From NCBI GenBank assembly GCA_001544655.2, contig FCOD02000011.1:124001-188000 (forward strand): a stretch of DNA of 64,000 nucleotides, in the 5' to 3' direction. The DNA comes from Caballeronia turbans (GTDB taxonomy: Bacteria; Pseudomonadota; Gammaproteobacteria; Burkholderiales; Burkholderiaceae). The notes beneath the pieces were generated by a model. It did no database searches. It was not told where the DNA came from and saw only the letters and a program-made list of their open reading frames with translations. A program made the translations under genes and the position numbers. This document shows, in pieces, positions 1-64,000 of the stretch (positions within the stretch are counted from its first letter, which is position 1; each line of letters begins with the position of its first letter).

Positions 1-153
1 AGCGAAACGAATAGTCCGGACGACGGCAAGGCCGCCGAGCACAGCGACAACGAGAAAAGCAAGCTGCCGGAGCGCGACGATGAAAACCGCAAGCAAGGCC
101 CGAACGACAGGCCGGGCAAGCAGACGGGCGAGGGCGAGGCGCCGGTCGGCTGA
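1..153 (+). CDS. 3' end of a hydrophilic protein of unknown function (partial)
   Basis: An open frame runs from the first base to a TGA at 151-153 and gives 50 residues rich in Asp, Glu, Lys, Asn and Gly, with no hydrophobic segment. The composition suggests a disordered, soluble tail. The start lies outside the window, so the family cannot be named. High-GC codon use fits the neighbours. It could be a chance open frame, but the codon pattern and the following non-coding gap make a real 3' end more likely. Confidence 0.5.
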   Translation, partial: SETNSPDDGKAAEHSDNEKSKLPERDDENRKQGPNDRPGKQTGEGEAPVG

Positions 154-230
154 GACGCGCAGCGCGTGTACGGCATCGGCGAGGCGGTGCTATCGTAGAT
201 AGGGGATATCCCCGCTAACGGGAGGATGCC

Positions 231-401
231 ATGTCACGCAAGAACCATCCGGCACCGTCGGGCGCGCCCGCGCGGCAGCAGCAACCGGCCACGGCCGCAC
301 ATTCGAAGAGTGAATCGAAACGTGCCGCGCCCAAGCCGGATGCGGCCAAGGCGGAGCCGGTTCCACACGTTCGTCCGCCGGTCAGGTCCGACGACAATTG
401 A
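231..401 (+). CDS. Small basic, Ala/Pro-rich protein (56 aa)
   Basis: A strong Shine-Dalgarno sequence (GGGAGG, about 220-225) sits just before the ATG at 231, and the frame encodes 56 residues starting MSRKNHPAPSG and ending PPVRSDDN. The protein is basic, rich in Ala, Pro, Gln and Lys, and has no membrane segment, so it is probably disordered. I do not recognise a family. It faces the exported protein at 426-743 convergently. The good ribosome site is the main support. Confidence 0.5.
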   Translation: MSRKNHPAPSGAPARQQQPATAAHSKSESKRAAPKPDAAKAEPVPHVRPPVRSDDN

Positions 402-425
402 TGCGCGTCGTTGACGGTCTCATCG

Positions 426-743
426 TCAGTCTGTGTAGGGTTTGACGAGCTCGGCGCAGCGCACCGGCGCGGTGGAACGGGTCGTTCCCGTCTCTGCCGC
501 GCGCGTTTCCACGCAGCGATAGAGGCTATTGTTTTTCTGAAGCACGTACGTTTCTTCAAAGAGCCCGGAGTTGCGCGCGGCCACGCTCGTCACTGCGACG
601 ATTCCATACCCGTTCTGGATCAGGTCGAAGAGCGTTGCCTCGGTCGCGCGCCATTGCGCGTTCGGTTGGGGCTGGGCATGCGCCGGCAGGCTTGCGGCGA
701 CGACGCAGCCGAAGAGGATCGGCATGATGCGGCCTGGCTTCAT
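426..743 (-). CDS. Small exported protein of unknown function (105 aa)
   Basis: The protein begins with a short basic region, a hydrophobic stretch of about 14 residues and a likely signal peptidase I site at Ala-His-Ala (residues 21-23), so it should reach the periplasm. The mature part of about 80 residues has two cysteines that could form a disulfide. A GGAG motif about ten bases before the ATG at 743 supports the start. No known domain is recognised. A hairpin at 855-875 ends any transcript arriving from upstream, so the gene probably has its own promoter in 744-850. Confidence 0.65.
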   Translation of the reverse strand: MKPGRIMPILFGCVVAASLPAHAQPQPNAQWRATEATLFDLIQNGYGIVAVTSVAARNSGLFEETYVLQKNNSLYRCVETRAAETGTTRSTAPVRCAELVKPYTD

Positions 744-847
744 GGGGGTTCTCCGCGTTGTTATCGACGAGGCGGTTAGATGGCGTGCGGGCCATTGTGT
801 TCACATCGATTTTTTGCCAAGCGCGTGATTGGGCTTGCTGGAAGAGC

Positions 848-950
848 AAAAAAAGGCCTCGCTTGCTGCGAGGCCCAAGTCCAGCTTACCCATTGAGGGC
901 CCCCTTCGACCGAGATGGGGAGACTCGGGAAGGAGGAAGGGCGAAGATAC
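848..950 (-). ncRNA. Candidate small RNA with C/U-rich loops and a rho-independent terminator
   Basis: Reading the minus strand, a nested stem-loop (outer arms 936-941/902-907, inner arms 924-928/910-914) is followed by a terminator with an 8-bp stem (868-875/855-862) and seven T residues. The apical loop reads TCTCCCCAT and the internal bulge CTCCTTC, both resembling anti-Shine-Dalgarno sequence. I see no clear promoter, so the 5' end is a guess. It could instead be the 3' tail of a longer transcript. Confidence 0.3.
855..875 (-). terminator. Rho-independent terminator, minus strand
   Basis: The arms GGCCTCGC and GCGAGGCC enclose a 5-base loop. On the minus strand they are followed by a run of seven T residues (848-854 on the plus strand are all A). 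Confidence 0.75.
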
Positions 951-1170
951 GTGGCGCGCGGCGCGTGGGCTACGCGTATCGTCTGAATTTCAACGCAACG
1001 CGGTGGCGGCTTCCTGCTAACCATAAGGATGTCGAAACGAACGAATGCAGCGAGGTACTTGCGCTTTCACTACAGCGCTGCGAGGGGGAACCGCGTTGCA
1101 GCCATAGAAATTGGCACCGACGGCCGTCCGATAACTCAATCTGATTTCCCCGAGTACCTCCAGAAACAAC

Positions 1171-1204
1171 AAAGCCCCGTAAGCGTTTGAACTTACGAGG
1201 CTTT
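1171..1204 (-). terminator. Rho-independent terminator of tRNA-Ser
   Basis: An imperfect stem AAAGCC(T)CGTAAG / CTTACG(G)GGCTTT lies about ten bases past the 3' end of tRNA-Ser on the minus strand and is followed by TTGTTTCT. It ends the tRNA transcript. Confidence 0.75.
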
Positions 1205-1214
1205 CTTTCGTTTT

Positions 1215-1304
1215 TGGCGGAGGCGGTGAGATTCGAACTCACGGAAGGATCGCTCCTTCGCCGGTTTTCAAGACCGGTGCCTTAAACCGCTCGGCCACAC
1301 CTCC
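1215..1304 (-). tRNA. tRNA-Ser(UGA)
   Basis: Read on the minus strand the 90-base sequence starts GGAGGTGTGGCCGAG and ends with an encoded CCA. The anticodon loop CTTGAAA gives anticodon TGA, reading UCA and UCG serine codons. It has the long variable arm typical of class II tRNAs and a TTCGAAT T-loop. Its 5' 37 bases overlap the 3' end of the MFS reading frame, so it has no intergenic promoter of its own and may be co-transcribed with that operon. Confidence 0.95.
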
Positions 1305-2572
1305 AGCAAGGCGCGTATTGTAGCGCAAGTCATCGTCGTGGAGAAACGCTCATCCTTCGAGCGATTTCGTCGCCTTGAGCGCGGGGAAAGGCGCATCCAG
1401 ACCATCGCGACGACGATCGTGCCGATTCCGCTGATCAGCACCGCGGGCACCGCACCGAACAATCCCGCCGTCATCCCCGATTCGAACTCTCCGAGCTGAT
1501 TCGACGTTCCGATGAACAGCGAATTGATCGCGCCGACGCGCCCGCGCATTTCATCGGGCGTCTGCAACTGCACGAGCGACATGCGCACGACGACGCTGAT
1601 TACATCCGATGCCCCCAGCGCCGCGAGCGCGACGAGCGACACATAGATGTTGCGCGACAGCCCGAACACGATGGTCGCGATGCCGAACGCGATCACGCCG
1701 CCGAACAGCGCATTGCCCGCGCGCTGTCGCAACGGAAAATGCGCGAGCCAGATCGATCCGGCGAGCGCGCCGACCGCGGGCGCGGCGCGCAGAATACCGA
1801 GTCCCCACGGCCCGGTGTGCAGGATGTCATGCGCGTACACCGGCAGCAGTGCGGTCGCGCCGCCGAGCAGCACCGCGAAGAGATCGAGCGACAGCGCGCC
1901 CAGAATCACCGGCTTGCCGCGAATGAAGCCGATGCCGGAAAAGAGCGCCTCCAGCGACAACGGCGCGCGCATGCGCACCGCTTCGTCGATTTTGATCGCG
2001 CCCACCGCGCACGCCGCGACGAGAAACGCGACCGTCACCGCGCCGTACACGGTCAGCGCGCCCAGCCCATAGAGCACGCCGCCCATCGCGGGGCCGAGGA
2101 TCTGCGCGGTCTGGTTCGCGGAGGTCGACCACGCGCTCGCATGCTGCAACTGATTGCGCGCGACGAGATTCGGCAAGAGCGCGGCCATCGACGGCGATTC
2201 GAACGCGCGCGCCGCGCCGGTGATCGCAGCGATTGCGTAGATCGGCGCGACATCGTGCCAGCCGTGCCATGCGCCGAGACACAGCACGAGCGCGGCGATG
2301 CCCTCGATCGATTGGCACACGTACGCGATCGTGCGCCTGTCGTAACGATCCGCGACGTGCCCGACGACGAGCGTCAGTACGAACATCGGCAGGAATTGCG
2401 CAAGGCCGACGAGACCGAGCGCATAAGCGCTATGCGTGATCGAATAGACCTGCCATCCGATCGCGACCGACATCATCTGAAACGCGACCGACGACATCAC
2501 CCGCGCGGTCCAGAAGAGCGCGAACGGACGATGCCGCATTACCGAGTCCTGCGCCATCGTCGGCGCGCTCAA
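1268..2572 (-). CDS. MFS exporter (EntS/MFS_3-like), 434 aa
   Basis: This is an inner-membrane transporter of the major facilitator superfamily with about 12 hydrophobic segments. The loop 2-3 signature GHVADRYDRR is at residues 71-80. The sequence resembles the EntS-like MFS_3 group of small-molecule exporters; the substrate is unknown. A TTG start at 2572 is chosen because it overlaps the hemW stop by a few bases and has AAGGA nine bases upstream, whereas the ATG at 2557 has no ribosome site. The last 12 codons run into tRNA-Ser: the C-terminal EVWPSGLRHRS is translated tRNA sequence, so the functional protein probably needs nothing beyond residue ~420. It is last in the rph-rdgB-hemW operon. 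Confidence 0.85.
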   Translation of the reverse strand: MSAPTMAQDSVMRHRPFALFWTARVMSSVAFQMMSVAIGWQVYSITHSAYALGLVGLAQFLPMFVLTLVVGHVADRYDRRTIAYVCQSIEGIAALVLCLGAWHGWHDVAPIYAIAAITGAARAFESPSMAALLPNLVARNQLQHASAWSTSANQTAQILGPAMGGVLYGLGALTVYGAVTVAFLVAACAVGAIKIDEAVRMRAPLSLEALFSGIGFIRGKPVILGALSLDLFAVLLGGATALLPVYAHDILHTGPWGLGILRAAPAVGALAGSIWLAHFPLRQRAGNALFGGVIAFGIATIVFGLSRNIYVSLVALAALGASDVISVVVRMSLVQLQTPDEMRGRVGAINSLFIGTSNQLGEFESGMTAGLFGAVPAVLISGIGTIVVAMVWMRLSPRSRRRNRSKDERFSTTMTCATIRALLEVWPSGLRHRS

Positions 2573-3792
2573 TTTTGCGGATCCTTCAAGAACAGCTCCT
2601 GCAGATCGTTGAGAAAGCGCTGGCCGAGCTCGGTTGGCGCAATGCGCTCGATGTCGCGCGTGATGAGCCCGCGCCGCTCCGCTTCGACGAGCGCCGGCTC
2701 GATCGCGGACAGCGCCAGGCCCGTGCGCTCGACGAACGCATGCACCGGAAAGCCCTCGACGAGGCGCAGCGTATTCAGCATGAATTCGAACGGCAGATCG
2801 CGCGGGCCGACGTCGCGTTCTTCCTGAATGGCGGTTTCGCCGGGCGAAAGCGCTTGATCCATATACGTCGCCGGATGCTTGAAGCGCGCCTGACGCAGGA
2901 TCTTCGACGGAAACGACAGCTTCGTATGCGCGCCCGCGCCGATGCCGAGATAGTCCCCGAAGCGCCAGTAATTCAGGTTGTGCCTGCTCTGGCGATGCGG
3001 CTTCGCATACGCCGACACTTCGTAGCGCGCGTAACCGGCTTCACGCGTGCGCTCGTGTATCCAGTCCTGCATGTCGGCGGAGGCGTCGTCGTCGGGCAGG
3101 GCGGGCGGGTATTTGGCGAAGAGCGTGTTCGGCTCCATCGTCAGGTGATACAGCGACAGATGCGGCGGCGCGAAGGAAATGGCCGTGTCGATGTCATGCC
3201 TGCATTCGTCGAGCGATTGCTGCGGCAGCGCGAACATCAGATCGAGATTGAAGTTGTCGAAGTGCTTCGCGGCGATCTCGACGGCTTTGCGCGCCTGCAT
3301 CGCGTCGTGGATGCGGCCGAGCGCCTTAAGATGCGCTTCGTTGAAGCTCTGGATGCCGATCGACAGACGATTCACGCCGCTCGCACGGAACGACGCGAAT
3401 TTCGCGGCTTCGAACGTGCCGGGATTGGCTTCGAGCGTGATCTCGGCGTCGGCATCGACGGGCAGCAGCGCGCGCGCGTCGGAGAGCAGCCGGTCGAGAC
3501 CTTTGGCCGACAACAGCGACGGCGTGCCGCCACCGATGAAGATCGTATGCACCTGCCGTCCCCACACGAGCGGCAACGCGCTTTCGAGATCGGCGCGCAA
3601 GGCGTCGAGATAACGTTCCTCGGGGAACGTGCCGTCCTTCCATTCATGCGAGTTGAAGTCGCAATAGGGGCACTTGCGCACGCACCACGGGAAATGCACG
3701 TACAGCGAGAGCGGCGGCAACGACGTCAGCCGAACGCTTCCCGGCGACGTGAAAGCCTGCACCACGTTGATTGTCTTCGGTCCGGCGCTCAC
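2569..3792 (-). CDS. hemW: HemW, radical SAM heme chaperone (407 aa)
   Basis: HemW is a cytoplasmic radical SAM protein that binds heme and helps insert it into respiratory enzymes. The cluster motif CVRKCPYC gives Cys37, Cys41 and Cys44. The next residues are Asp-Phe, not Gly-Cys, which separates HemW from true HemN (present here at 40963-42345). Family elements include the IGGGTPS motif, the IGIQSF segment and a C-terminal HemN_C domain. The frame is open much further upstream, but a GTG at 3792 overlaps the rdgB stop as GTGA, the usual translational coupling in this operon, so I start there. Confidence 0.9.
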   Translation of the reverse strand: MSAGPKTINVVQAFTSPGSVRLTSLPPLSLYVHFPWCVRKCPYCDFNSHEWKDGTFPEERYLDALRADLESALPLVWGRQVHTIFIGGGTPSLLSAKGLDRLLSDARALLPVDADAEITLEANPGTFEAAKFASFRASGVNRLSIGIQSFNEAHLKALGRIHDAMQARKAVEIAAKHFDNFNLDLMFALPQQSLDECRHDIDTAISFAPPHLSLYHLTMEPNTLFAKYPPALPDDDASADMQDWIHERTREAGYARYEVSAYAKPHRQSRHNLNYWRFGDYLGIGAGAHTKLSFPSKILRQARFKHPATYMDQALSPGETAIQEERDVGPRDLPFEFMLNTLRLVEGFPVHAFVERTGLALSAIEPALVEAERRGLITRDIERIAPTELGQRFLNDLQELFLKDPQN

Positions 3793-4406
3793 GCAAGTTC
3801 CTTCAGTCGTTGCAGCAGGTCGCGCAGCGCGAGCGCGCGATGGCTCAGCGCGTTCTTGCGCGCCGGATCGAGCTCGGCGGCGCTCGCGTCGAGCGTCGGC
3901 AAAAAGAAGTGCGGATCGTAGCCGAAGCCGTTTGCACCGCGCGGGACGTCGATCACTTCGCCATGCCAGCGGCCTTCCGCGATGAGCGGCTCGGGATCGT
4001 CCGCGTGACGCACGAGCACGAGCACGCAGAAGTAGTACGCGCGGCGATCGGCTTGCCCGGCGAGATCGGCGACGAGGCGCGCGTTGTTTGCCGCATCGCT
4101 CTTCGCGCCGCCGCTCATCGACGCATAGCGCGCCGAATACACTCCCGGCGCGCCGTTCAGCGCGCGCACGCACAAGCCGGAATCGTCGGCGAGCGCGGGC
4201 AGGCCGGTGAGCTTCGATGCGTGCCGCGCCTTCGCGAGCGCATTCTCGACAAAGGTCACGTGCGGCTCGGGCGCTTCGGGCACGCCGAGTTCGCCTTGCG
4301 CGATCAGTTCGATGCCCGCCGCATCCAGCAGCGATGCGAGTTCGCGCAGCTTGCCCGCATTGTTCGACGCGAGCACTACGCGGCCGAGACCCTGTGCGTC
4401 AGACAC
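3789..4406 (-). CDS. rdgB: RdgB/HAM1, XTP/dITP pyrophosphatase (205 aa)
   Basis: The enzyme hydrolyses dITP, XTP and other deaminated purine triphosphates to monophosphates, keeping them out of DNA and RNA. The N-terminal [10 protein letters not shown] motif, the ADDSGLCV segment with its catalytic aspartates and the GFGYDPHFF motif near the C terminus are all present, and the length is normal. The ATG at 4406 lies eight bases inside the end of rph, and its stop overlaps hemW, so the three genes are translationally coupled. Confidence 0.95.
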
Positions 4407-5157
4407 CTTGAATCCCCAACGCTTCCTTCTGCTTCAGGATCAGCGCGCGGATGCCACTGTCGGCGAGCGCGATCAGTTCATTCATCTCCTCACGCGTGAA
4501 GGGCGCGCCCTCCGCCGTGCCCTGCACTTCGACGAAACCGCCCGCGCCCGTCATCACGACGTTCATGTCGGTGTCGCACTGGGAGTCTTCTTCGTAGTCG
4601 AGATCGAGCACGGGCGAGCCTTCGAAGATGCCGACCGAAATCGCCGCGACGAAGTCCTTGACCGGCGTCTTCGTGATCTTGCCCGCCGCGAGAAGTTTGC
4701 CGACTGCGTCGTGCGCGGCGACGAACGCGCCCGTGATGCTCGCCGTGCGCGTGCCGCCATCGGCCTGGATCACGTCGCAATCGATATGCAGCGTGCGTGC
4801 GCCGAGCGCGTTCAGGTCGAACACCGAGCGCAGCGCGCGCCCGATCAGGCGCTGGATTTCCTGCGTGCGGCCCGTCTGCTTGCCGCGCGCGGCTTCGCGG
4901 TCGCTGCGCGTGTGCGTCGCGCGCGGCAGCATGCCGTATTCGGCGGTCAGCCAGCCTTGCTCGCGGCCGCGCAGAAACTCGGGCACGCGCTCGGCGACGC
5001 TCGCGGTGCAGATCACCTTGGTATCGCCGAATTCGACGAGCACCGAGCCTTCCGCGTGCCTCGTGTAATTGCGCGTGATGCGCACGTCGCGCAACTGGTT
5101 CCCGCGGCGGCCGCTCGGACGCGGGGGAGAAGGCTTGAGCAGGGGAGAGTCGGTCAT
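4399..5157 (-). CDS. rph: Ribonuclease PH (252 aa)
   Basis: RNase PH is a phosphate-dependent 3'-5' exoribonuclease that trims the 3' ends of tRNA precursors. The protein has the complete PH fold at normal length, with the conserved [15 protein letters not shown] and [14 protein letters not shown] segments, the [14 protein letters not shown] motif and the phosphate-binding region. It is the first gene of the minus-strand operon rph-rdgB-hemW-MFS. Its promoter should lie in 5158-5400, shared divergently with yicC. Confidence 0.95.
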
Positions 5158-5400
5158 GGGTATCGAAAGAAGAGAGTGGAACCAGCGAACCCAGCGATTT
5201 TATCGTTATTCACTTGCCGGCGTTGCGCGCGCGTCACGGCGCTGGACGTGCCGTCCGGGCGGGCTTCGCATCAAAAATGGGATAATGCGGATTCCTCGCC
5301 CGGCGGCCAGACGCGTGCCAATCCCAAAGCACTTCGAGCGCGCCGGGCGCTCGTATCAGACAGGCCTTCGCAACGAAGGCTCTCAATCGCGAGACGTACC

Positions 5401-6351
5401 ATGATCTACAGCATGACAGGCTATGCCAGCGCGACACGCGAAGTCGTCGCGGATGGCGCGGGACCCAATGGCGCAGGCGGTTCGGGCGTCGGTGTATCGG
5501 TGGAATTGCGCACGGTGAATTCGCGCTTTCTCGACCTGAACTTCCGCATGCCCGAAGACGTGCGCGCAACCGAACCGCAACTGCGCGAAATGCTGATGAC
5601 GAAGCTCTCGCGCGGCAAGGTCGATATCCGCATCAACCTGAATCGTGTCGAGCAGACCGCGAATGCGGGCGCGCTGAATCGCGAGGCGCTCACGCAGCTC
5701 GCCACGCTCGAGCGTGCCGTGCTCGACGTCTTTCACGACGCCGAGCGCATGCGCACCGGCGAAATCCTGCGCTGGCCCGGCGTGCTCGCGGAAAGCGCGG
5801 TGTCGCAGGACACGCTGCGCGAAGCGGTGCTCGCGTGCGGCAAGCAGGCAATTGCCGATCTCATCGAAGTTCGCGCGCGTGAAGGCGCGGCCCTCGGTAA
5901 GGTGCTCATCGACAACGTGACGGAGATGGAAGCGATCGTCGCGCGCATCACGCCGCTCGTGCCGGAACTCATCGCGAAGCATCAGCAGAAGATCGTCGAG
6001 CGCCTGCAGGACGCGCTCGGTATCGCGACCACCGAAGGCGGCGCAACGGTCGCGACGAGCGTGCCGCGCGAGGAAATCGCCGAACGCATCCGCCAGGAAG
6101 TGACCATGTACGGCATCCGCATCGACATCGCGGAAGAGTTGCAGCGTCTCACGGCGCACCTTGCCGAGACGCGCCACGTGCTGCAAAAGGGCGGCAAGGT
6201 CGGCAAGCGGCTCGACTTCATGATGCAGGAGCTGAACCGCGAAGCGAACACGCTCGGCTCGAAGGCGGCCGCGAAGGAACTCGCGGATGCATCGATGACG
6301 CTCAAGCTGCTCATCGAGCAGATGCGCGAGCAAGTACAGAATCTGGAGTAA
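5401..6351 (+). CDS. yicC: YicC family endoribonuclease (316 aa)
   Basis: YicC proteins are cytoplasmic RNA-binding endoribonucleases linked to stationary phase and RNA turnover. The N terminus MIYSMTGYASA, the VELRTVNSRFLDLNFRMP segment and the C-terminal KRLDFMMQELNREANTLGSK motif are diagnostic. The ATG at 5401 starts the conserved N terminus; the longer open frame upstream belongs to the shadow of rph. An insertion rich in Gly and Ala at residues 16-30 is not usual in the family. The gene is followed nine bases later by gmk. Confidence 0.9.
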   Translation: MIYSMTGYASATREVVADGAGPNGAGGSGVGVSVELRTVNSRFLDLNFRMPEDVRATEPQLREMLMTKLSRGKVDIRINLNRVEQTANAGALNREALTQLATLERAVLDVFHDAERMRTGEILRWPGVLAESAVSQDTLREAVLACGKQAIADLIEVRAREGAALGKVLIDNVTEMEAIVARITPLVPELIAKHQQKIVERLQDALGIATTEGGATVATSVPREEIAERIRQEVTMYGIRIDIAEELQRLTAHLAETRHVLQKGGKVGKRLDFMMQELNREANTLGSKAAAKELADASMTLKLLIEQMREQVQNLE

Positions 6352-6360
6352 CGCAACATC

Positions 6361-7035
6361 ATGCCGAACACCGCACACCGCTCGCACAGCCACTACACAG
6401 GCATCTATCCCGGCAATCTGTTCATGGTCGTCGCGCCCTCGGGCGCGGGCAAATCCACGCTCGTGAACGCGCTGCTCGCCGAGGATCCGGACATCCTCTT
6501 GTCGGTTTCGTACACGACGCGCGAAGCGCGTTCGAAGGAAACCAACGGCGTGCAATATCACTTCGTGTCCGTCGACGAATTCATGGAGCGGCGGGAAAAG
6601 GGTGAGTTTCTCGAAAGCGCCGAGGTGCATGGCAACTACTACGCCACGTCGAAGCTGTGGATCGCGGAGCAGATGAAGCAGGGCCATGACGTGCTGCTGG
6701 AGATCGACTGGCAGGGCGCGCAGCAGGTGAAGAAGCAGTTCCGCAACGCGGTGGAAATTTTCATCCTGCCGCCGTCGCTCGAAGCGCTCGAAGACCGCCT
6801 CAAGAAACGCGGCCAGGATTCCGAGAAAGTGATCGTGCGACGCCTGCTCGCGGCCGGTAGCGAGATGGCGCATGCCTCGGAAGCGGAGTATGTCGTCATC
6901 AACGAGAACTTCGATCGCGCGCTGACCGAACTACGCTGTCTCGTTGCCGCGACGCGCCTGCGCTTCACGTCGCAATACGCGCGCAATACACAGCTTTTCG
7001 TGGACCTCGGCATCCACTCCACGCCGCAAGCATGA
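6361..7035 (+). CDS. gmk: Guanylate kinase (224 aa)
   Basis: This kinase phosphorylates GMP to GDP with ATP in the cytoplasm. The P-loop APSGAGKST begins near residue 25, and the GMP-binding SYTTREAR and [14 protein letters not shown] segments follow, as does the LEIDWQGA motif. It has a 15-residue N-terminal extension with His and Ser before the P-loop domain, common in beta-proteobacteria. It sits between yicC and rpoZ, with spoT next, an order shared widely and linking GMP supply with ppGpp synthesis. Confidence 0.97.
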
Positions 7036-7072
7036 CGCGCCTGCAGTGGCCGGGTCGTTCGGTCACATAAGG

Positions 7073-7078
7073 TAGAAT
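7073..7078 (+). promoter_or_regulatory. Possible -10 box upstream of rpoZ
   Basis: TAGAAT lies 27 bases before the rpoZ ATG and is followed by AAAACCC. The matching -35 region is weak (around 7050-7055), so this is only a tentative promoter. GAGAAGGA just before the ATG is the ribosome site. Confidence 0.35.
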
Positions 7079-7105
7079 AAAACCCATATTGAGAAGGAAA
7101 CAAAC

Positions 7106-7309
7106 ATGGCCCGCATCACCGTCGAAGACTGCCTGAAACAAATCCCGAATCGCTTCGAGCTCGCGCTTGCGGCAACGTATCGCGCGCGCCAGCTCGCGCA
7201 GGGCCACACGCCGAAAATCGAGAGCCGCGACAAGCCGACCGTCGTCGCGCTGCGCGAGATCGCCGCGGGCCAGGTTGGTATCGAAATGTTGAAGAAGGTG
7301 CCCGTCTAA
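7106..7309 (+). CDS. rpoZ: RNA polymerase omega subunit (67 aa)
   Basis: Omega binds the beta' subunit, aids RNA polymerase assembly and forms part of a ppGpp site. The protein matches beta-proteobacterial omega in length and in the [10 protein letters not shown] start, the [16 protein letters not shown] helix and the VALREIA segment. GAGAAGGA lies just upstream. Its position between gmk and spoT is standard. Confidence 0.97.
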
Positions 7310-7381
7310 GGGCCGCCTTTCCGCACGGTTTCATTTTTTGCAACCGACAACCCAGCGCGCCACATCACCACGGAGGGGAAG

Positions 7382-9778
7382 ATGAGTCAGACACCGTTGC
7401 CCATCTCCGCCGCCGTGGACCCCGACCTCGAAATCGATCAGGATTCCCTGCTCGATGCGGACAAGCCGCATGCGGCGCGCAAGTACATCGACGCGGTCCT
7501 CGAACAGTCCTTCCGCCATCTGTTCGGCCCGACCGCCACGCCGGAGCAGCCGCGCAAGCACGACGTCGTTTCCATCGCGAAACTGACGAACGCGCTAGCG
7601 AGCTACATCACCCCGGAAGAGATCAAGGAAGTCAAGGCGGCTTTCCACTTCAGCGACGAAGCGCACCTCGGGCAGTATCGCCAGAGCGGTGAGCCGTACA
7701 TCACGCATCCGGTCGCGGTCGCGGAAATCTGCGCGGGCTGGAAGCTCGACGCGCAATCGATCATGGCGGCCTTGCTGCACGACGTGATCGAAGACCAGGG
7801 TGTGACCAAGACCGAGATCGCGGAGCGCTTCGGCGCGAAGGTCGCGGAACTGGTCGACGGCTTGTCCAAGCTGGACAAGATGGAATTTCGCAATCGCGAG
7901 GAAGCGCAGGCGGAGAACTTCCGCAAGATGCTGCTCGCGATGGCGCGCGACGTGCGCGTCATTCTGGTCAAGCTCGCTGACCGGCTACACAACATGCGCA
8001 CGCTCGGCGCGGTCCCGCCGGAGAAGCGCCGGCGTGTGGCGCGCGAGACGCTGGATATCTACGCGCCGATAGCCCACCGGCTCGGCCTGAACAACACGTA
8101 TCGCGAGCTGCAGGATCTGTCCTTCGCGAACTTCAATCCGAACCGGTACGCGACGCTCGAAAAAGCGGTGAAGGCCGCGCGCGGGAATCGGCGCGAAGTG
8201 GTCGGCAAGATTCTCGAGACGGTGCAGCGCACCATCGCGGATGCCAAGATCAACGCGGAAGTCACCGGCCGCGAGAAAACGATCTACAGCATCTACAAGA
8301 AGATGCGCGACAAGCAGTTGTCGTTTTCACAGGTGCTCGATGTATACGGTTTTCGCGTCGTGGTCGAAAGCGCGCTGGAATGCTATACGTGCATCGGCGC
8401 GCTGCATGCGCTCTACAAGCCCGTGCCGGGCAAGTTCAAGGATTACATCGCCATTCCGAAGGTGAACGGCTATCAGTCCCTGCATACCACGCTGGTCGGT
8501 CCTTTCGGCGCGCCGATCGAGTTCCAGATCCGCACGCGCAAGATGCACGAGATCGCCGAGGCGGGCGTCGCGGCGCACTGGCTCTACAAGAACGGCGGCG
8601 CGGATCTGAACGACGTCCAGAAGCGCGCGCATCAATGGCTCAAATCGCTGCTCGATATCCAGAGCGAAGCGGGCGATTCGAGCGAATTCCTCGAGCACGT
8701 CAAGATCGACCTGTTCCCGGACGCGGTCTATGTATTCACGCCGAAGTCGAAGATCATGCCGCTGCCACGCGGCGCGACCGCGCTCGACTTCGCGTATTCG
8801 ATCCACAGCGACCTCGGCAACCAGTGCGTCGCGGTGAAGATCAACAACGAGCTCCTGCCGCTGCGCACGGAGCTGAAGAGCGGTGACATCGTCGAAGTGA
8901 TCACCGCGCCGTATTCGAAGCCCAATCCCGCGTGGCTCGGCTTCGTGCGCACCGGCAAGGCGCGCTCGGCGATCCGTCACTATCTGAAGACGATGCGCCT
9001 GAACGAGTCCGTCCAGTTGGGCGAGCGGCTCGTCGATCAGAGTCTCAAGGGCTACGGTCTTGCGCTCTCGGACGTCACGCCGGAAGTGTGGGAAAGGCTC
9101 GTGCAGTGGACCGGCAACAAGACGCGGCAGGAAATCTTCGCCGATATCGGTCTCGGCCGGCGCGTGGCGGCGGTCATGGCGAAGCGCATCGAAGTGTTGA
9201 TGAACGGCATCGCCGATGACGACGAGCATCCTCATCGCGAGCATCACAACACCAATACCGCGCCGCCGGTGGTCATCACGGGCACGGAGGGCATGTCGGT
9301 GCAGTTGTCGCCGTGCTGCCGCCCGATTCCCGGCGATGACATCATGGGTTACATCGGCATCGGGCTCGGCATGGCGATTCACACGACGGAATGCCGCGTC
9401 GCGCAACGGATTCACCGGCGCGATCCGGGCCGCTGGATCGATGTCGCGTGGGCGCCGCAGCCCGGACGTCTGTTCGATGTCGCCGTAAAGGTACTCGTGA
9501 AGAACACGAAGGGCGTCTTCGCGCGCGTGGCGGCGGATATCACGTCGGCCGACGCGAACATCGTGCATATCGCCATGGACGAAGACGTGTCGCAGGAAGC
9601 GAAACTCTTGCGCTTCGTGATCCAGGTGAGCGACCGCGTGCATCTGGCGAACGTCATGCGCCGCGTACGCACCAATCCGGACGTCATGCGCATTGCGCGC
9701 GAGCGCCCGAGCGACGAACCGCATCACCGCAATCAGGACGGCGGCATGCGCATCGACCGCGAGCGCGCCGATTACTGA
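7382..9778 (+). CDS. spoT: Bifunctional (p)ppGpp synthetase/hydrolase SpoT (798 aa)
   Basis: The enzyme makes and degrades (p)ppGpp, the stringent-response alarmone. Domains in order are an HD hydrolase with intact His133-Asp134 (HDVIED), a nucleotidyltransferase synthetase with the GYQSLHT motif, a TGS domain (about 480-540), a helical region and a C-terminal ACT domain (about 700-775). The substrate-loop motif reads KFKD, the RxKD-like form of bifunctional Rel/SpoT enzymes rather than the ExDD of RelA. GGAGGGG precedes the ATG. It follows gmk and rpoZ, so GMP supply, a ppGpp target and the alarmone enzyme are encoded together. Confidence 0.95.
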   Translation: MSQTPLPISAAVDPDLEIDQDSLLDADKPHAARKYIDAVLEQSFRHLFGPTATPEQPRKHDVVSIAKLTNALASYITPEEIKEVKAAFHFSDEAHLGQYRQSGEPYITHPVAVAEICAGWKLDAQSIMAALLHDVIEDQGVTKTEIAERFGAKVAELVDGLSKLDKMEFRNREEAQAENFRKMLLAMARDVRVILVKLADRLHNMRTLGAVPPEKRRRVARETLDIYAPIAHRLGLNNTYRELQDLSFANFNPNRYATLEKAVKAARGNRREVVGKILETVQRTIADAKINAEVTGREKTIYSIYKKMRDKQLSFSQVLDVYGFRVVVESALECYTCIGALHALYKPVPGKFKDYIAIPKVNGYQSLHTTLVGPFGAPIEFQIRTRKMHEIAEAGVAAHWLYKNGGADLNDVQKRAHQWLKSLLDIQSEAGDSSEFLEHVKIDLFPDAVYVFTPKSKIMPLPRGATALDFAYSIHSDLGNQCVAVKINNELLPLRTELKSGDIVEVITAPYSKPNPAWLGFVRTGKARSAIRHYLKTMRLNESVQLGERLVDQSLKGYGLALSDVTPEVWERLVQWTGNKTRQEIFADIGLGRRVAAVMAKRIEVLMNGIADDDEHPHREHHNTNTAPPVVITGTEGMSVQLSPCCRPIPGDDIMGYIGIGLGMAIHTTECRVAQRIHRRDPGRWIDVAWAPQPGRLFDVAVKVLVKNTKGVFARVAADITSADANIVHIAMDEDVSQEAKLLRFVIQVSDRVHLANVMRRVRTNPDVMRIARERPSDEPHHRNQDGGMRIDRERADY

Positions 9779-9840
9779 CGCGGCGCGGGTATGCGGCGTG
9801 CATGCCTGTCGTCGACTGACGAACAGGAGAGAGCGCCGCA

Positions 9841-10332
9841 ATGAACACTTCCGATCTCGAAGGCGCCACGCTCGACTATTGGGTCGCGCGCGGACTGCAC
9901 GAATTCATCCGAGAAATTCATTTCACCGACAGCGGAGAGACGCTTTCCATACGCGGCAACGACCGCGGCAAACCGTGGGACGGACGTTTCCTGCCGTCGA
10001 CGTCGTGGGACGCGGCGGCCGTCGTTCTGGAGCGCGCCTGCAAACTCGAGATGCACGATCACGGGCGCGGCGAGGTGATCTGCACCGTGAGCTTCGGCAA
10101 GGACGGCAAGCCTGTGGAAGGGCGGGGCGCGTCGTTGCGCATCGCGCTGCTGCGCGCCTTTGTCCGGCACGCATTCGGCGATACCGTCGACGATGAGTTC
10201 CTGCGCCGTTCGCAGACTTTGCTCGGCACGCGGGTGGAGCCGATCGGGGAATCGAGCGCGGTGGCGTCGGTGGAGGATGTGCCGAGGCCTGAGTTGCATA
10301 TCGGCGATATCGGCTCTGTACCGCGGCAATAG
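9841..10332 (+). CDS. NinX-like (DUF2591) protein (163 aa)
   Basis: The first 110 residues resemble phage NinX/DUF2591 proteins: an N-terminal LEGATLDYWVARGL segment, then a patterned alpha/beta domain with PSTSWDAAA and a helix ALLRAFVRHAFGD. The biochemical role of the family is not known. AGGAGAG lies before the ATG. It follows spoT by 62 bases and precedes a pair of identical tRNA-Arg genes, so it may be a domesticated phage gene. Family assignment is by pattern only. Confidence 0.7.
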   Translation: MNTSDLEGATLDYWVARGLHEFIREIHFTDSGETLSIRGNDRGKPWDGRFLPSTSWDAAAVVLERACKLEMHDHGRGEVICTVSFGKDGKPVEGRGASLRIALLRAFVRHAFGDTVDDEFLRRSQTLLGTRVEPIGESSAVASVEDVPRPELHIGDIGSVPRQ

Positions 10333-10360
10333 ACGACTTCCTAGCTTCGCGGCAAACAAA

Positions 10361-10386
10361 AAGGGCCTTCCGTATGGAAGGCCCTT
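10361..10386 (-). terminator. Rho-independent terminator after the tRNA-Arg pair
   Basis: A perfect 11-bp stem (10361-10371 with 10376-10386) with a 4-base loop is followed on the minus strand by TTTGTTTG, eight bases past the 3' end of the second tRNA-Arg. It may also stop plus-strand reading from the NinX-like gene. Confidence 0.8.
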
Positions 10387-10393
10387 CGAAAGA

Positions 10394-10470
10394 TGGCGCG
10401 GCTGGCAGGATTCGAACCCACGACCCCTTGGTTCGTAGCCAAGTACTCTATCCAACTGAGCTACAGCCGC
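10394..10470 (-). tRNA. tRNA-Arg(ACG), second copy in transcript order
   Basis: The 77-base minus-strand sequence has a 7-bp acceptor stem (GCGGCTG/CAGCCGC), anticodon loop CTACGAA (anticodon ACG, normally modified to ICG and reading CGU/CGC/CGA), a GGTTCGAATCC T-arm and encoded CCA. It is identical to the copy at 10571-10647. Confidence 0.97.
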
Positions 10471-10519
10471 ACGCAAAACGGTACTGCTTAAACTGCACTG
10501 CGCTTCTGGTTAAGCGCTT

Positions 10520-10562
10520 GATCTTTTCATCGAGCGGCGCGACCGCCGAACGTGAAAAGATC
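10520..10562. repeat. Long inverted repeat between the two tRNA-Arg genes
   Basis: The 10-base arms GATCTTTTCA (10520-10529) and TGAAAAGATC (10553-10562) are perfectly complementary. They enclose a second stem (GCGG/CCGC, 10534-10537 and 10543-10546). There is no T-run, so it is not a typical terminator. In the primary transcript it would be a large hairpin separating the two tRNAs and may guide processing. Confidence 0.6.
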
Positions 10563-10570
10563 AGAATAGG

Positions 10571-10647
10571 TGGCGCGGCTGGCAGGATTCGAACCCACGA
10601 CCCCTTGGTTCGTAGCCAAGTACTCTATCCAACTGAGCTACAGCCGC
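10571..10647 (-). tRNA. tRNA-Arg(ACG), first copy in transcript order
   Basis: All 77 bases are identical to the downstream copy at 10394-10470, including anticodon ACG and the encoded CCA. The tandem pair points to recent duplication or gene conversion and gives extra capacity for CGC codons, which dominate in this GC-rich genome. Confidence 0.97.
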
Positions 10648-10820
10648 ACGCAGAAGCGGAATTATAGCCAAGCCTGTTCCGAAATGGAAGGGGTTTTGGC
10701 CAATCTATCGAATTATCTATCAGCGTGCTTTCTACGAAAGGGGCTTCCGGCGTGGTAAGTTGCTGAGTGGAAAGCCAAGTCCCTTACCAAATTCGACATC
10801 ATCCGGCATCGAGCAGCATC

Positions 10821-11372
10821 ATGAACAAGGCATTTGTGAAAGAGTCGGATGACACCGACGACGACCTCGAACTCGGCCATCCGGACGTTCCGGCGGGCAC
10901 GAAGAACTACATCACGCCGGCGGGACACAAGCGGCTGCGTGACGAACTCCTGCAGCTTCTGGATACGGAGCGCCCGGAAGTGGTCAAGCTCGTCTCCTGG
11001 GCCGCTTCCAACGGGGATCGCTCGGAGAACGGCGACTACATCTACGGCAAGCGGCGGCTGCGCGAGATCGATCGCCGCATCCGCTTTCTGACGAAGCGCC
11101 TGGATCTGGCGGAAGTCGTGGACAGCAGCAAGCAGGAGAACGTGGATCAGGTGTTCTTCGGCGCGACGGTCGACTACGCGGGCGAAGACGGCGATGTGAA
11201 GACGGTGACGATCGTCGGCGTGGACGAGGTGAATCTGGAGGTCGGCTATGTGAGCTGGATCTCGCCGGTCGCGCGGGCGCTGTTGAAGGCGAAGATCGGC
11301 GACACGGTCGCGCTGCATACGCCGGCGGGCGTGCAGCAGATCGACATTCTGGATGTGCGGTATCCGCATTGA
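10821..11372 (+). CDS. greB: Transcription elongation factor GreB (183 aa)
   Basis: GreB enters the RNA polymerase secondary channel and stimulates cleavage of backtracked RNA. The protein has an N-terminal coiled coil with the GDRSENGDYIYGKRRLREID segment, where the acidic tip residues act, and a C-terminal FKBP-like domain ending at ILDVRYPH. I start at ATG 10821 (MNKAFVKES); the frame is open 54 bases further up but the extension lacks conservation-like features. A shared terminator follows, facing the porin gene. Confidence 0.93.
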   Translation: MNKAFVKESDDTDDDLELGHPDVPAGTKNYITPAGHKRLRDELLQLLDTERPEVVKLVSWAASNGDRSENGDYIYGKRRLREIDRRIRFLTKRLDLAEVVDSSKQENVDQVFFGATVDYAGEDGDVKTVTIVGVDEVNLEVGYVSWISPVARALLKAKIGDTVALHTPAGVQQIDILDVRYPH

Positions 11373-11395
11373 TCTGAAGTCGGCGTACAGACAAA

Positions 11396-11421
11396 AAAAG
11401 CCGCTCCGAAGAGCGGCTTTT
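11396..11421. terminator. Bidirectional terminator between greB and the porin gene
   Basis: The stem AAAAGCCGCTC / GAGCGGCTTTT with a CGAA loop has A residues on its left and T residues on its right, so it can end both converging genes. Confidence 0.85.
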
Positions 11422-11445
11422 CTACAGCAGGACTGCCTGTGAAGC

Positions 11446-12588
11446 TTAGAAGCGGTGACGCATGCCAACCGTAGCCGAAACCTGGTTGCCGTTCGACGAC
11501 ATGCCCACGCCGTTGATCACAGCACCGATCGGCAGGCCGTCCTGGTCGGTCATGTGCTGGTATTCGCCTTGCAGGTACACGTCGGTACGCTTCGACAGCG
11601 CGTACGCCGTTTGCAGGCTGACCTGGTGGAACTTCGGCTTCTCGCCGTCGATACGGCTGTCGGTGTAGGTGTAAGCACCCGCGATCGACAGAGCCGGCGT
11701 CAGGTTGTAGCGGCCGTTGACTTCGTAGTTGGTGAAGCGAACGTGGCCGTCGGTCAAGTTGATCGAGCCAGCGCCTTGCGAGCCGACGTTGGTGATCGAC
11801 GAAGCGTTGTCCAGCATCGTCTGCGTGAACACGAAGCCGACCGTTGCCGGGCCGAACGCGTAGTTCAGGCCACCGCCGAAGATGCGCTGACGGCCAGCGA
11901 CGAACGGCGTGTTGTCGGTCGTGATCGCGCCGCCGACGTTGTTGGTCGGCGAGCCGACGTTGTTCAACTGCATGTACGCGGCCGCAACGTTCAACGGACC
12001 GTAGTTGTACGACGCGCCGACGCTGTATGCACGGTTATCCGCAAAGCCGCCTGCTTCGTTCGAGAAGCCGTACATCGCGCCCAGCTTGAAGCCGGCGTAG
12101 TTCGCGCTCGTGTACTTGACCGAGTTGTTGACGCGGAACGTGTTGTCGAGGTTGTCGTTGTCGAACGGGTGGGCGAACTGCGTGCCGCCGTATTGCGTGC
12201 CCGTCAGAGCCAGAGGTCCGAGGAAGTCAACGACCGAGTCATATTGACGGCCCAGGGTCACCGCGCCGAACTGGTTGCTCGACAGACCGACGAATGCCTG
12301 ACGGCCGAACTCGCGACCACCTTGGCCATTCGTGCCGTTCATGATGTTGAAGCCGTTCTCCAACGTGAAGATCGCCTTCAGGCCGCCGCCGAGGTCTTCG
12401 GAACCACGCAGGCCCCAACGGCTACCGTTCACGGAACCGCTCGTCGCCTTCCAGTTGCTGTGGCCTTGCTGGTTGTTCGTGTAGGTGATGCCCGCATCGA
12501 TCAGGCCATACAGCGTGACGCTGCTTTGCGCGTGGGCGGCGGTAGCAAAAACGCCCGTCAGGGCAGCGACCATAAGAGTCTTTTTCAT
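11446..12588 (-). CDS. Outer-membrane general porin, Burkholderia type (380 aa)
   Basis: This is a trimeric outer-membrane beta-barrel for diffusion of small hydrophilic solutes. The signal peptide ends at Ala-His-Ala (about residue 20), and the mature protein starts QSSVTLYGLIDAG, the hallmark of Gram_neg_porin proteins. It continues with alternating beta-strand sequence and finishes with a C-terminal Phe (GMRHRF), the barrel-assembly signal. The upstream open frame is longer, but the ATG at 12588 begins the signal peptide and has GGAG about ten bases upstream. Codon use is strongly biased, as expected for an abundant protein. A long leader separates it from its likely promoter. Confidence 0.95.
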   Translation of the reverse strand: MKKTLMVAALTGVFATAAHAQSSVTLYGLIDAGITYTNNQQGHSNWKATSGSVNGSRWGLRGSEDLGGGLKAIFTLENGFNIMNGTNGQGGREFGRQAFVGLSSNQFGAVTLGRQYDSVVDFLGPLALTGTQYGGTQFAHPFDNDNLDNTFRVNNSVKYTSANYAGFKLGAMYGFSNEAGGFADNRAYSVGASYNYGPLNVAAAYMQLNNVGSPTNNVGGAITTDNTPFVAGRQRIFGGGLNYAFGPATVGFVFTQTMLDNASSITNVGSQGAGSINLTDGHVRFTNYEVNGRYNLTPALSIAGAYTYTDSRIDGEKPKFHQVSLQTAYALSKRTDVYLQGEYQHMTDQDGLPIGAVINGVGMSSNGNQVSATVGMRHRF

Positions 12589-12798
12589 CTTTGTAACTCC
12601 GAGAGCAGATTGGGCCGGGGACCCAGGCTTTGAGGAAACCTCGCTCCGGCGCGCTGCGAGAGGCGCGGGCGGATGAGCAATGCATCGAGATGCGATACAT
12701 TTGTTTCCGGACCAGACGAAGTGTAAAGACGGCGTTACAGGCGGGGCCTTCCAATTTCCACAATAAACCATTGTTGATGCGGCAATGATCGCCGCGGC

Positions 12799-12818
12799 GT
12801 ATATTTTTCTTTATATAC
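12799..12818. repeat. Inverted repeat near the porin promoter
   Basis: GTATAT and ATATAC flank an 8-base T-rich spacer, about 220 bases upstream of the porin ATG and just past the predicted transcription start. It could be a regulator site or simply AT-rich leader sequence. Confidence 0.3.
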
Positions 12819-12832
12819 AATGATTTATCGGC

Positions 12833-12861
12833 GAATAAAGTCGTACGGGCGAAGGTGTCAA
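12833..12861 (-). promoter_or_regulatory. Likely sigma-70 promoter of the porin gene
   Basis: On the minus strand a perfect TTGACA (12861-12856) is followed after 17 bases by TTATTC (12838-12833), giving a transcript start near 12826 and an untranslated leader of about 240 bases. The -10 match is modest, so the assignment rests on the -35 box and the spacing. Confidence 0.4.
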
Positions 12862-13003
12862 CCAAACGACGTTGCGCTTGCGCGACATGATTCGTGACAA
12901 TAAATAACGGAAAATTTCTAAAACGGGATTGTTGAGATATTTGAAACAGAAGTTTGCGAGTTTTGCGGGTAATTAATGCGGGCCGCATCGCTATACTGTC
13001 GTT

Positions 13004-13087
13004 TCTGCTTTCCGAAGCAGACTTTTTCGTTGACGGAAAAGATCTCCAAACTTTGTCAGCGCGACTTCCCGGTCGCGCTTTTTTTTG
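13004..13087 (+). ncRNA. Candidate small regulatory RNA (about 84 nt)
   Basis: A -10-like TATACT at 12992-12997 is followed by a hairpin CTGCTT-TCCG-AAGCAG (13005-13020), an unpaired segment of about 37 bases, and a perfect 8-bp terminator stem with eight T residues. No ribosome site or open frame spans it. This is the layout of an Hfq-type small RNA. The -35 region is weak, and the RNA family is unknown to me. Confidence 0.45.
13058..13086 (+). terminator. Rho-independent terminator, plus strand
   Basis: AGCGCGAC and GTCGCGCT pair perfectly around a 6-base loop and are followed by an unbroken T run (13079-13086). No protein gene lies upstream on this strand, so it probably ends the small RNA. 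Confidence 0.8.
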
Positions 13088-14003
13088 CTCGATCGAGTCG
13101 GGCGTCGTCGTTCGTGAGAAGGTCGCTGTGAGGCGGCGTCGCCCGGTCCTTCACCACGGGGTGCGTTGCATCCATGGGCGACGAGAGGAGGTCCTGCCAG
13201 TGATCGCCCTGCCGGGCGGGATTTTAATCAAGCGACGAACGGATCTCAGCCGCCTCTGTGATCGAGGGCGCGGCAAGCGATCTCAACCATTGCGCGAATC
13301 GACCCAGTTAAATATTGTTGGTCGCCTCCGTTACATTCAACCGGTGAGTCAGTTTCATGTTGCTTAACGCTGGAGGATCGGGCAAGACGAGCAAACATTT
13401 ACGAATCGAATAATCCTGTTTGATTGCATTTGGCGAGTCCATGTACGGTGAAATATTGTCCGAGAAACTGGGAGTGCGGATATTGCTCGACAATCCTTTT
13501 AAAGGATCTTGTTTCGAGTACGACGTGATATCTACTGAGGAGCGGATGATTTAGTTTATGCCGAAGCTGCGCTGAAAATTATTCAGTTCTAATAGCCGGA
13601 TTTTCGTTCTGCCGAGCCTAAAACCCGCGAGCGGCGAACACTACTCGCGACAGCCGTCCGGCGCGGCGCCAAGCCCGGCACCGGTGCGCCCGAGTGTCCA
13701 GCCGCGATGCCTGAACTTGCAGCGCCGATCGGATCAATCCACCTTGCTCGTAAAAGATCCGATTTTGTTAATCAGCAAATGCCTTTACGGGTTATCCGCT
13801 ATTGCGAGAAAAATAAATCAGCGCGTGCTTAATAATAAAAGACTGAAAGACCGCAGTTTTATAGAGCTCCTTCGCTTCAAATCATCGCATCGCGGCAAGT
13901 AAGCCGCGAAGCAGCTTCCCTGAGCCAAGCCCGCCAACCTGTGCTGCGTTAGAATGGGCAATCCCGCCAACGCTCCAGGCCAGAGCCGCCACCGTCGTCC
14001 ACG

Positions 14004-15149
14004 ATGCATCCCGAACTGCCCACGAGTCTTGCCTTTCCCTCCGAGCCCATCGTCTTTGTCGATCTTGAAACGACCGGCGCAACGTTCGGCGTGGACCGCA
14101 TCACTGAAATCGGCATCGTGGAAGTGTGGCCATTGGGCGTTTCGCAATGGACATCGCTGGTCAATCCGCAAAGGCCGATTCCCGCGTTCGTGCAGCAGTT
14201 GACCGGAATCACCGACGCGATGGTGCGCGATGCCCCGACGTTCGAACAACTCGCATCCGGTCTGCTAGAGCGGTTGAATGGCCGGCTCTTCGTCGCGCAT
14301 AACGCGCACTTTGACCACGGCTTCCTCAAGGGCGAATTCAGGCGCATGGGGCTTCGCTTCGCACCCGACGTGCTCTGCACGGTGCAGCTTTCCCGCGCGG
14401 TCTATCCGGCGCAAAGCCGTCACGGACTCGATGCGCTCATCGAGCGTCACGCGCTCGTGCCTTCGGCGCGGCACCGAGCGCTCGCCGACGCCGATCTGCT
14501 CTGGCAATTCTGGCAACATCTGCATCGCGCGATCGCGCCGGATGCCATGCGCGCGCACCTCGAACGCGTGACGCGCCGGTTCCAGCTCGCGGCGCATATC
14601 GACGAAGACACGATCGAGCAGATCGCCGCGGGTTGTGGCGTCTACATGTTCTATGGCGACGACGACACGCCGCTCTATGCCGGCAGAAGCGTGCGATTGC
14701 GGCAGCGCGTGCGCTCGCATCTCGTCGGGCCGCGGCGCTCGGCAAAAGATCTGCGGCTGGCGGCGCTCGTGCGCCGCCTCGAGTGGAGGGCGACGGGCGG
14801 CGAAATCGGCGCGCTGCTGGCCGAGGCGCAATGGATCGCAAACGCGCGTCCGGCGCATAATCGCGCGCTGAAATCGCGTCCGGGCGATGTTCGCGGCGCG
14901 TCGTGGCCTTACACGGGCGCGATCGCCATCGAAGAACGCGACGAAGCGTCGGGGCAACCCGCATGGCATGTCATCGACAACTGGTGCTATCTCGGCACCA
15001 TCGACGCGCTCGGCCAGGCTGGCGCACTGCACGCGAGCGTCGATTCGCCCGCATTCGAGCTGTCGACCTATCGCATCTTGAGCGAGCGTCTCGCGCGCGG
15101 GCTCGTCGTGACGCCGCTCGCCTGCGCAACGCTCGCGTCCACAGTCTGA
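14004..15149 (+). CDS. DnaQ-like 3'-5' exonuclease fused to a GIY-YIG nuclease domain (381 aa)
   Basis: Residues 15-185 form a DEDDh exonuclease related to the proofreading subunit of DNA polymerase III: FVDLETTGA supplies the first acidic pair, NAHFDHGFL the third motif, and HRALADAD the last His and Asp. Residues 200-290 form a GIY-YIG domain like that of UvrC and Cho, with GVYMF and LYAGRSVRLRQRVRSHL. Such fusions are known in proteobacteria and actinobacteria and are thought to act in DNA repair, but the substrate is unsettled. The C-terminal 90 residues match no domain I know. Two ATGs are possible near the start; 14004 is the first in frame. Confidence 0.85.
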   Translation: MHPELPTSLAFPSEPIVFVDLETTGATFGVDRITEIGIVEVWPLGVSQWTSLVNPQRPIPAFVQQLTGITDAMVRDAPTFEQLASGLLERLNGRLFVAHNAHFDHGFLKGEFRRMGLRFAPDVLCTVQLSRAVYPAQSRHGLDALIERHALVPSARHRALADADLLWQFWQHLHRAIAPDAMRAHLERVTRRFQLAAHIDEDTIEQIAAGCGVYMFYGDDDTPLYAGRSVRLRQRVRSHLVGPRRSAKDLRLAALVRRLEWRATGGEIGALLAEAQWIANARPAHNRALKSRPGDVRGASWPYTGAIAIEERDEASGQPAWHVIDNWCYLGTIDALGQAGALHASVDSPAFELSTYRILSERLARGLVVTPLACATLASTV

Positions 15150-15156
15150 CGCGCGA

Positions 15157-15759
15157 TCACCCGACCGCGCCCACGCCGCCCGACGCGCATACGTGCGAAA
15201 GCGCGCGCATGAGCGGGGCGTTCATCGACGAGTTGTAGCGCGTCAAATGCTTCCATCGCGCGACGCTCTCGGCGAGTCGCACCGGGCAGTCCTCCGCATG
15301 ACGAATCGGCTCGACATGCGCAAGCGCCGACATGAGCGATTGCGTGAGCCGATCCAGCTTCGGTCGCGTCTCGTTGACGAGATCGGGCGGCGACGCTTCC
15401 GGCGCCGCCTTCAGCGCGCGCCAGTTGGCGAAGAGTGCGTTCTGTACATCCTTGCTGGCTTCGATCTGATCGCGGAAAAACTGCCGCGCGAATTCAGGAT
15501 CGACTTGCGCGGCCGACGCCTTTTCCTCGACGTGTTTGAGCAACGCCTCTTCACGCGGCGCGTCAGTGATCGGCTCGTGATGGGCCCACTTCCAGCGCGC
15601 GACCGGTTCCGCGAGCGCGAGCCGTTGCGAGACGAGCGCGATGACGTTGGTGAAGGGTGTGTCGTCGCCGTCCGCGTGAACGGACGCGGGCGCGGCGAGT
15701 GCGAGCACGCAGGTAACTGCGGCAAAGGCGAGGAGGGATGAATTCGATCGGCGGCGCAT
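15157..15759 (-). CDS. Exported chorismate mutase, AroQ-gamma type (200 aa)
   Basis: The protein would convert chorismate to prephenate outside the cytoplasm. A signal peptide (basic RRR, then an Ala/Leu/Val-rich stretch, cleavage after Val-His-Ala near residue 28) precedes an all-alpha domain. Typical AroQ-gamma elements are RLALAEPVARWKW, the RQFFRDQIEASKDVQN helix with its catalytic Arg and Lys, and a C-terminal Cys pair. I place the start at ATG 15759; the open frame runs 47 codons further through a 12-bp tandem repeat. It ends eight bases from the convergent nuclease gene. Confidence 0.8.
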   Translation of the reverse strand: MRRRSNSSLLAFAAVTCVLALAAPASVHADGDDTPFTNVIALVSQRLALAEPVARWKWAHHEPITDAPREEALLKHVEEKASAAQVDPEFARQFFRDQIEASKDVQNALFANWRALKAAPEASPPDLVNETRPKLDRLTQSLMSALAHVEPIRHAEDCPVRLAESVARWKHLTRYNSSMNAPLMRALSHVCASGGVGAVG

Positions 15760-15768
15760 CGGTATGCG

Positions 15769-15803
15769 GGCAAAGGCGCGGGCAAAAGCGCGGGCAAAAG
15801 CGC
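15769..15803. repeat. Three tandem copies of a 12-bp unit upstream of the chorismate mutase gene
   Basis: The unit GGCAAAAGCGCG (with one G/A change in the first copy and a terminal change in the last) repeats three times immediately before the start codon, in the region expected to hold the promoter or leader. Confidence 0.7.
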
Positions 15804-16012
15804 CAGAATAGCGCAGCGCCTTCGCATCGGAATGAGCGCAGCCTACTGACGGGAAAGGATTCGACGAGTCGCAACGCACGACGCGCCTGAATGCGGTCAT
15901 GAACGAGGGGCGCGAGGCGTCCTGGCTTCAGCCACGTCCGGACCGGATGGTCCGAGTGCGCCGCGCGCAGCGGGCGTCGTTCTCACGACGACGGCGTGAT
16001 CAGCCTGTTCGC

Positions 16013-16162
16013 CTATTTCGACTGCGCCGATTTGCGCTGTTCGTCGAAGAACGCGCGCACGTGTTCGGGCAATTCGGTCGCGAGAAACTCGACGCCAACC
16101 GGCTCCGGATCCGGACAATGCACCGTGTCGGGCGTCGGGATTTTGGTCGGTTTTGCGTCCAT
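16013..16162 (-). CDS. Small acidic protein (49 aa)
   Basis: The ATG at 16162 has a strong GAGGAGA ribosome site. The 49-residue product begins MDAKPTKIPTPDTVHCPDPE, then runs through a short amphipathic region (VEFLATELPEHVRAFFDEQ) to a Lys. It has one cysteine, no signal peptide and no membrane segment. Function is unknown. The good ribosome site and protein-like composition support a real gene. Its promoter probably lies in 16163-16300. Confidence 0.6.
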   Translation of the reverse strand: MDAKPTKIPTPDTVHCPDPEPVGVEFLATELPEHVRAFFDEQRKSAQSK

Positions 16163-16783
16163 GTTTTCTCTCCTCGGTGACTACGACATTTGCAACAACC
16201 TGGTCGATGCGGTTTTTGCGCCGCCGCATGCGACATGAAAACGGGTCTCTCTATAAATGCGTTATCGGATCGCAGCCGCTTCGGCTTGAGCCGGTTAAGC
16301 AGATTCATTGTTTGCGCATGACCGTTCGTTAGAACGGGTCAAAGCGGTAATTCTTTGCCTTCCTTCTGCCGAATCCGACGCAAAAGATACAGCTTTCCCT
16401 ATTGGTCATGACCGCCTCGCAGGCCACGTCCAGCATGGCTCGGCGTGGAGCAGCCAACCGTGTACTTAAACTCTAGCTTTTCCTCTATGGATATAACGAT
16501 ACCGGGAAACCAGCGTTGACGCTCGATGGTGCGGGGCGGAAAATGGCTTGTTGTTGTACGAAAGCGCACATATAGGGCAAATCAGGTGCTCAGAGCGGCA
16601 GCTTGTGAAATCGATGAAGCCGATTTCGGTTCCTGTCGCAATACTGTGTACGAACTCTGCGGCTGTTGCAAAAGCGGGAAAACACGTCGCTGAATCGCGG
16701 AGCAAATCGCAAACACGAAGCACAAAAGCAAAAACCCGCGATCACTTGCGTGACCGCGGGTTTCTGACATTGCTAAATCTTGA
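16163..16783. other. 620-base intergenic region with no supported gene
   Basis: It spans the upstream region of the 49-residue protein and the area beyond tRNA-Thr. Open frames of 60-110 codons exist but have no ribosome sites and unlikely composition. An imperfect inverted repeat TGACCGTTC-GTTA-GAACGGGTCA at 16319-16341 could bind a dimeric regulator. The tRNA-Thr terminator is at 16732-16763. Composition between 16300 and 16720 is more AT-rich than average. Confidence 0.55.
16732..16763 (-). terminator. Terminator of tRNA-Thr
   Basis: The stem AAACCCGCG-a-TCAC / GTGA-c-CGCGGGTTT has one mismatch and a 4-base loop. On the minus strand it is followed by TTGCTTTTG. It lies about 20 bases past the tRNA 3' end. 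Confidence 0.7.
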
Positions 16784-16859
16784 TGGTGCCGGAAAGAGGA
16801 ATCGAACCCCCGACCTTCGCATTACGAATGCGCTGCTCTACCGTCTGAGCTATTCCGGC
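16784..16859 (-). tRNA. tRNA-Thr(CGU)
   Basis: The 76-base minus-strand sequence begins GCCGGAATAGCTCAG and ends in an encoded CCA. The anticodon loop TTCGTAA gives anticodon CGT, reading ACG. The GGTTCGATTCC T-arm and the acceptor stem pair correctly. Confidence 0.96.
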
Positions 16860-16912
16860 ATCAGAGAAACAAGATTATAGCGACCACATTCTCGATTTGG
16901 CAATACCCTGAA

Positions 16913-17932
16913 TCAATTTTTGTTTTCGAGATGGTAGCGGGTCACGCGATCCACCTCGCTCTTCGAGCCGAGGAACACGGCCACGCGTTGATGCAGGCTC
17001 GTGGGAACGATATCGAGGATGCGTTCCTCGCCATTGGTCGCGGCGCCGCCGGCCTGCTCGACGATGAACGACATGGGGTTCGCTTCGTACATGAGGCGCA
17101 GCTTGCCGGGTTTCGACGGATCGCGCTTGTCGGCGGGATACATGAAGATGCCGCCCCGATTCAGGATACGGTGCACGTCCGCGACCATCGATGCAATCCA
17201 GCGCATGTTGAAGTCTTCTTTGCGCGCGCCGTCCTTGCCGGCATTCAGTTCGTCGACATAACGCTGCACCGGCTCGTACCAGTGCCGGCTGTTCGACGCG
17301 TTGATGGCGTATTCACGCGTCTCGACCGGGATCGTCATGTCGCGCTGGGTGAGCACCCACGAACCGAGTTCGCGATCGAGCGTGAAGCAGTTCACGCCGT
17401 GGCCGGTCGTCAGCACGAGCACCGTCTGCGGGCCGTACACCGCATAACCCGCCGCGACCTGCTGCGATCCCGGCTGCATGAACGCCTGCTCGGTCGGCTC
17501 GACGCCGTCCGGGCAACGCAGCACCGAGAAAATCGTGCCGATCGATACATTGACATCGATGTTCGACGAGCCATCGAGCGGATCGAACGTCAGCAGATAA
17601 TTGCCCTTCGGATAGCGATTCGGAATCGGGAAGATTTTTTCCATTTCTTCCGATGCCATCGCGGCAAGGTTGCCGCCCCATTCATTGGCTTCGAGCAGGA
17701 TTTCGTTCGAGAGCACGTCGAGATTCTTCTGCACTTCGCCCTGAACGTTCTCGCTGCCGGCCGAGCCGAGCGCCTCGCCCAGCGCGCCCTTGCTCACGTG
17801 ATAACTGATCTGCTTGCACGCGCGCGCGACGACTTCGATCAAGAGACGCAGGTCGGCCGGCAGGTTCTGGTGTTCACGCTGCTGTTCGATGAGGTATTTC
17901 GATAGCGTGGTGCGGCTGGAGATGGAGGACAT
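16913..17932 (-). CDS. fbp: Fructose-1,6-bisphosphatase class I (339 aa)
   Basis: The enzyme removes the 1-phosphate of fructose 1,6-bisphosphate in gluconeogenesis, using Mg2+. The metal and substrate motif [20 protein letters not shown] is present, as are ASEEME (an acidic metal ligand) and the C-terminal [12 protein letters not shown] segment. Length is normal for class I enzymes. It lies downstream of pepN on the same strand, but a strong 17-bp hairpin between them suggests separate transcription. Confidence 0.97.
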
Positions 17933-18001
17933 GCTTGGGCTCCGTGAGCGTTAGACGAATATTCACGATTCTAACCGCTCGCCCCGGCCACTCCATGTGA
18001 C

Positions 18002-18038
18002 AGCGACGGCCGCGCGAAAACTTCGCGCGGCCGTCGCT
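18002..18038 (-). terminator. Strong hairpin between pepN and fbp
   Basis: Two perfectly complementary 17-base arms (18002-18018 and 18022-18038) enclose a 3-base loop. There is no T run, so it may be a rho-dependent stop, an RNA-stability element or a weak intrinsic terminator for pepN. Confidence 0.5.
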
Positions 18039-18068
18039 ACACAGCGAAAGGCTACGATGACACGGCGC

Positions 18069-20786
18069 TCAAGCCGCGAGCGCCTTCTCGACCACCTCGC
18101 GCACGTCGCGCGATTTCGCCTTCGACGCGACTTCGCTCAACGCCGCGTGCATCTTCTCGCGCAACTGCGGCGTAAAGCGTCGCCACAGTTCGAGTCCGCG
18201 TGCGAGACGAGCCGCGACCTGCGGATTGAGCGCGTCGAGCGCGATCACCTGCTCTGCCCAGAACGCGTAGCCGGAACCGTCGGCGGCGTGGAACTGCGCC
18301 GGGTTGCCGCTGCAGAAGCTGAAAATCAGCGAGCGTGCGCGATTCGGGTTCTTGATGTTGAACGCCTGATGCTGCATCAGCTTGCGCACGATCTCGATCA
18401 CCTTGCGATCCGGGCCGCCGCGCTGCGTCGCCTGAAGCGCGAACCACTTGTCGATGACGAGCGCCTCGTTCTCGAAACGTCGATAGAAGTCCGCAAGCGC
18501 CGCGTCCGCGACGCTCGGGTCCGCGCCCTTCGTCGCGCTGGCGAGCAGCAGCGCGGAGAGCGCCGCCGAGCGGTCCGTCATGTTGTTGGCGGCATCGTAT
18601 TGCGCCTGCGCGAGCTTGACGGCTTCGCGCGGATCGTCGAGCTGGCTCAGATAGGCGAGCGAGAGATTCTTCAGCCCGCGCTTGCCGGCATCCTCGGGCA
18701 GCGGGCGATATTCGCCCGGTGTGCGATTCGCTTCATACGTCGCGAGCCACTTGTCGCGCAATTGCGACGCGAGACGGCGGCTCATGAAGACGCGCGCCGC
18801 GTGCACGGCGGCCGGATCCGACACGGCCATCTGCTCGGCGAGATAGCTTTCCGACGGCAACATCAACGCGAGTTCGCGGAAGGCGGGCGTGAGCGTGGTG
18901 TCCTCGAGGACGCGGGCGAATGCCGCGATCACCTGATCGTCGATGGCAAGCTGCTCGCCCTTGGCCGCGCGCCCGGCAAGCGCGAGCAGCTCGCGCGTGG
19001 CGAGACGCTGGCCGGCTTCCCAGCGGTTGAACGGATCGCTGTCGTGCGCGAGCAGGAACGCGAGCTCGTCGTTCGTATAGTCGTATTCGACGATCACCGG
19101 CGCCGAGAAATTGCGCAGAAGCGACGGCAGCGGCTTCTCGTTCACGTCGACGAAAGTAAAGGTCTGCTCGCGCTCCGTGAATTCGAGCACGCGCGTCGTG
19201 CCGTTCGGCTCTTTCTCGCCTTCGAGACGCAGCGGCAAATCCGCGCCGTTCTGCCCGATCAGACCGACCGAGAACGGAATGAGCAGCGGACCTTTCTGCG
19301 TGGCGCGCGCCGCTTCGGATGCGTCGCCGTAACCTTGCGTGAGCGTCAGCGTGTAGCGCTTGTTCGCCGCGTCGTGGTTCGCGCGGACCGACACGCGGGG
19401 CGTGCCCGCCTGGCTGTACCAGCGCTCGAACTGCGCAAGATCGCGATGGTTCGCGTCGGCGAGCGCCTGACGGAAGTCGTCGCAGGTCACGGCCTGGCCG
19501 TCGAACCGCTGGAAATAAAGATCCATGCCGCGCCGGAAACCGTCGCGGCCGAAGAGCGTCTGGTACATCCGCACGACTTCCGAGCCTTTCTCGTAGACGG
19601 TCATCGTGTAGAAGTTGTTGATTTCGACGTAGCTTTCCGGGCGCACCGGATGCGCCATCGGGCCGGCGTCCTCGGCGAACTGCATCTGACGCAGCACGCG
19701 CACGTCCTCGATCCGCTTGGTCGCACGCGCCGCGGCGCTCGCCGCGCCTTCGGCATCGCCTGCGGCCATGTCGGCCGAGAATTCCTGATCGCGGAACACC
19801 GTGAGGCCTTCCTTCAGGCTGAGCTGGAACCAGTCGCGACAGGTCACGCGATTGCCCGTCCAGTTATGGAAGTACTCGTGACCGACCACCGCCTCGATAT
19901 TCGAGAAGTCCGTGTCCGTCGCGGTTTCGGGATTCGCGAGCACATACTTCGTATTGAAGATGTTGAGACCCTTGTTCTCCATCGCGCCCATGTTGAAGTC
20001 GCTCACCGCGACGATCATGAAGCGGTCCAGATCCAGCTCCAGCCCGAAGCGCTTTTCGTCCCAGCGGATCGAGTTGATGAGCGAGTCCATCGCGTGGCGG
20101 GTTTTGTCGAGGTCTTGCGGCTCGACCCAGACCTGCAGCAGCTTTTCCTTTCCCGATCCGGACCGGATGCGCTCCTCGATGCACACGAGCTTGCCCGCGA
20201 CGAGCGCGAACAGGTAGCTCGGCTTCTTGAACGGGTCTTCCCATTTGGCAAAGTGGCGGCCATCGGGCAGATCGCCTTCCTCGATCAGATTGCCGTTCGA
20301 CAGCAGCACCGGATAAGCAGTCTTGTCGGCGCGCAGCGTGACGACGTAGGTGGCCATCACGTCGGGGCGATCGAGGAAGTAGGTGATGCGGCGAAAGCCT
20401 TCTGCTTCGCACTGCGTGAAGAAGTTGCCGCTGGAAACATAAAGCCCGGAGAGCGTCGTGTTCTCCGCCGGATTGCAAATGCTCTCGATGCTGAGCTCGA
20501 ACGCATCCGCTGGAATATTGCCGATGGACAGTCCGTTTTCGTGGACACGGACATCCGCGTTCGCGACGCCGTCGATCGCCGCGCTCACGAATTCGAGCTG
20601 TTCGCCCATCAATTCGAGCCGCGACGCGTCGCCATGGGCGTCGGGGTTGCGGCGCAGTTTCATCGTATTCTTGACGACCGTGCGTGCCGGCACGAGATCG
20701 AACTCGAGCGCGACGGAGTCGATCAGGAAGGCGGGCGGCGTGTAGTCCTGGCGGCGAATCACAGCGGATGCGGTCGTGGTAGACAT
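18069..20786 (-). CDS. pepN: Aminopeptidase N, M1 family (905 aa)
   Basis: PepN is a cytoplasmic zinc aminopeptidase that removes N-terminal residues from peptides late in protein turnover. The exopeptidase motif GAMEN is at residues 267-271, the zinc site HEYFH at 303-307 and the third ligand Glu326 follows at the usual spacing. Domain order and length match E. coli PepN. No signal peptide is present. A new transcript probably starts in 20787-21007, divergent from the lipoprotein gene. Confidence 0.97.
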   Translation of the reverse strand: MSTTTASAVIRRQDYTPPAFLIDSVALEFDLVPARTVVKNTMKLRRNPDAHGDASRLELMGEQLEFVSAAIDGVANADVRVHENGLSIGNIPADAFELSIESICNPAENTTLSGLYVSSGNFFTQCEAEGFRRITYFLDRPDVMATYVVTLRADKTAYPVLLSNGNLIEEGDLPDGRHFAKWEDPFKKPSYLFALVAGKLVCIEERIRSGSGKEKLLQVWVEPQDLDKTRHAMDSLINSIRWDEKRFGLELDLDRFMIVAVSDFNMGAMENKGLNIFNTKYVLANPETATDTDFSNIEAVVGHEYFHNWTGNRVTCRDWFQLSLKEGLTVFRDQEFSADMAAGDAEGAASAAARATKRIEDVRVLRQMQFAEDAGPMAHPVRPESYVEINNFYTMTVYEKGSEVVRMYQTLFGRDGFRRGMDLYFQRFDGQAVTCDDFRQALADANHRDLAQFERWYSQAGTPRVSVRANHDAANKRYTLTLTQGYGDASEAARATQKGPLLIPFSVGLIGQNGADLPLRLEGEKEPNGTTRVLEFTEREQTFTFVDVNEKPLPSLLRNFSAPVIVEYDYTNDELAFLLAHDSDPFNRWEAGQRLATRELLALAGRAAKGEQLAIDDQVIAAFARVLEDTTLTPAFRELALMLPSESYLAEQMAVSDPAAVHAARVFMSRRLASQLRDKWLATYEANRTPGEYRPLPEDAGKRGLKNLSLAYLSQLDDPREAVKLAQAQYDAANNMTDRSAALSALLLASATKGADPSVADAALADFYRRFENEALVIDKWFALQATQRGGPDRKVIEIVRKLMQHQAFNIKNPNRARSLIFSFCSGNPAQFHAADGSGYAFWAEQVIALDALNPQVAARLARGLELWRRFTPQLREKMHAALSEVASKAKSRDVREVVEKALAA

Positions 20787-21007
20787 GGCAAGATCTTCAT
20801 GTTTGGATTGAACGGCGGGGGCGTCGGGCGTGTGTGCTTTCGAGCACCAACGCGTGCGCGCCTGGTCGAATCATTGTACAAGCCGTCCGGAGATCGCGAA
20901 TCGGGCGGCGCAGCGCGTCGTGGACCCCACAAAACAGGACGCCGCCGTGCAAGCCGCGGCGGTGCTATCTATAACTGGGAAGGGTGCCGAACGAAGTGAG
21001 GATGACC

Positions 21008-21724
21008 ATGAATGTTCCGATCAGGACGCTCGCCAGATGGGCGGCGCTGATATTGATGGCGATGTGGCTCACGGGCTGCACGACCTACGTCCAGACGCAG
21101 GTCACCGCATTCTCCGACTGGAGCGGCAGCGACTCGGCGCGCACGTATGCGTTCGCGCGCAAGGGCGAGCAGCAAAACAGCATCGAGCAGACGACCTACG
21201 AGACGCTCGTCGCGAGCGAGCTCTCGAAATACAACTTCCGGCAAGTGCCGGAGGCGAGCGCGAACTATCAGGTCGCGCTCGCCTATTCGGTTCGCGGCGA
21301 CATGATGACCGTGCGCCAGCCGGTCTACTACGATCCGTGGCCGATGTACGGCCCCTGGGGCGGTCCGTTCGGGGGCGGACCGTGGGGTCCGTGGGGGCCG
21401 TACGGACCATGGGGCCCGGCGGGTTACGTCGACCAGAGCTATCCGATCTACATCCACGCGCTGCAAATCCGCATGAACGATCGCAAGACCGGTCGCGAGA
21501 CCTACAAGGTGACGGCGGTCAACTCGACCGGCGACCCTTCGCTCTATCAGGCGATGCCCTACCTCGTGCGCAGCGCGCTCGCGAATTTCCCGCTCGGCAA
21601 CGGCACGGTTCGCACGGTGACGCTGCCGGTCGACCAGCATGGCGGCATCTCCAACGAAACGGCGGCAGCCGGCTCGAACGAACGCAGCGCGGCGCCCGCG
21701 CCCGCAACCAAGGCCGTCGATTGA
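21008..21724 (+). CDS. DUF4136 lipoprotein with a Gly-Pro-Trp-rich segment (238 aa)
   Basis: The signal sequence ends in LTGC, with the lipidated Cys at residue 24, so the protein is membrane-anchored, probably in the outer membrane. A DUF4136 domain follows, interrupted by a low-complexity segment of repeated GPWG units (about residues 113-140). The C terminus is Ala/Pro-rich. GAGG six bases before ATG 21008 favours that start over ATGs at 20984 and 21002. Function is unknown. It precedes the phosphonate operon by about 200 bases, but nothing ties it to that pathway. Confidence 0.8.
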   Translation: MNVPIRTLARWAALILMAMWLTGCTTYVQTQVTAFSDWSGSDSARTYAFARKGEQQNSIEQTTYETLVASELSKYNFRQVPEASANYQVALAYSVRGDMMTVRQPVYYDPWPMYGPWGGPFGGGPWGPWGPYGPWGPAGYVDQSYPIYIHALQIRMNDRKTGRETYKVTAVNSTGDPSLYQAMPYLVRSALANFPLGNGTVRTVTLPVDQHGGISNETAAAGSNERSAAPAPATKAVD

Positions 21725-21932
21725 TCGAGAGGCGAATGCGACGGCCACGCGCCGTCGCAACGTCGAAGATCGCATCGGAAAATATTGCCGCGACGTGTGG
21801 CGACTAGGTGCTGCTCACGATGTCAGCGAAAGTTTCAGAATCGCCCGTCAGCCTTGACCAAACAGGGAATCATCGCCTCGATGCTGGGCCGCAATATATG
21901 CAGCTTCGGCGAATTAGCGATATATTTCCGGG

Positions 21933-22631
21933 ATGACAAAATCGTGTCCGCCCGATCCTAAAACCGTTCCCGAGCCCACCACATGGGACGCGCGGCTCGC
22001 ACGCCGCCTCGTCACGCCGCTCGTCGGCACGCCGGTAACGCCCAATCACCTGACCACGCTGCGCCTCGTTATCGGTCTGGCCGGGGCGTACTATTTGTCG
22101 CTCGGCCAGTTCTGGATGTGCACGCTAGGCGCGCTCCTGATCGCACTGTCGAATCTCGTCGATCACACCGACGGCGAACTCGCGCGCATCAGCGGACAGT
22201 CCAGCAAGATCGGCCACTTCTATGACCTCGCGTGCGACGCGCTCGTGACCGTGTTGCTGTTTCTCGGCATCGGGTTTTATGTCGCCGTGCACCATCCGTC
22301 GATGATCGTGCCCGCGCAATGGCTCGGCGGCATTGCGGGCGTGGCGGTCGCGCTGATCTTTTTTCTGCGCATGCGTGTCGAGTCGATGGTCGGCAAGTCC
22401 GGCACGAAGCAGGCGTCGATGGGCGGATTCGAAACGGAAGACGTGTTGTATCTGCTGCCGGTCGTGACCATCCTGAATGGCATGACGCCGTTTCTGGTCG
22501 CGTCGGCGATCGGCGCGCCGCTCTTCGCCATTTATGTGGCGGTGGACTATCAGCGCGTGACCGCGCAGTTGAAACGCCGTGCGCAGGCCACCCACGCAAA
22601 AGACGACAAAGATTTTCAGGCGGTGAGATGA
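21933..22631 (+). CDS. CDP-alcohol phosphatidyltransferase family membrane protein (232 aa)
   Basis: These integral membrane enzymes exchange CMP of a CDP-linked substrate for an alcohol. The complete signature D-x2-D-G-x2-A-R-x8-G-x3-D-x3-D is present (Asp77, Asp80, Gly81, Ala84, Arg85, Gly94, Asp98, Asp102), with about six hydrophobic segments. Family knowledge predicts catalysis at the inner membrane. Being first in a phosphonate operon, it most likely transfers aminoethylphosphonate from CMP-aminoethylphosphonate to diacylglycerol, by analogy with ethanolamine phosphotransferases; this is inference. The ribosome site is weak. Its stop overlaps the next start as ATGA. Confidence 0.85.
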   Translation: MTKSCPPDPKTVPEPTTWDARLARRLVTPLVGTPVTPNHLTTLRLVIGLAGAYYLSLGQFWMCTLGALLIALSNLVDHTDGELARISGQSSKIGHFYDLACDALVTVLLFLGIGFYVAVHHPSMIVPAQWLGGIAGVAVALIFFLRMRVESMVGKSGTKQASMGGFETEDVLYLLPVVTILNGMTPFLVASAIGAPLFAIYVAVDYQRVTAQLKRRAQATHAKDDKDFQAVR

Positions 22632-23440
22632 GCGATACGGCAACTCCGGACAGCACGCTGACGCAACCGGCGCATGGGGCTGCGGCGACCCGCCCGTCGA
22701 AGCGCGACATCGATTCGACCATGAACGCGCGGCTCGCCGCGCTGCAAACGCCGAAGCTGCGCGACGAATACGGCCAGCAAGGCTCGTTTCTCTACATCGA
22801 AGATTTTTTGCCGCGCGACTACACGGAGCGGCTGATTGCCGCCGTGCATGACGTGATGCCGTCCGTGAACCGCAACTATCTGCCGGGTCACAAGGCGGGC
22901 GGAAGCGTGAGCCGCCATACGCTCGACAAGCTCGCGCCGTTCATCGCGGATTTGTATCGTTCGGAAGCGCTCATCAAGTGGCTGGAGACGATCACCGGCG
23001 ACAAGCTGCAACTTTCGCCGGAAGACGATCCGCACGCCTACGCGCTGTACTTCTACACACGTCCGGGCGACCACATCGGCTGGCATTACGACACGTCGTA
23101 TTACGACGGCCGGCGCTACACGCTCCTGCTCGGCGTGATCGACGATTCGTCCTGCAAGCTCGACTACGAACTGCACACGAAGACGCCCGGGGTTCCGGAT
23201 CAGCCGGGCTCGGTGCAGTATCCGCCCGGCGCGTTCGTGTTCTTCGATGGCGACAAGCTGCGCCATCGCGTCACGCCGCTCGGCGAGAACGAGATGCGCG
23301 TGTCGCTCACGTTCGAGTACGTGACGAATCCGACCATGCGCCCGTTCCAGCGCTTCATCTCGAACATGAAGGACTCGATCGCGTATTTCGGGTTCAGGCA
23401 GGTCTTTCGCCGCAAGGGCGGCACGAACGGACAGGCATGA
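22628..23440 (+). CDS. 2-oxoglutarate/Fe(II)-dependent oxygenase (270 aa)
   Basis: The double-stranded beta-helix core has the iron triad His153-x-Asp155 and His213, and Arg224 is placed to hold the 2-oxoglutarate carboxylate. An aspartate in the triad predicts hydroxylation or another oxygenation rather than halogenation, since related halogenases replace it with Gly or Ala. An N-terminal extension of 30 residues is low complexity. The start ATG overlaps the transferase stop and the stop overlaps the next gene, both as ATGA. A role in hydroxylating the aminoethylphosphonate head group or the lipid is inferred from context. Confidence 0.85.
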   Translation: MSDTATPDSTLTQPAHGAAATRPSKRDIDSTMNARLAALQTPKLRDEYGQQGSFLYIEDFLPRDYTERLIAAVHDVMPSVNRNYLPGHKAGGSVSRHTLDKLAPFIADLYRSEALIKWLETITGDKLQLSPEDDPHAYALYFYTRPGDHIGWHYDTSYYDGRRYTLLLGVIDDSSCKLDYELHTKTPGVPDQPGSVQYPPGAFVFFDGDKLRHRVTPLGENEMRVSLTFEYVTNPTMRPFQRFISNMKDSIAYFGFRQVFRRKGGTNGQA

Positions 23441-24453
23441 GCCGCGCCGGCACATTCCTGCTGTCGGTCGGCGTGGTGCTGTTCATCGCGCTGCTCGGCT
23501 GGCAAGGCTTCGGCTCCGTTGCATCGACGCTTGCCGCGGCGGGCTGGGGGCTGGTCGCGGTCGCGGCCTTTCACTTCGTGCCGCTCGTCATCGATGCCGT
23601 CGCGATCAGCGTGCTCTTCGCCGACCGTCAGCGCGACGTGTCACTGCTCGACGCCTTGCTCGCGCGCTGGGCCGGCGAATCGGTAAACAGCCTGATGCCC
23701 GCAGGCCAGATCGGCGGGCCGATGCTGATGGTCCGCTATCTCGCGCAGCGCGGCATGCGCGCGCGAGACGCGGCCGCGGTCATCACCGTCAGCACGACGA
23801 TGCAGACCGTCGCGCAACTGATCTTCGCGCTGATCGGCGTCGTCCTGCTGACGGGTTATGCGGCGGGCGGCTCGTCGTCGACCGTGACGATCGCGGTGGT
23901 GTCGGTGATCGGCGTGATCGGCCTCATGATCTTCGGTTTCTATCTCGCGCAGCGGCGCGGTCTCTTCGGCCGCGCGATGCGCTTCGCGTCGGGCATCGCC
24001 GCGAAATTCTCGGCCAAACGCGACTGGTCGTCGCTCGTGACGCGCGCCGAAGCCGTCGATGCCGCCGTGCACGAGATGTATCGCGAGCGCGGCAAGGTGG
24101 CGTCGAGCTTCGGGTTGAGTTTCATCGGCTGGATCGTCGGCACGGGCGAAGTGTGGCTCGCGCTGCATCTGCTCGGCCATCCGGTCGGCTGGACGGAAGC
24201 CCTGCTGCTGGAAAGTCTCGGCCAGGCGATCCGCGGCGCGGCCTTCGCGATTCCCGGCTCGCTCGGCGTGCAGGAAGGCGGCTATCTGCTGCTCGCGCGT
24301 CTGGTCGGCCTGCCGCCCGAGGCGGCGCTCGCGCTGTCGCTCGCCAAGCGCGCGCGCGAACTGCTGCTCGGCGTGCCGGGCATCGTCTATCTGCATTTCG
24401 TTGAAAAAGGCTGGCAGCGCCGCCGTCTCGCGCGCGTGCCGGATATCGACTGA
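23437..24453 (+). CDS. Flippase-like membrane protein (LPG synthase TM / UPF0104 family, 338 aa)
   Basis: This is a polytopic inner-membrane protein with about eight hydrophobic segments. It shows hallmarks of the lysylphosphatidylglycerol synthase transmembrane family: SVNSLMPAGQIGGP (residues ~80-95) and a C-terminal PGSLGVQEGGYLLLARLVGLP. It lacks the soluble aminoacyl transferase domain, as do HpnL-type proteins thought to move or present lipids. Starting at ATG 23437, it overlaps the oxygenase stop. In this operon it may translocate the phosphonolipid; that is inference from position and family. Confidence 0.8.
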   Translation: MSRAGTFLLSVGVVLFIALLGWQGFGSVASTLAAAGWGLVAVAAFHFVPLVIDAVAISVLFADRQRDVSLLDALLARWAGESVNSLMPAGQIGGPMLMVRYLAQRGMRARDAAAVITVSTTMQTVAQLIFALIGVVLLTGYAAGGSSSTVTIAVVSVIGVIGLMIFGFYLAQRRGLFGRAMRFASGIAAKFSAKRDWSSLVTRAEAVDAAVHEMYRERGKVASSFGLSFIGWIVGTGEVWLALHLLGHPVGWTEALLLESLGQAIRGAAFAIPGSLGVQEGGYLLLARLVGLPPEAALALSLAKRARELLLGVPGIVYLHFVEKGWQRRRLARVPDID

Positions 24454-24476
24454 CCCACCCACGAAGGGAACCAAGC

Positions 24477-25253
24477 ATGCGCGCAATTATTCTTGCGGCC
24501 GGGATGGGCTTGCGCCTCGTTCAGCCCGAAGGCCAGCAAAAGCCAAAATGTCTGCTCCGTTTTGGCGATGCATCGCTGCTCGAACGTCATCTGCACTTTT
24601 TGAAAGCCGCCGGCGTCGATGAAGTCGTCTTCGTGACCGGCTTCAAGAGCGAGCAGATCGAAGCGGAGCTCGCATCCATCGACTGGAAGCCGAAGACCGA
24701 GATCGTCGTCAACGAGGAATTCACGCTCGGCAGCGTGCTATCCGTGCATACCGCGCGCGACGCGATGACGCGCGGCGGCGATGTCCTGCTGATGGACGCC
24801 GACGTGCTCTACGACGAACGCATCTTCGATCCGCTCGTCGCGGGCGGCGCGGTGAATCGCCTGCTGATCGATCGCGACTTCGAAGCCGGCGACGAACCGG
24901 TGAAGCTGTGCGTCGAGAATGGCGTGCCGGTCGAACTGCGCAAGCAGGTCGCGGCGGGTCTGAAGTACGACACCATCGGCGAATCGGTGGGCTTCTTCCG
25001 CTTCGACGAGAAAGCGGCCACGCGCCTCGCCGAAATCTGCGCCGATTATGTGGCGACGGGCCGTGCGAAGATGCCGCACGAAGAAGCGGTGCGCGACCTG
25101 TTGCTGGAAAAGTCCCACGTGTTCGATATCGCCGACGTGACCGGCGCACCGTGGATCGAAATCGATTTTCAGAACGACGTGAAGCGCGCGGCCGATGAAG
25201 TGCTGCCGCAGTTGAACGCGCTGCGTCAGTTTGCAGGAGCCTCTCAACAATGA
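24477..25253 (+). CDS. LicC-like nucleotidyltransferase, probable CTP:aminoethylphosphonate cytidylyltransferase (258 aa)
   Basis: The signature LAAGMGLRL at the N terminus, with its catalytic Arg, and the following KPKCLL lysine are intact. LMDADVLY supplies the metal-binding Asp, and the C-terminal [14 protein letters not shown] resembles the metal and sugar-site motif of LicC-type choline-phosphate cytidylyltransferases. In this setting the likely substrate is 2-aminoethylphosphonate, giving CMP-aminoethylphosphonate for the membrane transferase. A GAAGGGA ribosome site precedes ATG 24477. The stop overlaps the mutase start by four bases. Confidence 0.8.
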
Positions 25254-26947
25254 ACGCACCCGGAAACATTCCCGTCGGCTATTCGCGCACCATGCGCCTG
25301 CGCGAGATGCTGCAAAGCAATCGCCTCGAATTTTTGATGGAGGCGCACAACGGCATTTCGGCGCGCATCGCGAAGGAAGCCGGCTTCAAGGCGATCTGGG
25401 GCTCGGGCCTGTCGATCTCCGCGCAGTTCGGCGTGCGCGACAACAACGAAGCGAGCTGGACGCAGGTCGTCGACAACCTCGAATTCATGGCCGACGCCAG
25501 CGATCTGCCGATCCTGCTCGACGGGGACACCGGCTACGGCAACTTCAACAACGTGCGCCGTCTCGTGAGGAAGCTGGAGCAGCGCGGCATCGCGGGCGTG
25601 TGCATCGAGGACAAGCAGTTTCCGAAGACCAACAGCTTCATCAACGGCGAAGCGCAGCCGCTCGCCGACATCGACGAGTTCTGCGGCAAGATCAAGGCCG
25701 GCAAGGATTCGCAGAGCGATCCGAACTTTTCGATCGTCGCGCGCGTGGAAGCGCTGATCGCCGGCTGGGGGATGGAAGAAGCGCTCAAGCGCGCCGAGGC
25801 GTATCGCCTGGCGGGCGCGGACGCGATCCTGATCCACAGCAAGCTGTCGAAGCCCGACGAGATTCTGACCTTCGCGCGCGAGTGGGCGGGCCGCGGTCCG
25901 CTCGTCATCGTGCCGACGAAGTACTACAGCACGCCGACCGACGCGTTCCGTCAGGCCGGTATCAGCTGCGTGATCTGGGCGAACCATCTGATCCGCGGCG
26001 CCGTATCCGCGATGCAGGCGATCGCGAAGGAAATCCACGACAGCGAGACGCTCGTGAACGTGGAAGACCGCATCGCGTCGGTGAACGAGATCTTCCGTCT
26101 GCAGGACGCCGACGAGTATTCGGCTGCCGAAAACATCTACCTGAGCGCGGCCAACGAAAAGCGCAGCGCGATCGTGCTCGCGGCGAGCCGGGGCGCGGGC
26201 CTCGAGGCGCTGACCGAAGCGCGTCCGAAGGTGATGCTGCCAGTCGCCGGCAAGCCGCTTCTGCGGCATCTCGTCGAGGCGTTCAAGAAGGAAAGCATCA
26301 ACGACATCACCGTGGTCGGCGGTTATCGGGCCGATGCGATCGAGAAGGGCGGCATCCGTCTCGTCGTCAACGAGCGCCATGACACCACGGGCGAGCTCGC
26401 ATCGCTCGCGTGCGCCGTCGGGCACATGAACGGCGACACCGTGATCTCCTACGGCGACCTGCTGTTTCGCAGCTACATCCTGCGCGACCTGACCGAATCG
26501 GACAGCGATTTCTGCGTGGTCGTCGATTCGTCGCAGGCGCCGGAGGCGGGCGCCGCCGCGACCGATTTTGCGTACTGCTCGACCGCCGACGACCGCGCGC
26601 TGTTCGGCCAGAAAGTGTGGCTCGACGGCGTGGTCGGCGCGGGGCAGGCGCTCACGGACGGCCGCGCGCCGCAAGGCCGCTGGATGGGCCTCATCAAGGT
26701 GCGCGCCGGCGCGCGCGAACGCCTGCTCGCGACGCTCGGCACGCTGCAACAGCGCCCGGATTTCGACAAACTCGACATGGCCGCGCTGCTCAACGCGCTG
26801 ATCGCCGCGGGGCAGAAGATCGAAGTGCAATACGTGCACGGCCACTGGCGCGGCGTCAACGACCTCGACGATTTCCGTCGCGCGGGCGATTTCGCCCACG
26901 GGCAGAGCCCCATCGGCTCGGAAGGAACGGAGAACGCCCGTGATTGA
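25250..26947 (+). CDS. Phosphoenolpyruvate mutase fused to a nucleotidyltransferase domain (565 aa)
   Basis: Residues 10-300 form an isocitrate-lyase-superfamily barrel that rearranges phosphoenolpyruvate to phosphonopyruvate, the entry step to C-P compounds. The catalytic [10 protein letters not shown] (120-129) and metal-site [10 protein letters not shown] (89-98) are the mutase-specific forms. Residues 308-560 form a nucleotidyltransferase, but its signature reads LAASRGAGL, with Ser for Gly and Gly for the catalytic Arg, so activity is uncertain; [13 protein letters not shown] and SYGDLL are kept. Fusions of this layout are known in phosphonate clusters. The start overlaps the previous stop (ATGA) and the end overlaps the next GTG by eight bases. 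Confidence 0.93.
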
Positions 26948-28097
26948 GGCCGCCCAGTTCGTCGAGGCCGCGCGCGAGCGCGGTTTCGACTGGTACGCGG
27001 GCGTGCCTTGCTCGTTTCTCACGCCCTTCATCAATTACGTGTTGCAGGACGAATCGCTGCACTATGTGTCGGCGGCGAACGAGGGCGATGCGGTCGCGCT
27101 GATCGCGGGGGTCGAACTGGGCGCAAGTCGCAAGCGCAGAGGCATCGCGATGATGCAGAACTCCGGCCTCGGCAATGCGGTGAGCCCGCTGACGTCGCTG
27201 ACATGGACGTTCCGTCTGCCGCAATTGCTGATCGTCACATGGCGCGGCCAGCCGGGCGTTCATGACGAGCCGCAGCACGCGCTGATGGGCCCGATCACCC
27301 CGCAGATGCTCGAGACGATGGAGATTCCGTGGGAGCTGTTCCCGACGGAAGCCGACCAGATCGGCCCGGCGCTCGATCGCGCGACGCAGTACATGGACAG
27401 CACCGGCCGCCCGTATGCGCTCGTCATGCAGAAGGGCAGCGTCGCGCCTTTCGAATTGAAGAACACGGGTTTGTCGGGCGTGCGCGTCAACGCGCATCCC
27501 GCAACGGTGGAGCGCTTCGAAGGCGAGCGCGTGACGCGCCACGAGGCATTGCGCCAGGTCATCGCCAACACGCCCAAGGATTCGACGGTCGTGCTCGCAT
27601 CGACCGGCTTCTGCGGCCGCGAGCTCTACGCGATCGACGACCGCGAGAACCAGCTCTATCTCGTCGGCTCGATGGGCTGTGTCACGCCGATGGCGCTCGG
27701 CCTTGCGCTCTCGCGTCCCGACCTGCGCGTCGTCGCGCTCGACGGCGACGGCGCGGCGCTCATGCGCATGGGCGTCTTCGCGACGCTCGGCGCGTACGGT
27801 CCGTCGAATCTGGTTCACCTGCTGCTCGATAATGGCGCGCACGAATCGACGGGCGGCCAGGCGACGGTTTCGCGCGCAGTCGATTTTGCATCGATCGCGT
27901 CGGCGTGCGGCTACGCGCTCGCGCTCGACGGTGACGATATCGGCGTGATCGATCGTCTTTTCGATGCGAAAGATGTGAACGGCGCGCGTTTCGCGCGTCT
28001 GTCGATCAGGACGGGCACGCCGGGCGATTTGCCGCGCCCGAAGATCACGCCCGAGGACGTGCGTGCGCGCTTGCAACAACACATTGGAGGCCGTTGA
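26940..28097 (+). CDS. Phosphonopyruvate decarboxylase (385 aa)
   Basis: This thiamine diphosphate enzyme decarboxylates phosphonopyruvate to phosphonoacetaldehyde, pulling the unfavourable mutase reaction forward. The N-terminal half has the [17 protein letters not shown] segment with the catalytic Glu, and the C-terminal half has [12 protein letters not shown] and [13 protein letters not shown], the TPP- and Mg-binding motif. The length suits the single-chain family. A GTG start at 26940 is chosen since it gives the conserved N terminus and overlaps the mutase gene. The stop overlaps the aminotransferase start by one base. Confidence 0.92.
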
Positions 28098-29161
28098 TGC
28101 TGCTGCTCAATCCCGGTCCTGTCACGCTGAGCGAACGCGTGCGCAAGAGCCTGCTGCAAACCGACTTGTGCCATCGCGAGCCGGAGTTTTTCGACTTGCA
28201 GGATGAGGCGCGCAAGCGTCTCGTCGCCGCTTACGAACTCGATCCGTCCGTCTGGAGCGCCGTGCTGATGACGGGTTCGGGCACCGCCGCGGTCGAAAGC
28301 ATGATCGCCGGTCTCGTGCCGGAAGGCGGGCGCTTGCTCGTCGTCGAAAACGGCGTGTATGGCGATCGCATCGCGCAGATCGCAAAGCAATACGGCATCG
28401 AGTACGAGGTCGCCAAATACGAGTGGATGCAGGCGCCGGATATCGACGCGATCATCGCGCTGCTCGACAGCAAGCCGTTCACGAACGTCGCGATCATCCA
28501 TCACGAAACGACCACCGGCCGCCTGAACGCGATCGATCAGTTGTCCCGCGCGTGCAAGGAGCGCGGCCTCGGCCTGCTGCTCGACGCGGTGAGCAGCTTC
28601 GGCGCCGAAGCGATCGACTTCGACGGCGGCGGCATCGCCGCGATCGCCGCGACCGCGAACAAGTGCCTGCACGGCGTGCCGGGCGCGGCGTTCGTCATCG
28701 CGCGCCGCGATGCGCTGGCGAAGTCGGCGAGCCGCAACTACTACCTCGGCATCGCGCGTCTCGCAAAGTTGCAGGACGAGCGCAATACGCCGTTCACGCC
28801 GTCGGTGCATGCGTATTACGCGCTCGTCGAAGCGTTGCGCGAGTTCGAAGAGGAAGGCGGCTGGCGCGCGCGTCACGCGCGGTATGCAAAGCTCGCGGAG
28901 CAGGTCCGCTCGGGACTGGCTGCGCTCGGCATCGACAGCGCGTTGTCGCCCGAGGAGTCGTCGGTCGTGCTGCGGGCGTACCGGCTGCCTGCGGGCGTCA
29001 CGTACGACAAGCTGCACGATGCGCTCAAGGCGAAAGGCTTCGTGATCTATGCGGGGCAGGGCGGGTTGTCGAAGGAACTGTTCCGCATTTCGACGATGGG
29101 CGCGGTCGATGCCAACGACATGGACCGGCTGATCTCGTCGTTCGTCGAGTTGCTGCGCTGA
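28097..29161 (+). CDS. 2-aminoethylphosphonate aminotransferase, PhnW-like (354 aa)
   Basis: This PLP class V aminotransferase interconverts phosphonoacetaldehyde and 2-aminoethylphosphonate; its operon partners imply the biosynthetic direction. The PLP lysine is Lys189 in TANKCLHGVPG, Asp163 holds the pyridine nitrogen, and LNPGPVTL begins the protein as in PhnW. GGAGG (28086-28090) lies six bases before ATG 28097, and this start is preferred over the TTG three bases earlier. It is the last gene of the operon. No phosphonatase (phnX) or other degradation gene is nearby. Confidence 0.92.
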   Translation: MLLLNPGPVTLSERVRKSLLQTDLCHREPEFFDLQDEARKRLVAAYELDPSVWSAVLMTGSGTAAVESMIAGLVPEGGRLLVVENGVYGDRIAQIAKQYGIEYEVAKYEWMQAPDIDAIIALLDSKPFTNVAIIHHETTTGRLNAIDQLSRACKERGLGLLLDAVSSFGAEAIDFDGGGIAAIAATANKCLHGVPGAAFVIARRDALAKSASRNYYLGIARLAKLQDERNTPFTPSVHAYYALVEALREFEEEGGWRARHARYAKLAEQVRSGLAALGIDSALSPEESSVVLRAYRLPAGVTYDKLHDALKAKGFVIYAGQGGLSKELFRISTMGAVDANDMDRLISSFVELLR

Positions 29162-29173
29162 GTCGCGAGCCGC

Positions 29174-29611
29174 TCACTGCTTGCAAAAAATCGCCGTAAT
29201 GAAGGGCGCGACGTGGTGCACATCCGCGTCGCTGCCCGCGGCGCGCACCTGCTGTTCGACCTCTTTATCGCCGCCCCACACGACCGCGCCGTAAGCGGAA
29301 TCGGCGATCGGCTCGCCCTTGCCGGGCCTGAAGATCGGGTCGTCCTTCTGGTAGGCGACGACCACATAGACCTTGAAGCCATAAGCCGTCAGCGTCGCGC
29401 CTTTCACGGGCTTGAACGCGTTGACGGAGTTCGGCTCCACGCGCATCGGCCTGGTTTCCAGCAGTCCGTCTCGCTGCAACGGCGCGACGAAATCATGCGC
29501 GGTCGATTTGCAGTCGAGTTGCGCATCGATCGGCTTCGCATGCGCGAGCGCACCGAGCGACGCGAGCGTCACGGTCAGCGCGATTCGGGAGGTTCGGGCG
29601 ACGTGCTTCAT
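29174..29611 (-). CDS. Exported protein of unknown function (145 aa)
   Basis: A typical signal peptide ends at Ala-His-Ala near residue 25. The mature domain of about 120 residues has two cysteines (in LDCKS and the C-terminal FCKQ) that could pair, so it is probably periplasmic. I recognise no family. It converges on the phosphonate operon with only 12 bases between stops and is separated from guaD by a terminator, so it is likely monocistronic. Confidence 0.7.
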   Translation of the reverse strand: MKHVARTSRIALTVTLASLGALAHAKPIDAQLDCKSTAHDFVAPLQRDGLLETRPMRVEPNSVNAFKPVKGATLTAYGFKVYVVVAYQKDDPIFRPGKGEPIADSAYGAVVWGGDKEVEQQVRAAGSDADVHHVAPFITAIFCKQ

Positions 29612-29714
29612 GTTGACACGATGTTCAGGACAGCTTGCACTTTAACGAGATTGCAATAAATCTGCACGAAACATCGAGCGAATCGTCGTGGCGCGTGGTC
29701 GATCCAACGAAAAA

Positions 29715-29732
29715 AGCGGCCCGCAGGCCGCT
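29715..29732 (-). terminator. Rho-independent terminator of the purine operon
   Basis: AGCGGCC and GGCCGCT pair around a CGCA loop and are followed on the minus strand by a run of T (plus-strand A residues 29710-29715), about 25 bases past the guaD stop. Confidence 0.85.
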
Positions 29733-29757
29733 CATCGGATGAAGCGTCGAGGGCGCG

Positions 29758-31086
29758 TCAGGCCGCCAGCTCCAGCTTCGCCGTGTTGCGCGTGTCGCGC
29801 GAATGCACGCGCTTGCCGGCTGCGTAGGTTTCGAACACCGCGCGATCGTCGCCGAGCAGCGCGAACGCGAACAGCAGTTCTTCCAGCGATTCCGTGCGTG
29901 AGGTGCGGCGCGCGAGCAGCGGCGTCGCGTTCGGATCGAGCACGACGAAGTCCGCTTCGCTGCCGGGGCGAAGCGTGCCGATCCTGTCGTCGAGTTCGAG
30001 CACTTGTGCGGCGCCCGTCGTGGCGAGCCAGAACATGCGCGTCGCGGTCAGATGATGGCCGGTCAGGCGCGCGACCTTGTGCGCTTCGTTCATCGTCTGC
30101 AGCATGGAGAACGACGTGCCGCCGCCCACGTCCGTCGCGAGCGCCACGGGCATGTTCGACGCGCCCGCCTTCTCGAAGTCGAACAGGCCGCTGCCGAGGA
30201 ACAGATTCGATGTCGGGCAGTGCGATGCCACCGCGCCCGTTTCCGCCATGCGCTCGCGATCGCGGTCATCGAGATAAATGCAGTGGCCGTACACCGCCCG
30301 GCGACGCAAGAGTCCGTAGTGATCGTAAATGTCGAGATAGCTGCGATGCCCCGGAAAGAGGCTCTCGACCCATTTGATCTCATCCGTGTTTTCCGCGACG
30401 TGGCTCTGGATGAACACGTCCTGATGCTGCTGCGCGAGCGCGCCGCACGCTTCGAGTTGCGCTTGCGTCGATGTCGGCGCGAAACGCGGCGTCAGCGCGT
30501 AATGCTGACGGCCGCGGCCATGCCAGCGCGCGATGAGTTCCGCGCTGTCGTCGTAGCCGGATTGCGCCGTGTCGCGCAGAAACTCGGGGCAGTTGCGATC
30601 CATCAGCACCTTGCCCGCGACCATGCGCAGATTGCGCGCCTCGCTTTCGGTGAAGAACGCATCGGCGGATTGCTTGTGCACCGTGCAGTAGACGAGCGCC
30701 GTCGTCGTGCCGCAGGCGAGCAGTTCGTCGATGAAAAAGCTCGCCGTTTCACGCGCGACCGCCGGATTCTCGAAGCCGCGCTCCGTCGGAAACGTGTACG
30801 TGTTGAGCCACGGCAGCAGCCCCGGCGCGGGCGACGCGATCATGTCCGTCTGCGGATAGTGAATGTGCGAGTCGATGAAACCCGGCGCGATCAGCTTGTC
30901 GCGCATGGTGTGGACGGTCGCGTCGGGGCTGAGCCGCTCGCGCAGCGACGCATACGCGCCTGCCGCGACCACTTTGCCGTCCTCGACGATCAGAAGGCCA
31001 TCGGCCTCGTAGACCGCGCCGTCAGCGGCATGCGCGGGATCTTCCCGAAAGGTCAGCAACTGGGCGCGGTAGGCGGTTTGAGTCAT
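29758..31086 (-). CDS. guaD: Guanine deaminase (442 aa)
   Basis: This amidohydrolase turns guanine into xanthine. The metal motif GFIDSHIHYPQ holds two zinc-binding His residues, QSHVAE and YGHCIYL supply further ligands, and ALATDVGGG provides the last Asp. Length matches bacterial GuaD. It is the final gene of the purine operon and feeds xanthine to the XdhAB dehydrogenase encoded at its start. Confidence 0.93.
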   Translation of the reverse strand: MTQTAYRAQLLTFREDPAHAADGAVYEADGLLIVEDGKVVAAGAYASLRERLSPDATVHTMRDKLIAPGFIDSHIHYPQTDMIASPAPGLLPWLNTYTFPTERGFENPAVARETASFFIDELLACGTTTALVYCTVHKQSADAFFTESEARNLRMVAGKVLMDRNCPEFLRDTAQSGYDDSAELIARWHGRGRQHYALTPRFAPTSTQAQLEACGALAQQHQDVFIQSHVAENTDEIKWVESLFPGHRSYLDIYDHYGLLRRRAVYGHCIYLDDRDRERMAETGAVASHCPTSNLFLGSGLFDFEKAGASNMPVALATDVGGGTSFSMLQTMNEAHKVARLTGHHLTATRMFWLATTGAAQVLELDDRIGTLRPGSEADFVVLDPNATPLLARRTSRTESLEELLFAFALLGDDRAVFETYAAGKRVHSRDTRNTAKLELAA

Positions 31087-31110
31087 GATGCAACGTCTCC
31101 GTTTCTGGGT

Positions 31111-32484
31111 TTAAAGCTGTGAAAGCAGCACTAGAGAAAAGGCAGCGATGATCCACATCGCCGGCTTGATTTCCTTCGCGCGCCCCGTGGCCGACTTCAG
31201 CACGACGAACGCGAGAAAGCCGTACGCGACGCCATCGGTGATCGAGTAGGTCAGCGGGATCAGGATCATCGCGAGGAACGCGGGAATGGCTTCATCGAAG
31301 CGATGCCATTCGATCTGCGTGATCGCTTCCATCATGAACACGCCGACGAGCACGAGCGCGGGCGCGGTCGCGATCGCCGGAACGAGCGACAGGAGCGGCG
31401 AGAGAAACAGGAAGGGCAAAAAGCACAGGCCCGCGACGACGGCGACGAGGCCCGTGCGCCCGCCCGCAGAAATGCCTGCCGCCGATTCGATATACGCGTT
31501 CGCCGGGCTCGTGCCGAGCGGCGCGGAAACGAGCGCGGCGAAGGAATCGACCATCATCGACTGGCGGATGTTGCGCGGATTGCCGTCCGAGTCGTAAAGC
31601 TTGCCTGCTTCGGATATCGCCATGAACGTGGAGAGCGCGTCGAAGAACGACGTGAACAGCATCACGAAGATGAACGGCCAGTAGACGACCTTCAGCGAGC
31701 CGACGAGATCGAGCTGGCCGATCGCGGAAAAATCCGGCGCGGCGAACAGCCCGTTCCAGTTGACGAGCGTCTTCGTGGCGATCGCGGCGGGCCAGTATGC
31801 GGTGCCGTCGCCCCAGAAGCGGCCGATCGGAATCGAGATGACGGTCGTGAACACGATGCCGAGCATCAGCGCGCCGGTGACCTTGCGGGCGACGAGAATC
31901 GTCGTGACCGCGAGACCGATCAGGAACGTGATGACGACGGGATTCAGCGACGCCGAATGCACGATTGTCACCGGGTCGCCGACGACGAACTTCGCGTTCA
32001 CGAGGCCGATGAGGCTGATGAACAGACCGATGCCGCACGACACCGCGTGCCGCAGATTCGCGGGAATCGCATCGACGACGAGCTTGCGCGCGTTGAACAC
32101 CGCGAGCACCGCGAAGATCACGCCGGACCAGAACACGCAGCCGAGCGCGGTTTGCCACGGCATTTTGCCGCCGTGAACCATGACGAACGCGAAGAGCGCG
32201 TTCATGCCCATGCCGGGCGCGACGAGCACCGGATTGCGCGCGTAGAGGCCCATCGCGCAACTGCCGAGAAAGCTGACGATGACGGTCGCCGTCAGCGCGG
32301 CCGGAAACGGCACGCCCGCCGCCGACAAAATGCCCGGATTGACGACGATGATGTACATCGCCGTGAGGAACGTCGTGATGCCCGCGACGATTTCCGTCTT
32401 CGTGCGCGAGCCCGCGGCGCGAATGCCGAAGAAGCGCTCGAGCGCGGTCGCGTCGCGTTGTGGAGTTGTTGCTGTGGTTTCCAT
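31111..32484 (-). CDS. AzgA-like purine permease, NCS2 family (457 aa)
   Basis: This inner-membrane proton symporter probably imports adenine, guanine or hypoxanthine. It has 12-14 hydrophobic segments and AzgA-subfamily motifs: GITTFLTAMYIIVVNPGIL near the N terminus, APGMGMNALFAF, and TSFFDALSTFMAIS followed by APLGTSPANAYIESAAGI. It lies nine bases downstream of the adenine deaminase gene and 24 bases before guaD, so uptake and deamination are co-expressed. The exact substrate among purine bases cannot be read from sequence. Confidence 0.9.
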   Translation of the reverse strand: METTATTPQRDATALERFFGIRAAGSRTKTEIVAGITTFLTAMYIIVVNPGILSAAGVPFPAALTATVIVSFLGSCAMGLYARNPVLVAPGMGMNALFAFVMVHGGKMPWQTALGCVFWSGVIFAVLAVFNARKLVVDAIPANLRHAVSCGIGLFISLIGLVNAKFVVGDPVTIVHSASLNPVVITFLIGLAVTTILVARKVTGALMLGIVFTTVISIPIGRFWGDGTAYWPAAIATKTLVNWNGLFAAPDFSAIGQLDLVGSLKVVYWPFIFVMLFTSFFDALSTFMAISEAGKLYDSDGNPRNIRQSMMVDSFAALVSAPLGTSPANAYIESAAGISAGGRTGLVAVVAGLCFLPFLFLSPLLSLVPAIATAPALVLVGVFMMEAITQIEWHRFDEAIPAFLAMILIPLTYSITDGVAYGFLAFVVLKSATGRAKEIKPAMWIIAAFSLVLLSQL

Positions 32485-32493
32485 GCTTGTTCT

Positions 32494-33537
<1,044 letters not shown>

Positions 33538-33556
33538 CTACGGTTGTGCCTGTGGG

Positions 33557-34585
33557 TCAGGCGGTCTGTTGCGACGACGCGTGGCTCGAAGCGTTGGCTT
33601 CGACCGCCTGCAGCAGTTGGGCTGCCGCTGCAACGGCGATCACTTCGGGCGCCTTGTCGACGATGCCGTCGATGCCGATCGGACACACCATCCTCGCGAT
33701 GCGCGCGGGGTCGATCCCGCGCGCCGCGAGCCGATGCTCGAACTGCTTCTTCTTCGCAAACGAGCCGATCATGCCGAAGAACGCGAAGTCGCCGCGTCTG
33801 AGAATGCACTCCGCCAGCGCGAGATCCACCGTGTGGTTGTGCGTCATCACGATGAAGTACGCGTTGGGCGGCGCATTGTCGACGGCTTCATCGGGCGCGC
33901 CGTTCGGCTCGATCGTTACGTTTTCCGGCACGGACTGCGGCGCGGCGAACTGGCCGAAGCCGGCGGCGTCCCGCTCGTCGACCCAGGTGACGTGACAGGG
34001 CAGCGTCGCGAGCACGCGCACGAGCGCCGCGCCAACGTGTCCCGCGCCGAACAGCACGACCTGGAAATCGCGCGGCGCGATGGTTTCGGTCAGGAGCGCG
34101 CCGCTCTCGTCGAAACCGGCGCCGTCCCACAAGAGGCAGTCGGCGTCGGTCGCGCCCGGTTCGGGGTCGGAGAGCATGACGGCATCGGGCATCGGCGCGA
34201 ACGAGACGCTGCGCACGGTCGACAAACCCTGCGCGGTGCGCTTCGCAAGCGTCGTCACCCAGTTCAGATCGGATACGTCGAGCCGCTCGAACGCCAGCAC
34301 GACCGCGCCGCCGCAGCACTGGCCGAGGCTCGGGCCCAGAGCGAAACGCTCCAGCCGCCTCATGCGCGGGCTGCGCATGCCGTCCTTCAGCACTTGCCGT
34401 GCGGTCTCGATGGCCTTCCATTCCAGATGGCCGCCGCCGATCGTGTAGCGCGCGTCCTCGCGCGTGACGATCATCTTCGTGCCCGGCTCGCGCGGCGCGG
34501 AGCCTTCGACACGCGCGACCGTCACGAGCACGACGGCGTCGCCGTGCGCGAGCAGGTGTTGCAGGTCGTTCAGCCAAACTTGCAT
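33557..34585 (-). CDS. xdhC: XdhC, molybdenum cofactor insertion protein for xanthine dehydrogenase (342 aa)
   Basis: XdhC binds molybdenum cofactor, helps sulfurate it and delivers it to the XdhB subunit. The N-terminal XdhC/CoxI domain has VARVEGSAPREPGTKMIV and SLGQCCGG, with conserved cysteines. The C-terminal Rossmann-like domain has VVLFGAGHVGAAL and MTHNHTVDLAL. GGAG lies about nine bases before ATG 34585. It follows xdhB by 40 bases. Confidence 0.93.
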   Translation of the reverse strand: MQVWLNDLQHLLAHGDAVVLVTVARVEGSAPREPGTKMIVTREDARYTIGGGHLEWKAIETARQVLKDGMRSPRMRRLERFALGPSLGQCCGGAVVLAFERLDVSDLNWVTTLAKRTAQGLSTVRSVSFAPMPDAVMLSDPEPGATDADCLLWDGAGFDESGALLTETIAPRDFQVVLFGAGHVGAALVRVLATLPCHVTWVDERDAAGFGQFAAPQSVPENVTIEPNGAPDEAVDNAPPNAYFIVMTHNHTVDLALAECILRRGDFAFFGMIGSFAKKKQFEHRLAARGIDPARIARMVCPIGIDGIVDKAPEVIAVAAAAQLLQAVEANASSHASSQQTA

Positions 34586-34625
34586 CGGTGAGCTCCAGAA
34601 ATGTCGGTTTGCGTCGTTGCAGGCG

Positions 34626-36968
34626 TTAGTTTACCGGGGCCGCTTCCTCCGCCTCGACAGAGAGCGCGTCAAGAATTGCCTCCGGCGTCGCCGGCGCGCG
34701 CAGTTTGGGCGCATCGGTTGAATCGGGGGAAACCGATGCGATCGCCGCGCGTATCGCGAGCAGCACCGAAAACGACAGCAGGAGCGGCGGCTCGCCGACG
34801 GCTTTCGAACGGAAAATCGTCGGCTCCGCGTTGTCATTTCGATAGAGCGCGACGTTGAAGATCGCGGGCGCGTCGCTGACGGCCGGGATCTTGTAGGTCG
34901 ACGGCGCATGCGTCATCAGGCGTCCGTCGCGGTTCCACCACAGTTCTTCGGTCGTGAGCCAGCCCATGCCCTGGATGAAGCCGCCTTCCACCTGGCCGAT
35001 ATCGATCGCCGGATTGATCGAGCGTCCCGCGTCATGCAGCAGATCGGCGCGCAGGAGCTTCCACTCGCCGGTGAGCGTATCGACGACGACTTCCGACACC
35101 GCCGCGCCGTACGCGAAGTAATAGAACGGATGGCCTTGCAGCGTCTTCGCGTCCCAGTGCACTTTCGGCGTGGCATAGAAGCCGTCCGACCACAGTTGCA
35201 CGCGCGCGAGATACGCGGCCGCGACGAGCTGATCGAACGGCATCTGCCCGCCGTTCACGTCCACGACGCCGCCGTGAAAGCGTACGTCGGCTGCATTGCC
35301 GCCGAGCTGCTTGACGACGAGCTCGGCGAGACGCGCGCGGATCGTGAGTGCCGCGGCTTCGGCGGCCTTGCCGTTCAGATCGCTGCCCGTCGATGCCGCC
35401 GTCGCCGATGTATTCGCGACCTTCGATGTGTCGGTCGCCGTGACGCGCACGCGCTGCAAGCCGACGCCGAACACGCTCGCGACGACCTGCGCGACCTTCG
35501 TGTTGAGGCCTTGTCCCATTTCGGTGCCGCCGTGATTGACGAGCACGGAGCCGTCCTTGTAGACGTGCACGAGCGCGCCCGCCTGGTTCAGGAACGGCAC
35601 GTTGAACGAAATGCCGAACTTGACGGGCGTGAACGCGATGCCGCGCCTGAGCACGCCGTTTTTCGCGTTGAACGCGGCGACTTCGGTGCGGCGCTTCTGA
35701 TACTCGCTCGACGCGACGAGTTCGTCGGTCAATGCCGCGATCACGTTGTCCGCGACCGGCTGACCGTAAGGCGTCACGTTGCGATCGCCGATGCCGTAAT
35801 AGTTCGCGCGCCGCACGTCGAGCGGATCGCGTTTCAGCCGATGCGCGATCTCGTCTAGCATGACTTCCATCACGAGCGCGCCTTGCGGGCCGCCGAAGCC
35901 GCGAAACGCGGTGTTCGACTGCGTGTTGGTCTTGCAGCACAGCGCGCGGATCTCGACATCGCCCAGAAAGTACGCGTTGTCGAAGTGGCATACGGCGCGC
36001 GTGGCGACCGCACCGGACAGATCCGCCGAATAGCCGGCCCGCAACGCGATCTCGACGCGCACGCCGGCGATGCGCCCGTCGTCATCGAAGCCGCATTCGT
36101 ATTCGTAGACCGCGTCGTGACGTTTGCCGGTGATCATGAAGTCGTCGTCGCGATCGGCGCGCAGCTTCACGGGACGCTTCAGCCAATGCGCCGCGAGCGA
36201 CGCCACGCACGCGAACAGCGCCGATTGGGATTCCTTGCCGCCGAAGCCGCCGCCCATGCGCCGGCATTCGCACAGCACGGCGTGTGTCGGCCAGTCGAGC
36301 ATGTGCGCGACGACCTGCTGCATCTCGCTCGGATGCTGCGTCGAGCTATGGACGAGCATGCCGTCCTGCTCTTTCGGAATCGCGTAGGCGACCTGTCCTT
36401 CGAGATAGAACTGCTCCTGCCCGCCGACTTCGAACTCGCCCGCGAGCCGATGTTTCGCCGATGCGATGCGCCCGGCCGCGTCGCCGCGACGCAAGTGCAG
36501 CGGCGGCAGGACGAACTGGTTGCGCGCCTTCGCTTCGCGCGGCGTCAGCACGGCTTCGAGCGGCTCGTAACGAACGACATCCTCGCTTTTCGCGAGCGCG
36601 GCGGCGCGGCGCGCCAGATCGTGACTCTCGGCGATGACCGCGAATACCGGCTGGCCGAGGTACTGCACGACATCGGCGGCGAGAATGGGATCGTCGTGCA
36701 GCACCGGGCCGCAATTGTTCTCGCCGGGAATGTCCGCGGCCGTGAGCACCGCGACGACGCCGGGCGCGGCGCGCACCGCGTCCAGATCCAGCGACACGAT
36801 GCGCGCATGTGCGTGCCGCGACAGGCCGAGCGCCGCGTGCAGCGTGCCGCGCAACTCGGGGATGTCGTCGGTGTACACCGCTTCGCCGCTCACGTGCAGC
36901 GCCGCCGATTCGTGCGGCAGCGACGCGCCGGCGGCGTCGATATCCATCGGTTCGGTCAGTCGGTTCAT
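34626..36968 (-). CDS. xdhB: Xanthine dehydrogenase, molybdopterin-binding subunit XdhB (780 aa)
   Basis: XdhB carries the molybdenum active site that oxidises hypoxanthine to xanthine and xanthine to urate. The motif GGGFGGKES, the NTAFRGFGGPQG segment and the catalytic Glu in SKAVGEPPLLLS are all present, and the order matches Rhodobacter XdhB. The open frame runs far upstream, but those residues overlap xdhA in another frame; ATG 36968 overlaps the xdhA stop as ATGA and begins a normal N terminus. Cytoplasmic, forming an (AB)2 heterotetramer in known relatives. Confidence 0.96.
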   Translation of the reverse strand: MNRLTEPMDIDAAGASLPHESAALHVSGEAVYTDDIPELRGTLHAALGLSRHAHARIVSLDLDAVRAAPGVVAVLTAADIPGENNCGPVLHDDPILAADVVQYLGQPVFAVIAESHDLARRAAALAKSEDVVRYEPLEAVLTPREAKARNQFVLPPLHLRRGDAAGRIASAKHRLAGEFEVGGQEQFYLEGQVAYAIPKEQDGMLVHSSTQHPSEMQQVVAHMLDWPTHAVLCECRRMGGGFGGKESQSALFACVASLAAHWLKRPVKLRADRDDDFMITGKRHDAVYEYECGFDDDGRIAGVRVEIALRAGYSADLSGAVATRAVCHFDNAYFLGDVEIRALCCKTNTQSNTAFRGFGGPQGALVMEVMLDEIAHRLKRDPLDVRRANYYGIGDRNVTPYGQPVADNVIAALTDELVASSEYQKRRTEVAAFNAKNGVLRRGIAFTPVKFGISFNVPFLNQAGALVHVYKDGSVLVNHGGTEMGQGLNTKVAQVVASVFGVGLQRVRVTATDTSKVANTSATAASTGSDLNGKAAEAAALTIRARLAELVVKQLGGNAADVRFHGGVVDVNGGQMPFDQLVAAAYLARVQLWSDGFYATPKVHWDAKTLQGHPFYYFAYGAAVSEVVVDTLTGEWKLLRADLLHDAGRSINPAIDIGQVEGGFIQGMGWLTTEELWWNRDGRLMTHAPSTYKIPAVSDAPAIFNVALYRNDNAEPTIFRSKAVGEPPLLLSFSVLLAIRAAIASVSPDSTDAPKLRAPATPEAILDALSVEAEEAAPVN

Positions 36969-38473
36969 GACGTTTCCTCCCCATGCGCGGCGTACGCGAA
37001 GGCATTCACTTCGGCGGGCGCGAGCGGCGCGTCCGGTCGCGTTTCCAGATAGAAGCGCCACAGTACGTTGCGCGCCACTTTCGCGCGATAGGCGCTCGAC
37101 GCGCGCATGTCGGTGAGCGGCTGGAAATCGGCGTCGAGCGCGGTCATCGCGGCGCGTGCCGACGCTTCGTTCCACTCGCGCCCGATGAGCGCCGCCTCGG
37201 CCTGCGCCGCGCGTCTGGGCGTCGCCGCCATGCCGCCGAACGCGATGCGCGCATCCGTCACGCGATGGCTGTCGTCGAGCCAGATCGCGAACGCCGCGCA
37301 CACCGCCGAAATGTCCTGGTCGTAACGCTTCGATACCTTGTACGTCCGAAAGCGCAACGCCGCGACCGGGCGCGGTACGCGAATCGCCGCGACGAATTCG
37401 CCGGCATCGAGCGCGGTCTTCTGATAGCCGAGATAGAACGCGTCGAGGCGCACCGTGCGGGTCTTGTCGGCCTTCTGCAGCACGAGTTGCGCATTCAGCG
37501 CGATGAGCGCCGGCATCGAATCGCCGATCGGCGAACCGTTCGCCACATTGCCGCCGAGTGTGCCCGCGTTGCGGATCGGCCGCGACGCGAACCGCGTCCA
37601 CAGCTCGGCAAGCCCGGGATAGTCGGCGGCGAGCGCGGCATACGCGTCTTCGAGCGAGGCCGCCGCGCCGATCGTCAGCGTGTGCGCGTCGCGCTCGATC
37701 GTCTTCAGCTCGTCGACGTTGCCGATGTAGAGCAGTTCGCCGAGATCGCGGAACTGCTTCGTGACCCACAGGCCGACATCGGTGCTCCCCGCGAGCAGTC
37801 GCGCGTTCGGATGCGCGGCGCGCAACCGGGCGAATTCGGCGCGCGTGACGGGCGCGTGGAAGGTGTGCTGACCGGATGCATCGGACGCGCGATATTCGAA
37901 CGTCTGCGTGCGCTTCAGTGCGATCAACTGTTGCGTGAGGGCGGCGGCATCGAAGGGCGGACGCGGATACTCGAACATGCGCTGCGCGGCATCGACGATC
38001 GGCCGATATCCCGTGCAGCGGCACAGATTGCCCGAGAGCGCGGCGGCGATTTCGTCGCGCGACGGCGGGCCTGCATCGCGCGGATGACGGTGATAGAGCG
38101 CCCACAGCGACATCACGAAGCCCGGCGTGCAAAAGCCGCATTGCGAGCCGTGACAGTCGATGAGCGCCTGCTGCACCGGATGCAGCGTGCCATCCGCGCC
38201 ACGCAGATCGTCGACGGTGAAGAGGGCGCGGGAATCGAGCGTCGGCAGAAACTGGATGCACGCGTTGACGGCTTTGAGCGCGAGTGCCCCGCAAGCGTCG
38301 AGCTCGCCGATCACGACGGTGCATGCGCCGCAATCGCCTTCCGCGCAGCCTTCCTTCGTGCCGGTGCAAAGCGCGTCCTCGCGCAGATGCTGAAGCACCG
38401 TGCGCGTGGCGGGCGCGCCGCCGATTTCGCGCACGGCGCCGCGTTGAAGGAAGCGGATGGTTTGCGTTGTCAT
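36965..38473 (-). CDS. xdhA: Xanthine dehydrogenase, FeS/FAD subunit XdhA (502 aa)
   Basis: XdhA passes electrons from the molybdenum centre through two [2Fe-2S] clusters and FAD to NAD+. The N-terminal ferredoxin domain has GCAEGDCGAC, the second cluster uses CGFCTPGF and NLCRCTGYRPI, and the FAD domain (from residue 190) has LLAGSTDVGLW and IRNAGTLGGNVANGSPIGD. It is the first gene of the operon xdhABC-adenine deaminase-permease-guaD, so its promoter should lie in 38474-38710. Confidence 0.96.
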   Translation of the reverse strand: MTTQTIRFLQRGAVREIGGAPATRTVLQHLREDALCTGTKEGCAEGDCGACTVVIGELDACGALALKAVNACIQFLPTLDSRALFTVDDLRGADGTLHPVQQALIDCHGSQCGFCTPGFVMSLWALYHRHPRDAGPPSRDEIAAALSGNLCRCTGYRPIVDAAQRMFEYPRPPFDAAALTQQLIALKRTQTFEYRASDASGQHTFHAPVTRAEFARLRAAHPNARLLAGSTDVGLWVTKQFRDLGELLYIGNVDELKTIERDAHTLTIGAAASLEDAYAALAADYPGLAELWTRFASRPIRNAGTLGGNVANGSPIGDSMPALIALNAQLVLQKADKTRTVRLDAFYLGYQKTALDAGEFVAAIRVPRPVAALRFRTYKVSKRYDQDISAVCAAFAIWLDDSHRVTDARIAFGGMAATPRRAAQAEAALIGREWNEASARAAMTALDADFQPLTDMRASSAYRAKVARNVLWRFYLETRPDAPLAPAEVNAFAYAAHGEETS

Positions 38474-38617
38474 GACTCAGGAAGACATTGCGGACCGGGC
38501 GCGCGTTACGCGGTTTCCGTTCGCTTCATGGGTTGGCGTGAGAAAACGCTCAGGCTGCCTTTGAACGAATCGGACTGCGCGCACGTAGATCGCCATCCAG
38601 ACGCGACCTTAACACCC

Positions 38618-38636
38618 CAATATCCCAAAAATATTG
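38618..38636. repeat. Inverted repeat upstream of the purine operon
   Basis: CAATAT and ATATTG flank a 7-base spacer about 150 bases before the xdhA start, inside a short AT-rich patch. It is a candidate operator for a purine-responsive regulator; no regulator gene is adjacent. Confidence 0.35.
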
Positions 38637-38715
38637 TCGGGCACGTATCAAGATTATGCGGATGCGCTGATGCGGGAAAGGAGGAAGCGCGTAGTGCGCA
38701 GTGAAGCGGAGAAAA

Positions 38716-38742
38716 CGGGCGGCGCGCGAATGTCGCCGCCCG
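38716..38742 (-). terminator. Terminator of dsbB
   Basis: CGGGCGGCG and CGCCGCCCG form a 9-bp stem just past the dsbB stop, followed on the minus strand by TTTTCTCC. Confidence 0.7.
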
Positions 38743-38749
38743 GAACAAA

Positions 38750-39295
38750 TTACCGGACCGTCGTGCGCAACTTGCGCTTCAAACGCACGCTCGCCGCGAC
38801 CAGCACGAAAATCAGCACAAACGCGATGAGCGACCATTGCGGCAGAGACAGACCGAGAATCGGCGGATACGGCGTTTCGCACAGACCCGCGACCTTGAAT
38901 ACCTGCGGGAGCCAGCTTGCGGGCGGCAGACCGTCGACGATCGGCTGAAGCGCATCGAAACCGCAACTGAAGCCGGGATGTGATTGCACATAGACGTGGC
39001 GCGCGGCGGTGGCGGCGCCGCCGAGCGCCGAAATCGCGACGAGCGTTTCGAGCAGCGCAATGCCGCGCCAGTTACGGAAGGCCGCACCGAGAAACGCGAA
39101 AATCGCGACCAGCACGAAAAAATAGCGCTGGATGATGCACAGCGGGCAAGGATCTTCGCCATGGAAGAATTGCAGATACAGCGCGCCGCCGACGAGCCCG
39201 AGACTGACGAAACCGAGCAACACGAGCAGGCGGCGCTCGCGGCGCATCACCCGGTCGTCCTGATGCATCGTGAAGTGATTCAAAGAGTTGTTCAT
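38750..39295 (-). CDS. dsbB: DsbB, disulfide bond formation membrane protein (181 aa)
   Basis: DsbB reoxidises periplasmic DsbA and passes electrons to ubiquinone. Four hydrophobic segments are present. The first redox pair is Cys50-Pro-Leu-Cys53 and the second is formed by Cys111 (HPGFSCGF) and Cys139 ([10 protein letters not shown]). The extra ~20 residues before the first membrane segment are polar; an ATG at residue 10 or 17 could also be the start. Confidence 0.93.
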
Positions 39296-39381
39296 TATTT
39301 CTCAACGATTCGAGAAGGAAGCACCTGAGTTGCGCGGGGATCGCGGTGAATTCTAGCGCGAACGCCCGATGCGCAAAATCA

Positions 39382-39417
39382 GCCGCGATGTTCGGCCGCG
39401 ATGTTCGGTCGCGATGG
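39382..39417. repeat. 13-bp tandem repeat between dsbB and the amidase gene
   Basis: GCCGCGATGTTCG occurs twice in a row (39382-39394, 39395-39407), followed by a partial third copy. It lies in the intergenic space and encodes nothing I recognise. Confidence 0.6.
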
Positions 39418-39436
39418 TCAGCTGTTTTTCAGGCGC

Positions 39437-40816
39437 TCAGCGGGTCGTCTCCAGCACCGCTTCGACGGCGCGCCCGATCGACAGCAGCGTGTCATCGGCG
39501 TTCGGCGCGCCTGCGAGCATCAGGCCGACGGGCGCCTCGCCGCGCGGATGGCAGGGCAGCGACAGCGCGCACGCATCGAGGAAGTTGAAGGCCGTCGGGT
39601 TGCGGAGAATCAGCGCATTGGTGCGCGTGAAGGCGTCGTCGTCCGTTTCCAGATCGGCGATGCGCGGCGGCAGCACCGGCACGGTCGGGCAGATGATCGC
39701 GTCGAAGCGCTGCCAGAGCGTCGTGCGGGCTTCTTCGATCATCGCGGCGCGCGCCTCGCACAAGTCGATGTAGTCCGCCGCGCTGGCCGCTTCGGCGCGC
39801 TTCAGACGCGCGAGCACGCGCGGGTCGTAATCGTTGCCGCGCTCAGCCATCAGCTTCCGATGCCACGCGTACGCCTCGATCGCCACGAGCGGATAGCGAT
39901 TGATGTCAGGCAGCCGATCGAGGGGCGCGAAACGCACGTCTTCCACGAGCGCGCCCGCCGCGGCGAGGTGATTGACTGCGGCGGCGACCGCACTCGCGAC
40001 GGGCGACTCGACGCCATCGGTCACGTAATTCGTGAGCACGCCGAGGCGCACGCCGTCGAGTGGGCGCGTGGCGGGCACACCGGGGTCGCGCCCGGCGAGA
40101 ATGCGGTCGACGAGCGCGCAGCACGCGACCGAGACGCCGATGGGCCCGAACGAATCGAGCGTTTTCGAAAGCGGCACGCCGCCTTGCTTCGGAATGCGGC
40201 TCGCGGTCGGCTTGAAGCCGGTGAGGCCGCACAGCGCGGCGGGAATGCGGATGGAGCCGCCCGTGTCGGTGCCCAGCGCGACGGCGGCCATGCCGTCCGC
40301 GACCGACGCCGCCGCACCCGACGACGAGCCGCCCGCGATGCGCGCGTCGCCCGGCACGTCCGCATGCCACGGCGAGCGCGGCGTGCCGTAGTGCGGGTTC
40401 AGCCCGAGGCCGGAGAATGCGAACTCGCTCATGTTGGTGCGCCCGACGATCACCGCGCCCGCGCGGCGCAGGCGCGCGACGGCGATGGCGTCGGCCTTCG
40501 CGGGAGCGGCATCCTGCAACGCTTTCGAGCCGGCTCGCGTCACTTCGCCTTCGATATCGAAGAGATCCTTGATCGATACCGGAATGCCCGCGAGCGGCGA
40601 GAGCACGGTGCCGGCGCGGCGCAGCGCATCGTGGGCATCGGCGGCGGCGCGGGCGTGTTCGGCATCGACATGGAGGAATACGGTCGAGCCCTGTCCGGCA
40701 GGATCGGCGATGCGCTCGAGCGCCGCCTCGACGAGCGCGCGGCTCGTCGTGCGGCCGCGCTTCAGATCGGCGGCGAGTTGGGCGAGCGGGGCGAACTGCG
40801 GCGAAGTGGTCGGCAT
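39437..40816 (-). CDS. Amidase signature family hydrolase (459 aa)
   Basis: The catalytic triad of the amidase signature family is visible: Lys83 in PVSIKDLFD, the cis-Ser in AGGSSSG (164-166) and the nucleophile Ser188 in GTDTGGSIR. The protein is cytoplasmic, with no signal peptide. It is not the glutamyl-tRNA amidotransferase subunit GatA by context, as gatB and gatC are absent. Family members hydrolyse many amides; the substrate cannot be told from sequence. It appears monocistronic. Confidence 0.88.
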   Translation of the reverse strand: MPTTSPQFAPLAQLAADLKRGRTTSRALVEAALERIADPAGQGSTVFLHVDAEHARAAADAHDALRRAGTVLSPLAGIPVSIKDLFDIEGEVTRAGSKALQDAAPAKADAIAVARLRRAGAVIVGRTNMSEFAFSGLGLNPHYGTPRSPWHADVPGDARIAGGSSSGAAASVADGMAAVALGTDTGGSIRIPAALCGLTGFKPTASRIPKQGGVPLSKTLDSFGPIGVSVACCALVDRILAGRDPGVPATRPLDGVRLGVLTNYVTDGVESPVASAVAAAVNHLAAAGALVEDVRFAPLDRLPDINRYPLVAIEAYAWHRKLMAERGNDYDPRVLARLKRAEAASAADYIDLCEARAAMIEEARTTLWQRFDAIICPTVPVLPPRIADLETDDDAFTRTNALILRNPTAFNFLDACALSLPCHPRGEAPVGLMLAGAPNADDTLLSIGRAVEAVLETTR

Positions 40817-40890
40817 GGCGTCGGGCAGTGGCGTTGCCTGATGCGAGAAGGCCGGGCGCGCCCGGCGTTTCGCATCGGCAGTGAATGAAG

Positions 40891-40918
40891 GGGCGCCGTT
40901 CGCAAAGCCGGGGCGCCC
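40891..40918 (-). terminator. Weak terminator-like hairpin after hemN
   Basis: GGGCGCC (40891-40897) and GGCGCCC (40912-40918) can pair around a 14-base loop, followed on the minus strand by CTTCATT. It lies 45 bases past the hemN stop. Confidence 0.35.
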
Positions 40919-40962
40919 GAGGTGGCTGTCATTCTAAGCCACCGCCGCCGATCGAACACCGC

Positions 40963-42345
40963 TCAGATCGTGCGCGAGAAGCGCCGCAGGCTCGCTTGTC
41001 CCAGATAGCGGTCGAATATCGAGGCGATATTGCGCACCAGCATGCGTCCGGCGGGCAGCACGCGGATCGCGTCGCGAGAGAGGTCGATGAGGCCGTCGTC
41101 GGCCATCGGCGCGAGGCGCGCGAGTTCGCTGGCGAAAGCGGCCGGGAACTCGATGCCGTGCGCGCTCGCGACATCGTCGAAACGCAGCTCGCCGCCGCAC
41201 ATGAGACGCATGATGATGTCGCGGCGGAGTTCGTCATCGGCGCAAAGACGCACGCCGCGCGCGATGGCGAGATCGCCCGCGTCGATCGCCGCGGCGTAGT
41301 CGGCGAGTTCGCGCGCGTTTTGCGCGTAGACATCGCCGATCTTGCCGATCGACGACGCGCCGATGCCGATCAGATCGCAATCCGCCCGCGTGCTGTAGCC
41401 CTGGAAGTTGCGCTGCAGCGTGCCGGCTTCGAACGCGCGCGCGAGCTCGTCGCCCGGCAGCGCGAAGTGATCCATGCCGATGTACACGTAGCCCGCTTCG
41501 CCCATGCGCGCGATCACGCGCTCGAGAATCGCGAGCCGCACGGCAGGCGAGGGCAGCGCGCTTTCGTCGATTTGCCGCTGCATCTTGAAGAGCGACGGCA
41601 TGTGCGCATAGCCGAACACGGACACGCGATCCGGTTTCAGATCGATGATCGCGTCGAGCGTGCGCGAAAAGCTCTCGACGCTCTGATGCGGCAGGCCATA
41701 AATCAGGTCGACGCTCACGGACTTGAAGCCGTTCTTGCGCGCGGCGTCGAGCACCGTTTCGGTCATTTCGCGCGGCTGGATGCGATTGACGGCGCGCTGC
41801 ACGCGTTCGTCGAAGTCCTGCACGCCGAGGCTCAGCCGATTGAAACCGAGCTCGCGCAGCAACGCGATCGTCGCCTCCGACGCCTCGCGCGGATCGACTT
41901 CGATCGAATATTCGGCGCGCTCGTCGGCGACGAGATTGAAATGCTCGCGCGTGGCGGACATCAGTTCGGCCATCTCGTCGTGCGAGAGGAAGGTCGGCGT
42001 GCCGCCGCCCCAGTGAAGCTGCGTGACCGGACGCGAAGTCTCGAAGAGCGCGGCCTGCAAGGCCAGTTCGCGCTTCATCCGGTCGAGATAGGGGCGTGCG
42101 TGCGCGCGATTTTTCGTCGCGACCTTGTTGCAGCCGCAGTAGAAGCAGACGGTGTCGCAGAACGGGATGTGGAAGTAGAGCGAGAGATCGGCGTTCGCTT
42201 TCGCCTTGCTCGCAGCTTCGCGATAATGCGCGGGGTCGAACGTGTCGGTGAACTGGACGGCGGTCGGGTAGGACGTGTAGCGCGGGCCGTGCGCGTCGTA
42301 GCGCGTGAGCAGATCGGGACGAAAGAGCGGGGCGGCGGCAGTCAT
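40963..42345 (-). CDS. hemN: Oxygen-independent coproporphyrinogen III oxidase HemN (460 aa)
   Basis: This cytoplasmic radical SAM enzyme decarboxylates coproporphyrinogen III to protoporphyrinogen IX without oxygen. Cys63, Cys67 and Cys70 bind the cluster and Cys72 follows in CGC, the HemN-specific pattern absent from HemW in this window. The N-terminal RYTSYPTA segment and HWGGGTPTFL are also typical. ATG 42345 is chosen over an open extension because it has GAGG at good spacing and starts the conserved domain. Confidence 0.94.
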   Translation of the reverse strand: MTAAAPLFRPDLLTRYDAHGPRYTSYPTAVQFTDTFDPAHYREAASKAKANADLSLYFHIPFCDTVCFYCGCNKVATKNRAHARPYLDRMKRELALQAALFETSRPVTQLHWGGGTPTFLSHDEMAELMSATREHFNLVADERAEYSIEVDPREASEATIALLRELGFNRLSLGVQDFDERVQRAVNRIQPREMTETVLDAARKNGFKSVSVDLIYGLPHQSVESFSRTLDAIIDLKPDRVSVFGYAHMPSLFKMQRQIDESALPSPAVRLAILERVIARMGEAGYVYIGMDHFALPGDELARAFEAGTLQRNFQGYSTRADCDLIGIGASSIGKIGDVYAQNARELADYAAAIDAGDLAIARGVRLCADDELRRDIIMRLMCGGELRFDDVASAHGIEFPAAFASELARLAPMADDGLIDLSRDAIRVLPAGRMLVRNIASIFDRYLGQASLRRFSRTI

Positions 42346-42493
42346 GGCGAACCTCGGGGAATCTTCCGAGTGTAGTCGGGCGGTGAACGCGGCATTTGCG
42401 CGATAAGGTCGCAGCCTGATAGCAGCGATTTGACGAAGCGCAAAGATGAGGCGTGGGACAATATCGTTTCTTTTTATGCGGTTGAGTGTCGCC

Positions 42494-42784
42494 ATGCCGA
42501 TCGATTCTTCGTCTCATGCCTGCCGCGAAGGTTGCGGCGCCTGCTGCATCGCGCCGTCCATCTCGAGTCCGATTCCAGGAATGCCGGAAGGCAAGCGCGC
42601 GGGCGAGCGTTGCGTCCAACTGGGCGACGATCTGCGCTGCAGGATTTTCGGCGATCCGCGCAGGCCGGCGTGCTGCGGCGGTTTGCAGCCGTCCGTGGAG
42701 ATGTGCGGAGAGACGCGCGAATATGCGCTGACGTGGATCGAACGACTGGAAACGCAGACGCGGCCGACGCAACTGTCTCGATGA
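42494..42784 (+). CDS. YkgJ family cysteine-cluster protein (96 aa)
   Basis: The protein has a CREGCGACC cluster at its N terminus and further cysteines in ERCVQL, RCRIFG, ACCGG and EMCGET, the pattern of the YkgJ (CxxCxxCC) family thought to bind zinc or iron. The [14 protein letters not shown] segment is typical. Function is unknown. The start may be ATG 42494 or the in-frame ATGs at 42446 and 42476; I chose 42494 because conserved sequence begins there. It is divergent from hemN. Confidence 0.85.
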
Positions 42785-42851
42785 TCGGCAGTCCAATTCG
42801 CGAATCGCCCCACACGGCGCAGACTTGAAAAAAAGCTTTGGAGGATCACGC

Positions 42852-43445
42852 ATGACGGAACCCGTCGCGCCGCTGCGGCGCCGGTTCGTGCTGGCAGGAC
42901 TGGTGTCTTTGTCCGCACTCGCATTCACTTCGACGGCGCAATCCGCGTCGAACTCGATATTCCCCTTCATTCCGGACCACTACACATTTTCGACGCAGCA
43001 GGTTCAGCAAGCCGTCGCGCGCAAATTCCCGCTGCAACGCACGGCGTCGCAAATATTCGATGTCGTCCTGAGCAATCCGGTCGTTGGCATGGCGCCGGAT
43101 CGGAATCGCGTGACGGTGCGCGTCGACGCGCGTCTGTCCACGCCGTTCATGCCGAATCCCGTGATCGGCGCGTTCACGCTCTCGACGCAACTCGCTTACG
43201 ACGCGCCGAGCCGTTCAGTCATTCTCGTCTCGCCATCCGTTGACGATGCGCAGTTTAGTGGTGACGCCGGGCAGTACAACCAGCAGATTGCGTCGGTCGG
43301 CGCGCAACTCGCCGCGCAATTGCTCGATCGTTATCCGATCCACACCTTCAAACCCGAGGAACTCCAGTTCGCCGGCGTGTCCTACGAACCCGGTACAATC
43401 ACAGTCCTTACAAACGGCATACGTGTGCAGATCGTTGAGAAGTGA
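42852..43445 (+). CDS. Exported DUF1439 (YceB-like) protein (197 aa)
   Basis: A signal peptide with two arginines and a hydrophobic core ends near Ala-Gln-Ser-Ala (about residue 33). The mature part matches the DUF1439 layout: YTFSTQQVQQAVARKFPLQR, beta-rich core, and a C-terminal LTNGIRVQIVEK. E. coli YceB is a lipoprotein, but here no lipobox Cys is present, so the protein should be soluble in the periplasm. GGAGG eight bases upstream favours ATG 42852 over 42825. Confidence 0.8.
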   Translation: MTEPVAPLRRRFVLAGLVSLSALAFTSTAQSASNSIFPFIPDHYTFSTQQVQQAVARKFPLQRTASQIFDVVLSNPVVGMAPDRNRVTVRVDARLSTPFMPNPVIGAFTLSTQLAYDAPSRSVILVSPSVDDAQFSGDAGQYNQQIASVGAQLAAQLLDRYPIHTFKPEELQFAGVSYEPGTITVLTNGIRVQIVEK

Positions 43446-43509
43446 GTCGAAATCTCTGCGCAATGTGCTCCGCAAGCAACGGCGATAACGGCGAACAAGG
43501 GCTGAACGG

Positions 43510-44343
43510 ATGGACTGGATATTGATGGTGAAGGCGCTCATTCTGGGCGTCGTGGAGGGCTTGACCGAATTCCTGCCGGTTTCGAGCACGGGGCACCTGA
43601 TCGTGGCGGGCAGTTTGCTGAATTTCACCGACGCGCAATCGAAAACCTTCGATGTCGTCATCCAGTTCGGCGCCATTCTCGCGATCTGCTGGGAATATCG
43701 CGGGAAGATCGGTTCCGTGGTCACGGGTCTGCCCGTACGCGCCGATGCGCGGCGATTCACGCTGAACCTGATCATCGCGACCATTCCGGCCATCGTGCTC
43801 GGTCTTCTTTTCGAGAAGGGCATCAAGTCGGTTCTGTTCTCGCCGGTGCCGGTGTCGGTGGCGCTGATCGTCGGCGGCATCGTGATCTTGTGGGCCGAGT
43901 CGCGCCAGCGCGAACGCGCCGTCACGCCGCGCGTGCAATCCGTCGATGATCTCTCTTACACGGATGCCTTCAAGGTCGGTCTCGCGCAGTGCTTCGCGCT
44001 GATTCCGGGCACCTCGCGTTCCGGCGCGACGATCATCGGCGGGATGCTGTTCGGACTCGAACGACGCGTCGCCACCGAGTTTTCGTTCTTCCTCGCCATT
44101 CCGATCATCTTCGGCGCGACGCTCTACGAAATGGCGAAGTACTGGCGCACGCTGACCGTGAACGATTTCGGGCTCTTCGCGGTCGGGCTCGTCGCGGCCT
44201 TCATCAGCGCCTTCGTCTGCGTGCGGTGGCTGCTGCGCTACGTCGCCTCGCACGATTTCACGGCGTTCGCGTGGTATCGCATCGGCTTCGGCTTGCTGAT
44301 TCTGATCGTCGGATACAGCGGGGGCTTGAGCTGGGCCGACTGA
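43510..44343 (+). CDS. uppP: Undecaprenyl-diphosphatase UppP/BacA (277 aa)
   Basis: UppP dephosphorylates undecaprenyl diphosphate so the lipid carrier can be reused for peptidoglycan, and can give bacitracin resistance. Both signature regions are present: [16 protein letters not shown] near residue 17 and [17 protein letters not shown] near 165. Seven to eight membrane segments and the length are normal. Confidence 0.96.
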
Positions 44344-44371
44344 CGCGCGTCTCGCCGCGCAGGATGCAAAG

Positions 44372-44391
44372 CGCCACGGCTTGCCGTGGCG
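44372..44391 (+). terminator. Terminator of uppP
   Basis: CGCCACGGC and GCCGTGGCG pair around two bases, followed by TTGTCTTTTTTT. It also lies between the convergent uppP and trmB genes. Confidence 0.8.
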
Positions 44392-44416
44392 TTGTCTTTT
44401 TTTGCCCGGGCGCGTT

Positions 44417-45163
44417 TCAGCAGCGGCGGAACATCAGGTCCCAGACCCCGTGTCCGAGCCGCAGTCCGCGTCGCTCGAACTTGGTGACCGGACGGAAATC
44501 GGGGCGCGGCGCGTAGCCGTCCGCGGTATTTTCCAGTGCCGGCTCGGCGGACAGCACTTCGAGCATCTGCTCGGCATAGTTCTGCCAGTCGGTCGCAAGA
44601 TGGATGTAGCCGCCCGGTTTCATGCGCGACACGAGCAGCGCGACGAACTTCGGCTGGATCAGGCGGCGCTTGTGATGACGCGCCTTGTGCCACGGATCGG
44701 GGAAGTAGATGTGCACGCCGTCGAGACTGTCGGGCGCGATCATGTGTTCGAGCACTTCAACCGCGTCGTGCTGAAGGATCCGGATATTGCCGAGCCCTTG
44801 CTCGCCGATCAGCTTCAGGAGTGCGCCGACGCCCGGCTCATGCACTTCCACGCCGATGAAGTCATCGCCGGGACGCGCGGCCGCGATCTCCGCCGTGGTG
44901 GCGCCCATGCCGAAGCCGATCTCCAGCACGCGCGGCGCCTGTCGGCCGAAGAGCGCATCCCAATCGCCGGGCTGAGGCGCGTAGGGCACGACATAGCGCG
45001 GACCGAGATCGTCGATTGCGCGCTGCTGGCCCGGCGATACACGGCCCGCGCGCGTGACGAAGCTGCGGATGCGGCGATGGCGCAGCGTGACGTCTTCGCC
45101 GCTGCTGACCTCGGGCGGGTGATTGCCGTTGGCGTCGGCGGCGTCCTTGGGATCGTGGTTCAT
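44417..45163 (-). CDS. trmB: TrmB, tRNA (guanine-46-N7)-methyltransferase (248 aa)
   Basis: TrmB methylates G46 in the variable loop of tRNAs using SAM. Family motifs are the [19 protein letters not shown]-binding loop, [27 protein letters not shown] and the C-terminal [11 protein letters not shown]. The frame extends to 45208, but that part overlaps the tRNA-Gly terminator, so ATG 45163 is preferred. Cytoplasmic. Confidence 0.93.
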
Positions 45164-45196
45164 GAGGCGATGCTGGAAACGGATGCGGGAAACTAA

Positions 45197-45228
45197 AAAG
45201 CCGCCCAAACGTGACTTGGGGCGGCTTT
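45197..45228 (-). terminator. Terminator of tRNA-Gly
   Basis: AAAGCCGCCC and GGGCGGCTTT form a 10-bp stem with a 12-base loop, followed on the minus strand by TTAGTTT, 12 bases past tRNA-Gly. Confidence 0.75.
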
Positions 45229-45239
45229 CGCTGGAATTC

Positions 45240-45314
45240 TGGAGCGGGCGATGGGAATCGAACCCACGTCAGTAGCTTGGGAAGCTACGGTAATAGCCAT
45301 TATACGACGCCCGC
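45240..45314 (-). tRNA. tRNA-Gly(CCC)
   Basis: The 75-base minus-strand sequence begins GCGGGCGTCGTATAATGG and ends with encoded CCA. The anticodon loop TTCCCAA gives CCC, reading GGG. Acceptor and T-arm (GGTTCGATTCC) pair well. Confidence 0.96.
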
Positions 45315-45368
45315 ATGAACTGGCTATTGTAAGCGCAACACGCCCCGAGGCGCAATTGCGCCGGGCGT

Positions 45369-45929
45369 TCAGATCCCGAACAGCGTCATCGAGACGGCGA
45401 CGCGCGTCACGACCATCAGCAGCACCTGCACGATCACGAAGAGCAGGATCGGCGAGAGATCGATGCCGCCGAGCCGCGGCAGAATGCGCCGCAACGGATC
45501 GAGGAACGGCGCGGTGATCTGGTAGAGCAGCGGCATCGCGGGCGACTGCGGATTGAGCCATGACAGCAGCGCCATCAGGATCGTCACCCAGATGACCAGG
45601 TTCAGCGCCCACTTGACGACGGTCAGCAGCGCGACGAGCAGAAGGATCGGCGCCATGAGCGTCGGATCGACGCCTGCGAGCACGACCATCAGCGTGACAT
45701 AGACAGCCGACGCGATGAATGCCGCGACGATGCTCGCCCAGTCGATCTTCCCGCCGGGCAGGATCTTGCGCAGCGGCAGGACGATCCAGTTGGTCGCCTG
45801 CATGACGGCGTTCGAGACCGGGTTGTAGGGCGGCATGCGCACGACCTGTATCCATGCGCGCAGCAAAAGCGCCGCGCCGAACAGGGTGAAAAGCGTGTTA
45901 AGCAGAAAACGGGCGATATCGCCGAACAT
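45369..45929 (-). CDS. YggT family membrane protein (186 aa)
   Basis: The protein carries two YggT repeats, each a membrane pair, with YNPVSNAVMQATNWIVLPLRKILP in the first and the matching LLYQITAPFLDPLRRILP in the second. Members have roles in osmotic stress or cell-division-linked membrane organisation in various bacteria; the precise job is unclear. ATG 45929, with GAGGA upstream, begins the membrane domain; the upstream open frame is not protein-like. The frequent neighbour proC is not present here. Confidence 0.88.
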   Translation of the reverse strand: MFGDIARFLLNTLFTLFGAALLLRAWIQVVRMPPYNPVSNAVMQATNWIVLPLRKILPGGKIDWASIVAAFIASAVYVTLMVVLAGVDPTLMAPILLLVALLTVVKWALNLVIWVTILMALLSWLNPQSPAMPLLYQITAPFLDPLRRILPRLGGIDLSPILLFVIVQVLLMVVTRVAVSMTLFGI

Positions 45930-46713
45930 CTCGGGTCCTCTAGGATGCGTGCGCAGTGTCGCGACTTGCGCCGGGTCGTATTGACGAAGAGTGAAGGAAT
46001 GCGGAGGTGCTAGCGGGCGAAGATCCGGCCGGTGGTGGTCTCGGAGGAGCGCTCGGCCATGCGGCGCGAATCGTGAATGCTGACCTTGATCATTGTTCGT
46101 TCTCTGGACTTGAGTATCGTGCCGAAGCCAGCGCATCGCGCGCGATCCACGCGATCGCGCCCGTTCCCTTCGATGAAGCGTCGCGATTGACTGAATGCGG
46201 CGACTCGGATTCCCCGCCCAGCAGGCGTGCCTGATGGGGGACGGACGTCACCTTAACATGGCTTTAAGGCCGCTTGGGGACGTTGTCGCACGTGGCGCGA
46301 GCGATTCTCCGGACAATGGCGTGAAAGGCAAGTGAAAGTGGTTCGCGAGGGCGCTCGCGCCACGCAACGTCATCATCGGAAAACCCTAGTGTTGCCAATC
46401 CGAGACGATCTCGAAAACGCGTATTTCACGCAAAACTGGCAGGATATAAATACAAAGCAAACAGTGGCGGGCTTATTTTGTGGTCGAAGTACTGGCGAGC
46501 GGAATTGGAAAGGCCGGTTTCCGGATTCAAGGGTATCTTTCCTGCTGTACGTGGTTAGACGCACATTCGACGTCATTCTAGGTTTCTTTGCGAACATCGA
46601 GGAACGAACCGGCGCTCAATACTAACGAGAACAAGGATTCAGCGGGAGACGGCATGCGGCCGAAGCCGCCCGTTCTCCCTTAAGGGTTTCATTCGCTACG
46701 TTCGGAGGTCGCC
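45930..46713. other. Intergenic region of about 780 bases
   Basis: It holds the upstream region of yggT, a possible 27-codon frame at 46010-46093, an AT-rich patch at 46380-46620 and a long hairpin at 46644-46679 (GGGAGA/TCTCCC enclosing GCGGC/GCCGC) before the small gene at 46714. A 97-codon plus-strand frame at 46332 lacks support. Nothing else is recognised. Confidence 0.55.
46010..46093 (-). CDS. Possible 27-residue peptide
   Basis: The frame reads MIKVSIHDSRRMAERSSETT and ends GRIFAR. It looks protein-like and uses typical codons, but the ribosome site is weak (GAGAA) and the length gives little power. It may be a chance frame. Confidence 0.2.
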   Translation of the reverse strand: MIKVSIHDSRRMAERSSETTTGRIFAR

Positions 46714-46875
46714 ATGAGCATTTTCTCTTACCGAAAGCATCTGCGCTTCTTGAGCCAAGCCCAGCGGCGCCGCTGGTGGGACCAGAAGAAGCGCCTTACG
46801 CCACGGGTGGTCATCGGCGCGGCGTATGTGCCGCCCAACGTCACGCGTGAGTTCGCTTACGTGAAAGTAGGCTGA
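46714..46875 (+). CDS. Small Arg/Trp-rich protein (53 aa)
   Basis: CGGAGG lies seven bases before the ATG. The product starts MSIFSYRKHLRFLSQAQRRR, continues with WWDQKKRLTP and ends in a beta-like VIGAAYVPPNVTREFAYVKVG. It is strongly basic in its first half, has no membrane segment, and could bind nucleic acid. A perfect terminator follows the stop at 46909, making a neat monocistronic unit. I do not recognise a family. Confidence 0.6.
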   Translation: MSIFSYRKHLRFLSQAQRRRWWDQKKRLTPRVVIGAAYVPPNVTREFAYVKVG

Positions 46876-46908
46876 AGCGAACCGTTTAAAAATCTCGCGG
46901 AGTACATG

Positions 46909-46945
46909 AAAAGCCCCGCCGGACGCGCTGTCTGGCGGGGCTTTT
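46909..46945 (+). terminator. Terminator of the 53-residue gene
   Basis: AAAAGCCCCGCC and GGCGGGGCTTTT form a perfect 12-bp stem around a 13-base loop. The T run is only four long, but the stem is strong. Confidence 0.8.
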
Positions 46946-47209
46946 CGCTTCATTTGTAAATAGACGTTACGCATATTTTGCGATTTTCAGCGGGGCGTCT
47001 CGTGCATCGCTCGCCAACGACCGCCGAACGGCGAATTCGAACACTTTCGCCGGCGACGTCGGGCTTTCACGTCCGCGCCGGCGTTAAGGAACTTGCAATT
47101 TGCAACAAATGGCCCCTGCGACCGACCGTTTTTTTCGATAAATTTGGTTCATACCGTCGCTCGTGAGCCGTGGATACCGGCCACACGCGAAGCGGCGAGG
47201 AGAACGAAA

Positions 47210-47530
47210 GTGAAAAAGCTCGGTGGTTTGTTGGTTGCTGGTGCGCTCGGCGTCGGTTTTGTCGGTGCTGCGCAGGCGCATGTCTCAGTTGGCGTGGGCA
47301 TCGGGGTGCCAGCCTATCCGGTCTACGCTGCGCCGCCCGCACCCGTCTATGTAGCTCCGCCGCAGCCCGTGTACGTCGCGCCGCCGCCACCGGTCGTCTA
47401 TGGGCCGCCGCCTGCCGTGGTCGTAGGCGGTTACGGCGGATATGGCGGATATGGCGGATACCGCTACTACGGCCGTCCGTACTATCGGCATCATGGCTAC
47501 TACCGTCATGGTCCGGGCTGGCGTTACTGA
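47210..47530 (+). CDS. Small exported Pro/Gly/Tyr-rich protein (106 aa)
   Basis: A GTG start at 47210 has GAGGAG upstream and begins a signal peptide that ends at Ala-Gln-Ala (about residue 23). The mature part is low complexity: PVYVAPP repeats (residues ~40-65), then GGYGGYGGYGG, then a YYRHHGYYRHG tail. Such proteins are common in Burkholderia and are often labelled exported or PXPV-repeat proteins; their role is unknown. The His/Tyr tail could bind metal. Confidence 0.75.
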   Translation: MKKLGGLLVAGALGVGFVGAAQAHVSVGVGIGVPAYPVYAAPPAPVYVAPPQPVYVAPPPPVVYGPPPAVVVGGYGGYGGYGGYRYYGRPYYRHHGYYRHGPGWRY

Positions 47531-47654
47531 TCGGTCCGGCGGGCAAATCAAGAAGGCGATGCAAGCGTGCGTCGCCTTCTTCGTTTCAGGGCTTTTGAAT
47601 TCTGCGATGGAACTGGGAGAATGGTGATCCCCTTCAACTCGCACGCCCACGCCG

Positions 47655-48620
47655 ATGTCCTCTCTTCCCGCCCCGACTTTCGATGACGTCGCCGATGCCG
47701 CCCGGCGCATCGAAGGCGTCGCCCATCGCACGCCCGTCCTGACTTCCCGCACTGCCGATGCCATCGCGGGCGCGTCGCTCTTTTTCAAGTGCGAGAACTT
47801 CCAGCGCATGGGCGCGTTCAAGTTCCGCGGCGCCTACAACGCGCTCTCCCATTTCGACGACCGGCAGCGCGCCGCGGGCGTGATCACGTACTCGTCCGGC
47901 AATCATGCGCAGGCGATCGCGCTGTCCGCGAAGCTCGCAGGCATCCGCGCAACGATCGTGATGCCGGAGGACGCGCCCGCCGCGAAGATGGAGGCGACGC
48001 GCGGCTACGGCGGCGAAGTGATCACCTACGACCGCTACACGCAAAACCGTGAGGAAATCGGCCGCAAGCTGGCCGATGAGCGCGGCATGACGCTGATCCC
48101 GCCTTACGATCATCCGCATGTCATCGCCGGGCAGGGCACGTCGGCGAAGGAACTGATCGAGGAAACCGGGCCGCTCGATTATCTGTTCGTGTGCCTGGGC
48201 GGCGGCGGGCTGATCGGCGGATGCGCGCTCGCGGCGGCGGCGCTGTCGCCGGACTGCAAGGTGATCGGCGTCGAGCCGGAAGCGGGCAACGACGCGCAGC
48301 AGTCGCTCGCGCGCGGCGAGATCGTGCATATCGAGGTGCCGCGCACGATCGCCGATGGCGCCGCGTCCACGCATGTCGGTGAATACAACTTCCCGATCAT
48401 CCAGCGTCACGTCGACCGGATCGTCACCGTGAGCGACGCGCAGTTGATCGAGACGCTGCGCTTCTTTGCGCAGCGCATGAAGATGGTCGTCGAGCCGACC
48501 GGCTGTCTCGCGGCCGCGGCCGTTCTGCAGAAGGTCGTGCCGGTCGAAGGCAAGCGGGTCGGCGTGATCGTGTCGGGCGGCAACGTCGATCTCGCGAAGC
48601 TGGCTCAGTTCGTCGCGTGA
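47655..48620 (+). CDS. Threonine/serine dehydratase, PLP-dependent (321 aa)
   Basis: The enzyme belongs to fold type II PLP proteins. Lys56 in GAFKFRGAYNA forms the Schiff base, GGGGLIGG binds the phosphate and VIVSGGNVD ends the domain. There is no regulatory ACT domain, so it is a catabolic-type threonine/serine ammonia-lyase or a related racemase/hydroxyaspartate lyase rather than biosynthetic IlvA. It converges with the LysE-type exporter gene 13 bases away. Confidence 0.88.
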   Translation: MSSLPAPTFDDVADAARRIEGVAHRTPVLTSRTADAIAGASLFFKCENFQRMGAFKFRGAYNALSHFDDRQRAAGVITYSSGNHAQAIALSAKLAGIRATIVMPEDAPAAKMEATRGYGGEVITYDRYTQNREEIGRKLADERGMTLIPPYDHPHVIAGQGTSAKELIEETGPLDYLFVCLGGGGLIGGCALAAAALSPDCKVIGVEPEAGNDAQQSLARGEIVHIEVPRTIADGAASTHVGEYNFPIIQRHVDRIVTVSDAQLIETLRFFAQRMKMVVEPTGCLAAAAVLQKVVPVEGKRVGVIVSGGNVDLAKLAQFVA

Positions 48621-48633
48621 TGATGGTGCTTCG

Positions 48634-49302
48634 TCATGACGTCGCGTTGACGATCAGATCGCGGTAGCCGTTGACGATCACGCTGTACGCGAAGTACGCG
48701 AAGAGCAGGGCGGACATCACGTGGCACGCGCGCAGGAGCTGGGTTCCGGCGCGCTTTCTGCCGTGGCTCGCGAGCGTGCAGATAAAGATCGTCCAGCCGA
48801 GTCCGCCGCAGAAAAAGCCGATCAGAAACACGGACGCGGAGACGGGGCTCGTCGCGCCGGACTTGGCGATGAGCGCGCCGCCGACCGCCGCGAACCACAG
48901 GATTGCACTCGGCGACGACACCGCGAGCAGGCATCCGCGCAAGAAGCTTTTCCAGTGGCCGGGACGGGGCACGGTGAGATCCGCTTCGCCTTCGACGGGC
49001 GGCGCGGATGCCGGATTGAGCGCTTCCCGCGCCATCTTCCACGTGAGGAAGAGCAGCACGATCGCACCGCCGATCCACACGACCCAGCGCACCGCGGAAA
49101 ACTGCAGCAGCGCCGACATGCCCGCGAGCGCGAGCATCGCATAGACCAGATCGCCGAAGCATGTCCCGAGGCCGAGCACGAGCCCCGGTTTGAAGCCATG
49201 CGACAGCGCAAGCGAAATGATCGCGACATTGGCGATCCCGATATCCAGACACAGCGACAGCGACAGAAAGAAACCGTCCGACAGCAACGACCACGAATGC
49301 AT
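48634..49302 (-). CDS. LysE/ArgO-type amino acid exporter (222 aa)
   Basis: This inner-membrane exporter has about six hydrophobic segments. The N-terminal DIGIANVAIISLALSHGFKPG loop and the SSPSAILWFAAVGG segment are typical of the LysE superfamily. Seven bases separate it from the asparaginase gene, so the two are co-transcribed with ubiD. A basic or acidic amino acid such as aspartate could be the cargo; this is a guess from the neighbour. Confidence 0.85.
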   Translation of the reverse strand: MHSWSLLSDGFFLSLSLCLDIGIANVAIISLALSHGFKPGLVLGLGTCFGDLVYAMLALAGMSALLQFSAVRWVVWIGGAIVLLFLTWKMAREALNPASAPPVEGEADLTVPRPGHWKSFLRGCLLAVSSPSAILWFAAVGGALIAKSGATSPVSASVFLIGFFCGGLGWTIFICTLASHGRKRAGTQLLRACHVMSALLFAYFAYSVIVNGYRDLIVNATS

Positions 49303-49309
49303 ATTGTTA

Positions 49310-50302
49310 TTAATGGTTGTGAAGCTCGAAACTCACGTCGAGACGGCCGGTCGGCACGTTCATCGTGTTGCGCGTCGGCGGATTGCGGAACGCGGCGAGC
49401 GCGTCGCGTTGCCGTTGCGTGCCGATGCCGAGCGTATCGAGCACGTGGACGACGACAGCATTGAGCACCGACGTGTTGCCGTCCTCGACCTTCACCGCGA
49501 TGCCGATCGGACCTCGTTCGCGGCGCACGCCGATTGCATAGCTTGCATCCGCGCCCGTCTTGCCGACGAGCGTGCCGCCGAACGCCTGCATCAACAGCGT
49601 GCAGAAACGCCCTTCGCCGGCAACGAGCTCCGGATGCGACGTCATCGCGCGATGGATGCGCGCAAGCGGCGAGCCGTCCGGCGCGGCGGCGATTTTCATA
49701 TAGAGCCGCGCGAGACGTTCGAGCGGGAAGGCGGGCGTCGGCAGATTGCAGCCGTCGATGGCCCATTGCACAGCGTCGTCGGTGAGATCGACCGCGCGCG
49801 CGACCGTGCGCTTCACGTGCGTCTGGAGCGGATGATCGGGCAGGTGATAATCGCCGGGCGGCGCGTTCATCGCCCGCGCGCCGGCGAGCATGCCGGCGTG
49901 CTTGCCGGAGCAGTTGCTGCAGGCGGGAGTCGGCGTGAAGTCGCGCCTGATCCAGTCCTTGTACACCGCCTCCGAGATCGGAGGATGGCCGCCGCAGCGC
50001 AGATCGCTTTCGCTCGCGTTCGACCGGGCGAGCATCGCGAGCGCGCGCTCGATATGACGCGGCTCGCTGCTATGCGATGCGCACATCAGCGCGAGGTCTT
50101 CGTCGGTGAAGCCGAAGCGCTCGAGCGCGCCCGTTTCGATCACCGCGAGCGCCTGCGCGGGCTTCGCAGCCGAGCGCGGCAGCGTCACGCGATGCGGATC
50201 GCCGAAGGAATGCACGAGGCGTCCGTTTGCATCGACGACGGCGACGTGCGCCGCGTGCGTGTTCTCGACGACATCGCCTCGATAGAGCGTGGCTGCGATC
50301 AT
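49310..50302 (-). CDS. Rhizobial-type (ReAV, class 3) L-asparaginase (330 aa)
   Basis: It would hydrolyse asparagine to aspartate and ammonia. The sequence is unlike E. coli asparaginases but matches the ReAV family: Ser44-x2-Lys47 in RSAAKP, Ser76 in CASHSSE, and Cys128/Cys131/Lys134 in [12 protein letters not shown], spaced exactly as in the family's two catalytic Ser-Lys tandems and zinc site. ATG 50302 overlaps the ubiD stop, coupling it to that gene. Cytoplasmic. Confidence 0.9.
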
Positions 50303-51897
50303 GATTTATCCAGTCCGATTTCAGTCCACAGCGCATCGACGCGGCGCTTCACCGCTTCGTCCATGACGATCGGGCGGCCCCATTCGCGACTCGTCTCGCC
50401 GGGCCATTTGTTGGTCGCATCGAGCCCCATCTTCGAGCCGAGGCCCGCGACCGGCGACGCGAAGTCGAGATAGTCGATCGGCGTGTTGTCGACCATGACG
50501 GTGTCGCGCGTCGGATCGACCCGCGTCGTGATGGCCCAGATGACTTCCTTCCAGTCGCGCACGTTCACGTCTTCATCCACCACGACGATGAACTTTGTGT
50601 ACATGAACTGACGCAGGAAGCTCCACACACCGAACATCACGCGCTTCGCGTGGCCGGGGTAGCTCTTCTTCATCTGCACGATCGCCATGCGATAGCTGCA
50701 ACCTTCGGGCGGCAGATAAAAATCGGTGATCTCGGTGAACTGCTTCTGCAGGAGCGGCACGAACACTTCGTTCAGCGCGACGCCGAGCACCGCGGGCTCG
50801 TCGGGCGGCTTGCCGGTGTAAGTGGAATGGAACAGCGCGTCGCGGCGCATCGTGATTTTCTCGACGGTAAAGACCGGAAACCACTCCTGTTCGTTGTAGT
50901 AGCCGGTGTGATCGCCGTACGGCCCTTCGAGAGCGTGCTCGTATTTCGCGGCGGCAGAAGCCGATGGACGCGGCGGCGCGCCTTCGGGTGCGGGCGGCGG
51001 CGTGCCGTCTTGCGGATAGATGAAGCCTTCCAGCACGATCTCGGCGCGCGCCGGCACCTGAAGCGTATCGACGCCCGGCGTGAGGCATTTCGCGAGCTCC
51101 GTGCGCGAGCCGCGCAGAAGGCCCGCGAACTGATATTCGGACAACGAATCGGGCACGGGCGTCACGGCGCCGAGGATCGTCGCGGGATCGGCACCGAGCA
51201 CGACCGCCACCGGATACGGCTTGCCGGGATTCGCGAGCGCGAACTCGCGAAAGTCGAGCGCGCCGCCGCGATGCGCGAGCCAGCGCATGATGAGCTTGTT
51301 GCGCCCGATGAGCTGCTGCCGATAGATGCCGAGATTCTGGCGCGGCTTGTTCGGCCCGCGCGTGACGGTGAGACCCCAGGTGAGCAGCGGGCCGGCGTCG
51401 CCGGGCCAGCACGTCTGGATCGGCAGTCGATTGAGATCGACGTCCTTTCCTTCCCACACCACTTCCTGGCAAGGCGGCGCGCTGACCGACTTCGGCGCCA
51501 TGTCCCACACGGCTTTCGCGAGCGAGAGCAGTTTGCCCGCGTCTTTCAGGCCCTTCGGCGGCTCGGGTTCCTTGAGCGCGGACAGCAGCCTGCCGACATC
51601 GCGCAACGAACTGAGCGCGGCGACGTCGCTGCCGAGGCTGACATCGGCGCCGCCTTGCGCCTCCGTCTCGATGCCCATGCCGAGTGCGACGCGCCGGGTC
51701 GTGCCGAACAGGTTGGCGAGCACGGGAATCGTGTGGCCGGTGGGCGCTTCGAAGAGCAGCGCAGGGCCGCCCGCGCGCAACACGCGATCCGAGACTTCGG
51801 TGATTTCGAGAACGGGGGAAACGGGCTGCCGAATGCGGCGCAGTTCACCGAGCGCCTCGAGGCGGGCAATGAAGTCGCGCAGATCTTTGTATTTCAT
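50299..51897 (-). CDS. ubiD: UbiD, 4-hydroxy-3-polyprenylbenzoate decarboxylase (532 aa)
   Basis: UbiD uses prenylated flavin to remove the carboxyl group during ubiquinone synthesis. Similarity to E. coli UbiD is end to end, from [20 protein letters not shown] to the [17 protein letters not shown] motif, including [16 protein letters not shown] and [14 protein letters not shown] Pro/Ala-rich insert of about 25 residues ([12 protein letters not shown] and following) breaks the central domain relative to E. coli. I start at ATG 51897; the open frame extends 12 codons. The prenylflavin maker ubiX is not in this window. Confidence 0.95.
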
Positions 51898-52484
51898 CGA
51901 TGGTCGAAAGTGGACTCGAAGGCGCCGGAGCATGAAGCTCGACGGACGGGGCGGCTGCGCGCCAAGCGATTGTCGATTTTACCTGCGTGCGCGTCCGTGC
52001 GTTGGGGGACATTCAGCGAATTCCGCCGGGAATCGCCCGTGAGACGTGCTTTTCGAGTGCTGAACACTGTTCAATATAACTGTAAGTAATTGAAACACAA
52101 GTCTATAGCATTGACGGATAATTAAACCCTGCTAGAATCGCTTGGCATCCATTGCAGGTTTTGAAACTTTTTACCTTCGCCTCAGGTCTGTTCTGACGCA
52201 ACGTGCGTCGCCTGCGCCGTTCCTGCCCGGCGACTCACGGTGGTTGGTTGTCCTGGCCGGCGTTTTTCGCGCCGGTCTTTCGCGTGGAAGGTCATTGCGC
52301 ATGAGGGCATGCAGTTCGTGCCGCGCAGCCCGGCAGTCTTTTGCCGGATCGGCTTTCCAGACGGCGCATGCCGTATCCCCGATGCCGCTTGTGCTTGCCG
52401 AGAGCAAGCGGTGTCTGATTTGCGCTCCGAATACGCGCTTTATTCGTATTCATCTGCGCAAATCATGCAACATTGGGAGTATCG
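51898..52484. other. Intergenic region with promoter and long leader of the transglycosylase gene
   Basis: Between ubiD and the transglycosylase lie 587 bases. An AT-rich patch (52060-52140) holds a strong plus-strand promoter; the remaining ~340 bases form a leader with a hairpin CCGGCG/CGCCGG (52257-52275) followed by TCTTT. A 59-codon frame (52309-52488) overlaps the gene start but lacks a good ribosome site. Confidence 0.6.
52111..52138 (+). promoter_or_regulatory. Strong sigma-70 promoter for the transglycosylase gene
   Basis: TTGACG (52111-52116) and TAGAAT (52133-52138) are separated by 16 bases in an AT-rich context, one of the best -35/-10 pairs in the window. Transcription would start near 52145, leaving an untranslated leader of about 340 bases. 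Confidence 0.65.
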
Positions 52485-53633
52485 ATGAACACTTCGGTTT
52501 GGTGGGGTTCCGACACCCGCGCCGCGCAGATCGTGCGCGTGGCGCTGCGTCGCGGACGCCGTTTGAGTCACCATGTCTTCGCGATGGTCGGTTGTGCCGC
52601 CGTCGTCAGCGCGCTTGCATTGTGGTTGCTGCCTTCCTGGCGCACGAACTTTGCCGCAAAGATCATGCCTTTCGTGTCGGCTGCCGTTCAGGCAGGGCCG
52701 GCACGCCTGCTCGCGGGCCAGCCGTTGCCGCCGTTCTCGGCGGTGCATCGCGCGCCTGGCGGTTCCACGCTGCCCGTAGACGTCGCTGCTAACGCGGCTC
52801 CATCGGACGATCTCAAGGCGCCTGCGACGGGGCCGTCGCTCGGTGCCGCCGCCGGCGACGACGCGAGCACGCGTCAGCTCACCGGGGGCATCAGCCTCGC
52901 CGTATCGCCCAACGGGCTCGACCCGCGCACGATGCCGTCCGCCGGCATGCTCGCGAGCATGATTCCGACGCAACGCGTGGTCGCCGATGCACGCGACGAC
53001 CGGGTGCTCGTGTCGACGCGCGAGCAGAAGCTCGTGTCGAACTTCATCGCGCGACGCTATCGCGTGGCGGAAGAGCCGGTCGCCGAGCTCGTGCGCGCCG
53101 CGTTCGATACCGGACGCGAAGTCGGCCTCGACCCGCTCCTGCTGCTCTCGGTCATGGCGATCGAATCGGGCTTCAACCCGTATGCGGAAAGCGGCGTCGG
53201 CGCGCAGGGCCTGATGCAGGTGATGTCGAAGGTTCATTCCGACAAGTTCGAATACTTCGGCGGCTCGCACGCGGCGCTCGATCCGCTCGCGAACATCAAG
53301 GTCGGCGCGCTCGTGCTGAAGGATTGCATCGCGCGCGGCGGCTCCGTGGCCGGTGGCCTGCGCTATTACGTGGGCTCGACGACGCAGGATGACGGCGGCT
53401 ACGGCGCGAAGGTGCTGGCCGAGCGTACGCGTCTGCGCGATGTCGCGCGCGGCCGCAACGTGCCGATCAACGCACCGCAGGCGCCGGTTCAGGCTGCGCC
53501 GAAGCAGGTTCTGGCCTCGACCGCGACCGAGAAGCGCGTTCACGTGACGATCGATGCGGCGAAGAAGGCAGCGGCGCAGGACGACGGCGATGGAGAAACG
53601 AAGCACGTCGCGTCGGCGGAGTTCGGCGCTTGA
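52485..53633 (+). CDS. Membrane-anchored lytic transglycosylase (SLT domain, 382 aa)
   Basis: The protein has an N-terminal membrane anchor (about residues 30-50), a long Ala/Pro-rich linker, and a lysozyme-like SLT domain at about 205-320. The catalytic Glu lies in LLSVMAIESGFNPYAESGVGAQGLMQVM, the family signature. It would cut peptidoglycan glycan strands in the periplasm. The C-terminal 60 residues are Ala/Lys-rich. GGGAGT before ATG 52485 supports the start. A terminator follows at 53656. Confidence 0.88.
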   Translation: MNTSVWWGSDTRAAQIVRVALRRGRRLSHHVFAMVGCAAVVSALALWLLPSWRTNFAAKIMPFVSAAVQAGPARLLAGQPLPPFSAVHRAPGGSTLPVDVAANAAPSDDLKAPATGPSLGAAAGDDASTRQLTGGISLAVSPNGLDPRTMPSAGMLASMIPTQRVVADARDDRVLVSTREQKLVSNFIARRYRVAEEPVAELVRAAFDTGREVGLDPLLLLSVMAIESGFNPYAESGVGAQGLMQVMSKVHSDKFEYFGGSHAALDPLANIKVGALVLKDCIARGGSVAGGLRYYVGSTTQDDGGYGAKVLAERTRLRDVARGRNVPINAPQAPVQAAPKQVLASTATEKRVHVTIDAAKKAAAQDDGDGETKHVASAEFGA

Positions 53634-53655
53634 AGGTTTGGTCGGACACAAAGAA

Positions 53656-53683
53656 AAAGGGCACCTTTGCGGTGCCCTTTTTT
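53656..53683. terminator. Bidirectional terminator
   Basis: AAAGGGCACC and GGTGCCCTTT pair around a 5-base loop, with A residues before and T residues after, so it serves both the transglycosylase and the convergent aminotransferase operon. Confidence 0.85.
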
Positions 53684-53701
53684 CGTTCTTGCGACGTCTT
53701 T

Positions 53702-54895
53702 TTATCGGCGGAATAGCGTGCCTAGCCGCTCGACGGCTTCCTCCAGCTTCGAATACGCCGTCGCATACGACAGACGGATATAGCGCTCCGGCGCATGAAA
53801 CCCGAAATCCGCGCCCGGCACGAGCACGACGCCCGCGTCGTGGAGCATCGAGTGCGTGAGTGCGTCGCTGTTGCCCGCAGCGGGGTGATGAACCGTCGTC
53901 GTGTCGGCATAAACGTAAAACGCGCCGTCGGGCACCACGGGCACGCCGAAGCCGAGCGAACGCAGCGCCGGCACGATGTAGTCGCGTCGACGCTTGAATT
54001 CGAGGCGGCGCGCTTCGTAAATCGCGATCGTCTGCGGCTCGAAACACGCGAGCGCCGCGTGCTGCGCGAGTGCCGACGCGCAGATGAACAGGTTCTGCGA
54101 CAGCTTTTCGACCGCGCTCACCATCGAGCGCGGCACGACGAGCCAGCCGAGCCGCCAGCCGGTCATGTTGAAGTACTTGGAAAAGCTGTTCACGGTGACG
54201 ACGTCGTCACCGAAGGAGAGGGCGGACACGGGCTTCGCGTCGTAGCTCAAACCCTGATAGATCTCGTCGACGATCGTGAAGCCCCCGCGTGCGCGCACCG
54301 TGTCGACGATGCGCCGGAGTTCATCGGGCTCGATCGACGTGCCCGTCGGATTCGACGGCGACGCGAGGAGCACGCCGCGTGTGGCCGGTCCCCAGTTTTC
54401 CTCGACATGTTCCGCCGTCAACTGAAAGCGCTCGGCTGGACCGCTCGCGATGAGCACCGGTTTGCCATCGGCCGCCGACACGAAGTGCCGGTTGCACGGG
54501 TAGCATGGATCGGGCATCAGCACTTCGTCGCCGTTATCGACAAGCGCCATGCACGCGAGCAGCAGCGCCGCCGACGCGCCCGCCGTTACCACGATGCGCT
54601 CCGGATCGACCGTCAGGCCGAACGTATCGCGATAATGCCGCGCGATCGCCTCGCGCAGCAGCGTGATGCCGAGCGCGTTGGTGTACTGCGTGACGCCGCG
54701 CTTCAACGCATCGGCGGCGGCGTGGATCACGGGCTCGGGCGCGGTGAAGTCGGGCTCGCCGATGCTCATGTGGATGACGTCGCGGCCCGCGCGTTCGAGC
54801 GCCTGAGCCTCTTTCATCAGCTCCATCACATAGAACGGCTCGATTGCATCGACGCGCGACGCCAGCCGCACGAGAGGTTCCGCACCCTGGCCCAT
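53702..54895 (-). CDS. Class I/II aminotransferase, PLP-dependent (397 aa)
   Basis: This fold type I aminotransferase has Lys240 in NSFSKYFNMTGWRLGW as the PLP lysine, SNPTGT at 181-186 and the C-terminal Arg motif in YIRLSYA. It resembles aspartate/aromatic aminotransferases of the AspC/AlaA range; the amino donor cannot be told from sequence. It directly abuts nusB, making it the last gene of the riboflavin operon, though a metabolic link is unclear. Confidence 0.88.
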   Translation of the reverse strand: MGQGAEPLVRLASRVDAIEPFYVMELMKEAQALERAGRDVIHMSIGEPDFTAPEPVIHAAADALKRGVTQYTNALGITLLREAIARHYRDTFGLTVDPERIVVTAGASAALLLACMALVDNGDEVLMPDPCYPCNRHFVSAADGKPVLIASGPAERFQLTAEHVEENWGPATRGVLLASPSNPTGTSIEPDELRRIVDTVRARGGFTIVDEIYQGLSYDAKPVSALSFGDDVVTVNSFSKYFNMTGWRLGWLVVPRSMVSAVEKLSQNLFICASALAQHAALACFEPQTIAIYEARRLEFKRRRDYIVPALRSLGFGVPVVPDGAFYVYADTTTVHHPAAGNSDALTHSMLHDAGVVLVPGADFGFHAPERYIRLSYATAYSKLEEAVERLGTLFRR

Positions 54896-55333
54896 TTATG
54901 CTCCGCGTCCGCGCGCCTGCGCCTCGGTCGGGCGCATGACGACGGCGAGCTTGTCGAGCACGCCGTTCACGTATTTGTAGCCGTCCGAGCCGCCGAAAGT
55001 CTTCGTCAGCTCGACCGCCTCGTTGATGACGACGCGATACGGCACGTCGATGTGATGCTTGAACTCGAACGCGGCCACGAGCAGCACCGCGCGCTCGACC
55101 GGCGACAACTGCTCGATCGGGCGGTCGAGGCACGGCTGCAACTGCTCGGACAGCGCGGCGGATTCCTTGATCACGCCGTGCAGGATCGCATCGAGATGCG
55201 CCTGATCGGCCTTGTCGAAGCCTTGCGCGTTGCGCAGTTGCGCGTCGATTTCGCCGGCGGGCGCGCCCGACAGCAACCATTGATAAAGCCCTTGCGTCGC
55301 GAGTTCGCGCGAACGGCGTCGTGCGCTCTTCAT
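54896..55333 (-). CDS. nusB: Transcription antitermination factor NusB (145 aa)
   Basis: NusB with NusE binds boxA RNA and promotes antitermination on rRNA operons. The all-helical protein begins [19 protein letters not shown], with the arginine-rich RNA-binding N terminus, and keeps the [16 protein letters not shown]-like and [18 protein letters not shown] motifs. Its start overlaps the ribH stop by four bases. The ribH-nusB pair is widespread in proteobacteria. Confidence 0.96.
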
Positions 55334-55839
55334 GCGCGGTCCTCGTCTTCTTCGTCTTCGTCTTCGTCATCGCCGTCGAGCTGCTCGAGCGCGACGGACA
55401 GATTCGCCATTTCGACCGCCACGCGCGCGGCGTCGCGGCCCTTTTCGGTCATGCGGGCAACGGCCTGCTCGTCGTTTTCGGTCGTCAGCACGGCGTTCGC
55501 GACCGGAATGCCGAAATCGAGCGCGATACGCGAGATGCCCGAGCCGCTCTCGTTCGACACGAGCTCGAAGTGATACGTCTCGCCGCGCACGACGGCGCCG
55601 AGCGCAATCAGTGCGTCGAACTGGCCGGATTCCGCGAGCTTCTGCAGCGCGAGCGGAATTTCGAGCGCGCCCGGCACGGTGACGAGCAGCACGTCCTGGC
55701 CGATCACGCCGAGGCGCTCCAGCTCTTCGATGCAGGCGTCGGCGAGGCCGTTGCACACCGGTTCGTTGAAGCGCGACTGCACGATGCCGATGCGCAAGCC
55801 GTCACCGTCGAGGTTCGGCTGATATTGTCCGATTTCCAT
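55330..55839 (-). CDS. ribH: 6,7-dimethyl-8-ribityllumazine synthase (169 aa)
   Basis: RibH joins the pyrimidine from RibD with dihydroxybutanone phosphate from RibB to form lumazine. The [14 protein letters not shown] start, [12 protein letters not shown] and [18 protein letters not shown] motifs are intact. The C-terminal 15 residues are almost all Asp and Glu, encoded by a GAC/GAA simple-sequence run that ends in the nusB overlap; this acidic tail is not part of the usual icosahedral or pentameric core. Confidence 0.95.
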
Positions 55840-55893
55840 GAATGAGGTCTTCCCTTGGAATTGTGTGGAATAGGGTTGTGCGGGCCGGCGGTC

Positions 55894-57057
55894 TCAGGCC
55901 GAGCGCAACTGGGTGATGGCGGTTTCCGTCGGCGCGGCGGTGGCGGGGCAGCCGGGCATCGGCACGAAGCCCGTCACTTCTAGCCCGTAGCCCGACATGC
56001 TGCCGAGCTTGCGCGGCGTCGCGAGCACTTCCATTTTGCCGACGCCGATATCGCGCAGAATCTGCGCGCCGATGCCGTAGGTCTTGAAGTCGATCGGGCG
56101 GCGCTTCAGCTCGGCCGCCTTGTCCTTCTGGTCGAAGGCGCGGAACACGTCGACGAGATGCTCCTTCGTGTCGCCGCAATTGAGCATGACGATCGCGCCG
56201 AGATCGCGCGCGGCGATTTCCTTCATCGCGGCGTCGATGGTCCACGAGTGCGTCGACGAATCGATTTCGAGCAGATCGAGCACCGAGAGCGGCTCGTGCA
56301 CGCGCACCGGCGTGTCGCGGTCGGGATGCGGTGTGCCGCGCACGAGCGCGATATGGGGCGAGTGCGTCGGCTCGTCGCGATACAGCACCGCGCGGAACGG
56401 GCCGTGCGCGGTCTGCATCGTGCGCTCGCAGACTTTCTCGATGATCGACTCGGTGCGGCTGCGGTAGTGGATCAGATCGGCGATCGTGCCGATCTTGATG
56501 CCGTGCTGCTCGCCGAATTGAATGAGGTCCGGAAGGCGCGCCATCTCGCCGTCGTCCTTGATGATCTCGCAGATCACCGCGGCGGGCGTGAGGCCCGCGA
56601 GCGCGGTCAGATCGCAGCCCGCTTCGGTGTGGCCCGCTCGCACGAGCACGCCGCCCGGCTGCGCCATGATCGGGAACACGTGGCCCGGCTGAACGATATG
56701 CTCGGCGCGCGCGTCGTGGGCGACCGCCGTGGCGATCGTCTTTGCACGGTCCGAGGCGGAAATGCCGGTCGTCACGCCCTCGGCGGCTTCGATGCTGACC
56801 GTGAAAGCCGTGCCGTACTGCGTGCCGTTTCGATGCGTCATGAGCGGCAGGTTCAGTTGCCTGCAGCGCTCCTGCGTGAGCGTGAGACAGATGAGCCCGC
56901 GGCCGTGCTTCGCCATGAAGTTGATGGCTTCGGGCGTCACGAATTCGGCGGCGACGACCAGATCGCCTTCATTTTCGCGGTCTTCTTCGTCGACGAGGAT
57001 CACCATCCGGCCGGCTTTCAGTTCAGCGATGATCTCAGGAGTGGAGGCGAGCGACAT
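55894..57057 (-). CDS. ribBA: RibBA: dihydroxybutanone phosphate synthase with a degenerate GTP cyclohydrolase II domain (387 aa)
   Basis: Residues 1-205 form an intact RibB domain that makes 3,4-dihydroxy-2-butanone 4-phosphate: [26 protein letters not shown] and the central PGHVFP region are present. Residues 210-387 align with GTP cyclohydrolase II (RibA), but the zinc site is gone. Where RibA has three cysteines in the SECLTG...RCDCG region, this protein reads [18 protein letters not shown] with none. It matches the RibBX type, so a separate ribA elsewhere must supply GTP cyclohydrolase. It lies between ribC and ribH in the operon. Confidence 0.9.
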
Positions 57058-57202
57058 GATGACGTCCCGTGCGGGGTCCGGTTTGGGGAAAGCGCGTATT
57101 TTACGCCACGGACGATGGACAGTCGGTGAAATCGGCGGGCAGACGGGCGGGAGGCCTTCGTGGCCAACGAGTGGCCCCGGCGCCGCGCAAAAGAGGCTCA
57201 GA

Positions 57203-57817
57203 TTAGCGCGCGCTCATCATCCGTTCGACATATCGCGCGATCAGATCGATTTCCAGATTGACCTTCGCGTCTCTGGAAAGCGCCTTGAGCGTCGTGACTT
57301 CAACGGTATGCGGAATCAGGTTGATGGAGAATTCGCAGCCGTCGGCACGGTCGCTCACGGAGTTCACGGTAAGACTCACGCCGTTCACCGTCACCGAGCC
57401 TTTGTAAGCCAGGTACTTGCCGATGTCCTTCGGCGCGACGATGCGCAGTTCATGCGATTCGCCGACGGGTTCGAACTTCGACACGACGCCCAGTCCATCG
57501 ACGTGCCCGGAAACGAGATGCCCGCCGAGCCGGTCGTGGGCGCGCAACGCCTTCTCCAGATTCACTTCGACGCCCGCTGCGCCGAGCCCGACCGTCTTGT
57601 TGAGGCTTTCGCGCGACACTTCGACATCGAACGCATTGGACGACTTCTGGATCACCGTCATGCACGCGCCCTGGATCGCGATGCTATCGCCGAGTTCGAC
57701 ATCGGCGAGATCGAGATCGCCCGCGGCGACCGTCAGGCGAACGCCCGCTTCGGGTTCCGAACCGAGCGGCGTGACCTTTTCGATGCGGCCCACCGCCGCG
57801 ACAATTCCTGTAAACAT
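57203..57817 (-). CDS. ribC: Riboflavin synthase alpha subunit (204 aa)
   Basis: The enzyme converts two lumazines to riboflavin and a pyrimidine. It has the two tandem lumazine-binding repeats: [10 protein letters not shown] with [12 protein letters not shown], and HLVSGHVDG with [15 protein letters not shown]. Length is normal. It follows ribD by 29 bases. A gap of 145 bases before ribBA may hold a secondary promoter; I see no FMN riboswitch there. Confidence 0.95.
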
Positions 57818-57846
57818 CGGCTTCGTTCCTTGAAATCGGTGTGCAA

Positions 57847-58959
57847 TCAGCGCGCGACGTTCGCCTCGGCGAAGCGCGCAAGTATGCGCAAATCGTCCCC
57901 GAGCCGGTCGATGCGATGAAATTTCAGATGGGGCCGCGCGTCGAGCGTATCGGGCGGCGCGAAGTCGAACATGCCCGGCGCGCTGCCAAGCAGGCTCGGC
58001 GCGAGATAAATCAGCAGTTCGTCGACGCAGCCCTCGCGCAACAGCGAGCCGTTCAGTTTGTGACCCGCTTCCACGTGCAGCTCGTTGATGCCACGATCGG
58101 CGAGCGCGGTGAGCATCGCGGGCAAATCGACCTTGCCGTGCTCGTTGGACAGCTCGATCAGATCCGCGCCTTTCTCACGCAGCGCGTCGATGCGGGCGGG
58201 ATCGGCGTCGGCGGCATGGAAGATCCACGGCGGCGCGCCCTCGAGAATGCGCGCTTCGTTCGGCACGTCGAGACGGCTGTCGATCAGCACGCGTTGTGGC
58301 TGGCGCGGCGTGTCGACCGCGCGCACGGTCAGTTGCGGATCGTCCTCCCGTACCGTGCCGATGCCCGTCAGGATCGCGCAGGCGCGGGCGCGCCACGCAT
58401 GGCCGTCGGCGCGTGCGTCCTCGCCGGTGATCCACTGGCTTTCGCCGGTCGGCAGTCCGGTGCGGCCGTCGAGGGTGGCCGCGACCTTCATGCGCACCCA
58501 CGGACGGCGGCGCGTCATGCGCGACACGAAGCCGATGTTCATCTCGTGCGCCTCGTTCGCGAGCAGCCCGCAGCGAACGTCGATGCCCGCATCGCGCAGC
58601 ATCGTGAGTCCGCGCCCGGACACCGACGGGTTCGGGTCCTCCATCGCCGCGATCACTTTCTCGACGCGCGCGTCGATGAGCGCGTGCGCGCACGGCGGCG
58701 TTCGCCCGAAATGGCTGCACGGTTCGAGCGACACATACGCCGTCGCGCCGCGCGGATCCTTGCCGCGCGAACGCGCGTCTTTCAGCGCCTGCACTTCGGC
58801 GTGATCCTGGCCGGCCGGCTGCGTGTAGCCCATGCCGATCACTTCGCCGTTCTTGACGAGCACGCAGCCCACGCGCGGATTCGGCGTGGTCGTGTACATG
58901 CCCTTCGAGGCGAGCGCGAGCGCGCGCTCCATATACGTGAAGTCGGTTTGCGAGAACAT
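57847..58959 (-). CDS. ribD: RibD, bifunctional pyrimidine deaminase/reductase (370 aa)
   Basis: RibD deaminates and then reduces the pyrimidine made by GTP cyclohydrolase II. The N-terminal deaminase has the zinc motif HAEVQAL and [13 protein letters not shown]. The C-terminal reductase (from about 150) has [23 protein letters not shown] and [13 protein letters not shown]. It lies 18 bases after hemL. No FMN riboswitch is visible upstream. Confidence 0.96.
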
Positions 58960-58977
58960 CGGCGCGGCCCGCGAGCG

Positions 58978-60261
58978 TCAGGCTGCGAGCGACGCGAACG
59001 CGCCGCGCGCGGCGTCGATCGTCGCGTCGATCACGGCGTCGTCGTGCGCGCTCGACACGAAGCCCGCTTCGAACGCCGACGGCGCGAAGTACACGCCCGC
59101 ATCGAGCATCGCGTGGAAGAACGCGTTGAAGCGGCGGGTGTCGCCCTGCTGGATCTGCGCGAAGCTGCCCGGCACGCGATCCATGAAATACAGGCCGAAC
59201 ATGCCGCCGATCGAATCCGCGGAGAAGGGCACTTTCGCCTCGCGGGCGGCGGCGCTGAGGCCGTCGACGAGCTTGCGCGTCTGCCTGGCGAGATCGTCGT
59301 AGAAACCGCGGCGCTGGATCAGTTGCAGCGTCTTGAGGCCCGCGGCCACGGCGATCGGATTGCCCGAAAGCGTGCCTGCCTGATAGACGCCGCCCAAGGG
59401 CGCGAGATGCGCCATGATGTCCCGGCGTCCGCCGAACGCAGCCGCCGGCATGCCGCCGCCGATGACCTTGCCGAGGCACGTGAGGTCCGGCTTGATGCCG
59501 TAGACCTCCTGCGCGCCGCCGAGCGCGACGCGAAAGCCGCACATCACTTCGTCGAAAATCAGCACCGCACCGTACTCGCTGCAGCGCTCGCGCAACGCGT
59601 TGAGGAATTCGGGCGTCGCGCGCACGAGATTCATGTTGCCCGCGACCGGCTCGACGATCACCGACGCGATCTCCGACCCGAATGCCTTGAACGCCTCGTC
59701 GAGTTGCTCGACGTTGTTGTACTCGAGCACGGTCGTGTGCTTGGCGATATCGGCGGGCACGCCTGCGGACGTCGGATTGCCGAACGTCAGGAGGCCCGAA
59801 CCGGCCTTGACGAGCAGGCTGTCCGCGTGGCCGTGATAGCAGCCCTCGAACTTGATGATGCGGCTGCGGTTCGTGAAGCCGCGCGCGAGGCGCAGCGCGC
59901 TCATCGTCGCTTCGGTGCCGGAGGACACCATGCGCACCTGTTCGATGGACGGTACGAGCTTGCAGATTTCCTCGGCGATCTCGATTTCGGCTTCGGTTGG
60001 GGCGCCGAAGGAAAAGCCGTCCGCGAGCACGCGCTGCACGGCGTCGAGCACCTCGGGATGAACGTGGCCGAGAATCATCGGGCCCCACGAACCGATGTAG
60101 TCGATATAGCGCTTGCCGTCCGCATCCCAGAAATACGCGCCTTGCGCGCGCTCGATGAAGCGCGGCGTGCCGCCGACCGAGCGGAACGCACGCACCGGCG
60201 AGTTCACGCCGCCGGGAATGGTTCGCTGGGCGCGTTCGAAGAGAACTTGATTCTTGGACAT
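58978..60261 (-). CDS. hemL: Glutamate-1-semialdehyde 2,1-aminomutase (427 aa)
   Basis: HemL makes 5-aminolevulinate, the first committed tetrapyrrole precursor, in the C5 pathway. PLP Lys265 lies in [15 protein letters not shown], and the N-terminal [29 protein letters not shown] and [16 protein letters not shown] motifs are intact. The open frame is much longer upstream, but ATG 60261 begins the normal N terminus ([12 protein letters not shown]). It heads the hemL-ribD-ribC-ribBA-ribH-nusB operon. Confidence 0.96.
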
Positions 60262-60413
60262 GGACGAGGGCCTGCGCTGAAAATGGAAGCGGGAGTCGCG
60301 AAGGGCCGACCGGGCTCGAGCGGCGACGAGCGCGGCGTGCAAGACGCGCGGTCCGACGCGAAGAAACGATGCTGAAATTGTACCGGAGTCGTTGCGAACG
60401 GGCGGTGTCGCGC

Positions 60414-60944
60414 CTATGGCGAGCGCGATCGCCTCGCGGGTTTGCGCGCGGCGTGGCCGCCCGCCTCGCCGGGCGTCGCTGGGGCGGCAGGCGCGGGAGG
60501 CCGCGGGCGCCTTCCGGTTCGCTCGGCCCAGAGCTTTTCCAGCGCGCCCTCGGCCATCGGCTTGATGAGCGTGCCGGACATCTGTGCGTCCCACGTCTGC
60601 ACCGAGAACGGATGCGCCCGCAATTCGTCGCGCGTGACGACGACGTCCGCGTGCGCATCGACGAGCCAGTCGTACACGAAATCGATGCACAGCCGATAGC
60701 CGCGCTTTGCTCCGGCGTCGGGCACTTCGTACGGCGCGCGCGTCACCCAGCCCGACGCGAACACGCCCTTCGGTTCCTGCGACACGCGATGAACGAACAC
60801 CCGGTCGCCCGGCAAGAGCCCGCGCGCGGTGCCGCAGCCCCATGCATCGGCGACGGCATCGCCGGCGGCCACGCGCCGCGCGATGTCGGGCAACTCGGGC
60901 CACGGCCACTTCCTGGGGCTCCAGATCAGAAGAAAGGCGGTCAT
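60414..60944 (-). CDS. Solitary EVE/PUA-like domain protein (176 aa)
   Basis: The N-terminal 130 residues resemble the EVE/PUA-like fold: [17 protein letters not shown] at the start, then [22 protein letters not shown] and a C-terminal helix. Related domains are often fused to HNH nucleases or act in modified-base recognition. Here no nuclease part is present; the last 40 residues are basic and Ala/Pro-rich. ATG 60944 is preferred as it starts the domain. Function is unknown; binding of a modified nucleotide is a plausible guess. Confidence 0.6.
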
Positions 60945-61094
60945 CGGATGGATGCAAAGAGAAAGAAGCAAGCGACGAGCTTATCGCAACGCGGCGATCG
61001 GGGCCGGATCACGGCGGGGCGTCGCGTACAATGGCCGATCGCTTGCGCGGCACGAAGCCGCGTCGCATCCACGCATTCCCGTCCTGCGAACTCC

Positions 61095-62306
61095 ATGCCC
61101 GACACCATCCGTCGCCGTCCAGATGGCCGGCTGATCCTGTTGCTCGGCGCGCTCGCCGCGTGCGGCCCGCTGTCGATCGACATGTATCTGCCGAGCCTGC
61201 CTTCGCTCGCCGCCTCGTTCGGCACAAGCCCGGCCGCCGCGCAAAGCACGCTCACGAGCTTCATGTTCGGCTTCTCGTTCGGCATGCTGCTCTATGGCCC
61301 GATGTCCGACGCCTACGGCCGCCGGCCCGTCCTGCTCGGCGGCATCGCGTTGTATGCGCTCGCGAGCATCGGCTGCGCGGCGGCATGGTCCATCGATGCG
61401 CTCGTCCTCGTGCGCTTTCTGCAAGCGCTCGGCGCGGGTGCGGCATCGGTGCTCGCGCGCGCCATCGCCCGCGATGCGCACGAACCGGGCGACGCCGCCC
61501 GTGTGCTGTCGATGCTTTCCATCGTCACGTCGATCGGCCCGTTGCTCGCGCCGCTGATCGGCGGGCAATTACTGCTGCTCGGCGGCTGGCGTGTCGTGTT
61601 CGTCGCGCTCACGCTCTTCGGCCTGACATGCGCGGTGACCGCCTTCCTGCGCGTGCCCGAGACCTGGCCGAAGGAGAAGCGCGCGAGCGCGGCGGTCGGC
61701 AAGTCGTTCGCCGCGTATGGCCACTTGCTGACCGATCCCGTCACCTGGGGCCACATGATGTGCGGCGGCATGGCGTTCGCGTCGATGTTCGCGTACATCA
61801 CCGCGACGCCGTTCGTCTATATCGATTACTTTCACGTGAAGCCGCAGTACTACGGGCTGCTGTTCGGGCTGAACATCGTCGGCATCATCGCGGGCAATGT
61901 GCTCAACACCCGATTCGTCGGCCGCGTCGGCGCGATGAAGATGATCTCGGCCGCGTCGTTCGTGAGCGTCGCGGCCGCGCTCGCGGTCGCGCTCGTGTCG
62001 CTGACGGGCTGGGGCGGCCTGTGGTCGATCGTCGCGACGCTGTTCTTCGTCGTCGGTGTGGTCGGCTTGCTGTCGGCCAACTGCACGACCGAGCTGATGC
62101 ACCGCTATCCGCGCAATGCGGGCGCGGCCGCCGCCGTCTTCGGCGCGATGCAGCTTGCGCTCGGCGCCCTCGCGAGCCTCGCGGTCGGGCTTTTTCACGA
62201 TGTATCGCCGCACGGCATGGGCATCGTGATCGGCGTATGCGGCGTGTTGACGTTCGCTGGACGCACCCTGGTGTTGCGCTCGCATGCGGTGCCCGTGAAA
62301 GTATGA
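61095..62306 (+). CDS. Bcr/CflA family drug efflux MFS transporter (403 aa)
   Basis: This inner-membrane proton antiporter has about 12 hydrophobic segments. ALAACGPLSIDMYLPSLPSL at the N terminus and the GPMSDAYGRRPVLLGG motif A are diagnostic of the Bcr/CflA group, which exports bicyclomycin, chloramphenicol or similar compounds. The upstream open frame is long but not conserved in style; ATG 61095 starts the first membrane helix region. Divergent from the EVE-like gene. Confidence 0.92.
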   Translation: MPDTIRRRPDGRLILLLGALAACGPLSIDMYLPSLPSLAASFGTSPAAAQSTLTSFMFGFSFGMLLYGPMSDAYGRRPVLLGGIALYALASIGCAAAWSIDALVLVRFLQALGAGAASVLARAIARDAHEPGDAARVLSMLSIVTSIGPLLAPLIGGQLLLLGGWRVVFVALTLFGLTCAVTAFLRVPETWPKEKRASAAVGKSFAAYGHLLTDPVTWGHMMCGGMAFASMFAYITATPFVYIDYFHVKPQYYGLLFGLNIVGIIAGNVLNTRFVGRVGAMKMISAASFVSVAAALAVALVSLTGWGGLWSIVATLFFVVGVVGLLSANCTTELMHRYPRNAGAAAAVFGAMQLALGALASLAVGLFHDVSPHGMGIVIGVCGVLTFAGRTLVLRSHAVPVKV

Positions 62307-62340
62307 GCGCCGCGCGGCTTTACGGACGCGCAAAAGAAAA

Positions 62341-62360
62341 ACCTCGCGCGAAGGCGAGGT
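62341..62360 (-). terminator. Rho-independent terminator, minus strand
   Basis: ACCTCGC and GCGAGGT pair around a 6-base loop. On the minus strand they are followed by TTTTCTTTT. It lies 430 bases beyond the peptidase stop, so it may end a separate RNA. Confidence 0.65.
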
Positions 62361-62575
62361 CGGAAGGTGATGCTCATCGGGTCCTTGAGGGGTACGTCTG
62401 GGTCAAAGATGTGTTCCGCGTCGAAGGCCGTTTTATGCGAGATCGGTCAGATCCTTGGGTCAAAAGGTGAAAGACCGGTTCATGTGGGACTGCGGCATGG
62501 GTCGATAGGCAATGTCCTTGCGTCGATGATCGGGTAAGCCAGGGTCAAAGGTGTTCCGATCGGGTTGCTTCGGTC
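62341..62575 (-). ncRNA. Candidate repeat-containing small RNA with GGA motifs
   Basis: Read on the minus strand the segment has CGGAACAC followed by CTTTGACCC twice, a third TTTTGACCC, and CAAGGA three times, in all six GGA cores over about 220 bases, ending in the terminator. Repeated AAGGA sites are the hallmark of RNAs that titrate the regulator CsrA/RsmA. The promoter is not clear, so the 5' end is approximate. It could instead be an extended 3' end of the peptidase transcript. Confidence 0.3.
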
Positions 62576-62788
62576 AGTGAATATTCCCTGTTTGCCGGGC
62601 CCGCGCTCCACAACGCTGGCTTTACTCGCTTGCCGGTTTTGTCGACGAAACCGGCTTTCGTGCTGCAACAAGGAATGCTTGTCACTATACGTGTCCGAAA
62701 CGGAGCGACGTATCGAAGGAATTCGAATCGGCAAATCCGCGGCGTTGCGCGCGCGAAATGGACCGTTTCGCGAAGAAGCACGCAATTG

Positions 62789-64000
62789 TCAGCCGAGCGG
62801 CCCGATCGTCGATGCGAGAAAGGTGAACGCGGCCGCTTCCGCCTGCGCGATCGCTTCCGGCTCGACGCCCGCGCCGTGGCCGCCTTCGCCGGTTTCCTGA
62901 TACCAGACGTTCGCATGACCTTGCGCTTGCATCTTCGCCGCCATCTTGCGCGCGTGGCCGGGATGCACGCGATCGTCGCTCGTCGATGACGTGAAAAGCG
63001 CCGGCGGATAGGCAACATCCGCCTTCACGTTCTGATAGGGCGAGTACGCCATCAGATGACGCAGATCGCCGGCGTCGTCGGGGTCGCCGTATTCGTCGAT
63101 CCACGATGCGCCTTGCAGCAGCAAGTGAAAGCGCGCCATGTCGAGCAGCGGCACTTCCGACAGCACCGCGCCGAACAGCTCGGGCCGCTGGACCATGCAG
63201 ACACCTGTGAGCAGGCCGCCGTTGCTGCCGCCGCGGATCGCCAGTTGCCCGGGCGCGGTGACACCCGTTTTGACGAGCGCCTCGGCCACCGCGTTGAAAT
63301 CGTCGAAGGAAACCTGACGGTTCTCGCGCAATGCCGCCTGATGCCAGGCCGGACCGAATTCGCCGCCGCCGCGGATGTTCGCGACCGCGTAAAGCCCGCC
63401 GCGCTCGAGCCACGCTATGCCGGTCGTCGCGTCGTAGCCGGGATCGAGCGCGACTTCGAAGCCGCCATAGCCATAGAGCAGACAAGGGCGCGCGTCCGTG
63501 CAGGTTTCGACCTCACGTCCGATCAGCCAGTAGGGAATGCGCTCGCCGTCTGGCGCGATCGCGTGGCGGCGCACGGCCGAGAGTCCCGTCGCATCGAATT
63601 GCGCGGGAAGACGCGCGAGCAATTGCCACGGCGCGTCGCTCGCGAGATCCGCGTGATATAGCGACGGCGGCATCAGAAAGTGCTCGACGTGGATGAGCAC
63701 GGTGTCGTCGCGCTCGCTGTCGATCGAATCGACCCAGGACTGGCTCGCTTGCGGCAGCGCGAAGTCGCGCGCTTGCCACTCGCCTTCGAGCATCGCGCTC
63801 GGGCGCAGCAGCGTGACGCGCGGCGCGCCGTCGTCCATCTGCGAGACGATCAGCCAGTGCTTCGTGAAATCGATTCCCGCGAGGACGAGGCGCTCGGACG
63901 GCGTGAAGAGCGCGGTGAACTGGCGCGAGCCTGCGAGAAACGCCTCACGCCGGATGACGGTCAGCGTGCCGGGCGCGTGGCGCCGACCGCCCACGTTCCA
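62789..64000 (-). CDS. Prolyl oligopeptidase family serine peptidase, S9A (partial, C-terminal ~404 aa)
   Basis: This is the C-terminal part of a cytoplasmic or periplasmic post-proline peptidase. It contains the end of the beta-propeller and the whole alpha/beta hydrolase domain. The nucleophile is in IRGGSNGGLL, the Asp in SSTSDDRVHPGHARK and the His in GEGGHGAG. The frame stays open to base 64000, so the N-terminal part, including any signal peptide, is outside the window. Confidence 0.92.
   Translation of the reverse strand, partial: WNVGGRRHAPGTLTVIRREAFLAGSRQFTALFTPSERLVLAGIDFTKHWLIVSQMDDGAPRVTLLRPSAMLEGEWQARDFALPQASQSWVDSIDSERDDTVLIHVEHFLMPPSLYHADLASDAPWQLLARLPAQFDATGLSAVRRHAIAPDGERIPYWLIGREVETCTDARPCLLYGYGGFEVALDPGYDATTGIAWLERGGLYAVANIRGGGEFGPAWHQAALRENRQVSFDDFNAVAEALVKTGVTAPGQLAIRGGSNGGLLTGVCMVQRPELFGAVLSEVPLLDMARFHLLLQGASWIDEYGDPDDAGDLRHLMAYSPYQNVKADVAYPPALFTSSTSDDRVHPGHARKMAAKMQAQGHANVWYQETGEGGHGAGVEPEAIAQAEAAAFTFLASTIGPLG

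Follow-up and report, generated by a model that had tools for sequence, protein, structure and literature searches.

A seven-gene operon of Caballeronia turbans that probably encodes synthesis of a phosphonolipid

Which product is made by the seven genes that fill positions 21933-29161 of the stretch of DNA from the soil bacterium Caballeronia turbans analysed here (hereafter the window; 64,000 nucleotides of contig FCOD02000011.1)? The ORF listing places all seven on the + strand, with overlaps at successive junctions of 4, 4, none (a 23-nt gap), 4, 8 and 4 nt; an ATG one codon later is an alternative start for AEPT and would reduce the last overlap from 4 to 1 nt. These coordinates bear out the original prediction of a one-strand run of seven genes with five of six junctions overlapping. 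Judged from the gene content, the product is probably a phosphonolipid, with 1-hydroxy-2-aminoethylphosphonate as its probable head group. All seven families score above their model cut-offs (Table 1), an observation in favour of this reading.

Table 1. Features of the operon and of an adjoining gene, numbered from the first nucleotide of the window.
Feature	Proposed identity	Coordinates	Strand	Basis
CAPT	CDP-alcohol phosphatidyltransferase, proposed head-group transferase	21933..22631	+	CDP-OH_P_transf PF01066 47.9 bits (cut-off 22)
OXY	Fe(II)/2-oxoglutarate oxygenase of the HalD/BesD family, proposed AEP C1-hydroxylase	22628..23440	+	HalD PF23169 39.9 bits (cut-off 26)
HPNL	HpnL-family membrane protein, proposed lipid flippase	23437..24453	+	HpnL TIGR03476 347.6 bits (cut-off 195.65)
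NTP	Stand-alone LicC/PntC-like nucleotidyltransferase	24477..25253	+	NTP_transf_3 49.3 bits (cut-off 27)
PPM	PEP mutase (residues about 17-288) with fused NTP_transf_3 (from about residue 305)	25250..26947	+	TIGR02320 401.5 bits (cut-off 319.55)
Fused domain of PPM	Nucleotidyltransferase domain	26162..26947	+	Nucleotide loop altered, AASRGAGLE in window
PPD	Phosphonopyruvate decarboxylase	26940..28097	+	Ppd TIGR03297 447.8 bits (cut-off 312.5)
AEPT	2-aminoethylphosphonate aminotransferase	28094..29161	+	PhnW-AepZ TIGR03301 392.7 bits (cut-off 360.8)
Small protein	Candidate eighth member	29174..29611	-	Signal-peptide-like start (by eye), two invariant Cys

Conservation rules out a chance run of genes, because PEP mutase (PepM) scores above its cut-off in 53 of the 58 genomes of the genus, gene order is kept, and dN/dS is low (0.10-0.21 across the seven genes, from one pairing with another member of the genus). 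A genome survey of the kind proposed with the original prediction showed that 26 of 80 named loci contain all seven genes in this order, although in three of the 26 some genes match in pieces; the other 54 carry the first four genes only (44 loci) or the first six (10 loci).

The view that these genes form one pathway is strengthened by co-occurrence. Among 249 Burkholderiaceae genomes (E thresholds of 1e-20 for OXY and 1e-70 for PepM; counts that ignore relatedness), 140 contain both genes, five OXY only, three PepM only and 101 neither, that is, 140 with both versus eight with one; the 145 genomes with OXY include a few with broken copies. In Paraburkholderia, CAPT, OXY, HPNL and NTP, which look like a head-group module, are unlinked to the genes for synthesis of 2-aminoethylphosphonate (AEP), yet the co-occurrence of OXY and PepM is kept. 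Three Paraburkholderia genomes of the 145 have an intact module and lack both PepM and Ppd; the module may thus use another substrate or scavenged AEP. These three genomes count against the phosphonolipid reading, as do 9 of 35 named Caballeronia-type loci whose operon has no AEPT. A search of plasmids identified OXY in 14 records (Mycetohabitans, 9; Burkholderia, 4; Cupriavidus, 1).

PEP mutase, Ppd and AEPT almost certainly convert PEP to AEP, as originally predicted; the three protein models exceed their curated cut-offs in the window, and the EDKxxxxxNS motif of PEP mutase is present in all 53 relatives kept after filtering. PPM also carries a second domain, a member of NTP_transf_3 (52.3 bits; cut-off 27), a fusion that roughly one PepM in three is reported to have (PMC6697681). 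Two nucleotidyltransferases could be considered for the activation of AEP, the fused domain and the stand-alone NTP.

NTP is the probable cytidylyltransferase for AEP or hydroxy-AEP, either of which it would couple to CMP. Its best match among solved structures is PntC of T. denticola (6pd1), spanning residues 2-246 of 258. NTP residues R13, K24 and K156, invariant in 15 of 15 sequences, correspond to R15, K25 and K153 of that enzyme, in which alanine mutants at the three positions gave <10% activity. NTP fits the GxG(T/S)R...PK motif, but has Leu at the T/S position and a spacer to PK of 9, versus the published 4-8. Position 107 is Asp, as in LicC, and Glu in PntC; phosphocholine could thus be a substrate. 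The domain fused to PEP mutase, to judge from its residues, is probably not the cytidylyltransferase: the catalytic GxGxR arginine of PntC is missing from all 53 family sequences and all 10 outside-family sequences read. The predicted CTP activation of AEP keeps a candidate enzyme in the stand-alone NTP, which retains the PntC residues, whereas the fused domain, without the key Arg, is a poor candidate. L226, L227, L228 and L230 each have a fused PPM, but the part of each locus that was read contains no homologue of the stand-alone NTP; in these four loci the fused domain might therefore be active. These loci and the LicC-like Asp107 are points against the phosphonolipid reading. A broader proposal, tentative and on balance doubtful, is that PepM-fused NTP_transf_3 domains as a class are not the cytidylyltransferases that they are assumed to be: their loop would have been rebuilt (AASRG for AAGxGxR) for another role, and a separate NTP would perform activation, serving a hydroxylase/transferase/HpnL module that is fed scavenged AEP in some Paraburkholderia devoid of phosphonate synthesis.

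OXY is most closely related (96% identity) to proteins of C. zhejiangensis and C. megalochromosomata, and the HxD iron motif (HYD) is present in 48 of 48 sequences. A halogenase role was rejected, the iron-ligand Asp being kept in all 48; BesD is said to have lost the iron carboxylate ligand (available text of PMC10187165). In two outside lineages, L232 and L234, the slot of OXY is occupied by a PhyH enzyme that matches the methylphosphonate hydroxylase PhnY (7e-59 and 1e-56, respectively), which lends support to the predicted phosphonate hydroxylation. Since these lineages carry a PhnY-like hydroxylase in its place, OXY probably hydroxylates AEP; the carbon attacked would be the one bound to phosphorus, and the substrate either free AEP, CMP-AEP or the lipid itself. 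A point against the phosphonolipid reading is that the scores of these PhnY-like enzymes lie well under the equivalog cut-off of 500 bits. The gene order in L234 is CAPT, PhyH, NTP, PPM (in two frames), PPD, AEPT and an HPNL homologue, and this similar operon logic outside the family counts in favour of it.

CAPT would take the head group from its CMP conjugate and attach it to a lipid alcohol, for which diacylglycerol is the simplest candidate. Its D..DG..AR(8)G...D...D motif is found in 53 of 54 relatives (the exception is L059). HPNL, which would then move the lipid across or within the inner membrane, also matches LPG_synthase_TM (114.4 bits; cut-off 33.4). It is the sole HpnL found in its own genome, and BLAST identified homologues adjoining two clusters outside the family (L231 and L234). 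The idea that HpnL might mark this operon specifically was discarded, since 174 of 249 family genomes contain HpnL, frequently as multiple copies.

The lipid acceptor and the site of hydroxylation could each differ from this scheme. It is unlikely, though worth weighing, that the same head group is placed on a ceramide, a hopanoid, a polyprenyl carrier or lipid A in place of diacylglycerol, a variant that conflicts with the main reading in the acceptor alone. In Alphaproteobacteria hpnL usually lies within hopanoid clusters, and the function of HpnL is described as not established (both from the available text of PMC12583986). The C. turbans genome contains a squalene-hopene cyclase gene on a different contig, and B. 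stolpii carries its hydroxy-AEP on a sphingolipid (available text of PMC8154272). However, the seven genes include no sphingolipid or hopanoid gene, and the further HpnL copies of many related genomes leave HpnL no tie of the operon to hopanoids; the 19-kb stretch around the cyclase contains no HPNL match at E 1e-3. That OXY acts away from the phosphorus-adjacent carbon, for example on an acyl chain or the amine-bearing carbon, is decidedly unlikely. In favour of such a site, the family evidence for OXY itself is only remote, and the relatives that have names, the lysine chlorinase BesD among them, are halogenases; against it, a PhnY-like phosphonate hydroxylase stands in the same slot in two lineages.

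Other alternatives concern the product itself. NTP and CAPT both match the model of a bifunctional inositol-phosphate enzyme (NF041135) and structure 4mnd, and in Paraburkholderia their genes lie apart from the fused PPM; they could thus be an IPCT/DIPPS-like pair acting on another phospho-alcohol, with the fused domain making CMP-AEP for another use. The nearest solved structures of CAPT are likewise of the inositol-phosphate type, with choline/ethanolaminephosphotransferases weaker, which counts against the phosphonolipid reading. Such a pair is nevertheless improbable, given that the best solved match of NTP is an AEP cytidylyltransferase whose three tested residues are kept, that the fused domain is missing its key Arg, and that OXY co-occurs almost perfectly with PepM. 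That the genes yield a phosphonoglycan, or else a small phosphonate that is secreted, is very improbable: glycans of other bacteria carry AEP (available text of PMC6697681), but two products of the operon, the CDP-alcohol transferase and the protein of lipid-flippase type, speak against it. Inspection by eye of the ORF list for 17-35 kb revealed neither a glycosyltransferase gene nor a LicD-like one; a phosphonoglycan product was set aside for want of such a gene there, an observation that favours the phosphonolipid reading.

The original prediction also held that no degradation gene is nearby. None could be picked out by eye in the ORF list for 17-35 kb, but the genome does contain the C-P lyase gene phnJ, on a different contig. 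No Pho-box was detected near the operon (two in the window versus 2.26 expected by chance) and no sigma-70-like promoter within 20700-29700 (chance mean 1.1), where a scan gave nine terminator-like sites versus a chance mean of 6.3, an uninformative excess. Of 111 loci, 88 have a homologue of the small protein <=1.5 kb from the cluster, on the downstream side in 39 and on the upstream side in 49, and the two Cys of this protein are invariant in 9 of 9 sequences; the window copy has no Pfam match and no solved-structure relative.

Phosphonate lipids were proposed earlier, and the genes of the operon now point to an enzyme for each step. If the phosphonolipid reading is correct, Burkholderia, Paraburkholderia, Caballeronia and their relatives widely share a phosphonate membrane lipid that has yet to be characterised, a hydroxylase is identified for hydroxy-AEP lipids, an HpnL protein gains a concrete substrate hypothesis, and the role of the PEP-mutase-fused domain becomes open to direct test. 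Because C-P head groups resist phosphatases, they could aid survival in soil or inside hosts. No experiment on this operon was found in the literature searched, with subscription papers mostly outside reach; the available parts of PMC11278827, PMC5748707, PMC10574752 and PMC4642753 contain nothing bearing on it.

The Pnt (phosphonyl tailoring) pathway (Rice et al. 2019, PMC6697681) shares with the operon a PepM with fused NTP_transf_3, Ppd, AEPT and a LicC-like cytidylyltransferase. Pnt clusters contain LicD-like or glycosyltransferase genes, whereas the operon has a CDP-alcohol transferase, a hydroxylase and an HpnL protein instead; the terms Burkholderia, CDP-alcohol and phosphatidyltransferase do not occur in the main text of that paper. 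OXY belongs to the sequence family of the radical halogenases BesD and HalD, but retains the iron-ligand Asp. It resembles the PhnY/PhnY* hydroxylases in its proposed C1-hydroxylation of an alkylphosphonate, and PhnY-like proteins fill its slot elsewhere; those enzymes are of the PhyH family, to which OXY has no significant BLAST similarity. Bdellovibrio stolpii makes a 1-hydroxy-2-aminoethylphosphonate sphingolipid (Watanabe 2001, cited in the available text of PMC8154272), which has the same proposed head group on a backbone that may differ. Hydroxylated phosphonolipids were already postulated from genomes, Burkholderia included (Yu et al. 2013, as cited in the available parts of PMC12723261 and PMC8154272). 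That postulate, like the present one, is genome-inferred and places a hydroxylated phosphonate head group on a lipid; as described in the available text of PMC12723261, it involves hydroxyphosphonoacetate and TauD/TfdA-type oxygenases.

The seven genes placed in one operon by the original prediction are borne out by the ORF coordinates (table), and they constitute a real, conserved and coherent pathway. Profile searches of the window gave scores above curated cut-offs for the PEP mutase, phosphonopyruvate decarboxylase, AEP transaminase and HpnL proteins; the transferase, HalD-like oxygenase and nucleotidyltransferase each exceed their Pfam gathering thresholds. The operon is flanked by what we take to be aminopeptidase N, guanine deaminase and purine genes.

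Coordinates of the operon and of the adjacent small-protein gene
Feature	Coordinates	Strand	Remarks
Operon	21933-29161	+	CDP-alcohol phosphatidyltransferase (CAPT), HalD/BesD-like Fe(II)/2-oxoglutarate oxygenase (OXY), HpnL-family membrane protein (HPNL), LicC/PntC-like nucleotidyltransferase (NTP), PEP mutase (PepM) with fused NTP_transf_3 domain (PPM), phosphonopyruvate decarboxylase (Ppd; PPD), 2-aminoethylphosphonate (AEP) aminotransferase (AEPT)
Small protein	29174-29611	-	145 residues; signal-peptide-like start; two invariant Cys

Within Caballeronia, the genus to which named loci assign this genome, PepM exceeds its cut-off in all 49 genomes of at least 5 Mb (the copy in G015 has an internal stop) and in four of the nine genomes below 5 Mb; dN/dS is 0.10-0.21 in the one pair compared. 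At least one operon gene is fragmented or absent in six Caballeronia genomes (G003, G009, G015, G026, G045 and G051), which measure 2.8-5.1 Mb (loci L086, L087, L089, L104, L105 and L106); by contrast, a 3.6-Mb Mycetohabitans genome (L073) keeps all seven genes. Candidatus Burkholderia pumila (G026) and Candidatus B. humilis (G015) are presumably leaf-nodule symbionts. AEPT is absent from the operon in 9 of 35 named Caballeronia-type loci (L139, L140, L141, L142, L144, L147, L148, L149 and L155), where the small-protein gene directly follows Ppd; such loci may depend on a different transaminase, or their head group may differ.

Of 249 Burkholderiaceae genomes, 145 have the oxygenase (E 1e-20) and 143 have PepM (E 1e-70), which in 142 exceeds its cut-off: 140 genomes have both, five the oxygenase only, three PepM only and 101 neither, counts that do not allow for shared ancestry. 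The seven genes are contiguous in a locus read for 10 of the 11 oxygenase-positive genera. The eleventh, Paraburkholderia, has two operons, CAPT-OXY-HPNL-NTP and PPM-PPD-AEPT; both occur in 22 of its 26 oxygenase-positive genomes, and in all 22 they are on separate contigs or 97 kb or more from each other. This retention of unlinked gene sets is the strongest sign that the two work together. Among the PepM-only genomes, G045 lost its oxygenase through deletion, and G065 and G227 carry divergent PepMs with the remaining operon genes not nearby. Two oxygenase-only genomes (G009 and G187) hold remnants of deletion; the other three are the Paraburkholderia genomes G118 (P. monticola JC2948), G251 and G270 (loci L096, L097 and L098), which retain the complete four-gene module near full length but have neither PepM at E 1e-70 nor a Ppd over cut-off. 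Some family genomes have a second, divergent PepM elsewhere (L102 and L103; G134, G202, G203 and G268), probably belonging to other phosphonate clusters. In the phylum-wide set of 398 genomes, PepM occurs in 21 (E 1e-75; 19 over cut-off) and OXY in five (E 1e-15), every one Burkholderiaceae; a further OXY copy, split over two frames, lies in G301 (L231).

In Treponema denticola PntC, according to Rice et al. (PMC6697681), alanine at Arg15, Lys25 or Lys153 leaves less than 10% activity. The alignment between NTP and this enzyme covers residues 2-246 of 258, and NTP keeps all three residues as R13, K24 and K156, which are invariant in 15 of 15 sequences spread across the family. In the domain fused to PEP mutase, all 53 family sequences have another residue in place of the GxGxR arginine, 51 of them Gly and two Asn (a few genomes are counted twice), and Gly stands opposite NTP K156 in a profile alignment that is weak in that region. 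Outside the family, the GxGxR arginine is missing from all ten fused PEP mutases, from nine genomes (L226-L234 and L237); the other 6 of 16 stretches yielded no fused domain. The fused domain is therefore unlikely to serve as the AEP cytidylyltransferase in this operon. No stand-alone NTP homologue was found within the stretches read at four of these ten loci (L226, L227, L228 and L230), which counts against a general rule on fused domains.

Hydroxylation, not halogenation, is the reaction expected of OXY, because the HxD iron motif is kept in 48 of 48 sequences. In two further Burkholderiales families, represented by L232 and L234, a PhyH dioxygenase gene lies between CAPT and NTP instead of OXY; this gene is fragmented at L233, which shares its genus with L232. 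The best NCBIfam match of the L232 and L234 proteins is by far PhnY, a methylphosphonate hydroxylase, although their scores of 200 and 192 bits fall short of its cut-off of 500; BLAST detected no significant similarity to OXY. The occupation of one operon slot by two different enzyme families suggests that both would catalyse one reaction, hydroxylation of the carbon adjoining phosphorus.

CAPT, the proposed head-group transferase, has the catalytic motif in 53 of 54 sequences and is most closely related to inositol-phosphate enzymes. HPNL, for which we infer a role in flipping, is the only HpnL found in its own genome; extra copies are common among family members, and HpnL is present also in family genomes without OXY. 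HPNL homologues adjoin the clusters at L231 (30%) and L234 (47%) by BLAST. According to one report (PMC12583986), HpnL has no established function.

A homologue of the small protein occurs in 89 of 111 loci, which are not independent and include some genomes twice; in 88 it lies at most 1.5 kb from the cluster (39 downstream, 49 upstream), at the 3' end in Caballeronia and at the 5' end in Paraburkholderia and others. The 22 loci where it was not found, some in incomplete stretches, include both read for each of the genera g11 (Burkholderia-type), g10 and g3 (Cupriavidus-type), the sole Mycetohabitans locus read (L073), and a single locus each from Caballeronia (L121) and Paraburkholderia (L081). 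The window copy has no Pfam match and no solved relative. Its distribution suggests an uncharacterised partner of the cluster, a candidate eighth gene.

The genome also carries the C-P lyase gene phnJ on contig 39 (L241) and may be both a producer and a degrader of phosphonates, which fits an account of some Burkholderiaceae as carrying both production and consumption genes for phosphonates (PMC8931226). A limited literature search recognised no experiment on the present operon. Hydroxy-AEP lipids are described from Bdellovibrio stolpii, and their presence in further bacteria has been postulated (PMC8154272). Another paper (PMC12723261) credits Yu et al. 2013 with a hydroxylated phosphonolipid head group for Burkholderia, and flavophos is a different Burkholderia phosphonate (PMC12871164). 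The broad idea is already published as a postulate; the present analysis adds the roles assigned to the enzymes, the evidence from split operons and the alteration of the domain fused to PEP mutase.
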